Source: Symmachiella macrocystis (lineage in GTDB: Bacteria > Planctomycetota > Planctomycetia > Planctomycetales > Planctomycetaceae). From it: DNA of 64,000 bases. How positions within the stretch are numbered: position 1 is the first letter of the stretch; each line of letters starts with the position of its first letter. The notes under the pieces were generated by a model. It was given only the letters and a program-made list of their open reading frames with translations. It was not told the DNA's origin and did not search any database. Of the stretch, positions 1 through 64,000 are shown piece after piece. The translations under genes were made by a program, and so were the position numbers. The stretch lies in contig NZ_SJPP01000002.1 of NCBI RefSeq assembly GCF_007860075.1, positions 930,001 to 994,000 of the forward strand, read 5' to 3'.

Positions 1-25
1 GATCACCAATCCGGAGCAGCGATCG

Positions 26-778
26 CTATTCGCTCTCGACTTCAGCCATGACATCATCGGGAATGTCAAAGTTCGCAGTCACGGACTGGATGTCTTCCAA
101 CTCTTCCAGCGCATCGATCAATTTGAGAACCTTACGGCCTCCCGCCACGTCGAGCGTTACAGTGTTGGAAGCCACGCGCGTAATCTCAGACATTTCGGTC
201 GTAAATTTTGCGGCTTCCAAGGCGGAGTCGACATCATCGAACACCTCGGGATCGCAGGTGATCTCAAATCCGGGGCCGACTGCTTTGACATCCTCCGCCC
301 CCGCTTCCAGGGCTGCTTCGAACAACGATTCTTCGTCGATATTTTCGGCCGGAACGAGGAACAATCCCTTGCGTTCAAACATCCAAGAAACGCAGCCGGT
401 TGCGCCCAAATTGCCGCTATGGACCTCAAAACATTTGCGGACTTCACCAGCGGTGCGGTTGCGGTTGTCGGTGAGCGCATCGCACAGCACGGCCACTCCC
501 TCAGCACCGTAGCCTTCGTAGAGAATCTCGGTGTAGACCACACCGCCCATATCGCCGCAGCCTTTTTTGATGGCGCGTTCGATGTTGTCTTTGGGCATAC
601 TCGATTTGCGGGCGCGGTCGATGGCGTAGCGCAGCGTCAGGTTCATGGCCGGGTCGCCGCCACCGTTCTGGGCGGCAACGATAATCGCGCGGCTCAATTT
701 CCCGAACAGGGCACCCCGTTTTTTATCGGCGATGCCTTTTTTGTGTTTAATCCCGGCCCAGTGTGAATGTCCAGCCAT
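26..778 (-). CDS. yebC: YebC/PmpR family protein (TACO1-like)
   Basis: A 250-residue protein of the usual YebC length. It opens with the family signature MAGHSHWAGIKHKKG and continues with the conserved FGKLSRAI and ARKSSMPKDNIERAIKKG segments, then GYGAEGVAVLCDALTDNRNRT. The family was first described as DNA-binding transcriptional regulators; more recent work links members to relieving ribosome stalling, like mitochondrial TACO1. The ATG at 778 gives the full conserved N-terminus. It sits alone on the minus strand, 207 bp downstream of the TPR gene end. The identification is firm; the regulatory or translational role is inferred from the family. Confidence 0.95.
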   Translation of the reverse strand: MAGHSHWAGIKHKKGIADKKRGALFGKLSRAIIVAAQNGGGDPAMNLTLRYAIDRARKSSMPKDNIERAIKKGCGDMGGVVYTEILYEGYGAEGVAVLCDALTDNRNRTAGEVRKCFEVHSGNLGATGCVSWMFERKGLFLVPAENIDEESLFEAALEAGAEDVKAVGPGFEITCDPEVFDDVDSALEAAKFTTEMSEITRVASNTVTLDVAGGRKVLKLIDALEELEDIQSVTANFDIPDDVMAEVESE

Positions 779-985
779 GTCAATCGTCAGATGATAGAGA
801 AAAACCTATGCAAAAGCCCGGTAATGCATCTCAGCAATTCCCCATCTCGGAGGAAACCATACACCACAGCGGGTTTTGAAACTGGTTGAAAATTGTCCGT
901 CCTACCTGCAAATTTATCTCACTGCCCGTTGTAAACAAAGTGCTCCCCAGAAACGGAGGCCAGTGCCGCCATTCACAACGGGTTG

Positions 986-3307
986 CTACGGCGAATCGGG
1001 TCGCTCTGGGCGCAACTCACCAGGAGGCGACTGATGATTCTTGAGTTTTTCGTTCAAACGCTCGATTAGCTTCTTGTTAGATTTCGCATCGACTTTGGAG
1101 AGTTCCAATGCCTTTTTCCACGCCTCAACCGCGAGATCAATTTTCTCCAGCCGTTGATAGACGTCCCCTAGATGATCGTAGATCGTGCCGTCCTGGCCGA
1201 GGTCATCTTCCGATGCCTTCTTCAGGTAAGGCAACGCCTCTTCAAATTTTTCCCGTTTGTACAGTACCCATCCCATACTATCGAGGTACGCAGCGTTATC
1301 CGGGTCGGATTCGATCGCAATGCGGATCATTTTTTCGGCTTGTTCCAAGTTCTTACCTTGGTCGGCGTAGAGATATCCTAAGTCATTGTTGACCCCCGGT
1401 TCGGTCGGGTGCTTTCGGTAGACTTCCTCCAGAATCTCTTCACCCTTCTGCTGATCGCCCATCTGCACGTAGAGGTTAGAAAGGTTGGACTTAGCGCTGC
1501 GGACGATGGTGGCATCACTGGCAAAGTCCTTGATGATCGCCTCAAACCGCTGAATGGCTTCGTCGTTTCGTTCACTATGATAATAGACCCAGGCTTCGCG
1601 TAATTTCAAAATTGCATTGGGTCGCCCCGCTAGTTTCATGCCTTCACCAATCGCTTTCAAAGCCGCTTCGGTTTGGCCGGCAAGTTCCAAGTTGTAGGAC
1701 AGCCAATAATAAAACAACACCCGCGTCTGCAAGTCGGCGATGAACGCGGGATCATCCACACCCTGCTGCAACGCTTCAGCCGCTTCGTCGAACTTTCGTT
1801 GGGAACGCAACAGGTCGGACAGTTCCAGATACACCGAGTTTTTTTGTTCGGCAACACGGGTTTTGCTCAGTGCCGTACGATAAAACTCTTCGGCCTGCGC
1901 TTTCTCGTCAGCCCGTTCCGCCAGATTTGCCAACACATAGGCGTGGGCGAAGTCGAACTCTTCCTCATTAAGTTTTCGCCCCTCGGCGATTACGCTGGCG
2001 GTCAGCTCCTTATCTTCGGCAATCGCCTTCAATTCCGCCTGGATCGCGTTGAGTTGGTTGCGCCCCGCATAAGCCCGCGCCAGTGTATGCAACAATTCAT
2101 TGGGCCGGTTTTGTTTATGGTAGATCCCGGCCAACACTGCGAACCCTTCGGGGTCCTTGGACCGCTCAAGCGCTTGGGTCAATACTTGTTCCGCCTCATC
2201 GAGGGCATCGGCCGACAGTAACGTTTCGGCCAAGAAGAACTGCAGCTTTTCGTTACGCCGATCCCGCTCCGCCAATTCGCGCAGCTTAGGCAGAAATTGG
2301 TCCGACTTGCCTTGCGCTTCTAAAATCACCCCCAACAGTTTATAAGCTGCGCGCCCTTGAGTTTGTCGCTGTGCATCGAAGTATGCCTGCAACTCTTCCA
2401 TCGCCTTGTCCGGCTGACCGGATTCCAAATAGGCCTTCGCAAGATGATAGATCACATTGCCGATATTGCCGGTCTTGGTCTCGATCGCCCGCTGGTAAGC
2501 AGAAATCGCCAACTTATAGTTTTTGCCTTGATAAAACGTGTCGCCCAACTGCTCATAATTGGTCATCACGTCGGCCATCAATTGCCGCCGCACATTGTCC
2601 GGCAAATCGTATTGTTCGGGATGCTCAATCGCATCGAACACCACTTCATAGGCTTCTGAGGCTTTGGGAGCATTGGATGTAGCGCGATACAAAATCCCCA
2701 GGTCGCGCATGAGCCGCACATAGTTTTCCGAATGCTTGTTGAATTCAACAGTCGCAATGGCCCGTTCCAACATCTTGATCGCTTCGGGAATCTTTCCTTG
2801 TTGGGCAAGATGCCGTCCCAAGATTTGTAGCGAGTGGAAATGGTCCGGGGCGACCTCTACTAACTTCTTTGAATAATCGATCGCGTCGTCGACCCGATTC
2901 AGCGTGATGGACATCGCAATCAACGATTCCAGAATCGCCACCGATTGCGGATCATGCTTGTAAGCATTTTGAAACGCCTCGAGCGCTGTCTGGTTTTGCC
3001 CCCGTTTCAGACGCATGCGGCCCACTGAGAACCATGTCAACGCTTCGACTCTCATCTGCTCATCGGCCGAGCGCGGTTTAATCGGTTTGAGCAATTCCAA
3101 CTTGTCTTCATTCGGCTGTATCTTCAGCCCGTTGGAAAGGTCGACTTTCGGTTTCTCTGGTGGGACCGGCGCATCGTCGTCGGATTCGACCGCAAAGGCG
3201 AGTTGATCGCCGTGCAGCGTTTCATCAGCAAGAATCTCAAGTGGGTTCCCGAGAAAAACAATCCCAGTCAGGAAGAGTAAAACGCTACGATGTCCCATGA
3301 TTCCCAT
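986..3307 (-). CDS. Exported tetratricopeptide-repeat protein
   Basis: A 773-residue protein starting with a hydrophobic signal-like segment (MGHRSVLLFLTGIVFLG) and then consisting almost wholly of TPR-like helical repeats, for example ALEAFQNAYKHDPQS and AAYLDSMGWVLYKREKFEEA. TPR arrays serve as protein-protein scaffolds, and export suggests a periplasmic or envelope role. The first ATG (3307) has a good Shine-Dalgarno (GGGGAG, 9-base spacing); a second ATG nine bases further in is possible. The C-terminus is charged and proline-rich. The repeat class is clear, but no specific partner or pathway can be read from the sequence. Confidence 0.88.
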   Translation of the reverse strand: MGIMGHRSVLLFLTGIVFLGNPLEILADETLHGDQLAFAVESDDDAPVPPEKPKVDLSNGLKIQPNEDKLELLKPIKPRSADEQMRVEALTWFSVGRMRLKRGQNQTALEAFQNAYKHDPQSVAILESLIAMSITLNRVDDAIDYSKKLVEVAPDHFHSLQILGRHLAQQGKIPEAIKMLERAIATVEFNKHSENYVRLMRDLGILYRATSNAPKASEAYEVVFDAIEHPEQYDLPDNVRRQLMADVMTNYEQLGDTFYQGKNYKLAISAYQRAIETKTGNIGNVIYHLAKAYLESGQPDKAMEELQAYFDAQRQTQGRAAYKLLGVILEAQGKSDQFLPKLRELAERDRRNEKLQFFLAETLLSADALDEAEQVLTQALERSKDPEGFAVLAGIYHKQNRPNELLHTLARAYAGRNQLNAIQAELKAIAEDKELTASVIAEGRKLNEEEFDFAHAYVLANLAERADEKAQAEEFYRTALSKTRVAEQKNSVYLELSDLLRSQRKFDEAAEALQQGVDDPAFIADLQTRVLFYYWLSYNLELAGQTEAALKAIGEGMKLAGRPNAILKLREAWVYYHSERNDEAIQRFEAIIKDFASDATIVRSAKSNLSNLYVQMGDQQKGEEILEEVYRKHPTEPGVNNDLGYLYADQGKNLEQAEKMIRIAIESDPDNAAYLDSMGWVLYKREKFEEALPYLKKASEDDLGQDGTIYDHLGDVYQRLEKIDLAVEAWKKALELSKVDAKSNKKLIERLNEKLKNHQSPPGELRPERPDSP

Positions 3308-3588
3308 GTTTCGGTGCTCCCCGATGTGTCGAGCTAATGAACGTCAAATTGCGCGTTGATTCCTCAACCAGATTTCCGTGATCACAACTATTGGCAGACA
3401 AATACCGTGTCAACTTGTCCAACGGCGCGGTCGGCGCAAATAGCCGCTTTAAAAAACGACCGCAATGTCGTCTGCTATTGTACTCGCAGACTTCCCCAAC
3501 CACCAAGTCCGTTCTGCCACTGGCAAGGGGCCGGACAAAAAGTGCCGCGAGTGGTTGGCACGATTAGCAACGGCTTTGCGGGCCGGTT

Positions 3589-4593
3589 TCAGCGTGTTGG
3601 CTTTTTGCGGGTTGTCGTTTTTTTCACGCTTTTGGCCTTACGCGACACCTTCTTTGTTGCCTTGGGCTTGGCAACTTTCACTTTTTTCACACCGGCCTTT
3701 TTGCGGGGAACCCTGGCTGCGGGCTTTTTCTTGGTCGCTGAACCAGTCGATTTTTTCTTTGCGGTCTTGGAAGCTGTGCCGCGTGCCTTAGTTGTTTTTT
3801 TGGTGGTTTTCTTAGTCGTTTTCTTCGTTGTTTTTGAAGTCTCGCGTTTTTTCTTCGGTTTTAGGAACGCAGAAGGACCGCGTTTGAATAGTCGATCCAA
3901 TCGTTCCACGCCGGTCTCCAAGTCCCAACCTTCCTCCGGCGCGTGTTTATTAATGGTCTCGAAGAACTTCGCGTACTTAGGGTCAGTCGCCAGACAACGT
4001 ATTAGATGGCAAAACAAGGGCGAGTCCGATTTGCGGACGGATGACTTCAAAATATTCGAAACGTCTTCCGTCGGCGTACCCGGTGCCGCTAAACCCAGCC
4101 AGACGATCGCATTGCTCATCCGATCATCGACCGGCAACAAATGACTGCCCAGGGCGTGTTGCAAGGTGAACAGCCGCATGAACGGAGTCATATGCGAGAT
4201 TTTGTTCAACTGCTTATTAGCCGACTCCAACGTCTTGCGTTTAAGAGCATCGTATTCGAAGGAATACGTGTCCTCGAACACAAATTGCAAGACGCTACGG
4301 ACGCGCAGCGCCCGCCAATCGGGATGGCTTAAGTTCGAGAAAACCGTCTCGGCCTCTTTAACCGAACTGACGCGGATTTCATTGAGGTCATGGAAATCCG
4401 CATGCAGCCGCTCGTGAGCCGCCTCTGCTTCCTCCCAGGTGGAATTCTCCAAACTGGCGGAAAACAGCATCGTTTCTAGCACGGGTTTCTCGAACTTTGG
4501 CAGCTTTCCCGTGTAGCGTTTTTTTAAATTCGTCAGCAACCGTTTGCATACGGCCTGCCGGTCGGAAGCTTTGGTTTTTTGTGCAGCAGCCAT
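3589..4593 (-). CDS. Endonuclease III-like (HhH-GPD fold) protein with histone H1-like lysine-rich tail
   Basis: Translation from the ATG at 4593 gives 334 residues. The first ~240 resemble the helical endonuclease III/HhH-GPD scaffold (LETMLFSASLENSTWEEAEA is like the LLSAQT region, and HLLPVDDRMSNAIVWLGL falls where the HhH and catalytic region would lie). I do not see the canonical catalytic Lys/Asp pair with confidence, nor the FeS cysteines. The last ~90 residues (nt 3592-3861) are a low-complexity tail of KKTTKKTT and KKAGVKK type repeats like eukaryotic histone H1 or bacterial H1-like proteins, suggesting DNA binding. An upstream in-frame ATG at 4650 adds only an atypical His/Cys stretch. 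Assignment of the core is moderate; the tail is plain. Confidence 0.7.
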   Translation of the reverse strand: MAAAQKTKASDRQAVCKRLLTNLKKRYTGKLPKFEKPVLETMLFSASLENSTWEEAEAAHERLHADFHDLNEIRVSSVKEAETVFSNLSHPDWRALRVRSVLQFVFEDTYSFEYDALKRKTLESANKQLNKISHMTPFMRLFTLQHALGSHLLPVDDRMSNAIVWLGLAAPGTPTEDVSNILKSSVRKSDSPLFCHLIRCLATDPKYAKFFETINKHAPEEGWDLETGVERLDRLFKRGPSAFLKPKKKRETSKTTKKTTKKTTKKTTKARGTASKTAKKKSTGSATKKKPAARVPRKKAGVKKVKVAKPKATKKVSRKAKSVKKTTTRKKPTR

Positions 4594-4764
4594 GAGGTTC
4601 CAGAATGATTTGTAGCAATGACACCGATGTGGGGCCGTTTCAAATTTCAATCACAGCCAAGTTTCGTGATTTATAAGGTGGGTACCAGCTTGTTCGCCAT
4701 GACAGCCTGTCGCAACAACAAGGGGCGCCACCGAATCACGCGCCTTCACGACTCACTGGTGTTA

Positions 4765-5259
4765 TCAAGGCGGGCCGACTTCGCCGTCGGGTGCGGGGGG
4801 AGGTTTATCGACTGGACTGGCTGGCAAGGGTGTGCCGTCCTGGACGGTATCCGATTCCTCATCGAGGTCGGGGACGTTGGATTCATCCGCCGCATCATGC
4901 GCCTCCTCGGTTAGTGGTTGCAAATTCAGATCGCGGAGAATCGCTGATGTTTCGATACTCAATTTGACCCCTTGGTCGAGGACGAATTTCAGGACCGGAG
5001 TATAACGAGTCTCTAATCGCTCGGCGACTTTGGCTTGCAGAAACCCCCGTGACGACTCCAACCCGCGCAACGTCAAGGCTTGCGTCTTTTCGTCGCCCAA
5101 AATCGAAACCCGGATCTTGGCCGAGCGTAAATCCGCGCTGACCTCCGCTCCGGTCACGGTGACATTTTTCACCCGCGGATCTTTTAATTCCAACAAAATG
5201 GTGGAACTCACGCATTCCAGAATTGCTTGCGCGACTTTCGCCGAGCGTCGAGAACTCAT
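4765..5259 (-). CDS. rbfA: Ribosome-binding factor A
   Basis: The first ~115 of 164 residues fit RbfA, a KH-type protein that binds the 30S subunit during late 16S rRNA maturation: SSTILLELKDPRVKNVTVTG is the family hallmark and RLETRYTPVLKFVLDQGVKLS follows. The remaining ~50 residues are a variable acidic and proline-rich extension absent from many homologues. It lies 150 bp downstream of infB on the same strand, the usual infB-rbfA order. The ATG at 5259 has a GGACGG motif upstream. Confidence 0.94.
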   Translation of the reverse strand: MSSRRSAKVAQAILECVSSTILLELKDPRVKNVTVTGAEVSADLRSAKIRVSILGDEKTQALTLRGLESSRGFLQAKVAERLETRYTPVLKFVLDQGVKLSIETSAILRDLNLQPLTEEAHDAADESNVPDLDEESDTVQDGTPLPASPVDKPPPAPDGEVGPP

Positions 5260-5409
5260 GAATCAACCGTCCAAATGTCAGGGGAACCATCCTCGCGCCA
5301 CTCTCGTTCATTGAGCAAACGCGGTCGGTTTGTGGTCACTAGTGCTGCGGCCTGCGCAACCCGGATCGTACGGAACCACGCCCACCTGCCGGCGGCGCGG
5401 CTGTCGCCG

Positions 5410-8295
5410 TTAAGAGCCTGCCGCCGTGGACTCAAGCGTCCGTTTGACTTCTTCGACCCGGTAAGCTTCCAACAGGTCTCCTTCTTTCACGTCGTTAAAC
5501 CCTTCCAGACGAATACCACACTCCATCCCGTCGCGGACCTCCTTGACGTCGTCCTTCTCTCGCTTCAGTGACGCAATTCTATAATTGTTCAGCACTTTCT
5601 GGTCACGGATCACGTGCATGCGATTATTCCGGTCGATCGTGCCATTCAACACGCGGCAGCCGGCAATCGTTCCGAAACGGCTGATACTGAATGTTTTGAG
5701 CACCAAAACACGTCCGGTCGGTACGTCCCGCAATTCTGGTCGCAACAACCCTTCCAGAGCCGCCTTGATGTCATCGGAGACTTCATAAATGATGCTGTAA
5801 CGGCGAATTTCGACCCCCTCTTTGTCGGCCAATGCGGCGGCGCGGTCTTCCGCGACCACGTGGAACGCAACGATGATCGCGCCGGTGGCACTGGCCAACG
5901 TCACATCGCTTTCATTCACACCACCGACCCCTTCGTGCACAATTTCCACACGCACTTCCGGGTGGTCCAATTTCTCGATTTCGCTTCGCAGAGCTTCGCC
6001 CGAACCGGGGGTGTCGGCTTTGATAATCAATGGCAGATCCTGAACATCGCCCTCTTTGGCCTGATTCAGGATGTCTTCCAGCGTCCGCGGCAACCCGCGT
6101 CCTGCCAGTGATTCTGCACGGCCCCGTTGACGACGCGACTCCGCCGCTTCGCGGGCTTCGTCAATATCGGCCATCGCGAAGAAGTGATCTCCCGCACCGG
6201 GTACGACATCCAGACCGGAGACTTTGATTGGAGTACTGGGAGGCGCCTCCTCCAATTCGTTTCCATGATCGTCATATATCGCCCGGATCCGACCGTAAGC
6301 CGGTCCGCACAAGACATCATCACCGATGCGCAACGTCCCTTGTTGAACAATCAACCAAGCCAGCACACCGCGTCCTTCGTCTCGGAACGCTTCCAGACAA
6401 ACGCCATGCGCCGGGACATTCGGATTGCCTTTGTATTCATGCAATTCGGCCGTCAGCACAATGGTGTGCAACAACTCGTCCAAGCCCTGACGGGTCGTGG
6501 CGGAGGTCCGTATGACTTCGTAGTCCCCACCCCATTCGGCGGGTAGGACGTTATTCGTCGACAATTCTTGCAGCACGCGCTGTTCGTCGACCCCTTGCAG
6601 GTCGATCTTGTTCATCGCCACGATGACCGGCACACCGGCCGCTTTGGCATGGCTGATGGCTTCCTTCGTCTGCGGCATGACGCCGTCATCGGCCGCAACA
6701 ACCAATACGACGATGTCCGTAACGTTGGCACCACGTGCCCGCATCTCACCAAACGCCGCGTGGCCCGGAGTATCGACGAAGGTAATCTTCTGCCCTTCGT
6801 GTTCGACTTGATACGCGGCGATGTGCTGCGTAATTCCTCCGGCTTCGCCATCGGCAACGTTCGCCGAACGCAACGCATCCAGCAAGGTGGTCTTACCATG
6901 GTCTACGTGACCTAGGATTGTGACAATCGTCGGGCGGATCGTTTCGCCTTCCACGTCGTCGTCACCGCCGGTCAGTTTTTCTACCAATTCCAGTTCGATG
7001 TCTCGCTCGTGACGCACCTCGAGATCAACGCCGCATTCCATGGACAATTCGATGGCCGTCTCTTCATCCAAGCCGGCATTGATTGTCAACGGCTCGCCCC
7101 GCTGGAACATCATCGTCATCAGCGTTTTAGCGGGCCGGCCGATGGCTTCGGATAGCGAGCGAATTGTGATCGGGAATTCGATCTTGGCCGACGTCTTCAA
7201 CGGGATCGTGGAAGTGGGCCGCGACTTGCGACGCATACCACGCCGGGGACGCCGGTCGTCATCATCTCGTCCACCGCGACGTTTCCGCTTACCTTGACGG
7301 GTTTCGCGGGTTTCGATCAGCCCTGCGCCCCGTTTGTTCTGCTTGCGCTCGTCAGGAGATATCGGCGATACGGGGACAATGCCCGATTTCTTTTTCTTCT
7401 TATCTTCCGCGTGCTGTTTGACGTATTCTTGCAGCGGCCGAGACTGCGTCATTACATCAGTGGGCAAGCGGATATCCGGTTTTTGGGCCGGCGCTTCTGT
7501 GGGTTTAGGCGGCGCCACGGGCGGCTTTGCCATAGCCGGTGCGGCCAAACTCGGCAACCGCGGAGACTTGCGCTTGCGTGGTTGCTTTTCTGTCGCGGGT
7601 GGTGCCGCATCCGCAGCACTACCAATCGGTGCCATGGGAGTGACAGACTTCATTCCCCCGCGACCATGACCGGCAGGCGGAATATAGTCTCCGCGACGCA
7701 TGGGAGCCACGTCCGTCGAGGAAGCATCGGCTTTCACCTCCTCCTCAACGACAGGCGGTTCCTCCACAGGCTCATCCCCGACAGTTGGCGGTTCTTCCGC
7801 TGCTGGGGGTGGCTCTTCGACCGCGTCTTTCTTCGCTCGCATCCCCGCCAGCGGACCGGCGGCAGCAGCCTTACCTGCGGCGGACCGCATCGAAGCGCTT
7901 TCCACCGGCACCATCATCTGCTCGGCAGCCAGATCGCGAGGCTTGGAGATCGGTTCCTCAACGACAGGTTCAGGAGCCTCTTCCGGTTTTTCCTCAGGCG
8001 GTTTTGCACGGGGCTTCGCCGGCTTTGAGGGAATGACTTTAATTTCCGGGACTTTGGTCGATGAACCCACAGGTGGTTTTTCACGGACCGGCGCCAGCGG
8101 ACCGGTAGCGCTGGACGGCGCCGCTTCAACGGAGTCGCTATTCTGAACAGCTGCCAAAACTTTGTCTCGCTCTTCTTCCGAAATGCTGGCAAGGGCTGAG
8201 TTTTTGATCTCAATCCCCACCTTTCGGCAAAGATCGATCAGCTCCTTGCTGTCCATTTTCAACTCTTTGGCAAGAGCGAAGATCCGAACCTTCAA
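5410..8295 (-). CDS. infB: Translation initiation factor IF-2
   Basis: A GTPase that delivers fMet-tRNA to the 30S subunit. The N-terminal IF2-N module ([18 protein letters not shown]) is followed by a ~300-residue Pro/Ala/Glu-rich and basic linker, a second IF2-N-like segment, then the G domain: [11 protein letters not shown] (~residue 462), DTPGHAAF and NKID (~561). Domains II-IV follow, ending with the C-terminal fMet-tRNA domain. I place the start at the TTG at 8295 because GGGGAG lies eight bases upstream and the protein then begins MKVRIF as in relatives; a GTG at 8304 is the alternative. About 961 residues. It is downstream of nusA and upstream of rbfA. Confidence 0.96.
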
Positions 8296-8632
8296 TCCAA
8301 ACACTCCCCGGATAAACCGTCCAAATTACAGCTTCAAATCCTCGTTTGCCTTTGCTCCGCACCCGGCATCAGCCAGATGGAACTTGGCGTTCCTTGGATC
8401 TCAAAGCGTTTTGTAAGTGACCGGCACGAGTAGCTCGTACCGCTAAAGACCTCTTTGCGCCGCCTGAACCGAGGCGGCTTCGCCCTGTCTGGTCAATGAC
8501 AGCGATCAATTGTAATCGCCAAATATCCTGACAACGGCGTTGATCCAAATTCCCACCTTGCGAATGCCGTTACCACCCCGTCTTCCGAGATGCCCAACGG
8601 CTATTTGCAAGTTTTGGAATCGCTACTATGTT
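8296..8632. other. Intergenic region between nusA and infB, with small hairpins
   Basis: No gene is seen. The ylxR gene that often sits between nusA and infB is absent. Two short inverted repeats lie here: ACGAG-TAG-CTCGT at about 8426-8438, and CCGCC/GGCGG at about 8461-8478. Neither is followed by a clear U-run, so I do not call a terminator. Confidence 0.5.
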
Positions 8633-10204
8633 TTACTCTTCCGGTGTCGACGCCTCCGCTTTTGTCAAAGTCTCGTCGTCGACGCCGTCTTCCGGTGCCT
8701 GAACTTCCTCACCGGAAGCCACTATCTTCTGCTCCTCATCAGCGACTTGCTCTGCGGAATCGACACTCTCCTCCGCAACAGTTTCGCCAACTGCTTCCTC
8801 GTCATTGGCCGCAACTTCGGATTCGGCATCAACCGCTTCTTGGGTTTCCTCAGCAGCCGCCTCGGCCACTTCCGTCTTCTCTGCTTCTTCAGTTGCTTCG
8901 GTTGCTTCGGTTGCTTCGGTATCGGATGCCGCTTCCGCGCCCTCAGCCGTTTCCGTGTCAGCCGCTGTTGTGGTTTCAGCAGGCGTCTCCGCCGGTGCTG
9001 CCGCAGCTGCCATGCGAGCGTCTGCGCGACGCTTCTGTAGTTCTTTTTCCAGCCGTTCGCTTTCCTGGTCCGCGAATTCAACGATCGTTTCACACTGTTC
9101 TTCGGTCAAACCGCCCAATTCGGCCAATTGATCCGGCTCGATAATTGACAGGTCGTCGAAGCTCAAAAAACCCTGTGCAACAAGGCTTTCCGCGAGTTCA
9201 TTGCTAATATGGGGAACTTCCCCAAATGCCATCACAGAGCTTTCCAGTTGATCGTTCAGCTCATCCTCGGTCATGATTTCGATGTCCCAGCCGACCAACT
9301 TGGACGCCAATCGCACGTTTTGACCGCGGCGGCCAATCGATAGCGACAATTGATCATCTCGGACCAGCACCAGCACCCGTCCCAACATCGGGCACAGGAT
9401 AACGTTTTCCACCTCCGCCGGTTGCAGGGCATTGGGAACCAGGACTTGCAACGAATCGTTCCAGCGGACGATATCAATCCGCTCGCTGGCCAACTCATCC
9501 ACGATATTTTTAATTCGCGAACCACGAACTCCAACGCAGGCCCCGACGCAATCGATCTTTTGATCGTTGCAGGAGACAGCCACCTTCGAACGATATCCCG
9601 CTTCACGAGCAATCGAGCGAATTTCGATCACACCTTCGCCAATCTCGGGAATTTCTAATTCAAATAACCGCCGCACAAGGTCAGCGTGCGTCCGCGAGAG
9701 AATAATTTTGACTCGGCTCCCTGCTTTGCGAACATCCATCACCACAGCCCGAACACGTTCGCTGGGACGGTGGGACTCACCCGGGATTTGCTCTCCACGC
9801 GGCAAGATGCCTTCGACTTTGCCCAAATTCACCGCAGCCGTACCACCCGAGAGGCTTTGGATCGTACCGGTGACAATGTGCCCCCGCATTTCCTGATATT
9901 CGTCGAACAGCGCATCTCGCTCAGCTTCGCGAATCTTCTGAATCATCACCTGCTTCGCCGTTTGTGCAGCAATGCGGCCCAGCAAATCTCCCAGCTCGTC
10001 TGAATCTAGTAGCTTTTCGTTAATTTTCAACGAAGACTCCCCCGTCTCACGATCGATATTGATCTCGAAGGTCTCTTCTTCGCCATAGTGTTTGCGCGCC
10101 GCTGACAGGATCGCCTGTTCGATCCCCTCGAACACGATCTCCTTGTCGATATTTTTATCGCGATGCAAGGCATCGACGATTCGTAGTAGCTCAGGGCCGT
10201 TCAT
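8633..10204 (-). CDS. nusA: Transcription termination/antitermination protein NusA
   Basis: A 523-residue NusA with the N-terminal RNA-polymerase-binding domain ([22 protein letters not shown]), an S1 domain ([21 protein letters not shown]), two KH domains ([38 protein letters not shown]), and helical C-terminal repeats. The last ~100 residues are a very acidic Ala/Glu/Thr-rich tail containing ATEATEATE-type repeats. NusA modulates pausing, termination and antitermination. The ATG at 10204 has a strong Shine-Dalgarno (GAGGAAGG). rimP, which usually precedes nusA, is not upstream; a ~730-nt leader takes its place. Confidence 0.96.
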
Positions 10205-10483
10205 GTTTGTCCTTCCTCGTCAGTCTCTCGTTCCGATGGGCCATCCCAGTGCCGGAAGTACCGACGATTTCGTTCATCTTCACCCGCCGTCGTTCACGAT
10301 GCCACGCGTCCAATCCATGCCGCACCGCCAATCATGAGTTAGTGCGTCCCAGGCAATCCTCTCAACTAAAATTTGAGCCAAACAACGCTGCGGCCAGAAA
10401 AACCGGTCGCCGTGCTCACCATATCTCCGCCGACAGCAACACCCCGACTTCGACGACTCACATCATTTCCAAACCCACCAACG

Positions 10484-10510
10484 AAAAAAAGTGGGCACTA
10501 GTCCCACTTT
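10484..10510 (-). terminator. Rho-independent terminator within the nusA leader
   Basis: Read on the minus strand, a perfect 8-bp stem (AAAGTGGG with CCCACTTT, 7-nt loop) runs directly into seven T residues. It lies ~280 bp upstream of nusA on the same strand, so it must either end a separate short transcript or attenuate the nusA-infB-rbfA transcript. Confidence 0.8.
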
Positions 10511-10937
10511 GTCACCGCCTTCGCCAAGTTCGCACAGCGCGTGACAACACTTACATGTCGCCGAAATCGCACAATGCGCCTTTGACTTAAAGGCACGGGC
10601 CAGAGATGTCGCTAAACACTTACATTCTCGAAACCCCATGGAGACAAAGTAAAAGGCCACACGAGAACGATCCCACGAAACCTTGGACTCTTTGTCTTCA
10701 TTTGCCGGACTTCCTCATGACTACCTACGCGAGGAGATTTCCGGGAAATGACGTCAATTTTGATTCCCATTCCAACAGCCGTTTTGCTCAAATAAACCGT
10801 GTCCCGGCCGCAAATGACTGCCAAAACCACTCTAATAACTTTAACAACTTTCCAAGAAATGTCATGGGGTACGCTGTAACGCGACCTCTTGCCCAACCGC
10901 AAAAATGCAGCAGGGCATCCCACAAACGTTCCACGAC
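10484..10937 (-). ncRNA. Candidate ~450-nt leader RNA or ncRNA upstream of nusA
   Basis: A sigma70-like promoter at 10944-10972 and an intrinsic terminator at 10484-10510, both on the minus strand, bound this segment. It has no credible coding frame. I could not match it to RNase P RNA, tmRNA, 6S or SRP RNA by their core motifs. It may be an attenuated leader controlling nusA, which is autoregulated in some bacteria, or an independent small RNA. Transcription itself is inferred. Confidence 0.45.
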
Positions 10938-10943
10938 TCGTTG

Positions 10944-10972
10944 ACAATAATGTCCCGAAGTCAAACTGTCAA
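10944..10972 (-). promoter_or_regulatory. Sigma70-type promoter for the nusA leader
   Basis: On the minus strand TTGACA (10972-10967), exactly 17 nt, then TATTGT (10949-10944). The -35 is a perfect consensus and the -10 matches four of six. It reads toward nusA. Confidence 0.65.
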
Positions 10973-11251
10973 GGAGTTTAGGACTTTTACGACTGCGAAT
11001 TCCCACCAGAAATCGAGATTTCCTAGCCCCCTAGCCGACGTCTCTTCACCGGTCTGCCCCGCTTAGGTTCCAACTTCTTAGCTTCCAGGACACTCTGCCG
11101 CAGTGATCGCGTCGATGACTTGTGATTTTTTCAACTCAATCACCCGTCGCATTGACATTCGCGCTGTCGCATGACACAAAACAACAACCACAGCTTCCGC
11201 ATTGTTGCTCATAGGACCAAGTCACCATATCCACGGAAAGAATTAGTTTCG

Positions 11252-12871
11252 ATGAACGATCTTCAACAATCCACCGACGGTTTCGGTGTTTCCAGAGTAC
11301 GGCGACTGTCAACTTGGCACCGAGGTGTGATGTCCGTCGGCCGCTGTGCCGCGTTGTTGGTCATTTTAGCATCGCTGCAATCTTCGGCCGTCGCGCAATT
11401 TCCGTTTCAACAACCCAATAACTTTCGACAACCACAGTCACCTCACGAAGCGATCCGCCAACGCGGCTTCGACTACTACCAAAAAGGACAATACCGCGAA
11501 GCCATCAAGGTTGCGACGCAGGTCTTGAATGTCGAGCCGAAAGATCCCGTTTCGTTTTATCTGCGTGCCAGCGCGAAAATCGAATTGGGACGGCAATCCG
11601 CGGATCGCTTACTGATTCGCGAAGGGATTCAGGATGCCCGTCAGGCTCTCGCGATTCGGGGTGGAGATGACAAATTCACAAATCTGTACATCCCCTATCT
11701 GTACGGAATGTCCTGCTTGGCGATCTTGGAGCGAAAACCATCCCATGCGGATACGTCGATCAAAACCGCTGGAACAATCATAGATAGGCCCAATGTCGAA
11801 AAAAACGACAAGTCCAGCCTGCTTTACCAACGCGCGTTTGCACGCGAGCAAGCGAACCTCGTCGATTCCATGCTGTTTGACCAAACAGCTGCCACGCCTG
11901 AGGACCTGCGAGCCTTTCGCGCGGAGCAAGCCGAGCGTCGGCGGGATGCGATTGCCGACTATGCCCAGGCAGTTAAATACAACCCCAAGCAAATGGGGTC
12001 GCACATCAACATGGCCAAATTGTTGGCCGTCTCCGGCGATGTCGCGGGGGCCACGGCCGCCTATACCGCCGCTGTCCAGGAATTTCCTCGCAATGCGACG
12101 ATCTTTAACGAACGGGGCGTCTTTCTCCGTCAGCAAGGCCAGTTGGACGAGGCGATTGCCGACTTTACGCAAGCGGTGGCAATTCAAAGTGACTTTGCCA
12201 TGGGCTACATCAATCGTGGATTTTGCCTGATCGACAAAGGAGAAAACGAAGCTGCCGAGACCGATTTCAACACGGCTGTCGGCCTCAATCCACGGATGTC
12301 GCTGGCATTGAGCCTGCGGGGTACAGCCCGCATGTCGCTCGGGAAATCCGAACCCGCCATCGCCGATTTTTCCCGACAACTCGAACTCAATCCCAAAGAC
12401 GCCACCGCTTTCGCCAACCGCGGTTTCGCAAGATTCTTCGCCAAGCAGTTCGACGAATCGGCCCGGGATTTTCAACAAGCTCTCCAACTCCAACCGACCG
12501 CCCTCCATTTGTCGGTGTGGCGCTGCTTGGCATTGGAACGCGCCGGAAAAACGGAACAGGGCCACGCGGAACTCCAAGCACTGCTGGATTCTGGAAAAGG
12601 CCCCCAAGGCTGGGTGGCAACCGTCAGTCGTTTTTTGCTGGGCCAATCCACCGGCGAAGAAATGCTCGCCGCAGCCACCGCGGTACAGGACAAACGCATC
12701 TCCGCAGCTCAACAGTGTGAAGCCCAGTTCTATATCGGCCAACGCGATTTGATGGCCGGGAACACAGAAGCTGCCAACACGCACTTCGAAGCCGCTCTCG
12801 CCACGGATGCCAACTACCTCTCGGCCTTCCGCGGAGCCAAGTACGAACTCGGGAAATTCAGCGGCCAGTGA
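11252..12871 (+). CDS. Exported tetratricopeptide-repeat protein
   Basis: About 539 residues from the ATG at 11252, chosen because GGAAAGAA lies nine bases upstream; the ATG at 11171 lacks a ribosome site. A hydrophobic stretch ending SSAVAQ looks like a Sec signal with a long n-region, as is common in planctomycetes. TPR units follow along the whole chain, for example NERGVFLRQQGQLDEAIADF and NRGFARFFAKQFDESARDF, with the 34-residue spacing typical of TPR. It is probably an envelope scaffold protein. It is only 120 bp from the transporter start, so co-transcription is possible. Confidence 0.87.
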   Translation: MNDLQQSTDGFGVSRVRRLSTWHRGVMSVGRCAALLVILASLQSSAVAQFPFQQPNNFRQPQSPHEAIRQRGFDYYQKGQYREAIKVATQVLNVEPKDPVSFYLRASAKIELGRQSADRLLIREGIQDARQALAIRGGDDKFTNLYIPYLYGMSCLAILERKPSHADTSIKTAGTIIDRPNVEKNDKSSLLYQRAFAREQANLVDSMLFDQTAATPEDLRAFRAEQAERRRDAIADYAQAVKYNPKQMGSHINMAKLLAVSGDVAGATAAYTAAVQEFPRNATIFNERGVFLRQQGQLDEAIADFTQAVAIQSDFAMGYINRGFCLIDKGENEAAETDFNTAVGLNPRMSLALSLRGTARMSLGKSEPAIADFSRQLELNPKDATAFANRGFARFFAKQFDESARDFQQALQLQPTALHLSVWRCLALERAGKTEQGHAELQALLDSGKGPQGWVATVSRFLLGQSTGEEMLAAATAVQDKRISAAQQCEAQFYIGQRDLMAGNTEAANTHFEAALATDANYLSAFRGAKYELGKFSGQ

Positions 12872-12991
12872 CAAGCATTGGGGGCCGGTGACAATTCACA
12901 CGCCCCCAATCAGCAGCGCATGGAGGCTCACCCGTGGTGGCGCATCATTTCGCCGCCACCACAATCAACAGGCTCGCACAAGGATGTCCCC

Positions 12992-14263
12992 ATGGGCAAC
13001 AGCCGCCTAAAGAAGATGTTCGCCGGTGCGATAGGCAATGTCCTGGAATGGTACGACTTCGCCGTGTTCGGCTTTCTGGCGCCTTTTATGAGCAGCCAGT
13101 TCTTTCCGTCCTCGGATGCGACGTCCGGCCTGATCAAGACCTTCGGCGTGTTTGCCGCTGGCTATCTGGCGCGGCCGATTGGCGGGATGTTTTTTGGGCA
13201 GATAGGGGACCGTCTGGGACGCAAACGCGCCCTGCAGTTGTCCGTCGCCGCCATGGCGATTCCCACCTCGTTGATGACCATTCTGCCCACGCACGACGAA
13301 GTCGGCCTGTTAGCGCCGATCCTGTTGGTGCTCTTGCGCCTCGCACAAGGGCTCTCCGTCGGTGGCGAATTCATTGGATCCTGCACCTATCTGGTCGAGG
13401 TCGCTGAAACAGATCGCCGTGCATCGTCGGGTAGTTGGACGATGTTCGGAGCGGTGGCGGGGATCCTGCTCGGGTCAGCGACAGCCACCTTGATCCACAT
13501 GCTGCTCACGACCGAGCAGATTACCGACTGGGGTTGGCGACTGCCGTTTTTGGGCGGACTACTGATCGGCATTGTCGGCTGGCGAATGCGTCGCGGGCTG
13601 GAAGAGACCTCCGATTTCGTCGCCATGCAGTCCTCCGGAAAAATCGAATCCCGGCCTGTGATCCAAGCGGTCAAAGAAATGCCGCTCCGCGTACTCCAAG
13701 TGGCGGGCATCTCCCTGAGCCTGGGCGTGGGGATCTACACACTGTTTGTGTGGATGCCGACCTACCTCACGCACTTCGTCAAACCGTCGATCCCACACGC
13801 TCTGCTGATCAACTCGTTGACGATGCTCCTGATGCTGATCTTAATGCCGTTTTTTGGTCGGTTAGCCGATCGAATCGGGTACAAGTCCGTGCTCAGTTTC
13901 GGCTCGCTGGCCCTGGTCCTTTCCGCCTACCCGCTGTTCCGCTGGATCGATGGCGGAACGATGATGGCGACCATTGTCTCCATGAGCGCCTTCGCCGTTT
14001 TCGTCGGCGCACTGCAAGCCACCCTGGCGGTCGCCATGGCCGAACTCTTCCCACCACGTCTTCGTTTCAGCGGCATGGCTCTGGGCTACAACCTCACGCT
14101 CGCCATCTTTGGCGGCACCGCTCCCCTGATCAACACCTGGCTCATCGCCCAAACCGGCGACCTGACCTCCCCGGCGTGGTATATCATCGTGATTGCGGGT
14201 GTCTCGTTACTGTTTACGCTCGGGATCCGCACAGGCGCCGCTGAGAGTGAAACGTCAACGTAG
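12992..14263 (+). CDS. MFS transporter, metabolite:H+ symporter (MHS) type
   Basis: About 423 residues with 12 predicted membrane segments. The opening GNVLEWYDFAVFGFLAPFM is the hallmark of the MHS group, which takes up proline/betaine, alpha-ketoglutarate, citrate or similar compounds with protons. The loop 2-3 motif FGQIGDRLGRKRAL and RLAQGLSVGGEF are also present. The start is the ATG at 12992, preceded by AGGA; the upstream in-frame extension is unlike the family. The substrate cannot be deduced from sequence alone. Confidence 0.93.
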   Translation: MGNSRLKKMFAGAIGNVLEWYDFAVFGFLAPFMSSQFFPSSDATSGLIKTFGVFAAGYLARPIGGMFFGQIGDRLGRKRALQLSVAAMAIPTSLMTILPTHDEVGLLAPILLVLLRLAQGLSVGGEFIGSCTYLVEVAETDRRASSGSWTMFGAVAGILLGSATATLIHMLLTTEQITDWGWRLPFLGGLLIGIVGWRMRRGLEETSDFVAMQSSGKIESRPVIQAVKEMPLRVLQVAGISLSLGVGIYTLFVWMPTYLTHFVKPSIPHALLINSLTMLLMLILMPFFGRLADRIGYKSVLSFGSLALVLSAYPLFRWIDGGTMMATIVSMSAFAVFVGALQATLAVAMAELFPPRLRFSGMALGYNLTLAIFGGTAPLINTWLIAQTGDLTSPAWYIIVIAGVSLLFTLGIRTGAAESETST

Positions 14264-14385
14264 TGCTCCTTGAACAATGCGACCGCTATGGGGCGGCGCA
14301 ATCCAACTAGACTGCTTCTCCACAGCCATCGGGCCCCCACAGCCGCCCTGCTCTGCTGGAGGCATTGAACGGAGGAATTTTGCCG

Positions 14386-14727
14386 ATGCTGGTGATCGGA
14401 AAAACCGTATTTCTGTTGCTGCTCTCCAACGTGTTTATGACATTTGCCTGGTACGCTCATTTGAAAGAGCTCAACACCAAACCATGGATCGTAGCCGTGC
14501 TGGTCAGTTGGTCGCTGGCATTTTTCGAATACCTGCTACAAGTCCCCGCCAATCGCATCGGCTACACCGCCCTCTCGCTGGGGCAACTGAAGATCATGCA
14601 AGAGGTCATCACGCTGACCGTCTTTGTCCCCTTTTCGCTGTACTACATGAAACAACCGCTCAAACTCGATTACCTCTGGGCAGCTCTGTGCCTAGCGGGT
14701 GCGGTTTATTTCGTGTTTCGCAAATGA
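14386..14727 (+). CDS. DMT-superfamily membrane protein (DUF486)
   Basis: A 113-residue protein with four hydrophobic segments. LLLSNVFMTFAWYAHLKEL near the N-terminus and KIMQEVITLTVFVPFS are characteristic of the DUF486 family, small relatives of drug/metabolite transporters. The ATG at 14386 follows GGAGG. An upstream TTG at 14365 would overlap this ribosome site. Function is unknown; an efflux role is only inferred from the superfamily. Confidence 0.88.
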   Translation: MLVIGKTVFLLLLSNVFMTFAWYAHLKELNTKPWIVAVLVSWSLAFFEYLLQVPANRIGYTALSLGQLKIMQEVITLTVFVPFSLYYMKQPLKLDYLWAALCLAGAVYFVFRK

Positions 14728-14751
14728 TGCTGCTCAGACAAATCATATTTT

Positions 14752-15261
14752 TCATTGCGAAGTTGCAACCCAAAACCGCAACACAGTCGTCCCCTGCCAA
14801 TCGACTTCGTCCACAAATTCACCACCGCTATTTTCGATGATCTTGCGCGAAGCCGTATTGCCCGCAGCGCACGTCACTAGTGCACGTGGAATGCCCAAGG
14901 AGTGCGCAATTGGGAGAGCGAACCCCAAAATCGCTCGCCCATAACCTTGGCGATGTTTCGACGGACGGACGGCATAACCGATGTGCCCGCCATGTTGCTC
15001 AAGCGCCGGATTGAGCTCATGCCGGATGCTCGTATGCCCAATGAATTCCCCGCCATCCACCAACCAATAAACACTCGCCGGAACCGCATCACCACTCGCA
15101 CCGCTGCGATGCGTGTATTGAGTGATTCGCCGTAAATATTCTTCCGGATCATCAATCACCCCAAACGAATACCAAAACCCGGAGATGCCCGATTGCTCGA
15201 ATTCCGCAATCGCCGAGCGGTAACTTTCGATGTATGCCGTGTTCGGTTCGATGAGTTTCAT
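14752..15261 (-). CDS. GNAT family N-acetyltransferase
   Basis: From the ATG at 15261 a 169-residue protein with the acetyl-CoA site RPSKHRQGYGRAILGFAL (R/QxxGxG/A) and the downstream CAAGNTASRKIIENSGGEF segment. It is similar to the GNATs that pair with predicted small-molecule substrates; the acceptor is unknown. It converges with the DUF486 gene, 24 bp apart. An ATG at 15279 would add six residues. Confidence 0.9.
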   Translation of the reverse strand: MKLIEPNTAYIESYRSAIAEFEQSGISGFWYSFGVIDDPEEYLRRITQYTHRSGASGDAVPASVYWLVDGGEFIGHTSIRHELNPALEQHGGHIGYAVRPSKHRQGYGRAILGFALPIAHSLGIPRALVTCAAGNTASRKIIENSGGEFVDEVDWQGTTVLRFWVATSQ

Positions 15262-15345
15262 GAACGTGGTCCTACTCAATCACCTATGGTCTCAAGCTTC
15301 GTTTAAACGACTGCGCTCCATTAAGCATTTAAAGCCCCCAATTCG

Positions 15346-15451
15346 GGGTGCCACTGGCGGCTTGCCCGCCAGTGCGCACGTAGATCGACGTCCCTAAACA
15401 AGGAAAACCCAGCCTGACACGGCACTGGCGGACGAGCCGCCAGTGGCACCC
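15346..15451. repeat. Fold-back element of two inverted GCCACTGGCGG copies
   Basis: GGTGCCACTGGCGG-CTTG-CCCGCCAGTGC (15346-15374) is itself a hairpin. A reversed copy, GGCACTGGCGG...CCGCCAGTGGCACCC, lies at 15421-15451. The pair sits between two minus-strand acetyltransferase genes. Related copies lie at 38948-38977 and 51205-51363. Confidence 0.8.
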
Positions 15452-15482
15452 ATTCGCCGGTCCTTATTGTCCGCTTGTGGCT

Positions 15483-16004
15483 TCAAGCCTTGTTGCCGTT
15501 GTCCAATTCTAATCGCATCGGTTGCTCCAACAACTCAGCCCCGGGACGAATCAGTTCCGGCGCGCCAAACGGGACAAAACCCGAGCGGTCATAAAGTTGC
15601 CGCGCCGGTGTGTCGCCGCAGGTCACGCTCAATTCCACTGCACCGACACGTTGGCCTTTTGCCCAGACGAGCACGGATTCGAGCAACAAACGTCCCACTC
15701 CCCGTCCACGTCTATCAGGTGCGACCCACACTTGATAGACGTATGCTGTGTCCGGTTGGTCCGGTTCGATACGCCCCCAAGATAGCCCGGCTGGCTCGCC
15801 ATCTACCTCCGCCACAAGCGGCAAATCGGTCACCGATGCCACCCCCGCCAACAACCGGTCCACCCACCACGATTCCGGATGCGCCTGTTCCCCCGCCAGC
15901 GTACTGCCGAAAGCCTCGGGCGAATCGGCCAGCGCTCTTAGGCGTATCTCGCGGTAGAGCGGCCATTCATTGGCTTGAAATTCACGGGTGTGGGGGGTGG
16001 GCAT
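15483..16004 (-). CDS. GNAT family N-acetyltransferase
   Basis: A 173-residue protein from the ATG at 16004. The N-terminus (YREIRLRALADSPEAFGSTL) is typical of the RimI/MSMEG-type GNATs, and VAPDRRGRGVGRLLLESVLVW is the acetyl-CoA-binding motif A. The final LYDRSGFVPFG completes the fold. The acceptor is unknown. The open frame continues upstream to 16049, but that part lies in a dispersed repeat (16019-16106), so I reject it. It is unrelated in sequence to the neighbouring GNAT beyond the shared motif. Confidence 0.9.
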   Translation of the reverse strand: MPTPHTREFQANEWPLYREIRLRALADSPEAFGSTLAGEQAHPESWWVDRLLAGVASVTDLPLVAEVDGEPAGLSWGRIEPDQPDTAYVYQVWVAPDRRGRGVGRLLLESVLVWAKGQRVGAVELSVTCGDTPARQLYDRSGFVPFGAPELIRPGAELLEQPMRLELDNGNKA

Positions 16005-16018
16005 GTCGCGTTGTTTCC

Positions 16019-16106
16019 TTTGCCAGTTTAGGAATACCGGCTGGGACACCAGCGAAGCGGAGCTTCGCGAAAATGCGTTCCCAAACAGAGTTTGGGAACG
16101 AGGGGG
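16019..16106. repeat. Dispersed palindromic repeat, copy 1
   Basis: Contains two palindromes: CGAAGCGGAGCTTCG and GTTCCCAAACAGAGTTTGGGAAC. Another copy with the same order and orientation lies at 17361-17447. This copy begins 15 bp upstream of the acetyltransferase start codon, so it would form that gene's 5' leader. Confidence 0.85.
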
Positions 16107-16198
16107 AACGCGGTCCTACTGCATTATTTCGTTTGTTCCAACTATTGGGCTGACAGGCGACGCAGCACCAAGGCCGAACCACGCTGTTTAAGATTAGG

Positions 16199-16516
16199 TC
16201 ATTTCTTATCATCGCCATCTGCCCTTTCACGCATTGCCTGGGTGGCTTCATCAATCGTCATATAATCTGGTCCTTTGAACGGAATGCCGTATTGATTGTC
16301 AACTCGTCGATATCCGAACAACTCCATATCATAGAGTGATTTTTCCGACATCCACCCAGCATCGCATTCCACGTGTTCGCTTATGAAGCGGGTGATCGCC
16401 TCCAAGATCGCCGACGAGGACGCCCAATTGTGATGGAAAACAAGCTTATGTGCCAAATCAGCATCACCGACTGAAATCACCTGTTTATGTGATTTGCAAA
16501 CAAGGTAAACCTTCAT
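16199..16516 (-). CDS. Hypothetical protein
   Basis: A 105-residue soluble protein starting MKVYLVCKSHKQVISVGDAD with GAGAGAAA upstream of the ATG. It has no signal, membrane segment or motif that I recognise. Composition is visibly more AT-rich than the flanking genes, and it shares this pocket with the SUKH gene upstream, so it may be a transferred accessory gene. An immunity-type role is possible by association only. Confidence 0.6.
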   Translation of the reverse strand: MKVYLVCKSHKQVISVGDADLAHKLVFHHNWASSSAILEAITRFISEHVECDAGWMSEKSLYDMELFGYRRVDNQYGIPFKGPDYMTIDEATQAMRERADGDDKK

Positions 16517-16645
16517 GAATTTCTCTCATGCAGCAACTCGTGCCGATTGATTTTCTGAACGGCGATTCTCCTGGGGAGGTAAGCAGGACCGGATGGTAGG
16601 CCAGTCAAATGCCGCTGGTCTTGATCAATTGTTTAGGTCGCCACG

Positions 16646-17353
16646 TTATGCGATCCAACTAGTGCCTACATCGTAAGACCAAATGCAGTTGCCATTGGCT
16701 TGGTAGCAGCCTGGAATCCCTTCGAAGCGAAGGTAGGCCAGTCCATCCCATGTGAACTTCCTAGGCTCAACACCACATTCGGCTGCAATTTCAGAAATCT
16801 TTGCTTCGGAAGCGATCATGTCGGTGATGAGCTTGAATTTCTGAAGGCCCCATTCGACTCGATCAAGCCATTGCCCGTACCAAGTGCCAAATGAATCACT
16901 ACGCAGCAATCGATCCCCTGCGTTCACCCACATCGTCCCGGGTTGTGGCCCATTGATTTCAATCCACCAGTCATGACTGCAACCCGACGTCGAGATATTT
17001 AGCAGGCCCGGTAAATCCCATAGCGGATCATCATCGTCGTCGGGCCATTCTTGGGAATCGGTGAGATGAAATCGTCTCTCGACACCGGCCGATTCGACTT
17101 TACGAAAGTCGTACATGCCGTAACCCGGCCCCGCGCCGCCTGCACCGAAGGATGTTAAGAACGATCGATACTCAGCGGGAAGCTGCAGTTCGTTTTTCGA
17201 TTCAAATTCTAACAGTCGTTCTTCAGATACACGTTTGAGTATTTGGTACTTGTGGCCATCGCTGCCAAATACCAAATTATGGCGCGAGTCAATGCAGCGC
17301 ATCTCAATGACACGCTGGCGAGCTTCGTTCCAATATGCGGCATCTTTTGTCAT
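16646..17353 (-). CDS. SMI1/KNR4 (SUKH) family protein
   Basis: From the ATG at 17353 a 235-residue protein. LQLPAEYRSFLTSFGAGGAG is the core SUKH motif, followed by a conserved C-terminal tryptophan-rich region (GTWYGQWLDRVEWGL). SUKH proteins are often immunity proteins against contact-dependent or polymorphic toxins, but many are orphans of unknown function. No toxin gene is adjacent. The open frame continues upstream into a dispersed repeat, which I exclude. The gene is more AT-rich than its surroundings. Confidence 0.85.
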   Translation of the reverse strand: MTKDAAYWNEARQRVIEMRCIDSRHNLVFGSDGHKYQILKRVSEERLLEFESKNELQLPAEYRSFLTSFGAGGAGPGYGMYDFRKVESAGVERRFHLTDSQEWPDDDDDPLWDLPGLLNISTSGCSHDWWIEINGPQPGTMWVNAGDRLLRSDSFGTWYGQWLDRVEWGLQKFKLITDMIASEAKISEIAAECGVEPRKFTWDGLAYLRFEGIPGCYQANGNCIWSYDVGTSWIA

Positions 17354-17360
17354 GCAACGT

Positions 17361-17447
17361 TTGCCAGTCGAGGAATAGCGGCCACGATTCCAGCGAAGCG
17401 GAGCTTCGTGAAAATGCGTTCCCAAACAGAGTTTGGGAACGAGGGGA
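17361..17447. repeat. Dispersed palindromic repeat, copy 2
   Basis: Same order of palindromes as the copy at 16019-16106, nearly identical over the last ~55 bp. It begins eight bases upstream of the SUKH start codon, again forming the leader of a minus-strand gene. Confidence 0.85.
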
Positions 17448-17569
17448 ATTGGTACCTTAGACCGTCAACCAAAGAAAAAGGTTCACCCCCACCCCACTGA
17501 CCACTGGCCACCGGCCACTCCTTCCTGCCTTTCTCCTCCGTGCCCTCCGTGACTCCGTGGTGAATCCCC

Positions 17570-19024
17570 TCACGCCAAAATCGGCTCCACCACCTCCCCA
17601 TGCACATCCGTCAACCGATACCGCCGCCCTTGATGTTTGTACGTTAGCCGCAAATGATCAATGCCCAGCAGGTGCAGAATGGTCGCTTGGAAGTCGTGGA
17701 CGTGGACGCCGTTTTCGGCGACGTTGTAGCCGTATTCGTCGGTCGATCCGTAGCTGATGCCCGGTTTGATGCCGCCGCCGGCCGCCCAGGCGGTGAAGCA
17801 ACGGGGGTGGTGGTCGCGGCCGTAGTTGTCGGCGGTCAATTTGCCTTGGCTGTAGTTCGTACGGCCGAATTCGCCACCCCATAAGACGAGCGTGTCGTCG
17901 AGCATGCCCCGCTGTTTGAGATCGGTCACCAGGGCGGCCGCGGCTTGATCGGTGTCGCGGCATTGATTCTTGATCGCACCGGGCAGCCCGCCATGTTGGT
18001 CCCAGCCTTGATGATACAGTTGTATAAACCGCACATTCCGCTCCGCCAATCGCCTGGCGAGTAGACAGTTGGCGGCAAAGGTGCCCGGCTTTTTCGAGTC
18101 GGGTCCGTACAGATCGAAAATGTGCTGTGGCTCGCTGGAGAGGTCGGTTACTTCCGGCACCGAAGTTTGCATGCGGTACGCCATTTCATACTGCGCGATG
18201 CGAGCATTCACGGCCGGGTCGAGATTTTTTTCGTATTCCAATCGATGTAGCTCGGCCAATTTGTCCAACATGCGGCGACGTCCAGCGGCGGAGATACCGT
18301 CCGGATTTCCCAGATACAACACCGGATCAGCGCCCGCGCGGAATTGCACGCCTTGATGGACCGACTCCAAAAACCCGTTGCCCCACAGCCGCGCGTAGAG
18401 CGGTTGGCCCCCTTTGTCTTTGGTCACTAGGACCGTGAAAGTCGGCAGATTTTCGTTGTCGCTACCCAATCCATAACTCAGCCAAGCCCCCATCGAAGGA
18501 CGGCCGGCAATCTGCGAACCGGTTTGGAAAAACGTGATTGCCGGGTCGTGGTTAATCGCCTCGGTGTGCATCGATTTAATGAAACATAAATCATCAGCGA
18601 TCTTCGCCATGTGCGGCAGCAAATCGCTCAACCAGGCGCCGGATTTCCCATGTTGCTTGAATTTGAAGGCCGATCCGGCCAGCGGCAACGTTGCTTGATT
18701 GGCCGACATGCCGGTCAGGCGTTGTCCGCCGCGAATCGAATCCGGCAATTCCTGCCCGTTTTGTTCATTGAGCACCGGTTTGTAATCGAACAAATCCAAC
18801 TGCGACGGCCCGCCACTCATAAACAGATAAATCACCCGTTTGGCCGTGGCGGGAAAATGCGTCGACGGCAGCACACCGCCCGTATCCCCCGCCATCGCGG
18901 AGTCGCCACCCCCCAACAATTGAGCCAACGCCATCCCGCCGATGCCGGCGCTGGTACGCGAAAAGAACTGCCGACGGTTTTGCAGTAGGCCCGGTTGATT
19001 GGCAGCGAGATCGTGCTTGAGCAT
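17570..19024 (-). CDS. DUF1501 domain protein (Tat-exported)
   Basis: About 484 residues from the ATG at 19024. The N-terminus NRRQFFSRTSAGIGGMALAQL has a twin-arginine signal. The body shows the sulfatase/phosphatase-like DUF1501 features: FMSGGPSQLDLFDYKPVL, HQGWDQHGGLPGAIKNQ, and LWGGEFGRTNYSQG with DHHPRCFTAWAAGGGIKPG. DUF1501 proteins belong to the alkaline-phosphatase-like superfamily and in planctomycetes nearly always sit next to a PSD1 cytochrome gene, as here (PSD1 gene 168 bp upstream). The in-frame extension to 19102 lies in repeat sequence and is discarded. Substrate unknown. Confidence 0.94.
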   Translation of the reverse strand: MLKHDLAANQPGLLQNRRQFFSRTSAGIGGMALAQLLGGGDSAMAGDTGGVLPSTHFPATAKRVIYLFMSGGPSQLDLFDYKPVLNEQNGQELPDSIRGGQRLTGMSANQATLPLAGSAFKFKQHGKSGAWLSDLLPHMAKIADDLCFIKSMHTEAINHDPAITFFQTGSQIAGRPSMGAWLSYGLGSDNENLPTFTVLVTKDKGGQPLYARLWGNGFLESVHQGVQFRAGADPVLYLGNPDGISAAGRRRMLDKLAELHRLEYEKNLDPAVNARIAQYEMAYRMQTSVPEVTDLSSEPQHIFDLYGPDSKKPGTFAANCLLARRLAERNVRFIQLYHQGWDQHGGLPGAIKNQCRDTDQAAAALVTDLKQRGMLDDTLVLWGGEFGRTNYSQGKLTADNYGRDHHPRCFTAWAAGGGIKPGISYGSTDEYGYNVAENGVHVHDFQATILHLLGIDHLRLTYKHQGRRYRLTDVHGEVVEPILA

Positions 19025-19050
19025 GTTGAATGTCCCTTGTACCGAAAAGC

Positions 19051-19174
19051 AGAACGGGAGGGCGAGGCTCCCGCCGAGCCGCGATGACACGTGTTGCGTC
19101 ATCTGCGGGCTGATATATTTACTGGCTAAGTCTTTGGTTGAGCGCGGCTCAGCAGGAGCTTCGCCCTCCCGGTT
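19051..19174. repeat. Fold-back element between PSD1 and DUF1501 genes
   Basis: A ~31-bp arm at 19053-19083 (CGGGAGGGCGAGGCTCCCGCC) is repeated inverted at 19142-19172 with few mismatches, about 58 bp apart. It lies in the intergenic space of the minus-strand pair, so it would be transcribed as a long hairpin. Confidence 0.75.
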
Positions 19175-19192
19175 CCCGGTTATGTTTGGCTG

Positions 19193-22100
19193 TTATCGTT
19201 TTGTGACCGTCTCATCAAAATTCATAATCGTTTCGACCACGACCGTCAGCGCCGCCAATTGAGCGGGGTCTAACGTCTCATCGCTGCGGTGATCGCCAAT
19301 GGCGAGTAGCTTGGCGGCTTGATCGGGATGTTGTTGAAACTCGGCGAGTTGTTCTTCATAGAGTTGCGACAACAATTCCAATTCACGCTCTGCCGCGCGG
19401 CGACTGGTGAGGAGCTGAAAGGCTTGCCCCACTCGATCTTGTAAAGTCGCGTCTTTCTTCTGAAGCATCCGCTCAGCCAAACCGCGTGCCGCTTCGACGT
19501 ATTGCGGGTCGTTGAGCAATACCAACGCTTGCAGCGGGGTGGTCGTGGTTTGCCGTTTGACGGCGCAGACGTCGCGCTTCGCGGCATCAAAGGTGAGCAT
19601 CGCAGGCGGCGGAGAGGTCCGTTTCCAATACGTATACAAACTGCGGCGATGACTCCCCTCCCCTGCGTCACGGGTGTATGTCGCGCTCGATTTTTCTTTC
19701 CACAACCCAGCGGGCTGAAACGGTTTCACGGGGGGCCCGCCAATTTTTTCGACCAACAGTCCGCTCGTGAATAACGCATTATCGCGAATCATCTCCGCCG
19801 AGAGTCGTTGTTGGGGACCGCGGGACAACAGCAGATTTTGCGGATCTTCCCGACGAAGTTCCGGGCGCGTTCGCGAATCTTGCCGGTAGGTTGCTGACAT
19901 CACGATCAGTTTCTGCAAGGCTTTGATGTCCCAGCCGGAGTCGATAAATCGTTTAGCCAACCAGTCCAACAGTTGCGGATGCGTTGGAGCGGCGCCTTGA
20001 TTGCCAAAATCCTCCGGCGTTGTGACAAAACCGTTGCCGAACATCGCTTGCCAGAAACGATTGACCGCCACCCGCGCTGTGAGTGGATGTTGCGGATCGG
20101 TCAGCCAGCGTGCCAGCCCCAAACGGTTGAGCGGTTCGTTTTCCGGGAAGGGCAAGATCGCTTCCGGGACTCCCGGTGTCACCTGCGCCCCAGGCGCATC
20201 ATACGCCCCCCGCTGCAAGAGAAACGTCGCCCGCCGCTGCGGCAGTTCCCGCATGACCATGATTTCAGGAACCGGGTCGATTTGCTGACTTCGCTCCCGG
20301 CGGAGTTTTTGTAACGCGGCAAGTTTCGCGCGATACGGTTCGTCGTGATTGGCCAGGTAATAGGCTAACATTGCCTGCCGCTGCGCGTCGGTCAATTCGT
20401 CGGCAGCGACATCGGAAAGCGCGGCCAATGTTTCTCCGTCATAAATCTCCGCGACTTCCAACAGTGTCAGTGGACGGTTGAAGACTTGAAATTCATCCAC
20501 CAATCCATTCTTAAAACCACGATCCCGAAAACGCTGGCCAATCGTTAGTGTATCCGCACCACCTCCGGTGATTTGCTTGCTCAGCTTATCGCGCACAACT
20601 TCGCATTCCGCGTGTTCACCGTTGACGTAAAGCTTCAGACCAGCGGCGCGGCTGGAGCCATCATAAGCCATCACCACATGCACCCACTCGCCAACCGGCA
20701 TTGGGCTGGTGGCGCGAATTCCAATGGCATTGCCGGGCCAAAAATGGATCAGAGCGGCGCTCAAATGCCCCTCTTTCAACAACAACTGATAACCACGGCT
20801 GCCCGAATCGGTCCAGGCGCGGGACCGATGAAATATTACCGCGCGCTCTTTCACATCGGGGGTCTGCACCCACAGCGCGATCGAAAACGGGTCGTCGCGG
20901 GTAAAATCGCCGCCGAGTTTAAAGGTCACGTTGTTTTCGCCGCTCATTTTCAAAGCATTGCCGATTTTGCCCGGCACGATTTGCGGACCGTCGGAAGTGT
21001 TGCCCGGTTGAGCTGCATCGGCGCGATTGGCGACCTTGTTGTCATCGAAACTTTCCAAAGGAAAATCACCGATCAACCCCGCCACCGTGGTCGGCCGCGG
21101 CCTCTGCGCCAGCCATTCCTGAAATGCGGACTCACGTGCGGCGGCCAGTTCCGCCAATTCGGATTCAGCGGCCTCAACGGCGGCTTGCGTCGTTTCAATG
21201 CGACTGGCCTGCTCGTCAGTCGGTAGCATTTGCGCCGGTGTCGGCACGGCCGACGTGAAGTGCGAATATAGCCCGGATTCATCGATGTTATTGAAGAAGC
21301 CAAACAGCTGATAAAAATTCTTTTGCGTGATTGCATCGTACTTGTGGTCATGGCAGCGGGCACATTGCAGCGTCAGCCCCAAAAAGGCAGTGCCGAAGGT
21401 TTCGACGCGATCGGCGACATACTCCGTACGAAATTCCGCTTCAATGCTGCCCCCTTCGTTCGTTTGCCGATGATGCCGATTGAAAGCAGTCGCCAGAACT
21501 TGGTCGCGGGTCGCATTGGGTAGTAGGTCGCCGGCGATTTGCCACGTAATAAATTGATCGTACGGCAGATTGTTGTTGAAAGCCTCGATCACCCAATCCC
21601 GCCAGGGCCACATCGCACGATAGACGTCCGATTGATAGCCGTAGGTATCGGCGTAGCGGGCGACATCCAACCAATCCACGGCCATTCGCTCACCGTAGCG
21701 TGGTGATGCCAGCAGTCGGTCGACCACCTTTTCATACGCCTCGGCTGAGTCATCGGCCAAAAACGTGTCGATCTCTTCCAACGTGGGAGGCAGGCCGGTT
21801 AAGTCGAACGTCAGTCGGCGAATCAACCGCTCCTTGTTTGCCTCCGCTGCGGAGGCAAGACCTTCGCGTTGCAAACGGGCCAACACAAAGTGATCAATCG
21901 CATTGCGCGGCCAAGTAGAATCGGCCACTTCCGGGATCGTTACCTCTGCTATGGGGAGTAGTGACCAGTGCTTGTCCCAGACCGCACCTTGTTCGATCCA
22001 GCGTTTGATCAGATCAATTTCGCCCTGCGTAAGATCCAAATTCGCATCGGCCGGCGGCATACGCAGCGTTTCGTCATCGCTTGTGATCCGCAAAAAGACT

Positions 22101-22402
22101 TCGCTGTTACTGAGATCGCCCGGCTTGACGACGTGCGTCCCCTCGCCCGCTTCCACGGTCGCCAGCAAGCCCTCGCGGCGATCGAGGCGTAACTCCGCTT
22201 GCCGCTGTTCTTCATCGGGACCATGACAGGTATAACAGCGGTCCGAGAAAATCGGCTTGATGTCACGATTGAAATCGACCGGTTCCGCCGCATCGTCCGC
22301 GCGGAGTTGCGTCGCACACCCCAACAGCAAGGCGATCATCCACAGCAAAATCGACGCTCCGCACACCCGGCGCCGCAGCCATTGCTTCGTCCACACAGCC
22401 AT
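19193..22402 (-). CDS. PSCyt1/DUF1549/DUF1553 (PSD1) cytochrome protein with LamG-like domain
   Basis: About 1,069 residues from the ATG at 22402 (a GTG lies at 22417). Order: signal with a lipobox-like LLGC; planctomycete cytochrome c domain with CYTCH (~residues 56-60); DUF1549 (DLTGLPPTLEEIDTFLAD; DWLDVARYADTYGYQSD); a LamG/concanavalin-like domain around 490-640 (NALKMSGENNVTFKLGGDF; GLKLYVNGEHAECE); then DUF1553 (LGLARWLTDPQHPLTARVAVN; TTTTPLQALVLLNDPQYVEAAR). The combination is almost confined to planctomycetes and relatives and is proposed to couple polymer handling with redox chemistry. It precedes DUF1501. Confidence 0.96.
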   Translation of the reverse strand: MAVWTKQWLRRRVCGASILLWMIALLLGCATQLRADDAAEPVDFNRDIKPIFSDRCYTCHGPDEEQRQAELRLDRREGLLATVEAGEGTHVVKPGDLSNSEVFLRITSDDETLRMPPADANLDLTQGEIDLIKRWIEQGAVWDKHWSLLPIAEVTIPEVADSTWPRNAIDHFVLARLQREGLASAAEANKERLIRRLTFDLTGLPPTLEEIDTFLADDSAEAYEKVVDRLLASPRYGERMAVDWLDVARYADTYGYQSDVYRAMWPWRDWVIEAFNNNLPYDQFITWQIAGDLLPNATRDQVLATAFNRHHRQTNEGGSIEAEFRTEYVADRVETFGTAFLGLTLQCARCHDHKYDAITQKNFYQLFGFFNNIDESGLYSHFTSAVPTPAQMLPTDEQASRIETTQAAVEAAESELAELAAARESAFQEWLAQRPRPTTVAGLIGDFPLESFDDNKVANRADAAQPGNTSDGPQIVPGKIGNALKMSGENNVTFKLGGDFTRDDPFSIALWVQTPDVKERAVIFHRSRAWTDSGSRGYQLLLKEGHLSAALIHFWPGNAIGIRATSPMPVGEWVHVVMAYDGSSRAAGLKLYVNGEHAECEVVRDKLSKQITGGGADTLTIGQRFRDRGFKNGLVDEFQVFNRPLTLLEVAEIYDGETLAALSDVAADELTDAQRQAMLAYYLANHDEPYRAKLAALQKLRRERSQQIDPVPEIMVMRELPQRRATFLLQRGAYDAPGAQVTPGVPEAILPFPENEPLNRLGLARWLTDPQHPLTARVAVNRFWQAMFGNGFVTTPEDFGNQGAAPTHPQLLDWLAKRFIDSGWDIKALQKLIVMSATYRQDSRTRPELRREDPQNLLLSRGPQQRLSAEMIRDNALFTSGLLVEKIGGPPVKPFQPAGLWKEKSSATYTRDAGEGSHRRSLYTYWKRTSPPPAMLTFDAAKRDVCAVKRQTTTTPLQALVLLNDPQYVEAARGLAERMLQKKDATLQDRVGQAFQLLTSRRAAERELELLSQLYEEQLAEFQQHPDQAAKLLAIGDHRSDETLDPAQLAALTVVVETIMNFDETVTKR

Positions 22403-22591
22403 CCCACGTCCATCCACTCACGCATTCCGGCAGCGCCTACCAGGATCGCCAAGTCGGCCGCTGCCGCTGAAAATGTCATGTACTATCATACACGCATTTC
22501 TCAAAATCTGCGCGGTTTTAGAGGGATGTGCCGTGATTTCGTTGACTTGCCGCACCGGTTTTTTGTCCGAGCAAGCAACTCAAACAAACTC

Positions 22592-23512
22592 TTAAGTGGC
22601 ACCGTTGTTGCTGGAAATGTTGGCCAATTCCAATTCCATAAACACGCGGATCAGCCGCTCCAGTGATTGCGGGCGGCGGACCGGTTGTTTGGCCAACATG
22701 GCGGCGACCAATTCTTCCAACTCACGCGGCACATCGGCGGCGAAATTCCGGACCTTAGGCGGCGTTGCCCCAAGCTGGCTCCGCAACAGGTCGCCCGGCT
22801 GCTGTGCCTGAAACGGCAACCGGCCGGTCAGCATTTGAAACAACGTTACGCCCAAGCTGTAGATATCGCGAGCGACTCCCCAACTCGGCTCCGCTGAAAG
22901 AGCTTCGGGCGCCAAATACTCCGGTGTGCCGGTCAGGATGTCGACCGTGGGAATTTGATCAGCGTCGATTTTTCGACAGCGGCGAGCGAACCCCAAGTCC
23001 AGCAACTTCAAACTTCCATCCGCCGCAAGCAGCAAGTTGGCCGGTTTAATGTCACCGTGGGTGTAACCAGCCTGACGCAGACATTCCAAACCCTCGGCGC
23101 ATTGGCGGGCAATCCACAGAGCATCGATGTAAGCTAATTTTCCCCGCTTGTGCAGCACGCTCTCCAGGATCTCTCCATCCAACCATTCCATCAGCAGATA
23201 GGGAGGCGAACTCTCGAGATCGGCCGCAAATACCTTGACCACGTACCGGCTATTCACCGCCGCGCCCACTTCGGCTTCGTTTTCTAACAGTCGTTGCGTG
23301 ACCGTATAGTCCGCCCAGTCCGCTCGCAACATTTTCAGCGCAAACATTTCACCGGAATCGCGATGCGTCACCCGCCACACATCGGCCATCGCCCCTCCGC
23401 CGAGAAATTCCATCGGCACAAATTCTTCCGGCAGCAAGTCCGCTGCGCTTGCGCGACGCTCATCCGGCCTAGCCGTGCCCTTGCCTGCCCTGGAATTTAC
23501 AGTAGAAGCCAT
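22592..23512 (-). CDS. Serine/threonine protein kinase, non-RD type
   Basis: A 306-residue kinase from the ATG at 23512. The G-loop is LGGGAMADVW (~37-46), with the VAIK-equivalent lysine in FALKML (K60). The catalytic loop is HGDIKPANLL (Asp154, with Gly in place of Arg, so non-RD). DLG replaces DFG at Asp172, and GTPEYLAPEAL is the APE motif. All catalytic residues are present, so it is probably active. There is no transmembrane or sensor domain, unlike many planctomycete kinases, so it is a soluble stand-alone catalytic domain. Substrate unknown; no operon partner is evident. Confidence 0.93.
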   Translation of the reverse strand: MASTVNSRAGKGTARPDERRASAADLLPEEFVPMEFLGGGAMADVWRVTHRDSGEMFALKMLRADWADYTVTQRLLENEAEVGAAVNSRYVVKVFAADLESSPPYLLMEWLDGEILESVLHKRGKLAYIDALWIARQCAEGLECLRQAGYTHGDIKPANLLLAADGSLKLLDLGFARRCRKIDADQIPTVDILTGTPEYLAPEALSAEPSWGVARDIYSLGVTLFQMLTGRLPFQAQQPGDLLRSQLGATPPKVRNFAADVPRELEELVAAMLAKQPVRRPQSLERLIRVFMELELANISSNNGAT

Positions 23513-23701
23513 ACAAAACCCGATTGAAATGACGAACGGACTTAAGATCGGAACGGATTGGCCCAATCCGCCGTTTTGAGAGAACAGTGCTGGCAGTCAC
23601 ACCAAAGGTGACCAACAACGCCCGCTTGTTTCCTTATCGGTCCCGAAGAGGCTATGGGATAAGCGGGTTGGGGCGATTTTTACCAGGCAGCCGCACCTAC
23701 G

Positions 23702-23734
23702 AAAAAAGCCGCGACCCTGCGGCCACGGCTTTTT
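23702..23734 (-). terminator. Intrinsic terminator (can act on both strands)
   Basis: AAAAAGCCG (23703-23711) pairs with CGGCTTTTT (23726-23734), with A- and T-runs at both ends. It lies 36 bp downstream of the large minus-strand gene and upstream of the kinase, so it should end the former transcript. Confidence 0.82.
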
Positions 23735-23769
23735 CGTATTTCCTGGTTCACGTCGACATGTCAAAACCA

Positions 23770-25971
23770 TCAATCGACTTCAATCGTGACCCAACCGTCG
23801 AGCGCCTCGATATTTGAGATGTTCAACGGAACTTGTTTGTCCTCAAACTGAACGTCGCGTTGTCGCTTCACCGTCCGTGGAGGTGTCGCCCGTTGGAAAA
23901 TCCCCCGCATCGCGGAAGCGAAACCGAGTTGTTTCAACCGGCTGTCGGGTGATTCGACCGGCACGACACGAATACCACCTTCGCGTTCGATCTGAATCGC
24001 ATCTCCGTCGACGGTAAATTTGACTTCGATGGTAATTTCCTGGGTCGGAATGTCATCGTCGTCCTCACGTTGGATACCCGCACGAATACGGATGATCAAC
24101 AGATTATTGCTGACCTGAACACGAATCGGATCCTGGTCGGCGAAGATCAACGTCGCCGGTCCGCTCTCGTCTTCTTCGTAGTCGTCCTCACCTTTTTCAG
24201 GTTCGGGGAATTTGAAGTCGTCTCCCAACAGCTTTTTGAGACGCGTTTCGAACAAGATTTTCAACTCGTCTTCGTTCATCGTCTTGCCGGCCAAATCCAT
24301 GCGATCCACGCTGTTATTGATCCACGTTTCGTGGACTTGAACCAGCGCGCCGTTGGCCGGTGCAGAGACGGCGTAGGGAGATCCAGCCCCCAATTCACCC
24401 GATCCCATCAATCGTGCTTCGACGGTGACATCGTCTTCAGTCGTACGAAACGACTTGGCGTCAGGGAATAATCCCAATTCGCGAAGTGGTTTGTCGACAT
24501 TTTCATCCATGTCGGCATTGGCCGCCACGAAACGCGCGTCAGTTTCGTCATTCAATCGCGGCAGCACTCGACTGCTCACGCGTCCCCGGGCAATAGCTTC
24601 GGATTGCCCTTTTCGCTTCTGAGCTTCACCGACGGCAATGTTGTCGGCAATACCCCCGAAAATCGGGATTCCGCTGAAGTTGGTGCTGGCACCGACAGTT
24701 TGGTTGTTGGCGTTGACCGCAATATCAGCGTTTTCGGTGTAAAACAGATCACCATCGAAGAGCACCGGCTTATTCGCCCAGAAGTAATGCGTACCGTGCG
24801 TAAAGATTGTCGCTTGATCGGTCACACCCTGCGTGTTGGAGTTGATGCGTCCAGCGAGTTTGATGTTGAACCGCACTCGGTTCGGGTCCGGTTTAAAATC
24901 AAACGAGACATCCGTCGCTGTCACTTGGCTACCGCTGACCTGAGCCCCCAAGATGAAGTCCCGTACCGGGCCATTTTCCTGACGCGCTTCGGCCACGAAT
25001 TTATTGACGAATGCCTCAGAGGCGATCACGCGGACATTGAAATTGAAGTAGTTCGCCCGTAGCGCCTCTTCGATCCGTGCGCCACCGTCAATCGTACCGG
25101 CCCGCAAACGGTTGTGTGCTTCGCGGATTTTTGCCGAGGCCACAGAATCGGGTTGGGCTTCGAAGGCGTCCAGACTTTGAAACAATGCCAGCAGGTCGTC
25201 GCCCGTGCTATCAGCATTCGCAGTCGTGTTGGGATTGGCAGAGTACTCGACATAGTTCTCCGCAGCAGCTTTGAGAGACTGGAATTTACCGCCGCTAACA
25301 AAATCGCGAACGGTGGCATCCTCGCTCGCTTCGGCGGTGGCAAACCGTTTGCCCACGTCGGCCAAAACCGTCGCAGCCTCCGGGCCGCCTGCTTTTAGCG
25401 AAGTACGAATCTTGGGAGCATCCAAGTAGACCAACCAGCTCTCACCGTTTTTGATTTCTTTGAGTTGTGTTGCCAAAGCGTTCAGCGCTGAGGTTACACT
25501 TTTCCCCAAACTGTCCAACCGAGCCGTACGGGCTTCCGGTGTCAGTTCTAAGGTATCCAACGCCGCATCAATGATGCTTAACCGTCGGCCAAGTTGCCCA
25601 TACAAATTGCGGAGCGGCGCCTCGATCGAACGGTAGGCGGGATCCGCCAAAGCCTGTTTGATCACAGCCATCCGACTGTTGAGCGTCTTGACATGCTGCC
25701 GCAACGCAGCGGTGTCTCCTTTGTCCGCGGCATACAGTGCCGCGATTTCGGCCCCGACCTCATCCGACCATTGTTTCCAATTGTTATCCAATGGAACGAG
25801 CGCGGCTTGAAGTTCGTCGGGAACCTCAGCCGGAGTTGAGGTTTCATCCTGTGCCACCAAACTGACGGTCGCACAAACGCCGAGAATCGCGATCCCGGCT
25901 GTGGCCAAAATGAATGTTCGCGGAATGGAACGTGAATGGCCGTGTGAAATCTGATCAGAAGGTTTCTTCAT
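23770..25971 (-). CDS. Large exported protein of unknown function
   Basis: From the ATG at 25971, 733 residues. There is a signal-like N-terminus (FILATAGIAILGVCATVSLV). An alpha-helical region (DELQAALVPLDNNWKQWSDE onward) is followed by a beta-rich C-terminal half with ITIEVKFTVDGDAIQIEREG and a conserved-looking NISNIEALDGWVTIEVD end. The middle contains a repeat-like segment with FKPDPNRVRFNIKLAGRINS. I recognise no catalytic motif. It is a single-gene unit ended by its own terminator. The exported nature is visible; the function is not. Confidence 0.72.
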   Translation of the reverse strand: MKKPSDQISHGHSRSIPRTFILATAGIAILGVCATVSLVAQDETSTPAEVPDELQAALVPLDNNWKQWSDEVGAEIAALYAADKGDTAALRQHVKTLNSRMAVIKQALADPAYRSIEAPLRNLYGQLGRRLSIIDAALDTLELTPEARTARLDSLGKSVTSALNALATQLKEIKNGESWLVYLDAPKIRTSLKAGGPEAATVLADVGKRFATAEASEDATVRDFVSGGKFQSLKAAAENYVEYSANPNTTANADSTGDDLLALFQSLDAFEAQPDSVASAKIREAHNRLRAGTIDGGARIEEALRANYFNFNVRVIASEAFVNKFVAEARQENGPVRDFILGAQVSGSQVTATDVSFDFKPDPNRVRFNIKLAGRINSNTQGVTDQATIFTHGTHYFWANKPVLFDGDLFYTENADIAVNANNQTVGASTNFSGIPIFGGIADNIAVGEAQKRKGQSEAIARGRVSSRVLPRLNDETDARFVAANADMDENVDKPLRELGLFPDAKSFRTTEDDVTVEARLMGSGELGAGSPYAVSAPANGALVQVHETWINNSVDRMDLAGKTMNEDELKILFETRLKKLLGDDFKFPEPEKGEDDYEEDESGPATLIFADQDPIRVQVSNNLLIIRIRAGIQREDDDDIPTQEITIEVKFTVDGDAIQIEREGGIRVVPVESPDSRLKQLGFASAMRGIFQRATPPRTVKRQRDVQFEDKQVPLNISNIEALDGWVTIEVD

Positions 25972-26914
25972 AGTGCTTGACTCCGTTAAAAGCATCGGGC
26001 TGAACCCGTCGGCCCCGTCATACATGACTGAGTGACTGAATGGATTGCATAGATGGAAAATTCACGACTGCCGATGGCAAAAATAAAACGTAATCATCGT
26101 CAGTTTGAAATTCAATGTGTCGCGCAGCATCGGCTGGAATCGACGTTTTGAGACGGCCACCGTTCTTTAATGGCAAAACCGTGCAATCGTCCTCGTTTCA
26201 GTCATAGAGGCTTTTGTGATCTCAATTGTCAACAACCTTGTCGACATCAATCACCCACATGCTGAATCGACCAGCCTTTACGAGGGTTTCCACGAGATCC
26301 CCTTCGAGCGGTTCATCTCGTCGGAAACGGTATCGGTGGTGACAAAAAAAACGATTACTCGCCCTGTCTGCGCCCAAAAGCACCTGCAGGGCCATCCCGT
26401 CGTGGGATCGGACTCCCCCATCCTGGGAAAAGTCTTCACACAGTATTGGCCACACGGTTAAGAACGAGCAACATGACTTAGACACCACAACCTACCGTAG
26501 CGCAACTGTTCCTCCCTTAACGCGTGCTTTGCCGTATCGCCAGCAAACCAGTACATTTTATTCATCCTCGCTAGCACGCGCAGTGTAGTTCACCGCATCA
26601 ACCGATTCAATCGTCCAACTTAGCATCTGTTGCCAAATCGCAAAATAATCGCGAAGCAGATCCTTTCCGCGAACGGACCGTCCGGGGCTTTTATAGCGAA
26701 GCGACGCAACCGAATCGTGCAAGCATAGCAAGAGCGGCCGCTTGCTCTGAGCAATCGACGAGCCAGGCTTTTAGATTCGCTCATCCGGTGAAGGATTGTG
26801 GACCTAAAGAAAAACTTACGCGCATGGAACCCTGCTCAAATTGCTACAATACCCGCGACTGGCGACGGAGGCAGCCAGCAAAAAACGTCGAATGGAAACG
26901 GAAAAGGTTAACCC
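25972..26914. other. Long intergenic region without recognised gene
   Basis: About 940 bp between divergent genes. I find no credible coding frame, RNA gene or repeat. It contains the two divergent upstream regions, but I could not assign a convincing promoter. Confidence 0.5.
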
Positions 26915-27664
26915 ATGCCAATCGTTCACGACACCTTTCGCGATCTGCTGGGACTGGTTGGATTTGCTCTAAAGACTTTCGCGTGGGCGGCGTTGTTAAC
27001 CGCAGTAGGCTACGGCTTGTTGATGGCCCTCTTCGCTTATTACCTGGCCGATGACGGCTCGATCCTTCCCGGCATCATCGCCGTGGTCTTGTCACTGGTG
27101 GTGACGACGGGATTCGCCGTTTTTGTAGCAGTGCGTCTGACAATCGCGCGAACGTTTTACCGGGCCGCGAAACAATTTGGTATCGGACGGAAAATCTTCA
27201 ACAGCCTTTTCGACATCATGTTGGGCATCACAGACGAGAACCCCGCCGGCAACTCCGCCATGACACAAGCCTTGCACGGAGTCAGCCGCGATGAATTAAA
27301 AAGCCGCCTAACTGCCGCCGGGGAACAGTTGCTCCGCAGCGAACGTATCGAATCCGCTCTCCCCAGCTTAGTTCGCTGGTTGATGCGAAAAATCCAAGCT
27401 GCGATCATCTGGACTGTGGTCAAGGTGGTGATCATTCAAGCCGCCCTCATCAGTGACGGCCCTGAAATCGATCTCATTGAAATCCGCGACAAACTAACCA
27501 ACGTCATCGACGATCAAATCGTCGGATTGATTCGCAGAAATGCCCCCCGCACGATCATGAGTGTTGGCGCCGCAGTGACACTCGGCATCTGGTTAATGGC
27601 CAGTGGCATACACAACGTTGCCACATGGTGGGCCACTGCGGATTTTTCTGTTACAGTCCCTTAA
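26915..27664 (+). CDS. Membrane protein of unknown function
   Basis: A 249-residue protein with two hydrophobic helices near the N-terminus (WAALLTAVGYGLLMALFAYY; GIIAVVLSLVVTTGFAVFV), a soluble middle (FGIGRKIFNSLFDIMLGITD), and a third helix near the C-terminus (ITLGIWLMASG-like stretch). The start has GGAAAAGG upstream. It is followed after 42 bp by the sulfatase on the same strand, so the two may be co-transcribed. No family recognised. Confidence 0.8.
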   Translation: MPIVHDTFRDLLGLVGFALKTFAWAALLTAVGYGLLMALFAYYLADDGSILPGIIAVVLSLVVTTGFAVFVAVRLTIARTFYRAAKQFGIGRKIFNSLFDIMLGITDENPAGNSAMTQALHGVSRDELKSRLTAAGEQLLRSERIESALPSLVRWLMRKIQAAIIWTVVKVVIIQAALISDGPEIDLIEIRDKLTNVIDDQIVGLIRRNAPRTIMSVGAAVTLGIWLMASGIHNVATWWATADFSVTVP

Positions 27665-27706
27665 TCGACTTCTTGACGACGAAATAAGAACGGAGCAGAC
27701 TCGATC

Positions 27707-29167
27707 ATGCACACATGTCGCAATTGGTTAACATCCTTGGTCTCCATGCTACTAGTATTGACCTTCACCGAGGTTGTACTTGCCGCGGATGCGCCCCGCG
27801 ATCGCCCAAACGTGCTCTTCATCGCCGTCGATGACATGCGTGTCGAACTGGGCTGTTACGGCAATGCTCCCGTGAAATCGCCCAACATTGACCGGTTGGC
27901 ACAACGCGGCTTGCTGTTCGAACGGGCCTATTGCCAACAGGCGCTCTGCAATCCCTCGCGGGCATCACTGCTGACCGGGTTGCGGCCCGATACGCTGCAA
28001 GTGACCGACCTGCCCACGCATTTCCGCCAAAACCATCCCGACATCGTCACGTTGCCGCAGCTGTTTAAAAACAACGGCTACCACGCGCGGGACGTCGGCA
28101 AAATTTTTCACAATTGGCGGCAGGATGACTACAAAGGTGACCCCGATTCTTGGAGCGTTCCAGCGGTCATGCACTATGCGTCGCACGGTATGGACAAGGC
28201 AAAGGTCGAAGGGGACCTCCCCCCCGATACGGCCGGCGTCCCTCGCGCCGAGAACCGCGACGTTCCCGACGAAGCTTACTTCGACGGCCGTGTCGCCAAT
28301 CTAGCGGTCGAAGCGCTGCAGGAACTGAAAGACGAACCCTTTTTCCTCGCCGTCGGTTTCTGGAAACCCCATCTGCCGTTCAATCCACCCAAAAAATACT
28401 GGGACATGTACGACTTCAGCGACATTTCGCTGCCGATCAACCCCGACGCCCCCCGTGACGTCCCGGCGATTGCCATGCACGATGGCCGCGAATTGCTGCG
28501 AGGATTCGACAGCGCCGTGAAGGATGAACAAACCCGCAAGTTGCGACACGGTTATTATGCAGCCATCAGTTATGTCGATGCGCAAATCGGCAAGGTGCTC
28601 GACGAATTGGACCGTTTGGGACTGCGCGAAAAAACGATCGTCGTGTTTTGGTCCGACCACGGTTTTCATCTGGGCGAACACGACCTATGGGGCAAGACCT
28701 CCAACTTCGAACTCGACGCCCACGTGCCGCTGATCATCTCCTTGCCCGAGCAAAAAACCGCCGGCGAGCGCACCGAGGCTTTAGTCGAATTGTTGGACCT
28801 GTATCCCACCCTAGCCCAACTGTGCGAACTCCCAGCTCCCAACAACCTGGAAGGCATAAGCCTCAAACCACTGCTCGACGGCACAGCAACTACCGTCAAA
28901 CCAGCCACCTACACCCAACACCCCCGCCCTGCCTACACCCGCGGCAAGCCCCCCAAAATCATGGGCTACTCCGTCCGCAACAACCGGTACCGCTACACCG
29001 AATGGCGAGACTTCAACACCGGAAAAGTCACCGCACGGGAACTGTACGATCACGTAGAAGACCCACGAGAAACAATCAACCTCGCCGGCAACCCCAAGCA
29101 AGCGGAGACAGTAAAAACCATGGCCACCCAACTGGCCAACGTCATCCACCCACCGGCCGCCGACTAA
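27707..29167 (+). CDS. Sulfatase (iduronate-2-sulfatase type)
   Basis: A 486-residue arylsulfatase-family enzyme with a signal peptide ending in VLAADAP. Metal-site aspartates lie in VLFIAVDDM (42-43). The catalytic cysteine, converted to formylglycine, lies in [11 protein letters not shown] (C81, C-x-P-S-R). [16 protein letters not shown] and [17 protein letters not shown] fit the iduronate-2-sulfatase subfamily. It removes sulfate esters from sulfated polysaccharides in the periplasm or outside the cell, and the formylglycine-generating enzyme must be encoded elsewhere. ATG at 27707 with GGAG upstream. Confidence 0.95.
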
Positions 29168-29307
29168 AATCCAAAACCGACCGCTTGCGGTCGTACACAG
29201 CGAGCCATGCCCAAAACGCCGGTATCAACGACGAGCGTTGAGGAATCGGACGTGGAGGTCGCAGCGAACCATTTAGCCATAGAATTTCAGTCAAAAGCCT
29301 GAAGATA

Positions 29308-30000
29308 ATGCGATTCATATCTGGATTCTTGTCCATAATGACTTCGATGATTATCGGCTGCGGCGCTACTGCGGGAGGTGTGAATATTTGGACGGCTGTC
29401 GAACAAAACGACCCTGTCGCGATTAAGGCGTACTCCGACGCGGGTGGATCACTTGACGCTCGTAGTTGGGATGGGAGCACACCCTTGATTGTCGCAATAG
29501 ACCTAGAAAAACGAGATAGTTTCAAGGCACTCTTGGAGCACGGCGCTGATCCGGACATTATCACGAGTGGAAACCGATGTGCGACACACTTAGCGGCGCT
29601 AAAAGACGGCACGTATTGGCTGAAGACCGCCCTAGATTTAGGCGCGGATCCCAACTTAGAAATTATGATTGATGATCGATTTCGTTCTGGCACACCATTT
29701 CGTTATGCGATCAGTAACAGCTCACTTGAGAACGTAAGGTTGCTAGTCGAACACGGTGTCGACATCGATAAGACTGATAGTGTGGGGCGCCATCCAATTG
29801 CACAGGCAGCGGCGCAAAACGATTTTGAGGTCGTCCTATACCTCTTGAATCAGGGAGCCGATTACAAGAATGCTCGCCGTGGAAATAGGGCTTTTATCGA
29901 GATCATAGAACAGAAGTGGAGGGATCGAAGCGATTACAGGAAAACCGAAATTCGTAAACAAGTTGAGACCGTCCATGCTTGGCTGAAGGAGCACGACTAA
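29308..30000 (+). CDS. Ankyrin-repeat lipoprotein
   Basis: A 230-residue protein. The signal (FISGFLSIMTSMIIGC) has a lipobox with cysteine 18, so it is probably a lipid-anchored envelope protein. Ankyrin repeats follow: DGSTPLIVAIDLEKRDSFKA, ALLEHGADPDII, VRLLVEHGVDIDKTDSVGRH, YLLNQGADYKNA. Ankyrin lipoproteins sometimes act as immunity or adaptor proteins. It is AT-richer than its neighbours, and the nearby repeat-flanked toxin-antitoxin pair also suggests an accessory region. Confidence 0.88.
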   Translation: MRFISGFLSIMTSMIIGCGATAGGVNIWTAVEQNDPVAIKAYSDAGGSLDARSWDGSTPLIVAIDLEKRDSFKALLEHGADPDIITSGNRCATHLAALKDGTYWLKTALDLGADPNLEIMIDDRFRSGTPFRYAISNSSLENVRLLVEHGVDIDKTDSVGRHPIAQAAAQNDFEVVLYLLNQGADYKNARRGNRAFIEIIEQKWRDRSDYRKTEIRKQVETVHAWLKEHD

Positions 30001-30125
30001 GGCATTGAATCGTTGCTTAGTTCAAATCTGCCCATGAAGTGGTTGCATTGTACGAATGGGACGAGTACCGGCAATCGAGTGTGACCAACGGGTGCGGAGA
30101 GGCTGAGTTTACGAAAAACCGCCGA

Positions 30126-30271
30126 GTAGCCGCGATTGCAACGCAATCGGGGCCGGCGCAGTCGGCAAGAAGCCGCAATTTGTGCGTTGCCTGAATCTCG
30201 ACGGTTCTCACTCAGAGTACCGCCGAATTGCGGCGTCCTGTGCCTGCGGAACACCGATTGCTGCGCGGTCG
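30126..30271 (+). repeat. 146-bp direct repeat, copy 1 (downstream of toxin)
   Basis: Begins GTAGCCGCGATTGCAACGC and ends with a degenerate GATTGC hairpin, with internal GAATCTCGACGGTTCT and CCTGTGCCTGCGG. The second copy at 30911-31056 has the same length and orientation. Each starts with the palindrome CGATTGC-AAC-GCAATCG. Confidence 0.9.
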
Positions 30272-30284
30272 AACCATGCAAGCA

Positions 30285-30575
30285 TCAAAGCATATCCTCG
30301 TAATTTCGCGCTGCATGCAGAATCCGAAGAATGCGGACCGTCTCCTCTCGGTGATCATAGAAGATCAAGTAGTTCCGCTTCACGGGCTTGCAGCGGATGC
30401 CCGGACGGATCATGTCGAGTCGAAAACCGATATCCGGTGTCGCAGCGATAAGGCCAAACGCGGTGTCAATCTGCCCGAGAAGTTCATCGGCTGCGGCGGG
30501 ATTGTCTTGAGCAATGTACGACCAAATGTCGCCCAAGTCGATTTTTGCTTGTGGCGTGATGAAGAGTCGAGCCAT
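30285..30575 (-). CDS. ParE/RelE-type toxin
   Basis: A 96-residue protein starting MARLFITPQAKIDLGDIWSY. The form LFITPQAKIDL...DIWSYIAQDNPAAAD...PDIGFRLD...KRNYLIFYD is characteristic of the ParE branch of the RelE/ParE superfamily, whose members poison gyrase or cleave mRNA. Its ATG overlaps the last base of the antitoxin stop codon (TAATG), so translation is coupled. The upstream gene is the antitoxin, and both sit between the 146-bp direct repeats. Target inferred from the family only. Confidence 0.9.
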   Translation of the reverse strand: MARLFITPQAKIDLGDIWSYIAQDNPAAADELLGQIDTAFGLIAATPDIGFRLDMIRPGIRCKPVKRNYLIFYDHREETVRILRILHAARNYEDML

Positions 30576-30838
30576 TACTCCGATTTCGCATCGCCCGGAC
30601 GGCGTACATCCTTGAGGAATTCTTGAAGATTCCACTCCTCCAATTCACCCCGATCAGCCTGCTCGATAGCCGGCTGCAGTTCAACGCGCAGTTGGTCAGG
30701 TGTGTAGCCGAACCAATCCAACAAAACATCGTGTCGCATGAGAAGATACGATTCTCCCTGGACAACTCCATTCCCCTCTTTCAGGGCCTGCTGTTGTTCG
30801 TCGGTCAGTTCGGGGATAGGGGAGTTGGATTGGATCAT
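30575..30838 (-). CDS. Antitoxin of the ParE-type module
   Basis: An 87-residue protein from the ATG at 30838. The C-terminal half (LQPAIEQADRGELEEWNLQEF) is the toxin-binding, acidic ParD-like part, and MRHDVLLDWFGYTPDQLRVEL precedes it. The open frame continues upstream to 31099, but that stretch is repeat sequence and not family-like. Antitoxins of this kind usually bind their own promoter. It lies immediately upstream of the toxin and shares its stop codon with the toxin start. Confidence 0.85.
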   Translation of the reverse strand: MIQSNSPIPELTDEQQQALKEGNGVVQGESYLLMRHDVLLDWFGYTPDQLRVELQPAIEQADRGELEEWNLQEFLKDVRRPGDAKSE

Positions 30839-30910
30839 GGTCACATCGTAACACGTCGCCGCCAGGAAATGCCATCTCAGTTTCCTGAGGTCGTAAGGAA
30901 AAACAACCAG

Positions 30911-31056
30911 GTAGCCGCGATTGCAACGCAATCGGGACCGGCGCAGCCAGTAAGAAGCCGCAATTTGTACTTGCCTGAATCTCGACGGTTCTGACTCAAA
31001 GGACCGCCGAATTGCACCGCCCTGTGCCTGCGGCACACCGATTGCTTCGCAATCGC
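30911..31056 (+). repeat. 146-bp direct repeat, copy 2 (upstream of antitoxin)
   Basis: Nearly identical to 30126-30271. Its right end keeps the hairpin CGATTGCTTCGCAATCG. Left hairpin CGATTGCAACGCAATCG. The antitoxin start codon lies 73 bp away, so this copy also contributes the module's upstream region. Confidence 0.9.
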
Positions 31057-31088
31057 TGCTACCACTGATCACGATCCCCACCGCGAAA

Positions 31089-31544
31089 CTAATCCCCATC
31101 CGGCATCCGCGCCGCCACCTCCTCCATCGTCAGGTCTTCCTTGTGTGTCGAGACCGTCCAGACATGCCCGAAGGGGTCTTCTAATGTGCCGCTGCGGTCG
31201 CCGTAGAATTGATCCGCTAACGGACGGAGTTCCTTGCCGCCGGCGGCGAGGGCTTGGGCGAACAGCGTGTCGCAATCCTCGACGTACAGCATCATGTTGA
31301 TTCCCGCTCCCCCCAAAGACTTCGGACCGCGAAATCCCATGTCGGGGTACTCATCGGACATCATGATCCGTGAATCTCCGATCTGAATTTCGGCATGCCC
31401 AATCTTTCCATCCGGGCCGGGCATCCGCATTAACTCCGTTGCACCGAACGCCTTCTCGTAGAATGCGATCGCCTCACCGGCGCCGTCGACGATCATGTAA
31501 GGGGTCGCTGTGTGATAGCCATCAGGAATCGGTTGCACAGTCAT
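31089..31544 (-). CDS. VOC family protein (PhnB/glyoxalase-like)
   Basis: A 151-residue protein with the YHTATPYMIVDGAGEAIAFYE opening and GDRSGTLEDPFGHVWTVSTH end of PhnB-type VOC proteins. These have a paired beta-alpha-beta-beta-beta fold and often bind a divalent metal, but their reactions vary and no specific substrate can be named. Stand-alone on the minus strand. Confidence 0.9.
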   Translation of the reverse strand: MTVQPIPDGYHTATPYMIVDGAGEAIAFYEKAFGATELMRMPGPDGKIGHAEIQIGDSRIMMSDEYPDMGFRGPKSLGGAGINMMLYVEDCDTLFAQALAAGGKELRPLADQFYGDRSGTLEDPFGHVWTVSTHKEDLTMEEVAARMPDGD

Positions 31545-31600
31545 GGGATCGCTCCATTGGGGGGTTCAAAATTGACTTTGAAATATTGGATAACAGTGAT

Positions 31601-32251
31601 TTAGCCGCCGAAACGTTCTTCAGTCCACGGGTCGCCGTGGTTGTGATAGCCCGCTTGCTCCCACAATCCGGGACGGTCTTCGGCGACCAGTTCAATCCGC
31701 TTTAGCCATTTGGCACTTTTCCAGGCATATAATAACGGAACCACCAAACGCAGCGGCCCACCGTGATCGGCACTGAGCGGTTGGCCGTCGTGCCGGTCGG
31801 CGAAAATCGCGTCGGGCGAGAGAAAATCGGCCAGCGGCATGTTTGTCGTCCAACCGTCGTCGTAACCGTGCGCGACCACATATCGCGCCGCCGATTGCAC
31901 TCCGGCGCGTTCCAGCAGTTCCCGTACGGCAACCCCATCCCACAGATTCCCCAGCCGGGACCAGGTGGTCACGCAATGAAAATCGGAGAAAACCTGCGCG
32001 CGGGGCAACTCTCCAAATTCGCTCCACGAAAACTTCAACGGCTGGTCAACCAGGCCATCGATGGTTAGCTCCCAAGTGTCCAATTCGACGTGCGGCACAC
32101 GGCCGTAATGCAAAACGGGCCATTTGCGCGTGCGGGTTTGGCCGGGGGGAACGCGGTTTTCGCGGTGGGTATCGCTACTGATGATGACTTCTTCAGCGTG
32201 CGTATGAGGACCGGGAGCGTCGCCGGTTTGGTATTTTTCCGCTTCAGACAT
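31601..32251 (-). CDS. Sulfite oxidase-like molybdopterin-dependent oxidoreductase
   Basis: A 216-residue protein from the ATG at 32251. RVPHVELDTWELTIDGLVDQ and FSDFHCVTTWSRLGNLWDGV place it in the sulfite-oxidase/MsrP molybdopterin fold; the cysteine in FHCVTTWS is the predicted molybdenum ligand. The second half has WTTNMPLADFLSPDAIFAD and GGPLRLVVP, conserved in this family. There is no Tat or Sec signal, so it is cytoplasmic. It needs the molybdenum cofactor made by genes such as those at 55-59 kb. Substrate unknown. Confidence 0.9.
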   Translation of the reverse strand: MSEAEKYQTGDAPGPHTHAEEVIISSDTHRENRVPPGQTRTRKWPVLHYGRVPHVELDTWELTIDGLVDQPLKFSWSEFGELPRAQVFSDFHCVTTWSRLGNLWDGVAVRELLERAGVQSAARYVVAHGYDDGWTTNMPLADFLSPDAIFADRHDGQPLSADHGGPLRLVVPLLYAWKSAKWLKRIELVAEDRPGLWEQAGYHNHGDPWTEERFGG

Positions 32252-32572
32252 GTCGGTGCCCTGGAGGGAACGAGTACTTAAAGGCCCTCTGCCATGGGCC
32301 AGGGCCACGTTTTGAGATGCTTCCCAAGTGCCTATCATTCTAGGGATCCGCGTTTCAAAATCCAATGTTCCTGCCGGACAGCATCACGGCGAATTTTGGC
32401 CGCCAGTGACGGCATTGACCCTGCGAGCGGCAAGATATAAACTTCGCGCTGCAGAGAATTTACAAGAATTTAGCGTTTCCCGGCGTGATTTGTTCGCGCT
32501 GGCAGCGCGATGGGTTTGCTCGCACTTTCCGAGACACGGGGGTCGCGTCAACGCGGCTTGATAGGCAGAGCT

Positions 32573-35500
32573 ATGGAATTTTTAGACAAAATCGGTGAGT
32601 CCGTCAGTAGCTTCATCGGATGGTTCCTGGGTTTATATACCCGGCTATTTGGTTCCTCCAACGATCGACAAATGCGTCGACTCGGCTTTGACCGCCGCGG
32701 CGAGGAAACCACGATCGTCCCTGGTTCCTTGTTGGACACGATCAACAGTCTGGAACCAGAAGTCCAAAAATTGTCTGACGAGCAACTCCGGCAAACGGCG
32801 ATCGACTTCCGCGCACGGATGGCGACGGGAGAAACACTCGATGATCTGTTGCCCGAGATGTTCGCCCGTGTCCGCGAAGTGGGCATCCGCATCCTGAAGA
32901 TGCGGCACTACGACGTCCAGATGATCGGCGGTTACGTTCTGCACAACGGCAACATCGCCGAAATGGTCACTGGTGAAGGAAAAACGCTCGTGGCAACATT
33001 GGCGGTTTCGCTCAACGCGGTCGCCGGTCACGTCCACGTGATCACCGTCAACGATTACCTGGCGCTGCGCGACATGGAATGGATGGCGCCGTTGTACCAA
33101 GGACTCGGACTGACCGTCAGCGCCATCCAAGGGGGCATGGACCCGCACGAACGGCAACCCGCCTATGCCTGTGATATCACCTACGGAACCAACAACGAAT
33201 TTGGCTTCGACTACCTCCGCGATAACATGAAACCGACGAAGAAGCTGCAGGTGCAAGGCCCGCTGCAATTCGCCGTGATTGACGAAGTCGACAACATTTT
33301 GATCGACGAAGCCCGGACGCCGTTGATCATCTCCGGCCCGGCTTATGACGACGTCACCAAATACGCCAAAGCCAACCGCATCGCCGCTCAATTGAAAAAG
33401 GGTGAGCACTTTGAGGTCAAGGAAAAAGAACACTCGGCGCATCTGACCGACGAGGGAGTTCGCAAGGCTGAAGAATTAGCCGGCGTCGAAAGCTTTTACA
33501 CGACCGGCAATATGGAATGGCCGCACTTGATCGACAACGCGCTCAAGGCACACTTCCTGTACAAACGGGACACGAATTACGTGGTGCAGGAAGACGAAGT
33601 GGTCATCGTCGACGAGTTCACCGGGCGCCTGATGCCGGGACGGAACTGGAGCGACGGTCTGCACCAAGCGGTCGAAGCCAAAGAAGGGGTGAAGATCAAG
33701 GAAGAAAACCAGACGTTGGCCACGATCACGCTGCAAAACTTTTTCAAGCTATACGACAAACTCGGCGGCATGACCGGAACGGCCATGACCGAAGCGGGCG
33801 AATTCTGGAAAATCTACAAGCTGGATGTCGTGGCGATTCCGACGAACCGCCCCATGCAGCGGATCAATTCGCCCGATATGATCTACCGCACCGATCAGGA
33901 AAAATACCACGCCATCGGCGAGGAAATCCGCGAAGTGCACCAGACGGGACGACCGATTCTGGTCGGCACAACCTCGATCGAGAAGTCAGAACTCCTCAGC
34001 AGGCAGCTCGGCAAATATGGCGTGAAGCACGAAGTCCTCAACGCCAAACAACACGGTCGTGAAGCGGACATCATCGCCCAGGCGGGTCGTCTCAGCGGCG
34101 TGACAATCGCCACCAACATGGCCGGTCGTGGAACGGACATCATCCTGGGAGGAAACTCCGAGGCGATGGCCTGGGAAGTGCTCAAGCACAAATATGAGTC
34201 ACGACTAGATGTTCCAAAAGCGGAATTTGAAGAGGTCGCCAAGGAAATCGCCCAACGCGAAGGCATGGCCGATGAGGGCAAGAAGGTCTCCGAATTGGGC
34301 GGCCTGCACGTGATCGGCACCGAACGCCACGAAGCCCGGCGGATTGACCTGCAGTTACGCGGACGGAGCGGTCGCCAAGGGGACCGCGGGTCGAGCCGCT
34401 TTTTCCTGTCGTTGGAAGACGATCTGATGCGGATCTTCGCCGGCGATTGGGTCAAGGACATTTTGACCCGTTTAGGGATGCAAGAAGGCGAAGCCATCGA
34501 GAGCCGCATGGTCAGCAAGCGAGTCGAAGGCGCTCAGAAAAAACGCGAAGAATACAACTTCGAAGTGCGTAAAAACCTGCTCGAATATGACGAAGTCATG
34601 GACGAGCAACGCAAACGCGTCTATGGATATCGCCAACATATCCTCGACGGGGGAAATTGCCGCGAACTGATCATGGAGATGGTCGCCGACCAAGTCCGCA
34701 GCATGACAGCAGAAATTCTTGACCCCGCCTACGGACACCAAACCGCTGTGGTCTGGGCCGGTCAGGAGTTGGGCGTCGATCTCGACTTCCGCGACGTCAA
34801 ACAGATGAACTTGGATGATTTCGAAAGCTACGTGACCGATCAAGCCCAACGGCAATCGGAAGTACTCATTCAAGATCAAATCGAAGAGAACCTGCCCGAC
34901 GATGCTGAAGACAAACGGGAATGGAACTGGCTGACAATTTCCAAATGGGCCAATGCCCGTTATGGATTGAATACCAACGACCGCGAATTGCGCAAGGTCG
35001 GCCGCGATGACCTGTTCGAATATCTACTCAAACGGGCCCATGAGGCCATCGAACGATTCGACCTCACGCCGCTGAAGGATTTTCTCTCCGATGATTGGAG
35101 CCAACGCTCACTGGCGGGCTGGCTGGAACATCGGTTCAGCCTGCGTATGGATCCCGAAACGTTCAAAGAGATCGAGATTCCCGACGCAATCGACGTGATT
35201 CTAGAAAAACTAGAAACGCTCTACCACGAAAAAGAAATCAACTTCCCCGTCACCCTGGGAATCAACAAATTCCTCGCCGGACGCGGATCGAACGACCGCC
35301 CCGACCGCGAAGGCTTGATCAGTTGGGCCAACGAACGGTTCGAGTCGAAGCTCGACTTTGAAGACATCAAGAGCAAATCCCGGGACGAAGTCGTCGAGGT
35401 CCTCAACACCGCCAGCCGCGGATTTTATCGCAACGGCGAATTGCTCGAAGAAGCGGACGAAATTCTCAAGGAAGCATACGGCGACGACGATGACGCTCCC

Positions 35501-36094
35501 GATCATCCGCCGGAAAATATCCAACCACTGGAGAAACTCTCACAGTGGACGCAGGAAAAACTGCATGCGGAACTCGACGCCTCGCAATTACAAACTCTGC
35601 CGCGCAGCGATGCCCGCCGGGACGTACAAGGCAAAATCGACGAACGATATCGCCCCGAACTCAGCCAAGCCGAACGAGCGCTGATTTTGGAAGTGCTCGA
35701 CACCGCTTGGAAAGACCATCTGTACTACATGGACCACTTGCGGTCGGGCATCGGACTGCAAAGTTATGCCCAGAAGGACCCCAAAGTCGAGTACAAAAAA
35801 CAAGGTATGCGGGCCTTTGAAACCATGTGGACCAGCGTCGCCGACCGCGTGACGGACGCCATTTTTCGGTTGGAAGAGGCGAATCCGGAATTCCTCGGCT
35901 CACTGTGGAAGGTCTCTTCGACGGTTCATGAGTCGGCCCCCACACCGGAGGCGGACACCAGTCCCGGCCAAAATGCCGGCTCGGAACAAACAGCCATCGA
36001 ACCAATTCGCAACCACGGAAAACGTGTCGGCCGCAATGAACCCTGCCCCTGTGGCAGCGGCAAAAAATTCAAAAACTGTTGCATGCACAAATAA
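32573..36094 (+). CDS. secA: Preprotein translocase ATPase SecA, with an enlarged C-terminal half
   Basis: About 1,173 residues (typical SecA is about 850-930). Start ATG at 32573. Walker A is GEGKT (~134-138), DEVDNILIDEARTPLI is the Walker B/DEAR region, and the helicase end is QLRGRSGRQGDRGSSRFFLS. The tail is the SEC-C zinc motif CPCGSGKKFKNCC, which binds SecB or ribosomes. The extra length lies between the main ATPase body and the C-terminal scaffold: four related segments of about 60-75 residues (beginning near nt 34930, 35105, 35310 and 35530), each with a W-(A/L/T)-x(2)-(R/K) core. The post-insert WKDHLYYMDHLRSGIGLQSY is normal. Confidence 0.95.
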   Translation: MEFLDKIGESVSSFIGWFLGLYTRLFGSSNDRQMRRLGFDRRGEETTIVPGSLLDTINSLEPEVQKLSDEQLRQTAIDFRARMATGETLDDLLPEMFARVREVGIRILKMRHYDVQMIGGYVLHNGNIAEMVTGEGKTLVATLAVSLNAVAGHVHVITVNDYLALRDMEWMAPLYQGLGLTVSAIQGGMDPHERQPAYACDITYGTNNEFGFDYLRDNMKPTKKLQVQGPLQFAVIDEVDNILIDEARTPLIISGPAYDDVTKYAKANRIAAQLKKGEHFEVKEKEHSAHLTDEGVRKAEELAGVESFYTTGNMEWPHLIDNALKAHFLYKRDTNYVVQEDEVVIVDEFTGRLMPGRNWSDGLHQAVEAKEGVKIKEENQTLATITLQNFFKLYDKLGGMTGTAMTEAGEFWKIYKLDVVAIPTNRPMQRINSPDMIYRTDQEKYHAIGEEIREVHQTGRPILVGTTSIEKSELLSRQLGKYGVKHEVLNAKQHGREADIIAQAGRLSGVTIATNMAGRGTDIILGGNSEAMAWEVLKHKYESRLDVPKAEFEEVAKEIAQREGMADEGKKVSELGGLHVIGTERHEARRIDLQLRGRSGRQGDRGSSRFFLSLEDDLMRIFAGDWVKDILTRLGMQEGEAIESRMVSKRVEGAQKKREEYNFEVRKNLLEYDEVMDEQRKRVYGYRQHILDGGNCRELIMEMVADQVRSMTAEILDPAYGHQTAVVWAGQELGVDLDFRDVKQMNLDDFESYVTDQAQRQSEVLIQDQIEENLPDDAEDKREWNWLTISKWANARYGLNTNDRELRKVGRDDLFEYLLKRAHEAIERFDLTPLKDFLSDDWSQRSLAGWLEHRFSLRMDPETFKEIEIPDAIDVILEKLETLYHEKEINFPVTLGINKFLAGRGSNDRPDREGLISWANERFESKLDFEDIKSKSRDEVVEVLNTASRGFYRNGELLEEADEILKEAYGDDDDAPDHPPENIQPLEKLSQWTQEKLHAELDASQLQTLPRSDARRDVQGKIDERYRPELSQAERALILEVLDTAWKDHLYYMDHLRSGIGLQSYAQKDPKVEYKKQGMRAFETMWTSVADRVTDAIFRLEEANPEFLGSLWKVSSTVHESAPTPEADTSPGQNAGSEQTAIEPIRNHGKRVGRNEPCPCGSGKKFKNCCMHK

Positions 36095-36174
36095 CAAACG
36101 GCTCCCCCTCCTCGGCTTTCCCGGGGAGATTTGCCAAACAATCAATTCGCTCCACCATCGGGAAAGGATGCCCC

Positions 36175-37536
36175 GTGCCAGGTTGGCTGCTGAATCACCT
36201 GAAAAGTTGGTCGCTGAATCTCACGTATTTGACGATGCTGGTCATCATCTCGCCCATCGTCCTGTGGCGGATGCTGACTCAAGGCAAATACTGCGTCGGC
36301 TGGAATGAACGCTTGTTGGGCTGCGTGCCCCAACCCAAGGACAACAAGCCCTGTCTGTGGCTGCATGCCGTCAGTGTGGGCGAAGTCATGCAACTCCGCC
36401 CGGTCGTCGCCGCTCTGCGCGAGCAACTTCCCGATTACCACTTCGTGATCACCACAACAACCGTCACCGGCCGCGACGTCGCTGACAAGTCATTCCCCGA
36501 CGACACGGTCTGCTACTTTCCATTCGATTTCACCTGGTCTGTCCGACGGGCCATCCGACGACTCCGCCCTGTGGCAGTGGTGTTGGTCGAATTGGAAATT
36601 TGGCCGAATTTGATTCTGGAAACCGATCGCACAAACGTCCCGGTAATTTTGATCAACGGCCGCTTGAGCGCAAGCAGTTTCCGCGGCTATACCCGCTTTC
36701 GTTACCTCGTGCGGGGTCTCCTGGAAAGCGTACACACATTTGCCATTCAAAACGAAATCTATGCCCAGCGGATGCGTGCACTCGGTGCGCCGCCTGAACG
36801 CGTGCACGTGACCGGCTCCATCAAATTCGATGCCGTCGAAACCGATCGCCACAATCCCCAAACCACCGAAATCCGCCGCGCCTTTGCGATTGCCAACGAC
36901 GCACCGATGTTTATCGCCGGAAGCACCCAATCGCCCGAAGAGGACTATGCCTTGGCAGCCTATCGGGAAATTCGCAAGAGCGTTCCCAAGCTGCGGTTGA
37001 TCCTGGTTCCACGACACAAGGAACGATTCGAAGAGGTCGCCCGCTTGGTCCAATCGCAAGGCTTCGCGTTGACTCGCCGCAGTACTGTAACCAGTGGCGA
37101 TTCGACTGGCGGCGATTCCGCCAACGGGCCTCCGGTACTTTTATTAGACACACTGGGCGAGCTTTCCGCTTGTTGGGGCTTGGCCGATATTGCCTTCGTC
37201 GGCGGCAGCCTGACCAAACGCGGCGGGCAAAACATGATCGAACCGGCCGGCTACGGGGCAGCGGTCCTGTTCGGCCCCAACACTCGCAATTTCCGTGATG
37301 TTGTGGAGATTTTGCTGAAAAACGACGCCGCTGCGGTTGTCCACAATGCAGAAGAATTGACGACGCGCATCCAAGCGCTGCTGCAATCCAGTTCCACGCG
37401 ACTGGAGATGGGTCGCCGCGCTCAACAATTGGTCTTAGCCCAACAAGGAGCCACCGCCCGAACCGTTGCTTTGATATCCCAGGTCTTGCCGAAAACGGCA
37501 TCCTGCGAAGCCTCATCCGGCAAGCGGGCAGCTTAA
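36175..37536 (+). CDS. waaA: 3-deoxy-D-manno-octulosonic acid transferase
   Basis: A 453-residue glycosyltransferase from a GTG at 36175, preceded by AAAGGA. An upstream ATG exists in frame, but it overlaps the secA end and adds an unlikely N-terminus. One membrane anchor (YLTMLVIISPIVLWRML) leads into HAVSVGEVMQLRPVV, the Kdo-transferase motif with the catalytic glutamate. GSIKFDA, ELEIWPNLI and GGSLTKRGGQNMIEPAGYG follow, and the last is the nucleotide-sugar site. It transfers Kdo from CMP-Kdo to lipid A precursor at the inner membrane. Its presence implies the cell can make lipid A-Kdo. Confidence 0.93.
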   Translation: MPGWLLNHLKSWSLNLTYLTMLVIISPIVLWRMLTQGKYCVGWNERLLGCVPQPKDNKPCLWLHAVSVGEVMQLRPVVAALREQLPDYHFVITTTTVTGRDVADKSFPDDTVCYFPFDFTWSVRRAIRRLRPVAVVLVELEIWPNLILETDRTNVPVILINGRLSASSFRGYTRFRYLVRGLLESVHTFAIQNEIYAQRMRALGAPPERVHVTGSIKFDAVETDRHNPQTTEIRRAFAIANDAPMFIAGSTQSPEEDYALAAYREIRKSVPKLRLILVPRHKERFEEVARLVQSQGFALTRRSTVTSGDSTGGDSANGPPVLLLDTLGELSACWGLADIAFVGGSLTKRGGQNMIEPAGYGAAVLFGPNTRNFRDVVEILLKNDAAAVVHNAEELTTRIQALLQSSSTRLEMGRRAQQLVLAQQGATARTVALISQVLPKTASCEASSGKRAA

Positions 37537-37789
37537 TTCCCCTTATCACCAGTCCCCCTTTCACCAGGGTCAGTTGTTGCCATTGCAAAAGTTCCCTACA
37601 ATCGGCCAACTTTCTATGCCCTCGATATCTGACGATACGTTGGCTCAGACAAGAAAACGATCCGCGGGTCAGTTCATTGATAATCAGTGGCTCCAATTCG
37701 GCTTGATTGAGCAATGCTCGACTCGGTCACTGAACTTTCCCACTTCCCCCAAATAATTCACCACAACGCTTTTTGTTACGGAGTGCCGC

Positions 37790-38932
37790 ATGGCCAACTA
37801 CTTATTTACCAGTGAATCGGTCAGCAACGGACACCCGGACAAAGTCTCCGACCAAATCTCCGACGGCATCCTGGACGCCCTGCTCGAGCAGGATCCCGCT
37901 TCGCGCGTGGCTTGCGAAACACTCTGCACGACCGACTTAGTCGTCCTGTCGGGCGAAGTGACCTCCAATGCGAACATTCACCACGAAGAAATCGTCCGCA
38001 ACGTCTGCCGCGATATTGGCTATACCGACACCGACATTGGCTTCGATGCGGAATCGTGCCGGATCTTCTTGGCACTGCACAGCCAAAGCGGCGACATTGC
38101 CCAAGGCGTGGACCGCGACGGAGCCGGCGACCAAGGGTTGATGTTCGGCTACGCCTGCGATCAAACCCCCGAATTGATGCCGCTGCCCATCGCGCTGTCA
38201 CACCGAATTTTGAATCGCCTCACCCAGGCCCGCAACGACGGAACCGTGGATTGGTTGCGGCCCGATAGCAAAAGCCAAGTCACAATCGAATACGACGGCA
38301 GCCGCCCGGTCCGCTGCAGCGCAGTGGTCGTTTCCACGCAACATGCCGACAGCGTCGAACAAAATGAAATCAGCGACTTCGTCATTTCCGAAATCATCGC
38401 CAAGGAAATCCCGGCGGAGTTGATGGAAAAAACGCCGCAATACCACATCAACCCGACCGGACGTTTCGTAGTCGGCGGGCCGCACGGCGATACCGGATTG
38501 ACGGGCCGCAAAATCATCGTCGACACCTACGGCGGTTGGGGACGACACGGTGGTGGCGCGTTCAGCGGAAAAGACTCCACCAAGGTCGACCGCAGCGCCG
38601 CCTATATGGCACGGCACGTCGCCAAAAATGTGGTCGCAGCCGGTTTGGCCAAAGAGTGCGAAGTGCAATTGGCCTACGCCATCGGCGTCGCCGATCCGGT
38701 CAGCGTGCATGTCGAAACCGGCGGAACCAACACTGTGCCTGAGGAAAAAATTGTCGCCGCTGTTCGCGAACTCTTTCCGCTCACCCCCAAAGGCATCATT
38801 GAATACCTCGACCTGCGACGACCGATCTTCCGCAAAACAGCCGCCGGCGGACACTTCGGACGCAACGATCCTGACTTCACCTGGGAAGCCACCAACAAAG
38901 CCGCTGACCTAAAGAGCGCCGCGAGCGCATAA
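37790..38932 (+). CDS. metK: S-adenosylmethionine synthetase
   Basis: A 380-residue enzyme making S-adenosylmethionine from methionine and ATP. Opens with [40 protein letters not shown] is the methionine/ATP loop; [20 protein letters not shown] is the conserved ATP/phosphate motif; AAGGHFGR is near the end. ATG at 37790 with GGAG seven bases upstream. I checked the 250-bp upstream region and saw no SAM riboswitch. A REP-like hairpin follows at 38948. Confidence 0.98.
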
Positions 38933-38947
38933 GAGTTTGTTGAAAGA

Positions 38948-38977
38948 GGGTGCCACTGGCGGCTTGCCCGCCAGTGC
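38948..38977. repeat. GCCACTGGCGG palindromic repeat
   Basis: GGTGCCACTGGCGG-CTTG-CCCGCCAGTGC, the same unit as at 15346-15374, located 15 bp after metK. It may serve as a 3' stabilising hairpin. Confidence 0.8.
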
Positions 38978-39092
38978 AAATCAAGCGACTGATAGGATCA
39001 GTGCTGAAGCAGTACCCAATTGAATTCTGGCCAGCACAACGGCCAGTTGCCGCGTTTGACAACTTCCACATCCACAACCACGGAGGCGAGGG

Positions 39093-39986
39093 ATGGGCGC
39101 GTTTATCGGACAGTTGATCGACGGACGCGAGCGATGGCTGACTTGGAAGTCAGCCGTGGCTGGCACGTTCTGGTGCGGGCTCAATTTGATTGCCTTAACC
39201 GTCTTCGCCCGCTGGTTAGCCGGCGCATTTTCCGCCGGCCCCCCCACTGCAGTGGTCTGCGCGACAGCCGTGCTGTTAACGGTCGTAGGGCTCGGCTCTA
39301 ATGCGTTGTTCCATCAACTCGATTTTCGCGGCGAGCACTGGTTGTGGGGCGCCTTACCGGCGTTTCTAACACTCTTTCCTCTCATGGTGCTGCTGATCGT
39401 GATCCCCGATAGTGCCGCCAGCGCCTGGTGGTTCTCAGCCACCGTCGTCTGCGTGAGCGTGGTCACAGTGTTCGCGTTGGAAACAACGTTTCGACACCGA
39501 CAGCAAAACACCCGTGAAGTAGCCGTCCCCAAAATCCTGGACACCAAAACCGAACCTATCGTCGCCGACAACGACATCGATACCCAACTCGAAGCACGAC
39601 TCGCAGGAACGATTTCCACCGCAGGCCCCATCGAAACGGAGAACGAAGAAATGCCGTGGCACGCCCCTGAAGTTTCACAATGGATGACACGTAGCGACGC
39701 CGACGATGGGAGCGTCACCGTAGAAGGGGTAACGATCGCCAAATTCGCCGCAGGACAAAACCGTGCCAACGTGCACCTCACCTTTTGCCCCCCCCTGCCC
39801 GTCTCGCCGCAAATTGAATGCGAAACGGTCGACGGCGACGAAGTCCGTATCAAAGTCGCCGCTGTCTTCCCGCACGGCGCCCGCATCGAACTGACCCGCC
39901 CGGCACACGACAATCAAGACGCCCCAATCGCCATTGGTTACTTCGCGCACACCGAGCAAAATCAATCCATCGAAGCAGCCGCCTAA
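39093..39986 (+). CDS. Membrane protein of unknown function
   Basis: A 297-residue protein. The N-terminal ~130 residues contain four hydrophobic stretches (AGTFWCGLNLIALTVFARWL and others), and the C-terminal half is a beta-rich soluble domain (GSVTVEGVTIAKFAAGQNRA, VHLTFCPPLPVSPQIECE). GGAGG precedes the ATG. It resembles a planctomycete-specific membrane protein but I do not recognise the family. It is separate from metK and is followed by a minus-strand gene. Confidence 0.8.
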   Translation: MGAFIGQLIDGRERWLTWKSAVAGTFWCGLNLIALTVFARWLAGAFSAGPPTAVVCATAVLLTVVGLGSNALFHQLDFRGEHWLWGALPAFLTLFPLMVLLIVIPDSAASAWWFSATVVCVSVVTVFALETTFRHRQQNTREVAVPKILDTKTEPIVADNDIDTQLEARLAGTISTAGPIETENEEMPWHAPEVSQWMTRSDADDGSVTVEGVTIAKFAAGQNRANVHLTFCPPLPVSPQIECETVDGDEVRIKVAAVFPHGARIELTRPAHDNQDAPIAIGYFAHTEQNQSIEAAA

Positions 39987-40150
39987 CTCACCGGCCAGCA
40001 TGGTTCGTCAGACGCATTTTTTTTGGCCAACGGCCAATTCACACCCTAGCCCTGGGAAATGGGTCGACATAGATTGCGATAGCTGAAGGCCACACACAAG
40101 ATTTCGCAAATCGCGAAACCGACCGTCGGCCAACACACTGGGTCAATCGA

Positions 40151-40573
40151 TCACCCACCACGGATTTCCAAGGCCACCGCAGCCCACAAGCCCCCCGGTT
40201 GTTCGTTCCCACCATGGAAGGTCACGTCGACGGTCAATAAATTTCGCGGCTGCAACAGCGATTTGATTTCAAACTCAAACGGCCCCGCTGGGCCGCCCCC
40301 CGCTGTGCCCAACTGCGTGTCATTCAAGTGGACGACCGCATCCCCGCCGATTTCTTCAAAAATCACATACACCCGCTCGTGCGGATCGAGGTTGGTCGGG
40401 CAATTGAAATGACGTTCGTACCGGACTCCTCCCCGATAATCGGCGAAACAATCTTGCCAACTGGCCGGCAATTTAATGCGGCCTTCAACGGCCGGCACGT
40501 TCGATTCGCTGTCGCTATCATGCAAGCGATATTGCCACGGACCTTTGAGATGCATGCGGTGTGCGTTGGACAT
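40151..40573 (-). CDS. Stand-alone GH2-type jelly-roll (sugar-binding) domain
   Basis: A 140-residue protein resembling the N-terminal beta-jelly-roll of family 2 glycosidases: LKGPWQYRLHDSD, IKLPASWQDCFADYRGGVRYERHF, VYVIFEEIGGDAVVHLN, and GPFEFEIKSLLQPRNLLTVD. Normal GH2 enzymes continue into a TIM-barrel catalytic domain, which is absent here, so this may be a carbohydrate- or protein-binding remnant. No signal peptide is visible. The ATG start at 40573 is a good fit to the domain boundary. Confidence 0.75.
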   Translation of the reverse strand: MSNAHRMHLKGPWQYRLHDSDSESNVPAVEGRIKLPASWQDCFADYRGGVRYERHFNCPTNLDPHERVYVIFEEIGGDAVVHLNDTQLGTAGGGPAGPFEFEIKSLLQPRNLLTVDVTFHGGNEQPGGLWAAVALEIRGG

Positions 40574-40686
40574 ATTGCTGTGACAATTCCCTCTCGGTGA
40601 AAAATCCTTCTTGACCGCTGATTTTCGTTTCGCCTACAGTTCCTGGCGTTCCCAGCAGTATCCCAGACTATAAGACAGCGACTCCG

Positions 40687-42003
40687 ATGCCCACAACCGA
40701 GCCAACCACGAAATACCAATGCCCCGGCGAACGGGGATTGATTTCACAATCGGTGCATCTGGCGCGGCTGTCGGCGTTTTATCCCGCTTGTCGCGAATGC
40801 GTGCATCGTCACGATACGGGACAAATCCCGCCGCGAACCGTCGTACATCTCAAAGAAACGGAAAACCGCGTCCAACGTGCCAGCTTGCTCACCGACGAAG
40901 GGGTTCGCGGAATTTACTTAAACGAACTCAACCGCGAACGCGCGGCGGCCTATGCGGCGGGGTTGGCGGGATTGTTGTGGCGCAGCTCACCGCTCAAAGC
41001 CCGCGAAGGTCTGCACGCACCGATGGACATCTCTTCGGTGAGACTCGGACCGATGGTGGTGGTGGGATTCGACGAGCGGCCCAGTTCGCCCGATATTGCT
41101 GTCGGCGTGGTGCGCGCCCTGCGAACAATGAGCTGCCGCGTGATCGACGTCGGCCAAGTAACGCGGCCCTGTTTTTCATTTGCCGTCAATCACATGCAAG
41201 CCACTGCGGGCGTCTTCGTCACCGGAGCAGGCTGCAGCCCTGTCTGGACCGGATTGGAGTTTGAAGCCGCCGGCGCCGTCCCCATCTCTACCGGGACGAA
41301 GTTAAACGAGATCGAACAATTGGCCGACGGTCCCAACCCGCGACCGAGCCGTCAAGCCGGACAACTGCGTGCGTTTCATGCGGCCCTCCCTTACGAAGCC
41401 GCACTGGGAAAACATTTTCACGCGCTGCGACCACTAAAAGTCGTCTGCGGTTGCTGTAGCGACTTGGTCGGAGACCTGCTCACCCGCACCTTTGAAAAAC
41501 TCCCCTGCGAATTGTTCTTCACCAAGACATCGCTACGGCAACGCGGTCCGCTGGCGGCCGGGGATGCCGACTATGAATTGCTCGCCGACGAAGTCCGATT
41601 ACACCGCGCGCACCTGGGCTTGCTCATCGAAGACGATGCCCGCACCTGCCATGTTTTGGACGAACGGGGCGAAATCATAGCGCCGCTCGACATCACCCGC
41701 TTGCTCCTCCGCTATATGCAAACGCAACATCCCGGGGAACCGGTTGTTGAGGAGGAATCCGTTGCCGCACAAGTCCCCGGCGCGATTGCCTGCAACGCAA
41801 CGTCCGAGTCGATGTCACGCACCATGACCGACAATTCAGCGGTCTACGGCGGCAGCGCTACGTCGGGGCGCTACTGGTTCCGGGAATCCTCTCCCACCTG
41901 CGACGCCGTCTTAACGCTCGCCCGATTGCTGCAATTACTTAGCCGCAGCGATGCCGAGTTTTCGCGCGTGGTCGAGTCCCTGGAACGCAACGCGGCCGTT
42001 TAG
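40687..42003 (+). CDS. Phosphohexomutase-like protein with altered catalytic motifs
   Basis: A 438-residue protein whose middle resembles phosphoglucomutase/phosphomannomutase. MVVVGFDERPSSPDIAVGVV (~127) and CRVIDVGQVTRPCFSFAV match the first domain. The phosphoserine loop (normally TASHNP) reads TGAGCSP (~179), and the DGDADR metal loop reads EDDART (~315), followed by VLDERGEIIAPLDITRLLL. The catalytic serine and metal ligands are therefore not evident, so it may be a non-mutase with a regulatory or sugar-phosphate-binding role. An N-terminal cysteine/histidine segment (CPGERG, CRECVHRHD) precedes the fold. Confidence 0.75.
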   Translation: MPTTEPTTKYQCPGERGLISQSVHLARLSAFYPACRECVHRHDTGQIPPRTVVHLKETENRVQRASLLTDEGVRGIYLNELNRERAAAYAAGLAGLLWRSSPLKAREGLHAPMDISSVRLGPMVVVGFDERPSSPDIAVGVVRALRTMSCRVIDVGQVTRPCFSFAVNHMQATAGVFVTGAGCSPVWTGLEFEAAGAVPISTGTKLNEIEQLADGPNPRPSRQAGQLRAFHAALPYEAALGKHFHALRPLKVVCGCCSDLVGDLLTRTFEKLPCELFFTKTSLRQRGPLAAGDADYELLADEVRLHRAHLGLLIEDDARTCHVLDERGEIIAPLDITRLLLRYMQTQHPGEPVVEEESVAAQVPGAIACNATSESMSRTMTDNSAVYGGSATSGRYWFRESSPTCDAVLTLARLLQLLSRSDAEFSRVVESLERNAAV

Positions 42004-42025
42004 CCATTTCCGATAGCCTGCATAG

Positions 42026-42178
42026 CGCATCGGCGACAAATCAAAAATCGCTGCCGCCTACGGCGTGACCGGTTTCCCCAAATACATTCTCATCGGCCGC
42101 GAAGGCAAAATCCTCGCCACCAACGCCGGCGCCGTTGGCAACGCGCTTAAGAAAGCACTGGAGGTCGACGGCGAATAG
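42026..42178 (+). pseudogene. Relic of a thioredoxin-fold (TlpA-like) protein
   Basis: The frame ending in TAG at 42176 encodes KIAAAYGVTGFPKYILIGRE then GKILATNAG and GNALKKALEVDGE. It matches the C-terminal third of TlpA/ResA-type thioredoxins (cis-Pro region, then beta strand and final helix). The frame is closed at 42023 by a stop, no start codon with ribosome site is present, and the catalytic CxxC half is missing. It is therefore a decayed fragment, perhaps left by rearrangement between the genes that flank it. Confidence 0.75.
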
Positions 42179-42220
42179 CCGCTGCGAAATGCCTAGCGCC
42201 GCTGTGAAATAGCCAAAGTC

Positions 42221-43543
42221 CTATTTCCCGGTTCCCAGCTGTTTCATTTTCGAGGGACGCACATAGCGAATCTCCCGGCTGCCAGAGAATTGGATTTTGG
42301 CCTCCCCGTCCGAGCGCTGTCCTAAATAGATCGCCCGGAAGTGTTGATTCATCGATTCATCAAAATAACCAACCGCAGCACCCTGACGAGGCATGCGATT
42401 TGCGGAATAGGATTCGCGATAAGTCGAAGCCAGCGGCTTGCGCATCGCTTCCACCGGCAAGGCGGCGTTGGGCATCTCTTGCATGTCTTGTTGCGCTGTC
42501 GTTTTGGCTTTCGCTAACCCTTCGCCGGAAAGCCGCTGGACATTGATGGACACCGTCAACTTCTTGCCACCTTCGACAAGCGTATACGTCCCCCGTAGAC
42601 TGGCCATCAATCCACGCGACTTATCAAAAATTCCGCTAGACGAGTAAACTGCGGAGAAGTTGTCCGCTTTGTTTTCAAAGCCTCGTCGTATGTTGAGTTG
42701 CACACTCGAACCTCCCAACGGTTTGGCGGTGACTGACGAGAACGATTTGCCTTGGCTTCCTGACCCTGTGAACCCGCGCCAGATTGTCGGCCCATCCGCA
42801 GAGTGCGTCAGTACGGCATTCTCACTCTTGCCTTCCTTGCCGTCTTCGGCATAAGGCAGATGCGGTATCACAAGCTGGCGAAGGGTCACGAATTCATCCA
42901 TCAGATAGGGCAAATCCACGTCGCCGACCGCCGGATGTCCCCCTGCCCCCAGATTTTTCGATTCCAGATTCTGCACCGACTGGAGCCAATAATCTTGCCG
43001 CGCGAGATGCCGAAAGTTTTCCTCATCAGTTTTTTTGCGCAAGTGCCGAAATCGTCCGACGACCAGCATGGTCGATTTGCTCCCATTTCGATATCGCACT
43101 TGGTACAGCGGTTGCCCCACGATCCGTTTCTCCACGCCACCCACCCTCCAGGCCAATTGGACGGAGTACGCAAATTTCTGCCCGGTCGCGACGCGATAAC
43201 CAAACGCTGGTCCTGCTGTGCTGACTCGGGAGGTCGACCGTTTGCGTGTCAATCGACTTCGCGTGGACCGATTCCTCGTGGAGCGACGACGACTATTTTT
43301 TGAGCGCGACTTTTCCATTTCGCGCTGCTTCTTTTCCATTTCCCGCCGCGCCTTCTCAATTTCCGCGCGAATCGCATTCCGATCAAGCTTCTTGCCCGCC
43401 CCGCCCAGGCCTTTGCCAAGCTGTCCTGGCAAATCGGCTTGAACGCGTATGTTGATCGTGAGCGTAAGCACTATGGCGATGCAGACCACTAGGCTCACTC
43501 GACGCATGCGCAGATTCCGCGAAGTCTTGGCGTGTCGTTTCAC
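42221..43543 (-). CDS. Exported protein with arginine-rich coiled region and SHD1-like C-terminus
   Basis: A 440-residue protein starting at a GTG (43543) with GGGAG nine bases upstream; an ATG at 43507 is an alternative. A hydrophobic segment (VSLVVCIAIVLTLTINIRVQ) suggests export. Then comes an alpha-helical EKARREMEKKQREMEK stretch and a low-complexity RSTRNRSTRSRLTRKRSTSR segment. The C-terminal FRAIYLGQRSDGEAKIQFSG followed by IRYVRPSKMKQL resembles the planctomycete SHD1-type domain. Function unknown. Confidence 0.78.
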   Translation of the reverse strand: MKRHAKTSRNLRMRRVSLVVCIAIVLTLTINIRVQADLPGQLGKGLGGAGKKLDRNAIRAEIEKARREMEKKQREMEKSRSKNSRRRSTRNRSTRSRLTRKRSTSRVSTAGPAFGYRVATGQKFAYSVQLAWRVGGVEKRIVGQPLYQVRYRNGSKSTMLVVGRFRHLRKKTDEENFRHLARQDYWLQSVQNLESKNLGAGGHPAVGDVDLPYLMDEFVTLRQLVIPHLPYAEDGKEGKSENAVLTHSADGPTIWRGFTGSGSQGKSFSSVTAKPLGGSSVQLNIRRGFENKADNFSAVYSSSGIFDKSRGLMASLRGTYTLVEGGKKLTVSINVQRLSGEGLAKAKTTAQQDMQEMPNAALPVEAMRKPLASTYRESYSANRMPRQGAAVGYFDESMNQHFRAIYLGQRSDGEAKIQFSGSREIRYVRPSKMKQLGTGK

Positions 43544-43911
43544 AGCTCATTTCTCCCACTCTGGAAATTAAAGGGCCCGACAACATCAACCGCTTGATCC
43601 GTTGCCCTCTAAGCAAGTATCAGCCGAGATTCTGCAGCGACACCCAGTGAGCCAAAGTCTGATCACAGATCGGATGTAATCTCAACGGGTATTAACGGCA
43701 TTAGTGGTTCTATGGCGCCGCTGAAGAGGACCGTGACCTGGAATGACCACTAAAGTCGACACGATTTCCATCGCTGATCAAGTAGGTCCGGCTGTACCGG
43801 ACAATAGCGGGTTCGAAGTATAGTTGCAGAATGGGACAGCTATTCTTCAGAACGCCCAACCGGGAATGGCCGGTGAAACCGGCCCTACTTCTACTGCATT
43901 CGCCGCATACG
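43544..43911. other. Intergenic region with one short repeat
   Basis: No coding frame or RNA gene is seen. Holds the left copy of a short direct repeat (43868-43888). Confidence 0.5.
43868..43888. repeat. Short direct repeat, left copy
   Basis: GGCCGGTGAAACCGGCCCTA, a palindrome; it recurs with one change at 44337-44357. The two copies flank the 43912-44292 gene. Confidence 0.7.
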
Positions 43912-44292
43912 TTACGGTTCAGGGTCGAAGCTCATGCCATCACCATCTTCGACAGAAAACTTTTCCGTGTCGACAGCGGGATCACAGTCGTCGCGCTCAG
44001 TGATTTTGATAACAACTTCATCCCCGACCTGTAGGGGCAACTTCTGCCATCGGCGCATTTCGCCGACCTTATGCACGCCGAGCACATCCGCGTAAATTTG
44101 CTCGACAAATGTCGTACCGTGATCTTGCAGATGTATGTGATGCACCGTCGCCTGTAAAGCCCCTGCATCGCCGATGCCGGCAGTGTATTTGTGAGTTCCA
44201 TTCACTGACACGTCAAAAACGACCATGAGCTGCTCCGGATCTATGTTTTCGTGGGTCCAGTTGTGCCGGAGGAATGCGGGTTCGACACGCAA
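43912..44292 (-). CDS. Hypothetical protein
   Basis: An open frame of up to 126 codons, ending DGDGMSFDPEP. The start is uncertain: TTG at 44292 or GTG at 44286, without a good ribosome site. QKLPLQVGDEVVIKITERDD looks like a beta-barrel turn, but I recognise no family. It is flanked by the short GGCCGGTGAAACC repeats, and lies between a SHD1-like and an isocitrate-dehydrogenase gene. Moderate confidence that it is real. Confidence 0.55.
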   Translation of the reverse strand: MRVEPAFLRHNWTHENIDPEQLMVVFDVSVNGTHKYTAGIGDAGALQATVHHIHLQDHGTTFVEQIYADVLGVHKVGEMRRWQKLPLQVGDEVVIKITERDDCDPAVDTEKFSVEDGDGMSFDPEP

Positions 44293-44336
44293 TTGTGCTT
44301 TTTAAACACGACTCGTCAGGCCGCCCAAACGATAAC

Positions 44337-44357
44337 GGCCGGTGAAACCGACCCTAC
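44337..44357. repeat. Short direct repeat, right copy
   Basis: GGCCGGTGAAACCGACCCTA, one base different from 43868-43888. It overlaps the stop codon of the dehydrogenase gene. Confidence 0.7.
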
Positions 44358-45373
44358 GCCTCGTCTTGCAAACGCTCGACAACTGCTGCCACTGCAGCGG
44401 CGTATTCGGAGGTCGTCGCGTTACCGCCTAAGTCGCCCGTGATCGTCTTGCCCTCGGCCAAAACCGTATGCACCGCATGTTCGATATTGGCGGCCGCTTC
44501 CAGCTGCCGTAGATGCCGCAGCATCAATGCCCCACTCAATATCAGCGCCGTCGGATTCGCGATGCCTTGGCCGGCGATGTCCGGGGCCGAGCCATGAACC
44601 GCTTCAAAGACAGCGCAGTGGGTCCCAATGTTCGCGCTCGGGGCAACACCCAACCCACCCACCAGACCGCTGGTCAGGTCCGAAATGATATCGCCAAACA
44701 GATTCTCCATTACCAACACATCAAAACTCTCCGGCCGCATAACCAGCCGCATAGCCGTCGCGTCGACGATGTATTCCTCCAATTCGATTTCGTGATAATC
44801 CTTCGCCACGACCCGTGCCACATCCAAAAACAACCCATCGCTCAGCTTGAGAATGTTAGCCTTATGGACCACGGTCACTTTTTTGCGGCCGTATTGCCGA
44901 GCGGTCTCGAATGCGAACCGCACGATCCGTTCCGAAGCTTCATAGGTGATCACCCGCAAACTTTCGATCACCCCGGGAATCACCTCGTGCTCCAATCCGC
45001 TGTAGAGCCCTTCGGTGTTTTCGCGGATTACAATCAAATCGACATTGTCATACCGCGATTTGACACCCGGCATCGTTTTGGCGGGGCGATAGTTCGCATA
45101 CAGCTTCAGTTCTTTGCGGAGCTTCACATTCACCGACGAGAACCCCTTCCCCACCGGCGTCGTAATCGGACCTTTCAGAGCGACGCCGTTACGACGAATC
45201 GAGTCCAGCGCCGGTTCGGGCAAGGCCGTGCCGTACTTCTCGATCACATCGCCGCCCGCTTCCTGCACATCCCAATCGATGGTAAAGCCGGTCGCCTCGA
45301 TCACAGTCCGGGCAGCCGCGGTCACCTCCGGCCCAATACCGTCCCCGGGAAGGAGTGTCACTGTATAACTCAT
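44354..45373 (-). CDS. Isocitrate/isopropylmalate dehydrogenase family, NAD-isocitrate type
   Basis: A 339-residue beta-decarboxylating dehydrogenase: VTLLPGDGIGPEVTAAARTV, then FSSVNVKLRKELKLYANYRP, IVIRENTEGLYSGLEHEV, VVHKANILKLSDGLF, and GSAPDIAGQGIANPTALILS. The SSVNVxLRKxxxLYxN form fits NAD-dependent isocitrate dehydrogenase more closely than 3-isopropylmalate dehydrogenase. It would convert isocitrate to 2-oxoglutarate in the citric-acid cycle. ATG at 45373. Divergent from the DUF1501 gene, with 272 bp between starts. Confidence 0.92.
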   Translation of the reverse strand: MSYTVTLLPGDGIGPEVTAAARTVIEATGFTIDWDVQEAGGDVIEKYGTALPEPALDSIRRNGVALKGPITTPVGKGFSSVNVKLRKELKLYANYRPAKTMPGVKSRYDNVDLIVIRENTEGLYSGLEHEVIPGVIESLRVITYEASERIVRFAFETARQYGRKKVTVVHKANILKLSDGLFLDVARVVAKDYHEIELEEYIVDATAMRLVMRPESFDVLVMENLFGDIISDLTSGLVGGLGVAPSANIGTHCAVFEAVHGSAPDIAGQGIANPTALILSGALMLRHLRQLEAAANIEHAVHTVLAEGKTITGDLGGNATTSEYAAAVAAVVERLQDEA

Positions 45374-45645
45374 CGTTGTCTCTCCAGCACGAATGCGGAA
45401 TCACGAAATGCTGATTCCGTGCAAGAAATGGTCGCAGGCAACATTGTATGACGGACCGCGTGTCGCGTCGACCAGGCGGTCTCGGTTTTTATTAGGCGCT
45501 GATGCGTGTCATTCACCGCTACGAATGACGACGTGACTCTCGGATTGGCCGCGGGGTCCGATTGTGCCAGGTTCGATCGACACGTATAATCAAACTTAGA
45601 TTTGTTCTCGTCCTCTATCGACGCTGGATTGCCCAAGGACTCTTC

Positions 45646-47031
45646 ATGGCGAAGTCGCAAAAAATTGCTCCCTCGATCGGCGGAGGCTGTACGCCGGTTG
45701 TCTCGCGGCGGCATTTGTTGCAAATCGGCGGACTGGGAATGGCGGGGCTGTCGCTACCGCGATTATTGCAAGCCGAAGCGGAGAGCGTCGACATTCCCCC
45801 CCAAGCCGATGCCTGCATCCTCATTTTCTTAAACGGCGGCCCCAGCCATCTCGACATGTGGGACATGAAGCCGGATCAAGCAGAGGGAATTCGCGGTGAG
45901 TTCTCTCCCATCGCCACCAGCGTACCGGACGTACAATTCAGCAATATGCTCCCCCGCTCCGCACAGTGGATGCACGAAGCAACCTTGGTGCGGTCCATGC
46001 ACCACAGCGTGAACAATGCCCATGCGGCGGCCGTCTATTGCTCGCTCACCGGACATGATCGCGGCGAAATTGGAGGCGGCGCCAAACCGGACGACTACCC
46101 CGCCCCCGGCTCAGTGATGGCCATGCTGCGGCCCTCGGATCGTTCCATTGTGCCGCAAGTCACCTTGCCCTACATCACCAAGGAAGGAGCCAAAGGTCCG
46201 CCACAGCCCGGATTTTTCGGCGGCTTCATCGGTCGCGGTTATGACCCGCTGTTCGTACTCAAGGACCCCAATCAGAAGAACTTCTCGATTCCCGAATTGA
46301 CATTATTGGCCGACGTTTCCAACACACGTCTCGATTCCCGCCGCGATCTGTTCCGACGCTTGGACGACACGGTCGGGAAAACCGTCAACGACCGCGGTGT
46401 GATCGGCATGAACGACTTCCAACAAAAGGCGTTTGACCTGCTGTCCTCGAAGGCAACACAAGCCGCCTTTCAAATCGCCGACGAACCCGCCGCGGTCCGC
46501 GACTCCTACGGACGCAACATCTACGGACAAAGCGTCTTGCTCGCGCGACGTCTGCTCGAAGCTGGAACGCGGATGGTCACCCTCTCCTGGGCGCCCGATG
46601 CCAATGCCACCTGGGACACGCACGGCAACAACTTCGGCAAACTAAAAAACACGCTGCTGCCCCAATTCGACGCCGCCTATGCCAGCCTGTTGGACGACCT
46701 CAAACAACGCGGCATGTTAGACCGAACCATCGTAGCCGTCTTGGGCGATTTCGGTCGTTCTCCCAAGGTCAACGCAAATGCCGGCCGCGACCATTGGAAC
46801 TATTGCTATTCCGTACTCATGGCCGGTGGCGGATTCCGCCGCGGTTATGTGCATGGCGCCAGCGACGCGACCGGTGCGTTTCCCTCCCGCGCGCCGCTCA
46901 TTCCCGGCGACATCATTGCCACGATCTATCGACTGCTGGGCGTGCAACACAATCGCATGATTTACGACCTGCTCGGCCGCCCGCATCGCCTCGTCCCGTC
47001 CGGCAACGTGACCAACGAACTGATCACGTAA
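45646..47031 (+). CDS. DUF1501 domain protein (Tat-exported)
   Basis: A 461-residue protein from the ATG at 45646. SRRHLLQIGGLGMAGLSLPR is a twin-arginine signal. The body has LIFLNGGPSHLDMWDMKPDQ, SLTGHDRGE, and AVLGDFGRSPKVNANAGRDH with NYCYSVLMAGGGFRRGYV, the DUF1501 pattern. It is distinct from the copy at 17.5-19 kb and precedes a PVC-type HEAT/CxxCH gene by 116 bp, the common planctomycete arrangement. An upstream in-frame GTG-type extension lacks a ribosome site. Substrate unknown. Confidence 0.94.
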   Translation: MAKSQKIAPSIGGGCTPVVSRRHLLQIGGLGMAGLSLPRLLQAEAESVDIPPQADACILIFLNGGPSHLDMWDMKPDQAEGIRGEFSPIATSVPDVQFSNMLPRSAQWMHEATLVRSMHHSVNNAHAAAVYCSLTGHDRGEIGGGAKPDDYPAPGSVMAMLRPSDRSIVPQVTLPYITKEGAKGPPQPGFFGGFIGRGYDPLFVLKDPNQKNFSIPELTLLADVSNTRLDSRRDLFRRLDDTVGKTVNDRGVIGMNDFQQKAFDLLSSKATQAAFQIADEPAAVRDSYGRNIYGQSVLLARRLLEAGTRMVTLSWAPDANATWDTHGNNFGKLKNTLLPQFDAAYASLLDDLKQRGMLDRTIVAVLGDFGRSPKVNANAGRDHWNYCYSVLMAGGGFRRGYVHGASDATGAFPSRAPLIPGDIIATIYRLLGVQHNRMIYDLLGRPHRLVPSGNVTNELIT

Positions 47032-47147
47032 TGCCTCCCGGTGCGCTAGATGCCAGGCCCCTCAAAAATCCAGGGGCGAATGCTATTTTCGTCTATTCAC
47101 CGATCTGAATCCCTATCAACAACACGAATTATTCTTGCGTATCCATC

Positions 47148-50100
47148 ATGCATCACTTTTCCCGTCTGATACTCGCTGTTCTGCTTGTTACGGCAAACTC
47201 TTACTTCCTCACCGCAGCCGAGCCAAGCACCGGTGAGATTTATGATCCGCCCGTAGCCAAAGCGTCCAACGCAGGGGCCGCGGCGATTGAGGGCATGGAG
47301 ATCCCCGCAGGATTCCGCGTCGAACTATTCGCCGCTGAACCACTGTTGGCCAATCCGGTCGCGTTTTGCATCGACGAACAGGGACGATTTTTCGTCGCCG
47401 AAACCTTCCGGCATCACGCCGGCGTGACCGACACGCGTGGACACATGTATTGGCTCGACGACGACCTCGCCTGCCGCACCGTCGCGGATCGCGTGGCGAT
47501 GTATAAAAAACATTTCTCCCCCGAGGTCTTCGACAGCTACGGCCTAGAACATGACCGCGTGCGGATGATCGTCGATAGCGATGGCGACGGACGTGCCGAC
47601 AAAGCCACGGTCTTTGCCGACGGATTCAACGACCGCGCCGTAGGCATCGGCGCCGGTGTCCTCGCCCGCGACGGCAAACTTTGGTACGCCTGTCTGCCCG
47701 ACCTGTGGCAATTGGAGGACACCGACGGCGATGGCCGCGCGGATGTCCGGGAATCACTGCACACCGGATACGGCATTCACGTTGGATTTTTAGGGCACGA
47801 CCTGCACGGATTACGCTTCGGTCCCGATGGTCGATTGTACTTCAGTATCGGCGACCGCGGCATCAACATTCAGACCGAGGGGCGGCATCTGTTTTATCCC
47901 GACACCGGCACAGTCCTCCGTTGTGAGCCGGACGGTTCAAACTTAGAGGTCTTCGCCAGCGGCCTGCGCAATCCGCAAGAATTGGCATTCGATGATTTTG
48001 GAAACCTGTTCACGGTCGATAACAATTCCGACTCCGGCGATAAAGCGCGGCTGGTCTATATCGTCGAAGGGGGCGACAGCGGTTGGCGGATTGGATTTCA
48101 ATTCATCACCTCCCCCACGTCGCGCGGACCCTGGAACGCGGAAAAACTGTGGCACCCAAAATTCGACGGACAAGCCGCCTACCATCTGCCACCACTGGTG
48201 AATCTGGCCGATGGACCATCCGGACTGACCTATTATCCCGGCACAGGTCTGCCGCAGCGATATAACGGCCACTTCTTCCTCTCCGACTTTCGTGGTTCAA
48301 CAGCCATCAGCGGAGTGCGTTCATTCGCAGTCGAACCGGACGGAGCGTCCTACAAAATCGCCGACGAACACAAGTTCCTCTGGCAACTATTAACGTCCGA
48401 TGTCGAATTCGGCGACGACGGAAATCTGTATCTGCTCAACTGGGTCAATGGCTGGGAAAAAACCGGCAAAGGCCGCATCTATAAAGTCTTCGACCCCAAA
48501 ACCCGCGCCGAGCCGATCGTGGCGGAGGTCCTCGCCCTCACCCGCGCCGGCATGTCGTCGCGATCCAATGAAGAGTTACAAACGCTGCTCGGCCATCCCA
48601 ATCAGCGAATTCGCCAAGCCGCACAATTCGAGTTGGCAGCGCGTCCCGCCGCAGAAGCAGTTTCCGTTTTCACCACTGTCGCACAAAACCCCGCCAAACG
48701 CCTCGCGCGGCTGCACGCGATTTGGGGACTCGGCCAGATCCTCCGCGTCAAACACCTCAAGCCGGCGTTCGCGACCTTGGTCGCGCTGCTGAGCGACGAC
48801 GATGCGGAAGTCCGCGCCCAGGCGGCAAAGACGATTGGTGACACCAAAGACAACACCTCCGCCCGCAGCGCATTGATCACCTTACTGAGCGATCCCGCCC
48901 CGCGCCCTCGTTTCTTCGCAGCGCTGGCACTGGGAAAAATGTCTGGTGAAAACAAGACGATCCAACCGCTGCTAGAAATGTTGCGCGCCAACAACAACCA
49001 AGATCGCTATCTGCGGCACGCCGGTGTGGTCGGCTTGGCAGCCCTTGAGGAAGCGGATTTATTGAAACATGCCGATGACAATTCCGCAGCGGCACGGATG
49101 GGAATTCTCTTAGCGCTGCGGCGGTTGGAAAGCCCGGCGATTGCCACTTTTCTAAATGATGCCGACCCTCTACTGGTCGTCGAAGCAGCTCGCGCCATCA
49201 ACGACGTGCCCATCAATCCCGCCTTCCCGGAATTGGCCGCTGTAGCGGGATCGCAGCGCCCCGAATTCCTGACCGACGAGGCACTGCAAAAGCGGATTAT
49301 CAATGCGAATTTCCGATTAGGCGAGCTGTCGAACGCCAAAGCGCTTTCCGGCATCGCTTTGAACGAATCGCTGCCCGATGTGATCCGCACCGAAGCCCTC
49401 TTGGCACTGGCCGATTGGCAATCTCCCAACGGCAAAGATCGCGTCACTGGCTTATGGCGGCCATTGCCTGCACGGGCTATCCAAGACCTAGCAGCCACGA
49501 TCGACACGGACCTCAGCGCGCTACTGCAAAGCAATGCCTCCCCAAACGTCAAAGTCGCAGCGGTGAACGTGCTGAGCAAATTTGGCGGCCCGACATGGGG
49601 GCCGCAACTCCTGGCACTCGTCAGCGATTCCGCACAGCTGGCAAAGTTGCGTGCCGAATGTCTACGGGCGTTGGCAGCCATCGATGCCCAGGAACTCCCC
49701 GGCGCCGTCGCCTTGGCCATTGAGGACAAAGACGCAAACGTGCGTAACACCGGCCGCGAACTATTGGCCAAAACCGCCCCCGACCGAGCCGTCCCGCTAC
49801 TCGCCGAGACCGTCACAAACGGCTCACTACGGGAACAACAGACCGCCTTGGAAACGCTCGGCCACATCAAATCCGCCGCCGCCGATGATCTGTTGCTGAA
49901 CTTACTCGCCGAGGTAGCGGCCGACAGTATCGCCGAGAACATCCGCTTAGACGTCCGACAAGCAGCCGGCCAACGTCAGCGCGCGGACGTAGTGGCCGCA
50001 GTGCAACAACACAACGCAGCACTCGGCAACGAGGATCCGGTTGCGTTGCATCGCGACGCACTCACCGGTGGTGATGCGGGGCGAGGTAAAAAAATCTTCT

Positions 50101-50492
50101 TCGAACGCACAGCGGTCTCCTGCATGCGTTGCCACAAAATCGGTGGAAAAGGGGGCGACGTCGGTCCCGATTTGTCAGCGATCGGTCAGCAGCAAAAGCG
50201 GCAATACATTCTCGAAGCCCTTGTGAATCCCAATACGGCGATTGCCAAAGGCTATGAAACTTCGATTCTGGTCCTAGAGTCGGGCAAGACGCTCGCAGGG
50301 ATCGTGAAGGAAGAAGACGCCACCCGGCTAAAACTGATGACCTCCGATGGCAAAACCATCACGGTGCCAATTGCTCAAATCGAAGAGCGCGTGAAAGGCA
50401 AGTCAGCCATGCCCGAGGATCTGACCAAGCAGCTCACGCCATTCGATCTCCGCGACCTCGTGGAATTTCTCGCGACACAAAAGGACAAATAG
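47148..50492 (+). CDS. PVC-type membrane-bound dehydrogenase with HEAT repeats and CxxCH cytochrome
   Basis: A 1,114-residue exported protein (signal ending around TAAEPS). The N-terminal ~480 residues form a beta-propeller-like sugar-dehydrogenase/NHL region (FCIDEQGRFFVAETFRHHAG, DRVRMIVDSDGDGRADKATV, YVYIVEGGDSGWR-type repeats). HEAT-like helices follow (~520-920), then a C-terminal cytochrome c domain with CMRCH (~992-996), GGKGGDVGPDLSAIGQQ, and the conserved ILEALVNPNTAIAKGYETS and LEESG-type end. The set is the hallmark of planctomycete PVC-type proteins. It pairs with DUF1501 upstream and probably oxidises carbohydrate-type substrates. Confidence 0.95.
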   Translation: MHHFSRLILAVLLVTANSYFLTAAEPSTGEIYDPPVAKASNAGAAAIEGMEIPAGFRVELFAAEPLLANPVAFCIDEQGRFFVAETFRHHAGVTDTRGHMYWLDDDLACRTVADRVAMYKKHFSPEVFDSYGLEHDRVRMIVDSDGDGRADKATVFADGFNDRAVGIGAGVLARDGKLWYACLPDLWQLEDTDGDGRADVRESLHTGYGIHVGFLGHDLHGLRFGPDGRLYFSIGDRGINIQTEGRHLFYPDTGTVLRCEPDGSNLEVFASGLRNPQELAFDDFGNLFTVDNNSDSGDKARLVYIVEGGDSGWRIGFQFITSPTSRGPWNAEKLWHPKFDGQAAYHLPPLVNLADGPSGLTYYPGTGLPQRYNGHFFLSDFRGSTAISGVRSFAVEPDGASYKIADEHKFLWQLLTSDVEFGDDGNLYLLNWVNGWEKTGKGRIYKVFDPKTRAEPIVAEVLALTRAGMSSRSNEELQTLLGHPNQRIRQAAQFELAARPAAEAVSVFTTVAQNPAKRLARLHAIWGLGQILRVKHLKPAFATLVALLSDDDAEVRAQAAKTIGDTKDNTSARSALITLLSDPAPRPRFFAALALGKMSGENKTIQPLLEMLRANNNQDRYLRHAGVVGLAALEEADLLKHADDNSAAARMGILLALRRLESPAIATFLNDADPLLVVEAARAINDVPINPAFPELAAVAGSQRPEFLTDEALQKRIINANFRLGELSNAKALSGIALNESLPDVIRTEALLALADWQSPNGKDRVTGLWRPLPARAIQDLAATIDTDLSALLQSNASPNVKVAAVNVLSKFGGPTWGPQLLALVSDSAQLAKLRAECLRALAAIDAQELPGAVALAIEDKDANVRNTGRELLAKTAPDRAVPLLAETVTNGSLREQQTALETLGHIKSAAADDLLLNLLAEVAADSIAENIRLDVRQAAGQRQRADVVAAVQQHNAALGNEDPVALHRDALTGGDAGRGKKIFFERTAVSCMRCHKIGGKGGDVGPDLSAIGQQQKRQYILEALVNPNTAIAKGYETSILVLESGKTLAGIVKEEDATRLKLMTSDGKTITVPIAQIEERVKGKSAMPEDLTKQLTPFDLRDLVEFLATQKDK

Positions 50493-50749
50493 ACGGCACA
50501 GTTTTTTTTGAAAAAAACGCAATCCGGCAACATCTTCTCATTTGCCGCGCCGCCAAACGTGGCCTACGGTTTAGTTAGATAAGTCTGTCAACTCTCTAAC
50601 TTCACTTCACGTTCTTTACGGGCCATACTTCGAGGCCAGTGTCAGATATGAACGCTCCCTGTCAACAGTGGGTGTTCTGATCGGCCAATACGTTTTGGTC
50701 GCTGGTATCACCACTTGGCATCGGCCTCACCCATTGAGGAGAAACTCCG

Positions 50750-51028
50750 ATGAGAGTATTCCGTTCACGTATTCACCAATTGGCGGACTGGCGCAGGCAC
50801 GGGGTTGTCCATTGCGTACTAGCAACCAGCTTATTCCTCGCAGCCACGTTGTGCAGTCTTTCGCTCGAATACTGGTCAAATCGCACATTCCATCTCGTGG
50901 CAACAACATTCAACGGGATGACCTGGGAATCATATCGTAACTTGGCGTTAATCACAGTGTTTTTAGGTTGGGTGTTATCGCGGACCCCGGAACGACAAAC
51001 GACCCATCGTCGCCCGTTCCGTCCCTAG
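50750..51028 (+). CDS. Small membrane protein
   Basis: A 92-residue protein whose ATG has GAGGAG eight bases upstream. One or two hydrophobic segments (VVHCVLATSLFLAATLCSLS; LALITVFLGWVLS) are separated by a polar loop, and basic ends. I recognise no family. The clear ribosome site and membrane-type composition support it as a real gene. Confidence 0.65.
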   Translation: MRVFRSRIHQLADWRRHGVVHCVLATSLFLAATLCSLSLEYWSNRTFHLVATTFNGMTWESYRNLALITVFLGWVLSRTPERQTTHRRPFRP

Positions 51029-51665
51029 CGGCGTCTCGTCGCTAGGCCATTGTCGGAATGCAGTTTCTGACGGTGGCCGCTGCTGGTCGGCCGAATTCTG
51101 CACCGGTCTAAAAACCGGGAGCCTGCTACGGTCGCCCGCCGGCTATCCTCCGCGCGCGTATAGACTTTCGATAATCTGCACAGATCGACAACTACGGTAG
51201 TCAACAGTGGGTGCCACGGGCGGTTCGTCCGCCGATGGCATTGCAACCCTAACATTAGGGTGGCTGGGGGAAGGATGCAGTTCGTCCCCATAGGCTGGAC
51301 CGGGACGCACTAGCGAACCTCTCCCGCCGCCCGTCGGCGGACACGCCGCTCGTGGCACCCACTCTGACGGTTTTGAAGAAACCGCTCAATGCGTCCGGCA
51401 ACCTCAGGCAGATCACCAACCATCGCCTGAAGGTCAGCACGGCGACGCCCTCCGGCTGAAATCCCCCAAGCCGGTCTAGTATCCCTGCCTGAGCGTATGG
51501 TAGAGTGATTCCAGATTTGCCGTTCACGTGAGGCGGCCCCAGACAAGACTGCTATGAAAGCCTGGCCGCCGTTGTGTAACGGCTACCGGGCTATTTTCGT
51601 TTCAGCAAGACCGCGAGCATCACATTCCCCCCGCGATCCGAGAACCGCACTGGAAGGAACACCCC
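51029..51665. other. Intergenic region with a fold-back repeat
   Basis: No gene is seen. The central 160 bp form the GCCAC fold-back repeat described separately; the rest shows no recognised RNA gene or promoter. Confidence 0.5.
51205..51363. repeat. Fold-back element related to GCCACTGGCGG family
   Basis: AGTGGGTGCCACGGGCGGTT (51205-51224) reappears inverted as GTGGCACCCACT (51352-51363), enclosing a hairpin-rich centre. It is a diverged relative of the 15346 and 38948 elements. Confidence 0.75.
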
Positions 51666-52175
51666 ATGACCAAGCCTGCAAACCAGAACATATTGGCACA
51701 AGATATTATGCAAACCGATGTCATCACCGTCGCCCCGACGGATAGCTTGCAAGAAACGATGACCATCTTGACCGAAAATCACGTCACCGGATTGCCGGTC
51801 ATCGACAGCAAAAGTCGCTGCGTCGGCGTTGTGACCGCTGGAGACATTCTCAATTTCGAACAGGAACATGCGGAATTTGCCCAAGAAGCCAATTCCGACA
51901 TGGCCCGGCATTTCGACCCGGAACGCCAACGCTGGGAAAGCGTGCGAGTCTCCGCCTTCGCATTGGAAGAATTTGCTGAAGTCCCCGTCAGCGAAGTCAT
52001 GACCCGGGAACTCATTTCAGTGGGTCCCACAGCAACCGCCACCGAAGTCGCGCAATTGATGCTCGACAAAGACATCCACCGTGTATTAGTCCTCGACACG
52101 AATCAACGGCTGTTCGGAATCATCGTGGCCTTCGACTTTGTCGGTCTCTGGGCGGACTTCAAATCGCGCGCGTGA
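51666..52175 (+). CDS. CBS-domain protein
   Basis: A 169-residue protein with two CBS domains (AQDIMQTDVITVAPTDSLQE...VTGLPVIDSKSRCVGVVT; SEVMTRELISVGPTATATE...IHRVLVLDTNQRLFGIIV) separated by a ~45-residue polar insert (FEQEHAEFAQEANSDMAR). CBS pairs bind adenine nucleotides and gate partner proteins. ATG at 51666 preceded by GGAAGGA. It is stand-alone here, so its partner is not in view. Confidence 0.93.
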   Translation: MTKPANQNILAQDIMQTDVITVAPTDSLQETMTILTENHVTGLPVIDSKSRCVGVVTAGDILNFEQEHAEFAQEANSDMARHFDPERQRWESVRVSAFALEEFAEVPVSEVMTRELISVGPTATATEVAQLMLDKDIHRVLVLDTNQRLFGIIVAFDFVGLWADFKSRA

Positions 52176-52592
52176 CAAACATCGTAGTCCCACGGATTGC
52201 AAATCTGAATGGCGATCCGTCACTTTCAATAGCTGGAATTCTCCGAGTCATTTGATGTGCTGTTCCTGGCGCGGAGAGTGCGGACTTGCGGCAAACCGTT
52301 CGATCCTTCCATCGCTCAAATCCGACACAATCATCATCATCCGGTCGGACTGTCCCACATTGTCCAACAGATTACCGGCAACCAGTCGCCAAGCCCCCAT
52401 TTTTTCCAGCAAACCCCCGAAATTTGCCCGCCACGCCCCATTTGAGATGCCAAACTAGTTTTGGAAGACCGGCATTCAAGGTGGATTGCCTCATTCGCAA
52501 GATGAGGCTCACAACCCGTGTGCGGTCAAACGGTCAAGAAATCACAATTCCTGCACGGATGTTGCGACCTCGATCCCAACCCCGGTGAAACC
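52176..52592. other. Intergenic region without recognised feature
   Basis: About 415 bp. I find no gene with a ribosome site, no RNA gene, and no strong hairpin. Confidence 0.5.
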
Positions 52593-52724
52593 ATGTTCGA
52601 TTCCCCTGGCAAACTTTTGTTCCTCGTGGCTGTCTGTCTCGTCTTTGTGTTTTTCTTTGGGCAGATATTCAACATCGATGTCTTCGGTTCAGCCATCAAG
52701 TACATCAATAAGTGGACGAGCTAA
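52593..52724 (+). CDS. Small single-span membrane protein
   Basis: A 43-residue frame from the ATG at 52593: MFDSPGKLLFLVAVCLVFVF, then FFGQIFNIDVFG and a polar end (KYINKWTS). The hydrophobic stretch is one clear membrane helix. A weak GGTGAAA precedes the start. Such micro-proteins are often missed in annotation. Real gene likely, but only the composition supports it. Confidence 0.5.
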   Translation: MFDSPGKLLFLVAVCLVFVFFFGQIFNIDVFGSAIKYINKWTS

Positions 52725-53116
52725 CACTCTGCCACAACAACTCAAAGCCCCCAGTTGCCCGTGCCCCCCCCTCCGCTTGGGCACCCGCGCAATCCATATC
52801 GGCCTCGCTGCTCTACCGCGCATTTCGCGGATTTGGGGGGAGCAGGCAGTTCCGATTGGCCAAAATTCCGCCGATTCCATCTTAGAACAGCATTTTTGCC
52901 AAAAAACCTCTCCTTTTTCCTCCAAACGTCTTAAAAGCGGGGTTGCAACGAATCCCGATTTTTAGTTTTATCCCGACCGGTCTTGAATCCTCGACTGTGT
53001 CGTTCAGGATGCAAGAAGCATCGTCCACGTTTTGGACAGGGTGGCAAAAACGGGACATGGAAAAGATGCACACTAGTATCACGGACGATTCGAGTGCTAA
53101 ACCAGGAGAAACAAGG
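52725..53116. other. Intergenic region upstream of the DUF4096 gene
   Basis: About 390 bp with no recognised gene. An upstream in-frame extension of the DUF4096 gene is possible, but it lacks a ribosome site and family similarity. Confidence 0.5.
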
Positions 53117-53791
53117 ATGACGGAATTCCAGACGGAACTGGACAACGCCTGGCAAATGTCAGACGAACTGTGGCAACAGATTCACCCGCTGTTGCTGGAA
53201 GACTCGCCCCCCAAACGCACCGGACGCAAACGCGCCGATTGGCGGCGGATGATCAATGGCATCGTCTACCGCGTACAAACCGGATGCAAATGGAACAAAC
53301 TGCCCAAACAGTTTGGTGACGACAGTACCGTGCACCGCTGGTACCAGCGGTGGTGCAAAAGCGGTATGATTCATAAGGTTTGGTCGAAAATCACGACGCA
53401 TTGCGCCGAGCTAAGCGACCTGACTCCCGAATGGGCTGCGATTGTTTCCGCTCCGCCAGCAATTGCCGGCGTGGTGGGTCAAACAACAACGCCCGCAGCG
53501 ATTCCCACAGCGACACCGGCAGCCGCCGAAGTCACACCCGAAGTCGCCGCCAGTGCCCCTTACGCACCGACTGTCGCCATCGCCCCGGAAACAGTTTCCG
53601 ACAGCGAACCCTCGACACCGATTCCGACGCAAATTCCTGCAGCGGCATCGACCCCACAACCGCGTCCGCAGATCGCGGAAGAAACGCGACACGACTATCA
53701 ACCCCCGGGCCATACGCCCGCCGCGAGTACTCCGGCTCAACCACAACACCAGCCCTACTCGCCAGAAGAATCCGATCGCCGCGCCGCCTAA
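53117..53791 (+). CDS. Domesticated IS5-type transposase N-terminal (DUF4096) domain with Pro/Ala-rich tail
   Basis: A 224-residue protein from the ATG at 53117, preceded by AGGAG. Residues ~10-100 are the helix-turn-helix-like DUF4096 domain of IS5-family transposases: MSDELWQQIHPLLLED, GRKRADWRRMINGIVYRVQT, GCKWNKLPKQFGDDSTVHRW, YQRWCKSGMIHKVW. In a transposase a DDE catalytic domain would follow. Here it is replaced by ~120 residues rich in Pro, Ala and Thr (TPAAIPTATPAAAEVTPEVA). No terminal inverted repeats or partner ORF are seen. A good ribosome site and own terminator suggest a co-opted DNA-binding protein. Confidence 0.8.
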   Translation: MTEFQTELDNAWQMSDELWQQIHPLLLEDSPPKRTGRKRADWRRMINGIVYRVQTGCKWNKLPKQFGDDSTVHRWYQRWCKSGMIHKVWSKITTHCAELSDLTPEWAAIVSAPPAIAGVVGQTTTPAAIPTATPAAAEVTPEVAASAPYAPTVAIAPETVSDSEPSTPIPTQIPAAASTPQPRPQIAEETRHDYQPPGHTPAASTPAQPQHQPYSPEESDRRAA

Positions 53792-53822
53792 TCGGCCCAG
53801 CAATTGGACAAATAAAAAACCA

Positions 53823-53863
53823 AAATCCCACGCTAGCCCCCTCGGCCTGCGTGGGATTTTTTT
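53823..53863 (+). terminator. Rho-independent terminator after the DUF4096 gene
   Basis: AAATCCCACGC (53823-53833) pairs with GCGTGGGATTT (53849-53859), followed by TTTTTTT. It lies 31 bp after the stop. Confidence 0.9.
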
Positions 53864-53870
53864 ATTGTAG

Positions 53871-53908
53871 GGTGCGTCGCGACGCACCTTTCTATGTAGG
53901 ACAACAGA
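53871..53908. repeat. Palindrome plus outer inverted-repeat arm, left
   Basis: GGTGCGTCGCGACGCACC is a perfect 18-bp palindrome (53871-53888). From 53879 to 53908 the sequence, ending TAGGACAACAGA, is matched in reverse at 55016-55045 with few changes. Confidence 0.8.
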
Positions 53909-53967
53909 TTCCCCCAATCAAATCAGCCCCCCAAGTGCCTACGATGGCTTGAGTGAACCAATCTAAA

Positions 53968-54170
53968 AGAAAAACCTCACGCAAAGCCGCAAAGCTCGCA
54001 AAGAGATATGCAATGTCAAAGCAGCTAGCAGCGGTTTAAATAGCTCACGCCCTACCTGCTCAAGCAATTTCCTTTTAAAAAAGTTATCCCCACCACGCAG
54101 CCGTCGTTCCTAAATCAGTTTATCCCGGTACCTCCTTGGCGAGCTTGGCGGCTTTGCGAGAGGCTTTTTT
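53968..54170. repeat. ~200-bp fold-back element, left
   Basis: Arm AAAACCTCACGCAAAGCCGC (53971 onward) is matched inverted at 54134-54170 (CTTGGCGGCTTTGCGAGAGG). The loop is ~120 bp of non-coding sequence. A near-identical element lies at 54785-54990. Confidence 0.8.
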
Positions 54171-54205
54171 AATTCCCCGAAGGCAACAAGTCCCTATTAG
54201 AACAA

Positions 54206-54631
54206 TCAATGACGCACACCGTCAGGCAGTTGCAACATCGGACGATCCGCTTTGCGACGGATCCAGCAGATCGGTCGCCAGACAATCGGATTCCGCAGTA
54301 AGGCGATCTCCAACCGCCGTTTGCCCGGAAAATTCAACAGGCTCAAACCGATGAACATCGTCAACAGCCCCTGCCCCGGCAAAAAGATCATCGCGATCCC
54401 CGCCGCCAACAGTACAACTCCCAGCAAATTCTTCAGGATCAGCAGCATCCAACGGACCGCGGGGTGCTGAGCCCGCCAACTTCCAGCGGCCGGTTGATCG
54501 GAAACAAAATAATCCGCCCGCATCCGCGTCACTAACACCGGAATGATGAGCAACGCCCCCACAAACGACACAACGGAAAGCGCGCCCAACCACCACCACA
54601 ATTGTTCGTGGGCCGCAATCTGTTCCCACAT
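54206..54631 (-). CDS. PGPGW-type membrane protein
   Basis: A 141-residue protein with two or three hydrophobic stretches. The LPGQGLLTMFIGLSLLNFPG segment matches the PGPGW family (putative transmembrane protein, function unknown). The C-terminal part is basic (RRKADRPMLQLPDGVRH). It is enclosed by the two fold-back elements at 53968-54170 and 54785-54990, and by the outer inverted repeats at 53879 and 55016. ATG at 54631; no clear ribosome site was noted. Confidence 0.82.
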   Translation of the reverse strand: MWEQIAAHEQLWWWLGALSVVSFVGALLIIPVLVTRMRADYFVSDQPAAGSWRAQHPAVRWMLLILKNLLGVVLLAAGIAMIFLPGQGLLTMFIGLSLLNFPGKRRLEIALLRNPIVWRPICWIRRKADRPMLQLPDGVRH

Positions 54632-54679
54632 AACCGTTCATCCTCCGTGCTATACACGCGGCACAACATCAACAAACCC

Positions 54680-54712
54680 CCCTCTCCCCCTGGGAGAGGG
54701 CTGGGGTGAGGG
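54680..54712. repeat. CCCTCTCCC/GGGAGAGGG palindromic repeat
   Basis: CCCTCTCCCCCTGGGAGAGG (from 54680), continuing into GCTGGGGTGAGGG. It matches a palindromic element known from many unrelated bacterial genomes and lies between the PGPGW gene and the right fold-back. Confidence 0.7.
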
Positions 54713-54784
54713 TTTTCGCCCAACAGAGGACACCCCATGTCTCACCCAAAGAGCTAAACGCCTTCTGAGTCGTTCCACAAATGG

Positions 54785-54990
54785 TAAAAAAAACTCACGC
54801 AAAGCCGCCAAGTTCGTAAAGAGATCTGCATAGCTCCATGAATTCACAGCCGCCCCTCGTAAGCCCACACGGTCGGTTGAAAACAATTGGTTTGAAGTCT
54901 CCCCAAACATGAACCATCCATCACGAACACCTGTTCGTCCCAGCCAAAACCTCTGCGGCTTGGCGGCTTTGCGTGAGGTTTTCTTTTTCA
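54785..54990. repeat. ~200-bp fold-back element, right
   Basis: ACTCACGCAAAGCCGCCAAG (54792 onward) is inverted at 54951-54990 (CTTGGCGGCTTTGCGTGAGG). Same family as 53968-54170; arms match over about 30 bp. Confidence 0.8.
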
Positions 54991-55015
54991 ATGCTGTTGT
55001 GTGATGTATTGTCCG

Positions 55016-55045
55016 TCTGTTGTCCTACGTAAAAAGGTGCGACGC
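55016..55045. repeat. Outer inverted-repeat arm, right
   Basis: TCTGTTGTCCTACGTAAAAA onward is the reverse complement of 53879-53908 with few changes. It is ~1.1 kb from its partner. Confidence 0.75.
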
Positions 55046-55057
55046 GTCCGACATTTG

Positions 55058-57019
55058 TCACAGCTGAAATCCCAGGGCCCGTAGTTCGTCGCGGACTTCC
55101 GCTTCTTGGAGCAGATTACGAAACGCGCGAACGGCGGCGGACTGCGCACGGTCCTCTGGCACGGCGAAATCGTAATGTTCCTCCTGCAGCGGAATGAACG
55201 CCAGATCGTACAGACTGGCCACCGTCTCGATCGCCACGCCCCAGTCGGCCGATTCACGGGCGACAGCGGCGGCGACGGCGTTGTGGGACTTCGCTTGAAT
55301 GCCATACCCGGCCGGCGGCGCCTCGGCATCCGGGTGCACCTTGGCCAGCAGTTGGTCGATCAAAATCCGCGTCCCGCTACCGGTGTTTCGATTGACCATC
55401 GCACACGCAGCATCCGCACAGGCAGCGGCAACGGCTTGTTCCGCCGTTTTGTTTTCAAACCGCGCATCGCCCCGGCGATAAACAATCCCCTGCAAGCGGC
55501 GGTAGCCTTCGATCAACGTCAGTCCCGGTTTCAAAAACGGACGGTTATACGCACCGGTCGCGGCATCCATCAGATGAATGCCGGCTATATCACATTCCCC
55601 GCGGGCCGCTGCCGTCAGTCCCCCCAGGCTGCCGACGTTGAGCACCTTGACCGCAAACCCGCGTTCTTCCATCCGCGACAACAAAAAATCCAAGCCGACA
55701 CAATGGCTGCCAATGGCGACGAAATCCGCCGGCCGCAATTCGCGGGAAAGAAGTTTCACTTCAACGCGCGTGTCGGCATCCAGGATTTCCGTTTGCGAAT
55801 CAATCGTGAGAAACCCATCCGCCCCGCTGAACGTCGTGACCGACCCCGAGCCTTTGCCCATTGGATACGCCGCCAAATCGTCGCCGCGGCGCACTAAACT
55901 GACAAGCAGATATTCCGTACGGCCCCGTTCAGAGTTCACCCGCAGTGGCAACGTAGCGGTCACCGTCGCCGCTTGGGCATCTTTGCGGGCCGCCAGCGCG
56001 CGAATCACGGGGGCGACGAATTCGTGAAACGTGAAAATCGCCGACGTGGGAAATCCCGGCAAAATCACAATCGGTTTGCCGACGGTGACAGCGAGACAGA
56101 TCGGCTTGCCCGGCTTCAAAGCCACGCCGTGCGCGACAATGCCGGGGTCTGAAAGTTCGCTGACCACGCGGTACGAGAGATCCCCTGCCCCTTTCGACGT
56201 TCCACCCGAGAGCACGACAATATCGCAATCAAGCCCCTGTTGGACAGCCGCCCGCAATTTCGTTTCATCGTCGGCAATCACCCCCAGCGGAACCGGTTCG
56301 CCGCCCAATTCTTCCACAGCGGCCGACACGATCGCAGCGTTGGAATCGTAAACCGCGCCGGGCGTACTCGGTGCGCCGGGAGGAATGATTTCGCTACCGG
56401 TCGAGATCACTGCCACGCGCGGTTTGCGAAACACCTCGACACGGTCCCGCCCAATTGCCGCCAAGACACCGATCTCCCGCGAGGTGAGCAATGCCCCGCG
56501 CCGCAAAACCGTTTCTCCCTTGGCAATGTCCGTACCGGCAAACGTAATATGTCCGCCCGCCGCAACAGCGCGGTTGATTTCCAACCTGCGATCCGCAGCA
56601 TCAGCAACGACATCGGTATGTTCAATCATCACAATCGCATCCGCACCGCGCGGCACAACGGCGCCGGTGGCAATAGGCGTCGCCGTCCCCGGCTGGACCA
56701 CGATCCCCGCTTGCACGCCGGGCGTGATGACTTCGTCGTTGAGTGAAACGGACCGCGGTGCATCTTCGCTGGCACCGAATGTATCAGCCGCCTGGACCGC
56801 GAAACCATCGACGTTCGCCCGATCAAATCCCGGCACATCAACCGTTGCCCGGATCTCATCCGACAAGACACGATTGAGCGATCCGCTGAGTGTCACGGTT
56901 TCCGTACCCAACGGTTGCAGCGTCAAATGGGCATGAAATCGCGCACGGGCTTCGTCCCGATCAATCACATCCAAAAACTGCTGCTGCCGTGCGGCCTCAT
57001 CAAGATTGTGCAAAGACAT
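55058..57019 (-). CDS. MoeA-like molybdopterin molybdotransferase fused to a periplasmic-binding-like domain
   Basis: About 653 residues from the ATG at 57019 (a TTG at 57031 is possible). Residues 1-~415 are MoeA: FDRANVDGFAVQAADTFGA, VAVISTGSEIIPPGAPSTPG, and VVLSGGTSKGAGDLSYRV, which bind adenylated molybdopterin and molybdate. The rest (~425-640) is a PBP-like ligand-binding domain: SLGGLTAAARGECDIAGIHL, MVNRNTGSGTRILIDQLL, SHNAVAAAVARESADWGVAI. In known proteins this domain is proposed to sense molybdate or molybdopterin. Last gene of a three-gene operon, starting 20 bp after the upstream moeA. Confidence 0.92.
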   Translation of the reverse strand: MSLHNLDEAARQQQFLDVIDRDEARARFHAHLTLQPLGTETVTLSGSLNRVLSDEIRATVDVPGFDRANVDGFAVQAADTFGASEDAPRSVSLNDEVITPGVQAGIVVQPGTATPIATGAVVPRGADAIVMIEHTDVVADAADRRLEINRAVAAGGHITFAGTDIAKGETVLRRGALLTSREIGVLAAIGRDRVEVFRKPRVAVISTGSEIIPPGAPSTPGAVYDSNAAIVSAAVEELGGEPVPLGVIADDETKLRAAVQQGLDCDIVVLSGGTSKGAGDLSYRVVSELSDPGIVAHGVALKPGKPICLAVTVGKPIVILPGFPTSAIFTFHEFVAPVIRALAARKDAQAATVTATLPLRVNSERGRTEYLLVSLVRRGDDLAAYPMGKGSGSVTTFSGADGFLTIDSQTEILDADTRVEVKLLSRELRPADFVAIGSHCVGLDFLLSRMEERGFAVKVLNVGSLGGLTAAARGECDIAGIHLMDAATGAYNRPFLKPGLTLIEGYRRLQGIVYRRGDARFENKTAEQAVAAACADAACAMVNRNTGSGTRILIDQLLAKVHPDAEAPPAGYGIQAKSHNAVAAAVARESADWGVAIETVASLYDLAFIPLQEEHYDFAVPEDRAQSAAVRAFRNLLQEAEVRDELRALGFQL

Positions 57020-57039
57020 GTAATCCGCCAAAGGGAAGC

Positions 57040-58293
57040 TTACGAGATCGAATCATACTGATAATACGTCACCTCACCACCCGGCGCGACGCCTTCACTC
57101 GACTCGGGAACAATGACAAAGCCATCCGCCCGCGTGGTGGAGGACAAGATCGAAGCGCCGCCGACAGCCAATGGTTCGACGCGACCATCGACAATGGCCA
57201 CGCGGACATAATCCATACGGCCGACAGCCGAAACAATTTTACGTCCCACCGGTACGCTTCGACGAGCATACGGCCAGTCGGCACTGCGTCCGCCCAACAA
57301 CCGGATTGCTCGGCCGGCGAAAAAGTCATACGCACAGAGGCACGAGACCGGATTGCCAGGTAATAAAAACACCAACCGCTTGCCGATTGTTCCCATGCCG
57401 GCCGGACTGGAGGGTCGCATGGCAATGCCGTGAATCGCCAATTCGCCTTCGGCCGCTAAAACCATCGGAGCATGATCCTCCGCACCGACACTCGACCCGC
57501 CGGTCACCAACACCACATCGGCGCCCGGGGCGATCAGCGCTTCTCGAATCGCCTCTCGCGAATCGGCAAGCGCGGAACAGGATTCCAGCTCGCCGCCATC
57601 TCGGGCAATCAGTCCGCCGAGTAGGTGCGAATTAGCATCGAAGATCTGATGCGGCTTACGTTCACTCCCCGGTTGTACGATCTCGTTTCCGGTCGCCAGA
57701 ATTCTTACCCGCGGTTGTCGAATTATCGGCACAGTCGCGCAGCCCACCGACGCCAATAAACCGACATCCTGCGGACGCAAGCGGCGGCCGGCGGCGGCAA
57801 TTGTTGTGCCCTGTTTGACATCTTCACCACGGGGAGCGACATGCTTCTGCGGAGCGACGGCGGTGCTGATCTCGACACGATTGTCGTTCTCGCTGGCATA
57901 CTCCGCTGGCAACACAGCATCGGCGCCGTCGGGAATGGGGGCTCCGGTCATGATCCGCACCGCTTGTCCGGCTTGCACACCGCCCGCGAACGCATGTCCC
58001 GGCAACGATTCTCCCACGATGTCAAAGGCAAGCCGGTTATAATCCCCCGCCCCGGTCGTCTCCGCGCCCCGCAATGCATAACCGTCCATCGCCGCACGGT
58101 AAAATTCGGGGACGTCGATGGTCGAGACAACATCGGCCGCCAACACCCGACCATGCGCTTCAGCTATCTCCACCTCTTCGCCGGAGAGCGGAATGCACTG
58201 TTGATCGATCCACTCCCGGACCTGCGCAACGAGTGCCCGCGCGGAAAAACCGCGCATGCGGACATCGAGATGGGAGGAAGAACCGCCGGTCAT
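57040..58293 (-). CDS. moeA: Molybdopterin molybdotransferase MoeA
   Basis: A 417-residue enzyme that inserts molybdate into molybdopterin. EIAEAHGRVLAADVVSTIDV, FYRAAMDGYALRGAETTGA, and MTGAPIPDGADAVLP open the chain. VRILATGNEIVQPGSERKP and VVLVTGGSSVGAEDHAPMV hold the molybdopterin site; FLLPGNPVSCLCAYDFF follows, then domain IV. Its ATG overlaps the stop of mobA by four bases, and it is followed closely by the moeA-PBP fusion. Two MoeA paralogues in one operon could divide molybdenum and tungsten insertion, but this is only inferred. Confidence 0.95.
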   Translation of the reverse strand: MTGGSSSHLDVRMRGFSARALVAQVREWIDQQCIPLSGEEVEIAEAHGRVLAADVVSTIDVPEFYRAAMDGYALRGAETTGAGDYNRLAFDIVGESLPGHAFAGGVQAGQAVRIMTGAPIPDGADAVLPAEYASENDNRVEISTAVAPQKHVAPRGEDVKQGTTIAAAGRRLRPQDVGLLASVGCATVPIIRQPRVRILATGNEIVQPGSERKPHQIFDANSHLLGGLIARDGGELESCSALADSREAIREALIAPGADVVLVTGGSSVGAEDHAPMVLAAEGELAIHGIAMRPSSPAGMGTIGKRLVFLLPGNPVSCLCAYDFFAGRAIRLLGGRSADWPYARRSVPVGRKIVSAVGRMDYVRVAIVDGRVEPLAVGGASILSSTTRADGFVIVPESSEGVAPGGEVTYYQYDSIS

Positions 58294-58946
58294 TGTTGTT
58301 CCATGGCAAAGCCCGCTGCTGCAAGGGCAGCTTGATAGTCTTCAGGGGTATTCGTATTCCTCAGCGAGTCCAACGCGGGGTCCGTGCAGCGCAGGTCCTC
58401 GACGTCTATCTCACAAACGTCCGACGATTCCAACAAAAAAAAGGGCCGCAACCGGTGTTCAGCAATCAAGGCACGGACTTTCACCTCGACGCTGCGGCGA
58501 TAAACGGCCGCTAAGGGGTGATGATATTTTCCGTCGCGGGGAATCGCGATGTCATGGTATTTCAAACGCCCAATGATTTCGACGACGAATTCCGGTTTGA
58601 GCAACGGAGCATCACAGGCGGCAGCATAGGCCGCCTCGATCGATGCGGGCAACGCACGCAAACCGGCAGCCAATCCCCCCAACGGACCGAGCGCCGGCTG
58701 TTCATCGCGGGCAATGATCACCTCCGCAGGCAATTCAGGAAGCTCCTGCCCCTGAGCCGCAACAACGACAACCGGCGAGACAACCGTCGACAGCACGCGC
58801 ACGACACGTTGTAACAACACCTCCGGCCCAAAGGGCAACCACGCCTTGGATTGCCCCATTCGGCGGCTTTCGCCCCCACAGAGAACGATTCCAGCAACAT
58901 TTTCGGTCGTTTCAGCTTCCACGCGTTCTCTTTTCACTTTCGGCAA
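58290..58946 (-). CDS. mobA: Molybdenum cofactor guanylyltransferase MobA
   Basis: A protein of up to 218 residues. VAGIVLCGGESRRMGQSKAW is the nucleotide-binding signature of MobA, and AAACDAPLLKPEFV is the metal site. It adds GMP to the molybdenum cofactor, yielding the bis-MGD form. The start is ambiguous: TTG at 58946, GTG at 58937, or GTG at 58922, which has a weak AAGAGAA. The stop overlaps the moeA start (ATGA). It heads the three-gene operon. Confidence 0.92.
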   Translation of the reverse strand: MPKVKRERVEAETTENVAGIVLCGGESRRMGQSKAWLPFGPEVLLQRVVRVLSTVVSPVVVVAAQGQELPELPAEVIIARDEQPALGPLGGLAAGLRALPASIEAAYAAACDAPLLKPEFVVEIIGRLKYHDIAIPRDGKYHHPLAAVYRRSVEVKVRALIAEHRLRPFFLLESSDVCEIDVEDLRCTDPALDSLRNTNTPEDYQAALAAAGFAMEQQ

Positions 58947-59046
58947 CGACAGCTGGCGGTTACCCTGACACGGGCGGTCACTCCGCCTGCGCTCATTTCA
59001 GCAGTCTATCCCGTATTCTTTCAAATAGCATTATGGCCGGTCGGTG

Positions 59047-59463
59047 ATGTCGAAGAAACCCTGGTACAGCGATGGTTTACGATTCGAGTGCACAGGCTGC
59101 GGCAATTGCTGCACAGGAGCCCCGGGGGTGGTTTGGGTTTCCGACGAGGAGTTGCACCAAATCGCCGAATTCCTCGACGAGCCGGTCGGTGGGGTTAAGA
59201 TCGAACACACAAAGCTCTTCGCAGGTCGCCGCACGCTCAAAGATTTTGCCAACGGAGACTGCACGTTTTTCGATCCGGAAAAACGGGGCTGCACAATCTA
59301 TCCGGTCCGTCCCATCCAATGTCGCACCTGGCCCTTCTGGGAATCGAATCTCGAAAGCGAAGCGGAGTGGGAAGATTTGAAGCGAGAATGTCCCGGCGCT
59401 GGGCAAGGGAATTTCTTCAGCCTAGAGCAGATCGAAGCGGAAGCGGCGAAGATTCAGATCTGA
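59047..59463 (+). CDS. YkgJ family cysteine-cluster protein
   Basis: A 138-residue protein with FECTGCGNCCTGAPGVVWVS near the start, then TKLFAGRRTLKDFANGDCTF and GCTIYPVRPIQCRTWPFW. The cysteines are thought to coordinate zinc or an iron-sulfur cluster; function is unknown. The start is probably the ATG at 59047 next to a GTG at 59044. It is 100 bp from the divergent mobA promoter side and ends 238 bp before any further coding. Confidence 0.9.
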   Translation: MSKKPWYSDGLRFECTGCGNCCTGAPGVVWVSDEELHQIAEFLDEPVGGVKIEHTKLFAGRRTLKDFANGDCTFFDPEKRGCTIYPVRPIQCRTWPFWESNLESEAEWEDLKRECPGAGQGNFFSLEQIEAEAAKIQI

Positions 59464-60027
59464 ATCCACCGGTCGCGCACAGCCGATATCTTTTTAAATC
59501 AAGAGGTTGTGTCACGCTACTGCAACGACGATCGAGCCAATGTCGGGCTCAGCCGGCAGGAAAAATGGCGAACTTCTGCCAATTTTATCGGTTTTGTTGA
59601 TTATGCGTCCACCCCCTGACCGATGATCAAGACAAGGGTGCGTCAATCCTCTCTCAGCGATCCTGGGAGTTTGGTTGACGAACCGTGAAATACGAAGCGA
59701 ATGACAGGCAACGCGGACCAGAAGAATCACCGTAACCAACTACTGAATAACGAGTTAATCACAACACGCTATTCACGAACGTCGTCGCCAGCAGAACCAA
59801 ACGGCACAACAACTTTCGGTGCAGTGTTTTCAGTCACAACGTTGTTTCACGTCAAATACAAATACAACTTTTGGGTAAAATTAGCAGCAGATACGGGCCG
59901 AAGCGTACGGTCCACAGAGAATCCACTTGACACTAAGTCCGTTTTGGCATTACAGTTGAGACATATTCCTTTGGCTCAATGTGAGGCCGGGACCGTCCGG
60001 CGGGCACTCTTTCGGGAGACTTCAGTC
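59464..60027. other. Intergenic region upstream of the HU-like gene
   Basis: About 560 bp. The open frame from 59701 through this region has no ribosome site and no HU-like sequence before 60028, so I treat it as non-coding. A candidate promoter lies at 59927-59955. Confidence 0.55.
59927..59955 (+). promoter_or_regulatory. Candidate sigma70 promoter of the HU-like gene
   Basis: TTGACA (59927-59932) is followed after 17-18 nt by TTACAG/TACAGT, a weak -10. It lies ~75 bp before the GTG start at 60028. Confidence 0.45.
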
Positions 60028-60489
60028 GTGACCAAAAAAGAAATCGTCAAAGCCATTTCCGAGGAAATTGGGCTGACACAACTGAAGACGAAAGAGATCG
60101 TCCAGAAGACCTTCGATGCCATCGTAGAAACCCTAGTCCGCGACGGGCGGATTGAGTTGCGAAACTTTGGTGTTTTCGAGGTCAAGAAACGGGCTGCGCG
60201 TAAAGCACGCAATCCGCGGACCGGCGATAAAGTCTTTGTGCCAGAGAAGTTCGTTGTCACGTTCAAACCGGGCAAGGAAATGGAAGAGAAGGTCCTGCAG
60301 TTGGAAGTCGAAGCCGCGCAATCGGCTTTGGCGCAACAACATGGGACACAAGCGGCGGGCGGAGAAACACCTCCCAGTACGAATGCGTCGAATACCGAGT
60401 CGGGCAACACAAATTCCCTGCCGGGCCAAACGGCCTATCCCAATTCGGTCGCCTCGGTCAGTTCGCACGATTCGCACAACCCGGGCTAG
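60028..60489 (+). CDS. HU/IHF family DNA-binding protein with long C-terminal tail
   Basis: A 153-residue protein starting at GTG (60028), with GGGAG upstream. [20 protein letters not shown] and [20 protein letters not shown] form the HU dimer helices, and [20 protein letters not shown] is the beta-arm with NPRTGDKV and [10 protein letters not shown]. Ordinary HU ends near residue 95. Here a polar low-complexity tail of ~55 residues follows ([20 protein letters not shown] and [12 protein letters not shown]). It probably bends and compacts DNA. A weak promoter precedes it. Confidence 0.92.
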
Positions 60490-60780
60490 CAAGCCTACTT
60501 ACAAACATTCAATTCACAATTACACTTTGGCGGTGAGACGAAAATCCCCCCAGTGATTCACAAAACTGGTTTCATCTCAATTACGCCCGCCAACCGCGTC
60601 CCTAATTTGACCCAAAACACGAAGACACTTTCATTGGAACACCCACTGGGCCGTTCCGGCAAATGATCGTAACGAGTCGACTAGTGCGGGAATTATCTCC
60701 CGTGTTAGCGAAATGGATTTCAGCCGTGATGCTCCATCTGTAGCAAGCACGGAGGTTTTGTGTCATTCAGGAGGTTTGAC

Positions 60781-60999
60781 ATGCGGAAGGCAATTCTTGG
60801 TGCGGCTGTGGCCGTACTCTTTGTGGTCAGTGTGGGTTGCGTCACCCCGATTTATTCGTCAAGCCCCGACCGTCGGGCCCGCGAGTTGATCTATACGTCG
60901 GAAAACTTGCGTCACATTCCGAACACCTGGGAACGTTTTTGGTTTCTGGACATGCCCGACCACACGACACCCTACCGTACGCACGGTGGTGTGCTCTAA
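60781..60999 (+). CDS. Small lipoprotein
   Basis: A 72-residue protein from the ATG at 60781; AGGAGG lies ~7 bp upstream. MRKAILGAAVAVLFVVSVGC is a lipoprotein signal with the modified cysteine at 20. The mature part ends RHIPNTWERFWFLDMPDHTT then a short tail. An envelope-anchored protein of unknown role. The strong ribosome site and lipobox make it a likely real gene. Confidence 0.85.
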   Translation: MRKAILGAAVAVLFVVSVGCVTPIYSSSPDRRARELIYTSENLRHIPNTWERFWFLDMPDHTTPYRTHGGVL

Positions 61000-61321
61000 G
61001 ACACGCAGTAGCAAAACGCCCTGCACACTTGCTGTGTGGGCACAACACGGGGCCCCCATTGAATTCACGGGGCCACACAACCGGGCAGAACCGTTCTGGG
61101 ATTGCCTGATTGTCCGCGGACAACCATGGATCCAACCGGCATTTCGCGCCACCTGCGCGAAGTGCCGGTTTTTTGTGCGCAGACCGAAATCCTCGTGCCA
61201 CAGCCATCATTGCCGACCCATTCGTTGGTAGCTACGATGAGCAGACATCCGGCAACGTGGGGTGCCATCTCACTTCGCCCCTGCCCTCAAATAAGCCTGT
61301 ACCAAAATCATCGAAACTCTC
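61000..61321. other. Intergenic region with a strong terminator
   Basis: Holds the terminator at 61134-61174. I see no further gene here. Confidence 0.6.
61134..61174 (+). terminator. Strong rho-independent terminator
   Basis: A 16-bp stem (AACCGGCATTTCGCGC with GCGCGAAGTGCCGGTT, one G-T wobble, 5-nt loop) is followed by six T. It ends the small-lipoprotein transcript or insulates pyrD. Confidence 0.92.
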
Positions 61322-62239
61322 GTGCCTCAACTCAGCGTCCAACTCAACCGCCTTAAATTGGCAAATCCGATTCTCGTGGCTTCCGGCACCTTTGGATATG
61401 CCCGCGAAATGGCCGCTTTTGTCGATTTCAAACAATTGGGCGGCATCATTCCCAAAACGCTCACAGCTGCGCCGCGAATCGGCAATCCCCCCCCACGGAC
61501 GGTCGAAGCCTCATCCGGGCTGCTCAACTCCATCGGCCTGGATAATGATGGGATCGACGCCTTTCTCGCCAAGACGTTGGATTATCTTCTCGGCTTAGAG
61601 ACCGCCATCATCGTGAACATTGCGGGGCGGAATACCGAAGAATTCGTGCAGATGGCTGCCAAGGTTGGGCAGCACAAGCAGGTTGCCGGCTTGGAGTTGA
61701 ACATCTCCTGCCCCAACGTCAGCGGCGGCGTCGATTTTGGCACCGATCCCCGACTGGCAGCTGAGGTCGTCTCGCAGGTTCGCAATGCGTGTGACTTGCC
61801 GGTCATCGCCAAATTGACTCCCAACGTGACGAGCGTCGTGGAAATCGCTCAGGCTGCCGCCGAGGCGGGTGCCGACGCGGTTTCGTTGGTGAACACCTTT
61901 CAAGGCATGGCAATCGATTGGCGGCGTCGCAAACCGATTCTGGGAAATGTCATCGGCGGCCTGAGCGGCCCGGCGATTAAGCCGCTGGCGCTGCGGATCA
62001 TCTGGCAGGTGGCACAAGCCGTCAATGTTCCCATCATCGGCATCGGTGGAATTCAATCGATCGACGACGTCATGGAATTCCTGATCGCCGGAGCATCGGC
62101 GGTTCAAATTGGCACGGCAAATTTCTACAATCCAGGACTAGCGCAGCAATTGGTCACCGAATTGACCGAAATTTTGACCGAGCAAAACTGTCAATCTCTC
62201 GGCGACATCGTCGGCACATTGCAGATTCCCGCACGTTAA
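61322..62239 (+). CDS. pyrD: Dihydroorotate dehydrogenase, class 1B catalytic subunit
   Basis: A 305-residue FMN enzyme of pyrimidine synthesis: [72 protein letters not shown], and [20 protein letters not shown], then [20 protein letters not shown]. The NISCPN cysteine is the class 1 active-site base. Start is a GTG at 61322 with weak ribosome site. The pyrK electron-transfer partner of class 1B is not adjacent. Confidence 0.94.
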
Positions 62240-62334
62240 ATAGACCGGCACCTAACCATTCTCTCCCCGCCACCGGCAATGCTGGTCGCCGGATTCAAGC
62301 ATTCACCACCGCACACGATATCGAGACGTAATTC

Positions 62335-63309
62335 ATGCGAGTTCTTTCTGGAATTCAACCGACCGGCCGATTTCATTGGGGCAACTATTTCGGCGCCATC
62401 TCCCAATACATCGCCCTGCAAAACAACGATCAAGCGTTCTACTTCATCGCCGACCTGCATGCGCTGACCACGATTCGCGATGCTGAGTTGTTACAGGAGC
62501 ATACGCACGATGCAGCGGTGGACCTGCTGGCCTTGGGCCTCGATCCCCAACAGGCGACGCTGTTCCTGCAATCGGACGTGCCTGAAGTCACAGAACTGAC
62601 GTGGTTGCTGATGACGGTCACGCAAATGAGCCTGCTGGAAAAATGCCACGCCTATAAAGACAAAAAGGCGAAGGGTCTGTCAGCCGACGCAGGCCTGTTC
62701 ACCTATCCGGTCCTGATGGCCGCCGACATTTTGCTGTACGATAGCGATGTGGTCCCCGTCGGAGCCGATCAAGTTCAGCATATCGAAGTCACGCGCGACA
62801 TCGCGCAGCGATTCAATGTGACCTACGAGACTGAAGCATTGACGCTGCCCACCGGACACACACTCGACGCCACCGCCAAGGTCCCCGGCACGGATGGCGA
62901 AAAGATGTCGAAGAGTTACGGCAACACGATCGAGGTCTTCGAAGCGCCCAAGAAAATGCGCAAAAAAGTCATGTCGATCAAAACCGATTCGAAGACGGTT
63001 GAAGAACCTAAAGATCCTGAAACGTGTCCGGTGTTCGCTTTGTACCAGCTCTTTGCCGAGGAAGCCCAACAAACCGAACTGGCCGGGCGGTATCGCGCCG
63101 GGGGAATGGGTTACGGTGATGCAAAAAAAGCAGTGTACGAAGCAGCCTTGGCCTACTTTGCCGACGCGCGTGAGCGCCGCGAGGAATTGGAGAAAGACCC
63201 CGACACGGTCCGCGATATTCTGCGCGACGGCGCAACCGTGGCGCGGGCCAAGGGACAAGAGGTGCTGGAACGTGTGCGATCTGCTTGTGGGCTCAGCGCG
63301 CAAAAATGA
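62335..63309 (+). CDS. trpS: Tryptophanyl-tRNA synthetase
   Basis: A 324-residue class I aminoacyl-tRNA synthetase. [20 protein letters not shown] gives the HIGH-type HWGN loop, and [20 protein letters not shown] gives the KMSKS loop. [20 protein letters not shown] and [20 protein letters not shown] are the tryptophan pocket and its surroundings. It attaches tryptophan to its tRNA. ATG at 62335; 95 bp after pyrD on the same strand. Confidence 0.97.
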
Positions 63310-63352
63310 TTGACCCGCCAGCGACTCCTTGACCTGACAAGGGAGATGGACC

Positions 63353-64000
63353 ATGGACAAGCCTCGCGAGTCGGCGACAACAATCGCCGGACGTTTGACG
63401 ACGTGGCTGATGTTGTGCGTCGTCGCACTGTCGGTGTTGATGGTCGCCGCCGCTTACATACCGTCGCGACTAAAATTACTCGGGCTGTATAGCATCGTCC
63501 TAGGCCTAGCCGCCGGTTGGGTGATCGGCCAGATCGCCCGCCAATGCCGTATGCACTATCGTCGCCTATTGCCGCCAGCCGCGCTGCTCATGACCATCAT
63601 CGCCCTCTCAGGCCAGATCGGCGAAAGCTACCGCTTATGGCGCAATTCAGAACGCGACAGGCTGGATGAGCAATCTCAGGCGGCCTTGATTTTCGACAAC
63701 CCCGCCTTCGGTGAAACCCCGCCTCCCCCCGATGCATTCGACGACTACCTGACCCTCCGCTTTTCGCCGCTCGCGAAATCTTCTTGGTCCCTATTGCAGT
63801 CAGCAGCCAAATGGCCGCGGTTGTTGCTGGGGTTGGAAGTCTTATTGGGCGGCCTAGCCGGCGCATTAGTAGCAGCACGTTTGGTCAACGCACCATTTTG
63901 CGTGACGTGCGAATCGTGGCATGAACCGCAACGGTCGGTCGTGCTGGGATCAACAGTGGGAAACCGTTGTTTGCCTTTGCTCACCGACGAAGAGCAGCCG
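63353..64000 (+). CDS. Membrane protein, truncated by the window end
   Basis: Starts at the ATG at 63353 (GGGAG upstream) and stays open to the end of the window, 216 codons. Two hydrophobic helices near the start (LMLCVVALSVLMVAAAYI; LGLYSIVLGLAAGWVIG), a third around LPPAALLMTIIALSG, and a further stretch LLLGLEVLLGGLAGALVAAR separate soluble parts. The last visible part has a CVTC motif in FCVTCESWHE, perhaps a metal site. It directly follows trpS. No family recognised; the C-terminus is unseen. Confidence 0.75.
   Translation, partial: MDKPRESATTIAGRLTTWLMLCVVALSVLMVAAAYIPSRLKLLGLYSIVLGLAAGWVIGQIARQCRMHYRRLLPPAALLMTIIALSGQIGESYRLWRNSERDRLDEQSQAALIFDNPAFGETPPPPDAFDDYLTLRFSPLAKSSWSLLQSAAKWPRLLLGLEVLLGGLAGALVAARLVNAPFCVTCESWHEPQRSVVLGSTVGNRCLPLLTDEEQP

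Follow-up and report, generated by a model that had tools for sequence, protein, structure and literature searches.

The window analyzed here is a 64,000-bp stretch of the genome of Symmachiella macrocystis, a planctomycete (genome G000; 7.57 Mb in 6 contigs). A small gene in this window is framed by a nested set of inverted repeats; the features of the locus are summarized in Table 1. The outermost arms (53878-53908 and 55016-55046) are 31 nt long and 90% complementary, inverted where an initial sequence-only reading had placed them. Between them are the two fold-back elements of ~200 bp that it described, with arm pairs of 34 nt at 88% (53970-54003 and 54135-54168) and of 27 nt at 93% (54786-54812 and 54959-54985). 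The one small membrane gene that it saw in the centre is the sole gene between the fold-backs, and its PGPGW product matches PF09656 with 38.4 bits against a cut-off of 23.3. The 18-bp palindrome reported at one edge (53871-53888) is indeed perfect. Three features are absent from that reading: a GTAG at 53867-53870, immediately 5' of the palindrome, a CCCTCTCCC..GGGAGAGGG repeat at 54680-54700, and a second, decayed palindrome on the right-hand side.

Table 1. Features of the locus, in window coordinates. G001 and G002 are two other genomes of the same genus.
Feature	Position	Strand	Basis
GTAG-tagged REP, left copy: GTAG + perfect 18-bp palindrome	53867..53888	+	75 genome places; GTAG counts; ssDNA hairpin
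REP 3' tail (TTTCTATGTAGGACAACAGATTC..) and further sequence up to the fold-back	53889..53967	+	consensus tail of 53 copies; includes the outer arm of the sequence-only reading
Left ~200-bp fold-back; loop family with several other genome copies	53968..54171	+	arm pairing; loop similarity; RNA fold z -4.20
PGPGW-family small membrane protein gene (bystander)	54206..54631	-	PF09656; same neighbour without elements in G002
CCCTCTCCC..GGGAGAGGG..GGGGTGAGGG dispersed repeat	54680..54712	+	same kind of module after some other REP copies
Right ~200-bp fold-back; loop unrelated to left	54786..54986	+	arm pairing; loop comparison; RNA fold z -5.56
REP 3' tail, right copy (outer arm, inverted)	54987..55032	-	arm match; equal place in G001
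Decayed REP palindrome, right copy	55033..55057	-	one mismatch in G001; 80% G000/G001 identity over these 25 bases

Within the window the palindrome has 2 matches with up to 3 mismatches (the one at 50045 has 3), where 0.09 are expected in shuffles, and the inner arm has 4 where 0.04 are expected. The outer tail alone is weaker, with 2 matches against 0.19 expected, a count equalled in 3 of 100 shuffles. As single-stranded DNA the left REP forms a hairpin of -8 kcal/mol (z -3.26). The single match in an Rfam scan, int-alpA on the terminator at 53826-53872, is below threshold (E 0.24; 23 bits against a gathering threshold of 35.8).

The surrounding DNA holds several other features. In an ORF at 53117-53788 the N-terminal domain of IS5-type transposases, DUF4096, stands alone, joined to a Pro/Ala-rich tail. 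A probable molybdenum cofactor cluster occupies 55058-58946. It includes a MobA-like NTP transferase and a MoeA that carries a PBP-like domain fused at its C terminus; the ORF between these two looks, by reading, like a second MoeA. A pair of GTAG REPs of another kind (GTAGGTCCGGCTGT.CCGGAC .. GGCCGG..CCGGCCCTAC) lies at 43782-43888 with the 86-bp spacing also seen at a RAYT gene of this genome, and a further single GTAG REP of other kind is present at 44337-44357.

The left palindrome and its GTAG belong to a dispersed family, GTAG-GGTGCGTCGCGACGCACC. A genome-wide search for other copies, as proposed for the arms in the sequence-only reading, located GGTGCGTCGCGACGCACC at 75 places in G000 with at most 2 mismatches, against 0 for a reversed-pattern control; 53 of the 75 were examined in sequence with 400-bp flanks. 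GTAG stands directly 5' of the repeat in 45 of these 53 copies and on the other side in none of the 53. The copies have a 3' tail in common, TTTCTA.GTAGGACGA.AGAT (consensus of the 53), and BLAST among them yielded 112 pieces downstream versus 3 upstream. Because the similarity lies almost wholly on the 3' side, GTAG marks the sharp 5' edge of the REP, as expected for RAYT-processed REPs (PMC8266576, PMC3733652; excerpts of both). Open frames of at least 250 codons, which make up 68% of the DNA fetched, contain 13 of the 53 REP copies and, for the fold-back arm dealt with below, 6 of 67 matches. With at most 2 mismatches, the REP occurs in 10 of 59 genomes, its own included. The exact 28-base pattern of REP plus tail was found in one stretch among the contigs of 84,980 species, a set that may omit the window's own genome or very near ones; the contig (102,754 bases) is from a Planctomycetales MAG, IP29b_bin.173. 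By its structure, copy number and location, the repeat is a member of the GTAG-REP class. Literature text searches with the palindrome core found no paper, those with CTCACGCAAAG found none about bacterial repeats, judging by titles, and searches for a prior description found no text naming the window's REP sequence.

The fold-backs are a second family, MITE-like and mostly extragenic. Their arm, CTCACGCAAAGCCGCMAAG, is present at 56 places (30 + 26) in G000 with at most 2 mismatches (control 0), and the fetched DNA contains 26 inverted arm pairs, of which 9 measure 72-84 bp and 17 measure 159-200 bp. A sequence model for this family has at least 72 matches in G000 and at least 94 in G001 (both strands counted), and 0 in G002 among the matches listed; matches occur in at least 6 of 25 genomes, G000 included. 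Comparison of 17 loops revealed a loop family common to several of them, with terminal inverted repeats present. The left window loop is similar to those at 2019283, 2323219, 2923939, 4297618, 4340331 and 1735498; the right loop matches none of the 16 others, and the loops of the two window fold-backs are unrelated to each other. One absent fold-back site, aligned with G001, displays no clear target-site duplication. At 32 RAYT loci (31 distinct), the fold-back arms gave weak matches in 8, at one of which (L146) they cluster ~1 kb downstream, and no clear pair around the gene; the idea that the arms are the inverted repeats of RAYT was dropped, as there was no clear case among the RAYT loci scanned.

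The association between the two families is one-sided. In 10 of the 53 REP copies the start of a fold-back arm lies 38-41 bp beyond the palindrome, on the 3' side, and in 3 further copies, the left window copy among them, an arm is found at +75 to +87 bp. An inverted partner arm lies within 400 bp in 8 of these 13 associations; the other 5 have none, which leaves room for separate repeats that cluster in gaps. The fetched G000 DNA contains two compact elements of ~250-270 bp with REPs at both ends, at C3:773164-773409 and around C1:3145548-3145809, the latter with 3 mismatches in one palindrome. Most of the 53 copies are single heads, a CCCTCTCCC-type module stands behind some others, and many fold-backs have no REP nearby. 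At C1:4128018, a REP and one arm are jointly present in G000 and jointly missing in G001. The sequence-only reading had held that common, dispersed arms with no association between inner and outer copies elsewhere would speak against it; the arms are indeed common, dispersed repeats, but inner and outer arms do occur together elsewhere, in the fixed-distance copies and the compact elements. It is possible, although we hold this only tentatively, that the REP head is a modular mobile element in which GTAG, hairpin and a ~40-nt tail are joined to interchangeable 3' modules (the ~200-bp fold-back, the CCCTCTCCC module and others), these modules being gained, lost and exchanged at a fixed head between sister species.

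In G001 the PGPGW gene is 94% identical, and both elements are at the same places. The left palindrome, perfect in G000, is altered in G001; the right-hand one, decayed in the window, has a G001 counterpart with one mismatch. Between the gene and the right element, the unaligned stretch measures 1446 bp in G001 versus 112 bp in the window. In G001 a WD40-repeat gene (L124, 3415-4629) separates these two; the window lacks it. The DUF4096 ORF has 96% DNA identity in G001, with zero differences over at least 52924-53313, a level of identity which suggests that it was perhaps recently exchanged or is strongly constrained. Selection on the left element, considered on account of its near-identity in G001, is unsupported: identity is complete beyond the element as well, over at least 52924-53313. 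In G002 the PGPGW protein shares 61% identity and the MoeA-fusion neighbour is kept (75.5% identical), with a gap of under 100 bp between the two genes. The 10-kb stretch around this PGPGW gene is free of the REP even when 5 mismatches are allowed; its single arm match is weak (3 mismatches) and falls within a long open frame ~1.4 kb from the gene. Since the MoeA fusion is missing from the ~1.5-kb flanks of all 18 further loci taken from relatives, no outgroup other than G002 is informative, and G002 has diverged too far to show an empty site to the exact base.

Gain and loss of the repeats were followed elsewhere in the genome by comparing G000 with G001. All 23 REP sites chosen were located in G001 and compared by BLAST, and 8 were aligned in full. 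The REP is present in G001 at 19 of the 23; the remaining 4 do not align across the REP. Among these, C1:4128018 is cleanly empty, at 188338 the REP's place is taken by other sequence, and 753763 and 773168 lie inside larger differing stretches. At 610818 and 787266 the REP is common to both genomes, and G001 has a CCCTCTCCC module behind it where G000 has none. For the fold-backs, 15 sites were chosen, of which 14 were located in G001 and compared by BLAST and 3 aligned in full: 8 align throughout, 5 do so in part or are rearranged, 1 (C1:2923939) is a clean absence, and 1 was not located. Sites 4340331 and 2323219, being rearranged in G001, were not counted among the empty sites. Overall, the repeats are gained and lost, yet most sites are old. 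The empty sites that the sequence-only reading had suggested looking for in relatives therefore exist in G001 for one REP and one fold-back elsewhere, but not for the window elements, which G001 has in both places; of the target-site duplications also sought, none was seen at the outer edges by reading the G000 and G001 sequences. In G000 a fold-back is split at C2:799443-799548 by a pair of GTAG REPs of another kind that G001 lacks, an apparent REPIN gain whose REPs match those beside the resident RAYT gene. REP pairs of this type, with 85-86 bp spacing, flank G000's own RAYT gene on both sides, and the sameness of the two supports RAYT-linked spread in the genus.

G000 has two REP_Tyr_transpos (NF047646) genes, both intact RAYT, with a RAYT of this genome at C1:3543977-3544426; one is flanked by other GTAG REPs and the second by a different inverted repeat, and the window's REP was found beside neither. 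It was likewise found at 0 of 7 RAYT stretches scanned in G001. In G002 it precedes a truncated RAYT frame, whose HUH motif is altered, by 24 bp, with two more places of REP plus RAYT fragment nearby, and in a genome of another genus (G019) it lies ~70 bp upstream of another RAYT fragment. An intact RAYT of a relative, in the G004:C140:2306-2563 region, is close to such fragments, at 60% identity. This position just upstream of truncated RAYT genes in two relatives points to RAYT mobilisation, a link that the sequences suggest for the window's REP in relatives only and through truncated genes. GTAG hairpins occur near 12 of the 19 RAYT loci scanned in the own and related genomes, and the window's REP at 2 of the 19, in a home-made scan without a chance control. 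At one locus (L154, genome G028) the RAYT gene is flanked by GTAG hairpins, GTAGGCTGGGTCGAGACCCAGC and relatives, at 947-1015 and about 2150-2190; to judge from its sequence, this is a REPtron built like the window's REP.

The symmetry of the locus is, with high probability, that of two separate copies of a composite of GTAG-REP and ~200-bp fold-back, in opposite orientation, in the intergenic gaps on either side of a resident PGPGW gene. By analogy with known systems, a RAYT/TnpA_REP protein of the HUH-Y1 family would recognise the REP when it forms a single-stranded hairpin with GTAG at its 5' foot, and would cut and join it; the copies would spread through extragenic space and then decay independently. 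The window's REP was presumably moved by such a RAYT, of which the partners seen are truncated genes in relatives. The fold-back may have ridden along with the REP or may move by another enzyme, and the two window copies, both present in G001, probably inserted independently.

The nested symmetry, with its long and 90% complementary outer arms, had been read as marking a composite mobile unit, or a recombination island, that these arms delimit and that includes the gene, and what moves in REPINs is presumed to be a pair of inverted REPs (PMC3116915, excerpts). The pieces are mobile-type repeats, as this proposal had it, but inclusion of the gene does not agree with what is seen: G002 has the gene and its neighbour without the elements, the interior differs in G001, the two loops are unrelated, the other two REP pairs in fetched G000 DNA span ~250-270 bp and not 1.2 kb, and the region has no match in 72,556 plasmid records. 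We consider such a gene-bearing unit extremely improbable, and a composite transposon with PGPGW as cargo was rejected on the evidence of G002 and G001.

Two other explanations are compatible with separate insertion of REP/fold-back copies. The fold-backs could be kept mainly as functional RNA elements, for instance to terminate transcription in both directions or to stabilise mRNAs at the ends of genes; their long stems, with A-runs before and T-runs after, their fold z scores (-4.20 left, -5.56 right) and the rarity of arm matches in long open frames (6/67) agree with this. However, the inverted arms by themselves lead one to expect stable folding, the left element is not alone in its high G000/G001 identity (at least 52924-53313, outside it, is identical), and a copy absent from a congener and a many-copy distribution fit a mobile element; that RNA function is the main reason for their retention seems unlikely. 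It is a serious possibility, although we lean slightly against it, that REP head and fold-back are unrelated families settling in the same gaps, the fixed spacing reflecting target preference. Other modules also stand behind REP heads and differ between G000 and G001 (610818, 787266), and many fold-backs lack a nearby REP, as expected if the families are unrelated; the 38-41 bp spacing in 10 of 53 copies, on the 3' side, and the REPs at both ends of two compact elements argue for a closer connection.

MITEs with terminal inverted repeats serve as the comparison class for the fold-backs. The resemblance lies in the ~35-bp inverted ends, the length of ~200 bp, the many copies and the one site empty in a congener; the fold-backs differ in having no recognised target-site duplication, no parent element found at the RAYT loci scanned, and loops of several unrelated kinds. 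GTAG-tagged REPs have been reported also in Planctomycetes (Di Nocera et al. 2013, PMC3733652, excerpts), and the REP family described here is like them in its short palindrome, the GTAG at one end and the many extragenic copies. REP units adjoining unrelated stem-loops are described in the same source; in contrast to the REPs in those excerpts, the window family is regularly associated with a ~200-bp fold-back, and terms from the window's sequence were not found in the main text. Inverted REP pairs, as at C3:773164-773409, are shared with REPINs as portrayed in parts of Bertels and Rainey (2011, PMC3116915), and G002 has six such pairs, 44-53 bp apart start to start. Unlike those REPINs, the two window copies are separated by 1.1 kb and enclose a resident gene; closely spaced inverted REPs in one hairpin are found elsewhere in the same REP family, not in the window pair. 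REPtrons, RAYT/TnpA_REP genes with flanking REPs (PMC8266576, PMC6006769; excerpts of both), have their likeness here in the GTAG hairpins near RAYT loci, a count that carries no chance control, whereas G000 has no intact RAYT flanked by the window's REP.

By analogy, then, the window pair would work like RAYT-mobilised REP/REPIN repeats with MITE-like companions, and a conspicuous symmetry is explained as a clustering of repeats. The analysis adds to the Planctomycetes a well-bounded GTAG-REP family with RAYT-linked relatives, and provides congener pairs in which gain or loss of REPs, REPINs and fold-backs can be read. It also carries a warning: inverted dispersed repeats around a single gene easily mimic a composite transposon.
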